Source: Verrucomicrobiota bacterium | Lineage (GTDB): Bacteria > Verrucomicrobiota > Verrucomicrobiia > Verrucomicrobiales > DEV007 | Assembly: GCA_027618625.1 (NCBI GenBank) | Contig: JAQCER010000297.1 | Span: forward strand, 1 to 5,424 | DNA length: 5,424 nt | Reading direction: 5' to 3' | Part shown: in pieces, positions 1-5,424 of the stretch | Position numbering within the stretch: position 1 is the first letter of the stretch | Layout: every line of letters starts with the position of its first letter | Position numbers and translations under genes: made by a program | Notes under the pieces: model-generated | Told to the model about the DNA's origin: nothing | Databases searched by the model: none | What the model saw: only the letters and a program-made list of their open reading frames with translations

Positions 1-37
1 CTTTGCTTTTCGATCTCCTTGCCCGCGCCAAATCCCC

Positions 38-223
38 CTATTTTACGTTGCGAATCCCGGATAGAGCCTTTTTAGCGATCTCCAGGCCCTCGGCGCCGTC
101 ATGGCTTAGCGTGACGGCGTAGCCATTGTCCCCGAGGAGCTTGGCCACCGTCTTGGCGAGAATGACATCGTCCTCGACGACGAGTAACGTTCCACTCGTC
201 TCAATCGGATACTCAAGTTTCAT
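38..223 (-). CDS. Truncated response-regulator receiver domain (CheY-like fragment)
   Basis: A 61-residue product from the ATG at 223. It has the opening half of a receiver domain: a hydrophobic strand and acidic cluster LLVVEDD (residues 13-19, the Mg-binding acids of CheY-like proteins), then helix 1, GYAVTLSHDG and helix 2 (about 43-52). It then ends with SGIRNVK and a TAG stop. By CheY spacing (D13 to D57) the phospho-acceptor Asp should fall near residue 63, so it and everything after are missing. The 37 visible bases beyond the stop do not encode the usual DLVLLD-type strand in any frame, so a single frameshift does not explain the loss. The start overlaps the kinase stop by 11 bases, suggesting translational coupling. 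An alternative ATG at 241 has GGGAG directly against it, which is too close. This is either a decayed remnant of the kinase's partner or a small non-phosphorylatable protein. Confidence 0.7.
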   Translation of the reverse strand: MKLEYPIETSGTLLVVEDDVILAKTVAKLLGDNGYAVTLSHDGAEGLEIAKKALSGIRNVK

Positions 224-1406
224 AATTGTGCTGTGATGCATCTCCCGCCCAAGGTAAAGTGAAAACGAATCGTGCACCGCCGCCGGATGCCTGTTCGTAG
301 ACAATCGAGCCCCCCCACTGCTCAACAGTCATTCGGCAAAAGTACAGCCCCAGCCCCATTGCACCTCGATTGGTGGTGCCTTGGGTGAAAGGGTCAAACA
401 ATCCGCCGACCAGTTCCGGCTCCACGCCAGGCCCGGCGTCTTCCACTTGCACCTGCATCCCTTCATCCAGAGCCAGCAGCCGGACGATCACCACCGAATC
501 TCTCGGCGCGTAACGTAGCGCGTTGAGCACCAGATTCTCCACTGCCCGGACGAAGGGTTCCAGTTCGCCGATTACTTTGCGCTCGCCAGCGACGACGCCC
601 GTCAGGCCATCCTCAAGTAGGATCGAGACGGACCGTCTCAAAGCCTGATTCAAATGCATGTTGACGACATACTCTCCCCCCCTGACAAACTCACCTACCA
701 CCTCTGCACTCCCGCGATTACGACTAAGTCGCGACAAATCCGACGAGAATACTTCGGTAATCGATTTGATGAGGCTGCGCTGACGACGCGCGGCCTCAAG
801 GGCGAGCGAGGCGGCGGCCTTTACCTGCTCATCATCAGACGTCGCAAGTAATTCCAGATTCAACAACACTGCCCCAAGCGGATTATTGAGATCGTGCACG
901 ATACATCTTAAAAGGACATCCTTTTTCTGCACCTCCCTGCTCAACTGGCGGTGCTCCAGCGCTTTTTCGTTGGCCCGCTGGGTCAGCATTTGAATTTCCT
1001 CGAAGCGTCTTCCCATGAACTGAATCACCAGGAGACCCGCTCCGTTGGCGCCGTGCATTGCAATCGCCTCAAGGTGCAATTCAGTCAGTTCATTGCCACT
1101 CGCATCTGGTACCGCTTCCGTCCAAATGCCAGATCGAACCGGCACGGTAGGCGCTTCCTTCCACAGCGGCCGGGCCACCTCCTTGACGAAGCAGGTCAGG
1201 AATGGAGACTCCGCCAACGCCACATCGATACCGCCACCATAGATGGATTCGAACCAGTCAGGAACCGCCCCACGCACTCGGAGCGAAGCATCTTCGACCG
1301 CTTCCAGAACGAGGTAATCAAGCGCTGCCAGGACGCTGTCGAGAGATCCGGCAGCGCCCTCTCGAACCGATTCGTCACTAAACGGTTGAGGCGAATCAGG
1401 CGGCAT
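213..1406 (-). CDS. Soluble sensor histidine kinase (HisKA/HATPase_c) with PAS-like N-terminus
   Basis: A 397-residue histidine kinase that would autophosphorylate on His171 and pass phosphate to a receiver Asp. No signal peptide or membrane span is visible, so it is probably cytoplasmic. Residues about 20-130 look like a degenerate PAS-type sensor (WF near 51, a SPFL stretch near 67-70, SGIWTE near 92-97). Residues 133-168 form a charged helix leading into the H-box IVHDLNNPLG (169-178). The ATPase domain has the N-box ENLVLNALRYAP (290-301), G1 box EDAGPGVE (322-329), F-box LFDPF (336-340) and G2 box GAMGLGL (348-354), all intact. The start lies 14 bases after the GTPase stop, with a weak purine-rich GAAAGAAAG site. 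Its position directly after a GTPase and before a receiver fragment suggests that it couples the GTPase module to phosphotransfer. Its ligand cannot be read from the sequence. Confidence 0.93.
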   Translation of the reverse strand: MPPDSPQPFSDESVREGAAGSLDSVLAALDYLVLEAVEDASLRVRGAVPDWFESIYGGGIDVALAESPFLTCFVKEVARPLWKEAPTVPVRSGIWTEAVPDASGNELTELHLEAIAMHGANGAGLLVIQFMGRRFEEIQMLTQRANEKALEHRQLSREVQKKDVLLRCIVHDLNNPLGAVLLNLELLATSDDEQVKAAASLALEAARRQRSLIKSITEVFSSDLSRLSRNRGSAEVVGEFVRGGEYVVNMHLNQALRRSVSILLEDGLTGVVAGERKVIGELEPFVRAVENLVLNALRYAPRDSVVIVRLLALDEGMQVQVEDAGPGVEPELVGGLFDPFTQGTTNRGAMGLGLYFCRMTVEQWGGSIVYEQASGGGARFVFTLPWAGDASQHNYET

Positions 1407-1420
1407 ATCTTTCTTTCAGA

Positions 1421-1951
1421 CTAAAGGAACGCTTCTGTGGTTGGCTCGTCAGGGGCGATCATCATTTCTGTGATGCGGACGAACGCCTCCTCTACATTCT
1501 CCCCAGTCTTCGCACTGGTTCGGAACACCTTCACCTTGCCACGGACTTCGTCCAGATGCGCTTCGGCGATGTCCCATTGGTCTTGCAGGTCAGCCTTGTT
1601 GAGCAGCAGCAGAGTTGGAATATCCGAATAGAACTCTCCCAGGCGTTCCATGTGCTGCTGGGTGAGTCGCAAGGTTTCTGCGCGGGTTCCATCTGCCACA
1701 AACAGCACCCCGGAGGCCCCTTTGATAAATGACAGCCGCAGCCCCTGAAAATCATCTTCCCCAGCAAGGTCCCAAACCATCAGCAAAACTTCGCAATCGC
1801 CAATCTCGACCGTCTTCTGACTGATCATCACGCCTACCGTCGAAAGATATTTTTCGGAAAAAATCCCTTTCACGTATTTGCTGACCAAGATCGTCTTCCC
1901 GACACCAAACGACCCGATGAGACAGAGTTTCTTCTTGAGCTTCTTTGTCAT
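1421..1951 (-). CDS. Rab/Ras-like small GTPase (prokaryotic Ras superfamily)
   Basis: A 176-residue single-domain GTP-binding switch protein. All five G motifs are visible: P-loop GSFGVGKT (13-20), switch I Thr38 in YLSTVGV, G3 DLAGED (61-66), G4 NKAD (118-121) and G5 SAK (146-148). The FSEKYLSTVGV stretch is strongly Rab-like. The residue matching Ras G12 is Phe15 and that matching Ras Q61 is Glu65, so intrinsic hydrolysis may be slow and depend on a partner. There is no C-terminal cysteine for lipidation; the protein ends TTEAFL. I chose the ATG at 1951, which gives the compact Lys-rich start MTKKLKKK and has GGGGG 10 bases upstream. An in-frame ATG at 1984 would add 11 residues and is possible. 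The gene follows a Roadblock-like gene and precedes the histidine kinase, an arrangement reminiscent of MglA/MglB pairs, though this protein is Rab-like rather than MglA itself. Confidence 0.93.
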   Translation of the reverse strand: MTKKLKKKLCLIGSFGVGKTILVSKYVKGIFSEKYLSTVGVMISQKTVEIGDCEVLLMVWDLAGEDDFQGLRLSFIKGASGVLFVADGTRAETLRLTQQHMERLGEFYSDIPTLLLLNKADLQDQWDIAEAHLDEVRGKVKVFRTSAKTGENVEEAFVRITEMMIAPDEPTTEAFL

Positions 1952-2023
1952 CCTGATTGCGCCCCCATCTCGGTGGTCAGGCATGCTTCCAGAATGGGAA
2001 GCACTCTGACGAATGGCTCCACG

Positions 2024-2791
2024 TCACCCGCAAAAATTCGCCAGTGCATCGTGGTAATTGCTGTGCAATGTCTCCATTACCTCGTCGAGCATGTCATTGA
2101 CCTTAGAAGTAGGATTGCCCGCCACGGCTGCCGCGATGAGCATCATGGGACTGGTTCGAATCAGCACCGTCTGTCCGCCCATGGAAAAACTGCTGAGCGA
2201 ATCATCGGCATCGAGATCGAAGGAATCGCGGGCAAAGTCTTCGATTGCCGTCAGCATGCTGGATACCAGATCCGCGTCACGGGCATGTTCAGAATCACGC
2301 GAAGCATGAACCAGCAACAACCCGGTTTCCCGGTGGATCAGCAGGACTTCGTCCACCGAGCAGACCACCGAATTTGCCAGAACGATCTCGGCGTAGGAGC
2401 GTTGGCTTGTGAATGCCTGCCACCTCCACTTGAGCCGCTTAAGACTGAATACATCGGCCGCCTGGCTTTCGACCGATGCCACCAGACTCTGGAGCGCGCT
2501 GGTGATCGACTTGCGGATCACCCGGCCCAGAACGGGATAGACAATATCAATCACTATTTTAGGATTCTCCCTGAGAGTGTCGAGGACAACCTGTTCGATC
2601 GCAGGCTTCAACGCGTTGCCCAACTCCCGGTCCGACGCCTTGCCAAGTTTTCTGCCGCCGTCAGCCGATGCGACCTGCGGCAAAGAAATCGGTTTCACTG
2701 ACGTCGCCACATACGTAGGGACGCCACCGCTATTCGGAAGCCGTTTGGGCAAGGATGCTACCGCGGGCTGCTGGAGATCGGTCGCTGACAT
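2024..2791 (-). CDS. Roadblock/LC7-like protein related to N-terminal module of OmpA-family proteins, lacking OmpA
   Basis: A 255-residue protein. After a variable Pro/Ser-rich start (1-50) comes a helical segment ending in PKIVIDIVYPVLGRVIRKSI (77-96), then a basic LKRLKWRWQAF patch (117-127). Next is a core around SVDEVLLIHRETGLLLVHA (145-163), then DADLVSSMLTAIEDFARDSF (172-191), beta-like stretches near 198-223 and a final helix (231-253). From memory this order matches the N-terminal module of proteins annotated as OmpA-family, but no peptidoglycan-binding OmpA domain and no signal peptide are present. The strand-helix-strands-helix pattern after residue 145 resembles Roadblock/LC7 folds, which regulate small GTPases. 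That fold call is inference. The start is supported by GGAAGG just upstream. The gene sits 25 bases after the coiled-coil gene and before the GTPase, the expected place for a GTPase partner. The biochemical role is not established. Confidence 0.82.
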   Translation of the reverse strand: MSATDLQQPAVASLPKRLPNSGGVPTYVATSVKPISLPQVASADGGRKLGKASDRELGNALKPAIEQVVLDTLRENPKIVIDIVYPVLGRVIRKSITSALQSLVASVESQAADVFSLKRLKWRWQAFTSQRSYAEIVLANSVVCSVDEVLLIHRETGLLLVHASRDSEHARDADLVSSMLTAIEDFARDSFDLDADDSLSSFSMGGQTVLIRTSPMMLIAAAVAGNPTSKVNDMLDEVMETLHSNYHDALANFCG

Positions 2792-2816
2792 ACCTTCCTG
2801 CGCGGCCCGGCAACGA

Positions 2817-3242
2817 TCACTTGCGGAGGTCGTCGACCACTTTTTGCAGTTTGTCCGCGAGCTGACGTCGCGCCACGTTGCGGTCGTTGCTTTCCTCTTT
2901 CTCCTTCTGCACGAGCGCCTTCAGACCGGCAACGCCCGCTTGCATCTCAGCGGTCAGATTCTCCTTCAATGCATCAATCTCGCTTCGTAGTGACGCCTCA
3001 AGAGCAGCAAAACGATCGTCATAGTGCGCCATCTGTTCACCGAACAGAATGTCACGAATCTTGCTTACGCTTTCGCCCTCGGTCTGAGCCGACTTTTTCC
3101 CTGACGTTTGGTTATCCATGGACTTGGTTTTCTTTTTCGTTAAAGCTCGTTGCTTGGGCAGCTGTTTCTTAGGCAGCTGTTTCTTGCTGGCAGCCGCCTT
3201 CGCGGCCGGTTTGGCAACGGATTTCTTCTTGGCTGCTTTCAT
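2817..3242 (-). CDS. Basic-tailed coiled-coil protein with LFGEQM motif, GTPase-operon associated
   Basis: A 141-residue protein in three parts. Residues 1-42 are a Lys/Ala/Pro-rich basic tail like histone H1-type tails, containing a tandem KKQLP repeat. Residues 43-60 are a polar linker. Residues 61-141 are a charged helix with coiled-coil character that opens with RDILFGEQM (63-71) and HYDDRFAALE (73-82). I recognise the LFG-Q-M plus RFA-LE pattern from small coiled-coil proteins encoded beside Roadblock/GTPase genes, but no function is known to me. The start at 3242 is chosen because GGAGAG lies 9 bases upstream and a candidate promoter precedes it. The GTG at 3311 would sit almost on the predicted transcription start, and the internal ATG at 3119 has no ribosome binding site. 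It is the first gene of the five-gene block. The basic tail could bind DNA, RNA or acidic membrane lipid. Confidence 0.8.
   Translation of the reverse strand: MKAAKKKSVAKPAAKAAASKKQLPKKQLPKQRALTKKKTKSMDNQTSGKKSAQTEGESVSKIRDILFGEQMAHYDDRFAALEASLRSEIDALKENLTAEMQAGVAGLKALVQKEKEESNDRNVARRQLADKLQKVVDDLRK
3156..3185. repeat. In-frame 15-bp tandem repeat encoding KKQLP twice
   Basis: Two adjacent 15-bp units, gggcagctgtttctt and aggcagctgtttctt, differ at one base. They lie inside the coiled-coil gene and encode KKQLP KKQLP in its basic tail (residues about 20-29). This shows that the tail has grown by in-frame duplication. Confidence 0.85.
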
Positions 3243-3251
3243 TTGAGTGGA

Positions 3252-3257
3252 CTCTCC
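3252..3257 (-). promoter_or_regulatory. Ribosome binding site of coiled-coil gene (GGAGAG)
   Basis: GGAGAG on the minus strand lies 9 bases before the ATG at 3242. It decides the start of the coiled-coil gene in favour of the form that includes the basic tail, because neither the GTG at 3311 nor the ATG at 3119 has a comparable site. Confidence 0.6.
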
Positions 3258-3323
3258 AGTAAGAACACTTTTGGTCTCACACGGACGCGGTGAATGCCTC
3301 ATGGCACCCACAAAACAGAATTG

Positions 3324-3352
3324 ATTTTAGGGCAAATTAAAGGACTCCGCAA
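3324..3352 (-). promoter_or_regulatory. Candidate sigma-70-type promoter of the coiled-coil/Roadblock/GTPase/kinase operon
   Basis: Reading the minus strand, TTGCGG (3352-3347) is followed 17 bases later by TAAAAT (3329-3324), matching the -35 hexamer at 3 of 6 and the -10 hexamer at 5 of 6 positions with ideal spacing. The start of transcription would fall near 3317, giving a leader of about 75 bases before the ATG at 3242. The -35 lies inside one copy of a 10-bp tandem repeat. The call is by eye only. Confidence 0.45.
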
Positions 3353-3362
3353 GACTCCGCAA
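3343..3362. repeat. Tandem 10-bp direct repeat, 2 copies of gactccgcaa
   Basis: Two exact, adjacent copies at 3343-3352 and 3353-3362. On the minus strand each reads TTGCGGAGTC, and the downstream copy supplies the candidate -35 element. A spacing of about one DNA turn would put both copies on the same helix face. It may be a regulator site or a slippage duplication. Confidence 0.85.
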
Positions 3363-3372
3363 GCGATCATCC

Positions 3373-3396
3373 AGACATTCAGACATTCGGACATTC
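3373..3396. repeat. Tandem 8-bp direct repeat, 3 copies of (a/g)gacattc
   Basis: Copies at 3373-3380, 3381-3388 and 3389-3396 differ only in the first base (agacattc, agacattc, ggacattc). They lie about 20 bp upstream of the candidate -35, where activators often bind. The 8-bp period does not match a helical turn, so simple slippage is also possible. Confidence 0.85.
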
Positions 3397-3428
3397 CTGA
3401 GCTGAGATCGTAAGCGACAGCTAGCTGG

Positions 3429-4313
3429 CTAAGAAGGATTCACGCCAGATACAGTCTCAGAAATGAGGCTACTATTGGAGATGACGATGAAGCCATCACC
3501 GTCTTCAAGCCTGGTGTTCAGCGGACCAACGGAAACCACCGTCATGGCGCGCTCGCCGATGATCAATTCGACACCGGGCTTAAATTGATCCCGCACATAC
3601 ACACCCGATACGATCGCGTGGGCCAAGGGGCGAAGTCCCAGCCCAAGAGCCAGTCCGATGGCGAGGCCGAGTCCAGAGAGGACGATGACGACCGTGTCGT
3701 GAATCAATTTCGTATCCACCCCGAGTTCGCCCACGGCGATGATCAGTACCAGCACCATGATGAACGCGAAGAGCAGGTTGCTAACGGTAGGCCCATATTC
3801 GAGATTGAGCCGTTCACACGACTTTCGTGTCAGATTGCGAGCGAGATCCGCGACGAGATATCCGACCACCGCGATCAATCCGGCGGTGATGAACTTGGGC
3901 AGCAAGTTGATGATTCCATTCGCCGGATCCCTGAGCATCGGCAAATCAGTATAGTCTGCCGCGGACTTGATGAAGTAGAGCAGCACTCCAAAGAACAGCC
4001 CTTTGGCAAGGACAACCGTAAACCCTCCAGTCAGACCAGCGGACGTCAACATCTTCTGAATACCATCTTTGCCGACCATGTCGTCGAGACCGATCTTCTT
4101 GCCCACTACGAGAACGATCTTTTGCAGGATTTTCGATAAAACGTATCCCACCAGGAGGATCACCAGACCACCCAACACCTTCGGCAGAAGATTCGCCCCC
4201 CCAGTAACCATTTCCAGAAAGGCTGTGCGCAGCGATCCCAGCACCTCTTGAATGAAGCCAAGCGGAGCCTGGGCCAGGAAGGGACTATTAATGCGGCACG
4301 CAAATAGATTCAT
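3429..4313 (-). CDS. Small MscS-family mechanosensitive ion channel with TM-helix repeats
   Basis: A 294-residue inner-membrane protein, likely a tension-gated channel releasing solutes on osmotic downshock. Two similar hydrophobic segments each begin LLPK (42-68 and 137-160), as in TM-helix repeat proteins. Further spans lie near 97-116 and 177-196. Residues 204-238 resemble the pore helix of MscS, with the Gly/Ala-rich run GLGLAIGLALGLGL (214-227). The following beta domain has FKPGVELIIGE (244-254), TVVSVGPLNTRLEDGDGFIVISN (258-280) and ends soon after, so the C-terminal alpha/beta vestibule of E. coli MscS is absent. The ATG at 4313 has only a weak GGAAA site close by. GTG at 4244 (V24) is another possible start. 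The gene lies 120 bases downstream of the sigma-factor pair, with palindromes in the gap, so it may be regulated separately. Confidence 0.88.
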   Translation of the reverse strand: MNLFACRINSPFLAQAPLGFIQEVLGSLRTAFLEMVTGGANLLPKVLGGLVILLVGYVLSKILQKIVLVVGKKIGLDDMVGKDGIQKMLTSAGLTGGFTVVLAKGLFFGVLLYFIKSAADYTDLPMLRDPANGIINLLPKFITAGLIAVVGYLVADLARNLTRKSCERLNLEYGPTVSNLLFAFIMVLVLIIAVGELGVDTKLIHDTVVIVLSGLGLAIGLALGLGLRPLAHAIVSGVYVRDQFKPGVELIIGERAMTVVSVGPLNTRLEDGDGFIVISNSSLISETVSGVNPS

Positions 4314-4386
4314 TTTCCAAAAAATGGATCATGCTCCACAGAGTTTGGTATAAGTTGCTCGAATGTATTTAAGGGCCGCATTAATA
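4286..4386. repeat. Perfect 12-bp inverted repeat flanking the channel gene start
   Basis: The arm tattaatgcggc (4286-4297) lies within codons 6-10 of the channel gene. Its exact reverse complement gccgcattaata (4375-4386) lies upstream of the start, with 77 bp between them. The arms could pair in the transcript around the start codon or bind a dimeric or looping regulator. Chance cannot be excluded. Confidence 0.6.
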
Positions 4387-4392
4387 AATGAG

Positions 4393-4402
4393 TTCATATG
4401 AA
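4393..4402. repeat. 10-bp palindrome ttcatatgaa upstream of channel gene
   Basis: A perfect palindrome in the gap between the small sigma-linked gene and the channel gene. Its size and AT-rich centre are compatible with a half-operator, but no matching second copy was seen. Confidence 0.3.
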
Positions 4403-4417
4403 TCAATCGAGCACGTC

Positions 4418-4431
4418 GCAGTCGCGACTGC
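4418..4431. repeat. 14-bp perfect palindrome gcagtcgcgactgc just after a stop codon
   Basis: The palindrome begins 2 bases past the TAA stop of the 111-residue gene. As RNA it could fold into a 5-bp stem with a CGCG loop. There is no T-run after it on the minus strand, so it does not look like a Rho-independent terminator. An operator or RNA-processing hairpin is possible. Confidence 0.5.
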
Positions 4432-4433
4432 TA

Positions 4434-4769
4434 TTACCGTTTTTTGGAATGGGTCGTGGTCGTGGATGGTTTTCTAAGAGGCGGTTCACTTGGAATGTCT
4501 TCCGAAACCTTAACGTCAGAGTTTCGCTCGATAAAAGCCCTTAGCATCGCAACCAATAACTCCGCCAGGGCCGCAGCAAAACTTCGAAAGAAAAAAGTCG
4601 CCGTATCCTTGATGACGGCTTCGTGCATGGCTTTTTCCACGATCCGCTCCACTCGCGCCTCATCAGGAACGTTCACAGCGATTCCGCGCTCGTTCGCTTC
4701 AGCCACCGCATCGCGAAACAATTGATCGACCTCGGAGTCGAACGAATCGAATTCCAGGTCACTGATCAT
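4434..4769 (-). CDS. Small protein coupled to ECF sigma factor; possible non-classical anti-sigma or partner
   Basis: A 111-residue protein that I do not recognise as a named family. It starts with an acidic stretch (residues 1-20, Asp/Glu-rich), followed by a helical region with ERIVEKAMHEA (41-51). A hydrophobic to amphipathic helix spans about 57-80 (TATFFFRSF...LLVAMLRAFI). The Thr/Lys/Pro-rich tail ends in SKKR. The protein has no cysteine, so the zinc-binding HxxxCxxC anti-sigma motif is absent. The hydrophobic helix contains Arg and Glu residues, so a true membrane span is doubtful. Its ATG overlaps the sigma-factor stop by four bases (ATGA), which implies translational coupling and near-equal synthesis. 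That position is typical of anti-sigma factors and is the only support for that role. A chaperone or accessory subunit is equally possible. Confidence 0.75.
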   Translation of the reverse strand: MISDLEFDSFDSEVDQLFRDAVAEANERGIAVNVPDEARVERIVEKAMHEAVIKDTATFFFRSFAAALAELLVAMLRAFIERNSDVKVSEDIPSEPPLRKPSTTTTHSKKR

Positions 4770-5341
4770 GCTTCGGGCTCCTTTCCTTCACGAATCGCCA
4801 TGTAGATTCTTTTGAATTCTTCAAGCGCATGGTAGAGGCGCATTTTGGTCGCACTCAATCCTAAATCTGAAACCTCTGCAATCTCTTGAAGGCTCAGGCC
4901 CGTGACGTACTTCAGCACGATCATCCGGCGCTGATCCTCACTCAGGAGCGCCATCGCCTTCTCAAGTTCCTCACTCAATGACATATCATCGATTGGAGAC
5001 TCACTGGCCACCAACGACTCTGACAAATCGTCGGTGTTGACACCCTCACGGTCCCTTCGCTTGGCCAATTGCTTCCTGCGTGTCAGGCAAAAGTTGTAAA
5101 CGATTCTAAATAGCCAGGTTTTAAACGCTGCCCTGCCCTCAAACTGATGCAGCTTGTGGAAGACGCGCAGAAACGTGTCCTGGCAGATCTCCTCGGCATC
5201 TTGTATACTTCCGATCATTTTTACGCTGGTGTTGTAGACGATTGATTCATAGCGACGTACGATCTCCCTGTAAGCATCAAGCTTATAAGGGAGCTCCTTC
5301 TGGCACATCGCTACAAGTTCATCCTCTGGGAGGGAGGACAA
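4766..5341 (-). CDS. ECF-type (sigma-70 family, group 4) RNA polymerase sigma factor
   Basis: A 191-residue sigma factor with only regions 2 and 4, directing RNA polymerase to a specific promoter set. Region 2 covers about 22-95: YREIVRRYESIVYN (24-37), the core-binding stretch DAEEICQDTFLRVF (48-61), and FEGRAAFKTWLFRIVYNFC (67-85) for -10 recognition and melting. A variable acidic linker follows (100-125). Region 4 covers about 126-180: LLSEDQRRMIVLKYVTGLSLQEIAE (132-156), then a helix-turn-helix ending in SATKMRLYHALEEFK (163-177). The start is uncommon: TTG at 5341 preserves the normal family opening DELVAMCQ. An ATG at 5308 would cut into it, and an in-frame stop lies 27 bases above the TTG. 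No clear Shine-Dalgarno site is seen. The gene overlaps the downstream small gene by four bases. Confidence 0.93.
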   Translation of the reverse strand: MSSLPEDELVAMCQKELPYKLDAYREIVRRYESIVYNTSVKMIGSIQDAEEICQDTFLRVFHKLHQFEGRAAFKTWLFRIVYNFCLTRRKQLAKRRDREGVNTDDLSESLVASESPIDDMSLSEELEKAMALLSEDQRRMIVLKYVTGLSLQEIAEVSDLGLSATKMRLYHALEEFKRIYMAIREGKEPEA

Positions 5342-5362
5342 CGTTGATGCTTCAATCGAATT

Positions 5363-5390
5363 TCAGAGCTCACTTTCTGAGTTAAAATCC
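5363..5390 (-). promoter_or_regulatory. Weak candidate ECF-type promoter for the sigma-factor gene
   Basis: On the minus strand GGATTTT (5390-5384) and TCTGA (5367-5363) are separated by 16 bases, similar to the RpoE pattern GGAACTT-N16-TCTGA. The usual AAC core is missing from the -35. It would place the transcript start about 16 bases before the TTG codon, which would fit the lack of a Shine-Dalgarno site and possible self-activation. Low confidence. Confidence 0.2.
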
Positions 5391-5424
5391 TGGAGAATGG
5401 GGGCAGATAGAATTGTCTGAAATC

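What the first reader, a model, noticed from the sequence alone, without database searches (positions are those of the whole stretch)
38..3352. Five-gene module joining a Rab-like GTPase, a Roadblock-like protein, a coiled-coil protein and a two-component kinase
Five minus-strand genes with gaps of 25, 72 and 14 bases and one 11-base overlap encode a coiled-coil protein, a Roadblock/LC7-like protein, a small GTPase, a histidine kinase and a receiver fragment. Roadblock proteins regulating small GTPases are known from MglB-MglA polarity control. A histidine kinase in the same operon suggests a link between a GTP switch and phosphotransfer that is, to my knowledge, little characterised.
Basis: partly seen in the sequence, partly recalled or inferred. 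Interest (0 to 1): 0.72.

Follow-up and report, generated by a model that had tools for sequence, protein, structure and literature searches.

The report
Roadblock-GTPase switch driving a histidine kinase
Four neighbouring genes in a likely verrucomicrobial genome encode a coiled-coil protein, a protein predicted to fold like the Roadblock regulators of GTPases, a Rab-like GTPase and a histidine kinase; relatives of the set lie together in other bacterial phyla and would likely pass a GTPase signal on to gene control, a layout described from genomes in 2014 for which I found no laboratory test.

The parts
2817..3242 (-). coiled-coil protein, 141 aa, with the KIRDILFG motif; relatives of its partner gene carry variants of it
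2024..2791 (-). Roadblock-fold protein, 255 aa; the close relatives P0002-P0006 are 26-32 residues longer in all, and against L006 the window frame ends early by a one-base frame difference
2027..2362 (-). predicted Roadblock/LC7 fold, residues 144-255
1421..1951 (-). Rup-like small GTPase, 176 aa; G1, G3, G4 and G5 motifs present, Glu in place of the catalytic Gln after DxxG
213..1406 (-). histidine kinase, 397 aa (HisKA and HATPase_c), no hydrophobic stretch that looks like a membrane helix
1017..1343 (-). predicted PAS-like N-terminal domain of the kinase, residues 22-130, leading into a helix at 132-187
978..980 (-). codon of kinase Gln143, the glutamine kept in 28 of 29 aligned output N-termini
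69..223 (-). first part of an NtrC-type response regulator gene; the rest lies on contig C3
1..68 (.). end of an insertion-sequence-like repeat (24-nt end at 45-68); contig end

Best explanation
The genes match the published Group 1 Rup layout, and their Roadblock-fold protein, with the coiled-coil partner, is predicted to set the nucleotide state of the Rab-like GTPase, which would then likely bind the PAS-like N-terminus of the histidine kinase and so control phosphorylation of the adjoining NtrC-type sigma-54 regulator. Shown: gene order, shared occurrence in genomes, and motifs. Predicted: the Roadblock and PAS folds, and a kinase without membrane helices. Inferred: every contact and the direction of flow. 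I further infer, after the 2014 authors, that the conserved output glutamine (Gln143 here), at the start of the helix that joins the PAS-like domain to the kinase core, completes the GTPase active site, which lacks its own glutamine; the output would then be both effector and off-switch. In this genome the regulator gene is probably split by a mobile element, so this branch may be dead here.
Against: No complex was predicted or measured, and a shared fold shows no function. Both models have low pTM (0.48 and 0.47), the kinase one from a seven-row alignment. The Roadblock-like gene is not adjacent in 4 of 17 GTPase loci (L002, L075, L076, L077); in L076 the contig start prevents the test. Two of 17 (L007, L052) have no output beside the GTPase. 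Nine weaker Roadblock hits (1.0e-22 to 1.5e-5) lie in genomes without a GTPase hit, so a Roadblock/coiled-coil pair can exist alone. L011 has Arg where Gln is expected; the Nostoc output matches the shared N-terminal profile only weakly (4.5e-4). The window protein lacks the membrane helix and OmpA domain of many relatives, so the input signal is unknown. The regulator gene is interrupted and the Roadblock frame shortened here, which could mean decay.
Confidence: 0.55

Rival explanations
1. The flow runs the other way, as proposed for conservons: the kinase senses and the GTPase is the output, with the Roadblock protein as its activator of hydrolysis.
For: Kinase, Roadblock protein and GTPase are also joined in conservons, and the 2014 authors proposed GTPase output there because conservons lack a response regulator.
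Against: In L006 and L011 an intact response regulator gene follows the kinase, and in other loci the same position holds a cyclase, an HD-GYP protein or a sigma-54 activator with the same N-terminal domain; those look like end effectors, so the shared domain is better read as the receiver of the GTPase signal.
Confidence: 0.2
2. Two unrelated modules, a Roadblock/GTPase pair and a two-component system, merely share an operon.
For: Roadblock and GTPase genes lie apart in 4 of 17 loci; the coiled-coil/Roadblock pair occurs without a GTPase hit in 9 genomes.
Against: 15 of 17 GTPases are directly followed by an output gene; 14 of those outputs were aligned together over the N-terminal domain, the Nostoc one being the weakest. 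This repeats in records titled Acidobacteria, Mariprofundus, Thiothrix, Mesorhizobium and Nostoc.
Confidence: 0.1
3. In this genome the locus is decaying and does nothing: the regulator is split by a mobile element and the Roadblock frame is shortened.
For: Both contig ends carry the same 24-nt repeat in inverse orientation next to the same 7-nt sequence CTAAAAA; the Roadblock frame stops early against its close relatives.
Against: The GTPase and kinase frames are intact with their motifs, 80% and 72% identical to L006; the predicted Roadblock fold is complete before the early stop; a single-base difference in a draft assembly can be an error.
Confidence: 0.25

Closest known systems
Group 1 Rup GTPase systems (Wuichet and Sogaard-Andersen 2014, PMC4316618; sections 16 and 18 read, passages of others)
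   Same: GTPase without the G3 glutamine, coiled-coil gene, 'unknown-domain' gene often carrying a membrane helix and OmpA, and an output gene (typically a c-di-GMP enzyme or a kinase) with an invariant glutamine in its N-terminal region
   Different: Here the unknown-domain protein is short, has no OmpA part and is predicted to be a Roadblock fold; the kinase is followed by an NtrC-type regulator; relatives add sigma-54, class III cyclase and HD-GYP outputs. The paper's text does not name Verrucomicrobia among the Group 1 or Rup taxa (section 16).
Actinobacterial conservons / AGPS (Cvn; PMC13343842 outline and abstract, PMC4316618 passages)
   Same: Kinase, Roadblock protein and small GTPase encoded together
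   Different: Conservon GTPases are MglA type, the kinase carries membrane helices and a C-terminal LPxR motif as the 2014 paper describes, and no response regulator is included
MglA-MglB polarity switch of Myxococcus and Thermus
   Different: MglB homologues match Pfam Robl_LC7 (PMC4316618 passage), this protein matches no family; here an output enzyme is encoded next to the GTPase
Eukaryotic Rab GTPases with longin/Roadblock exchange factors (TRAPP, Mon1-Ccz1) and Ragulator
   Same: GTPase is closest by sequence to Rab23 among solved chains; the Roadblock model resembles Ragulator and TRAPP subunits
   Different: Bacterial, and linked to two-component outputs

Membership tests
Group 1 Rup system | Ras-superfamily GTPase with recognisable G motifs | tested here: met
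   Pfam Ras 5.4e-31; GSFGVGKT, DLAGED, NKAD, TSAKT located
Group 1 Rup system | no catalytic Gln in the G3 motif | tested here: met
   Glu in the window; 0 of 17 loci have Gln
Group 1 Rup system | adjacent coiled-coil gene | tested here: met
   2817-3242; 12 of 17 loci, partial in L009
Group 1 Rup system | adjacent gene with the conserved unknown domain, described as often (not always) followed by a membrane helix and OmpA | tested here: met
   The domain aligns with OmpA-bearing proteins of L007-L010. The optional helix and OmpA parts are absent from the window protein, as from P0002-P0012 and L012 by length and hydropathy
Group 1 Rup system | output gene with an invariant Gln in its N-terminal region | tested here: met
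   Gln143; 28 of 29 rows. The published logo could not be viewed, so that it is the same Gln is inferred
Group 1 Rup system | placement in the published Rup tree | not tested
Roadblock/LC7 (Pfam Robl_LC7) | a-b-b-a-b-b-b-a fold | tested here: met
Roadblock/LC7 (Pfam Robl_LC7) | match to the Pfam family model | tested here: not met
   0 of 17 scanned proteins of this family match Robl_LC7: window, L007-L012, L052-L055, L058, L060, L065, L066, P0002, P0010. Hence called Roadblock-fold, not a member of that Pfam family
Actinobacterial conservon | kinase with membrane helices | tested here: not met
   Highest 19-residue hydropathy 1.32, below the 1.6 cut
Actinobacterial conservon | no response regulator in the operon | tested here: not met
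   NtrC-type regulator follows
Two-component system | HisKA, HATPase_c and a receiver with output domain | tested here: met
   the receiver gene is whole in L006, interrupted in this genome
Roadblock regulator of a GTPase | binds the GTPase and alters exchange or hydrolysis | not testable with these tools
   No complex prediction or assay was available

The most novel reading that the evidence does not exclude
Group 1 Rup systems are a general plug-in G-protein switch of bacteria: a Roadblock-fold receptor, wall-anchored through OmpA in some lineages and soluble in others, loads a Rab-like GTPase; one shared PAS-like domain reads the GTPase and lends it the missing catalytic glutamine, so each output (kinase, sigma-54 activator, cyclase, HD-GYP phosphodiesterase) is at once effector and timer.
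Probability: 0.3. Interest if true: 0.8.

Novelty: new variant of a known kind. Interest (0 to 1): 0.5.

Why it matters
The paper that named Rup GTPases called them uncharacterised and left two questions open: what the conserved unknown domain is, and what supplies the missing catalytic glutamine. A predicted Roadblock fold for the domain and a glutamine kept in 28 of 29 output N-termini turn both into direct tests with small proteins. A short version such as this one, with no membrane parts in sight, is the easiest place to run them.

Tried and rejected
Sigma-54 promoter motif near the operon: 6 matches in the window against 8.7 expected, 21 in L006 against 24.0 expected; rejected. The one-mismatch match (window 3050-3065) lies antisense inside the coiled-coil gene.

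MglA membership: not followed, because the best 60 of 841 solved chains matched are Rab-family proteins and no MglA chain is among those 60; no tree was made.

Kinase N-terminus by VIA: the list was filled by kinase cores. The Foldseek rows that span it, LOV-kinase chimeras, have rmsd of 9.8-22 because of domain arrangement, so the PAS reading rests mainly on the order of strands and helices in a model from seven rows.

Coiled-coil profile: I gave the L011 row out of frame, so that row is wrong; the L011 coiled-coil gene is still found in its own frame. The profile's matches in L056-L064 are weak (1.3e-11 to 5.8e-4) and coiled coils match each other easily. The kinase-N-terminus search with the window kinase gave 3 proteins, itself included, so I searched again with the L054 output (14 proteins, itself included; 13 sigma-54 activators and 1 cyclase by precomputed domains).

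The 5-of-387 overlap uses a Roadblock cut-off chosen after seeing the scores; at E <= 1e-3 the Roadblock count is 14 of 387. The GTPase profile held sequences from three of the five genomes, not from G168 or G324; whether the unnamed proteins of the Roadblock profile come from these genomes is not known. If the two were independent the chance of the same five would be 1.4e-11, without correction for relatedness. L012 was left out of the glutamine count because its output is partly masked by N; L066 and L067 are near-identical, so the 17 loci and 29 rows are not all independent.

Papers: searches listed no experimental Rup paper that I could recognise and no Roadblock assignment of the unknown domain; for these I saw listings with the start of each abstract. 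PMC4316618 was seen in sections 16 and 18 and in passages, PMC13343842 in outline and abstract, PMC13015309 and PMC4915359 in passages. The library lacks most subscription journals, and supplements could not be read.

Full report
What is in the window. Five minus-strand frames lie at the stated places with the stated spacing. Pfam names the GTPase (Ras 5.4e-31) and the kinase (HATPase_c 1e-21, HisKA 1e-07) and gives a partial receiver below cut-off; the Roadblock-like and coiled-coil proteins match no family above its cut-off, and NCBIfam names neither. The window belongs to a 941-contig draft genome, 71% complete. The nearest relative found, L006, is titled Verrucomicrobiia bacterium, so the host is inferred to be verrucomicrobial.

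The fifth gene. In L006 the kinase is followed by a 490-aa regulator with receiver, sigma-54 and Fis domains. In the window's own genome that protein is found in two pieces: residues 2-56 in the window (65% identity) and 46-490 on contig C3 (88%); no single contig holds a whole copy among the 35 matches. The window end and the C3 start carry the same 24-nt sequence, one mismatch, in opposite orientation, each next to CTAAAAA. The 24-mer, with up to 3 mismatches, occurs 12 times in the genome, 6 forward and 6 reverse, and 0 times for the reversed control; coordinates and locus lengths put all 12 within about 100 bases of a contig end. This is what an insertion sequence with inverted ends and a short target duplication would leave. 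The 'receiver fragment' is thus the first part of a probably interrupted NtrC-type gene. The element's own genes were not sought.

The GTPase and its partners elsewhere. The GTPase alone fetched 7 loci. I examined 17 GTPases in all: 2 in this genome, 7, 5 from other genomes of the phylum and 3 from plasmids found with the Roadblock domain. The Roadblock-like gene is adjacent in 13 of 17, the coiled-coil gene in 12 of 17 (partial in L009), an output enzyme directly downstream in 15 of 17. Some of these loci were found through the Roadblock domain, which favours adjacency, which did not use it, adjacency is 7 of 7. On a Mesorhizobium plasmid the record itself names an OmpA family protein, a Rab family GTPase and a cyclase in a row. 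Outputs: kinase plus sigma-54 regulator (L006, L011, and the window in broken form), kinase (L002, L012), kinase followed by a receiver/lactamase-fold protein (L077), hybrid kinase (L009, Nostoc L065), class III cyclase (L008, L066, L067), HD-GYP (L010), sigma-54 activator (L054, L075, L076). HisKA is below its cut-off in L002 and L077, HATPase_c above it.

Shared occurrence. In 387 genomes of the phylum, the GTPase profile hits 5 at E <= 1e-20. The Roadblock profile hits 14 at E <= 1e-3; the five strongest (3.5e-69 or better) are exactly these five genomes, in five families. The other nine, all of one family in the window's order, are weak (1.0e-22 to 1.5e-5) and have no GTPase hit at that cut; there a weak coiled-coil match lies beside, overlapping or within the Roadblock frame, fused in L058. 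In G168, G257 and G324 a GTPase lies on a different contig from the Roadblock gene, so both genes are kept even when apart.

The glutamine. None of the 17 GTPases has Gln after DxxG (13 Glu, 2 Asp, 1 Arg, 1 Ser), and 28 of 29 aligned output N-termini have Gln at the position of kinase Gln143; the exception is L011 with Arg. The kinase model (mean pLDDT 77, pTM 0.47) places this residue at the start of a long helix (132-187) that joins a PAS-like domain to the kinase core; Foldseek's best matches over the whole length are LOV-kinase chimeras, with high rmsd.

What is known. Wuichet and Sogaard-Andersen described this four-gene set as Group 1 Rup: coiled-coil gene, unknown-domain gene often with helix and OmpA, Rup gene lacking the G3 glutamine, and an output with an invariant N-terminal glutamine that they noted in connection with a glutamine supplied in trans; they state that no Rup interactions had been tested. 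So the module fits that kind, and the glutamine idea is theirs. New here, as far as the searches reach: the predicted Roadblock fold of the unknown domain, the sigma-54 branch, the shared occurrence in this phylum, and the short form beside a kinase and NtrC regulator. The fold makes this protein a candidate regulator of the GTPase, as MglB is for MglA; whether it speeds hydrolysis or exchange is open.

Verdict. A described but untested kind of system, in a variant whose parts are small and apparently soluble.

Noticed in passing
window 1-68 and L079 (contig C3) start: Insertion-sequence-like ends with a 24-nt inverted repeat, found 12 times in the genome at contig ends, break the NtrC-type regulator gene.
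   Followed up: partly
window 3429-5341: An ECF sigma factor, a small 111-aa protein overlapping it by 4 bases, and an MscS-like channel protein lie upstream and keep the same order in L006 (94, 76 and 92% identity); no relative of the three was seen in the other loci compared.
   Followed up: partly
L056-L064: Nine genomes of the same order carry a weak Roadblock-like match with a weak coiled-coil match beside it, fused in L058, and no Rup GTPase hit at E <= 1e-20: perhaps a GTPase-free form of the pair.
   Followed up: partly
L078 (contig C205) 2281-4021: A second GTPase-kinase pair in the same genome, with no coiled-coil or Roadblock match on its 6.4-kb contig; it may share the single Roadblock protein found.
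   Followed up: partly
L077 6338-9484: In genome G257 a second GTPase is followed by a kinase and then a receiver protein with a beta-lactamase-superfamily domain (PF12706).
   Followed up: partly
window 3343-3396: Short tandem repeats (three copies of 13 nt at spacing 8, two of 10 nt) in the gap before the coiled-coil gene.
   Followed up: no
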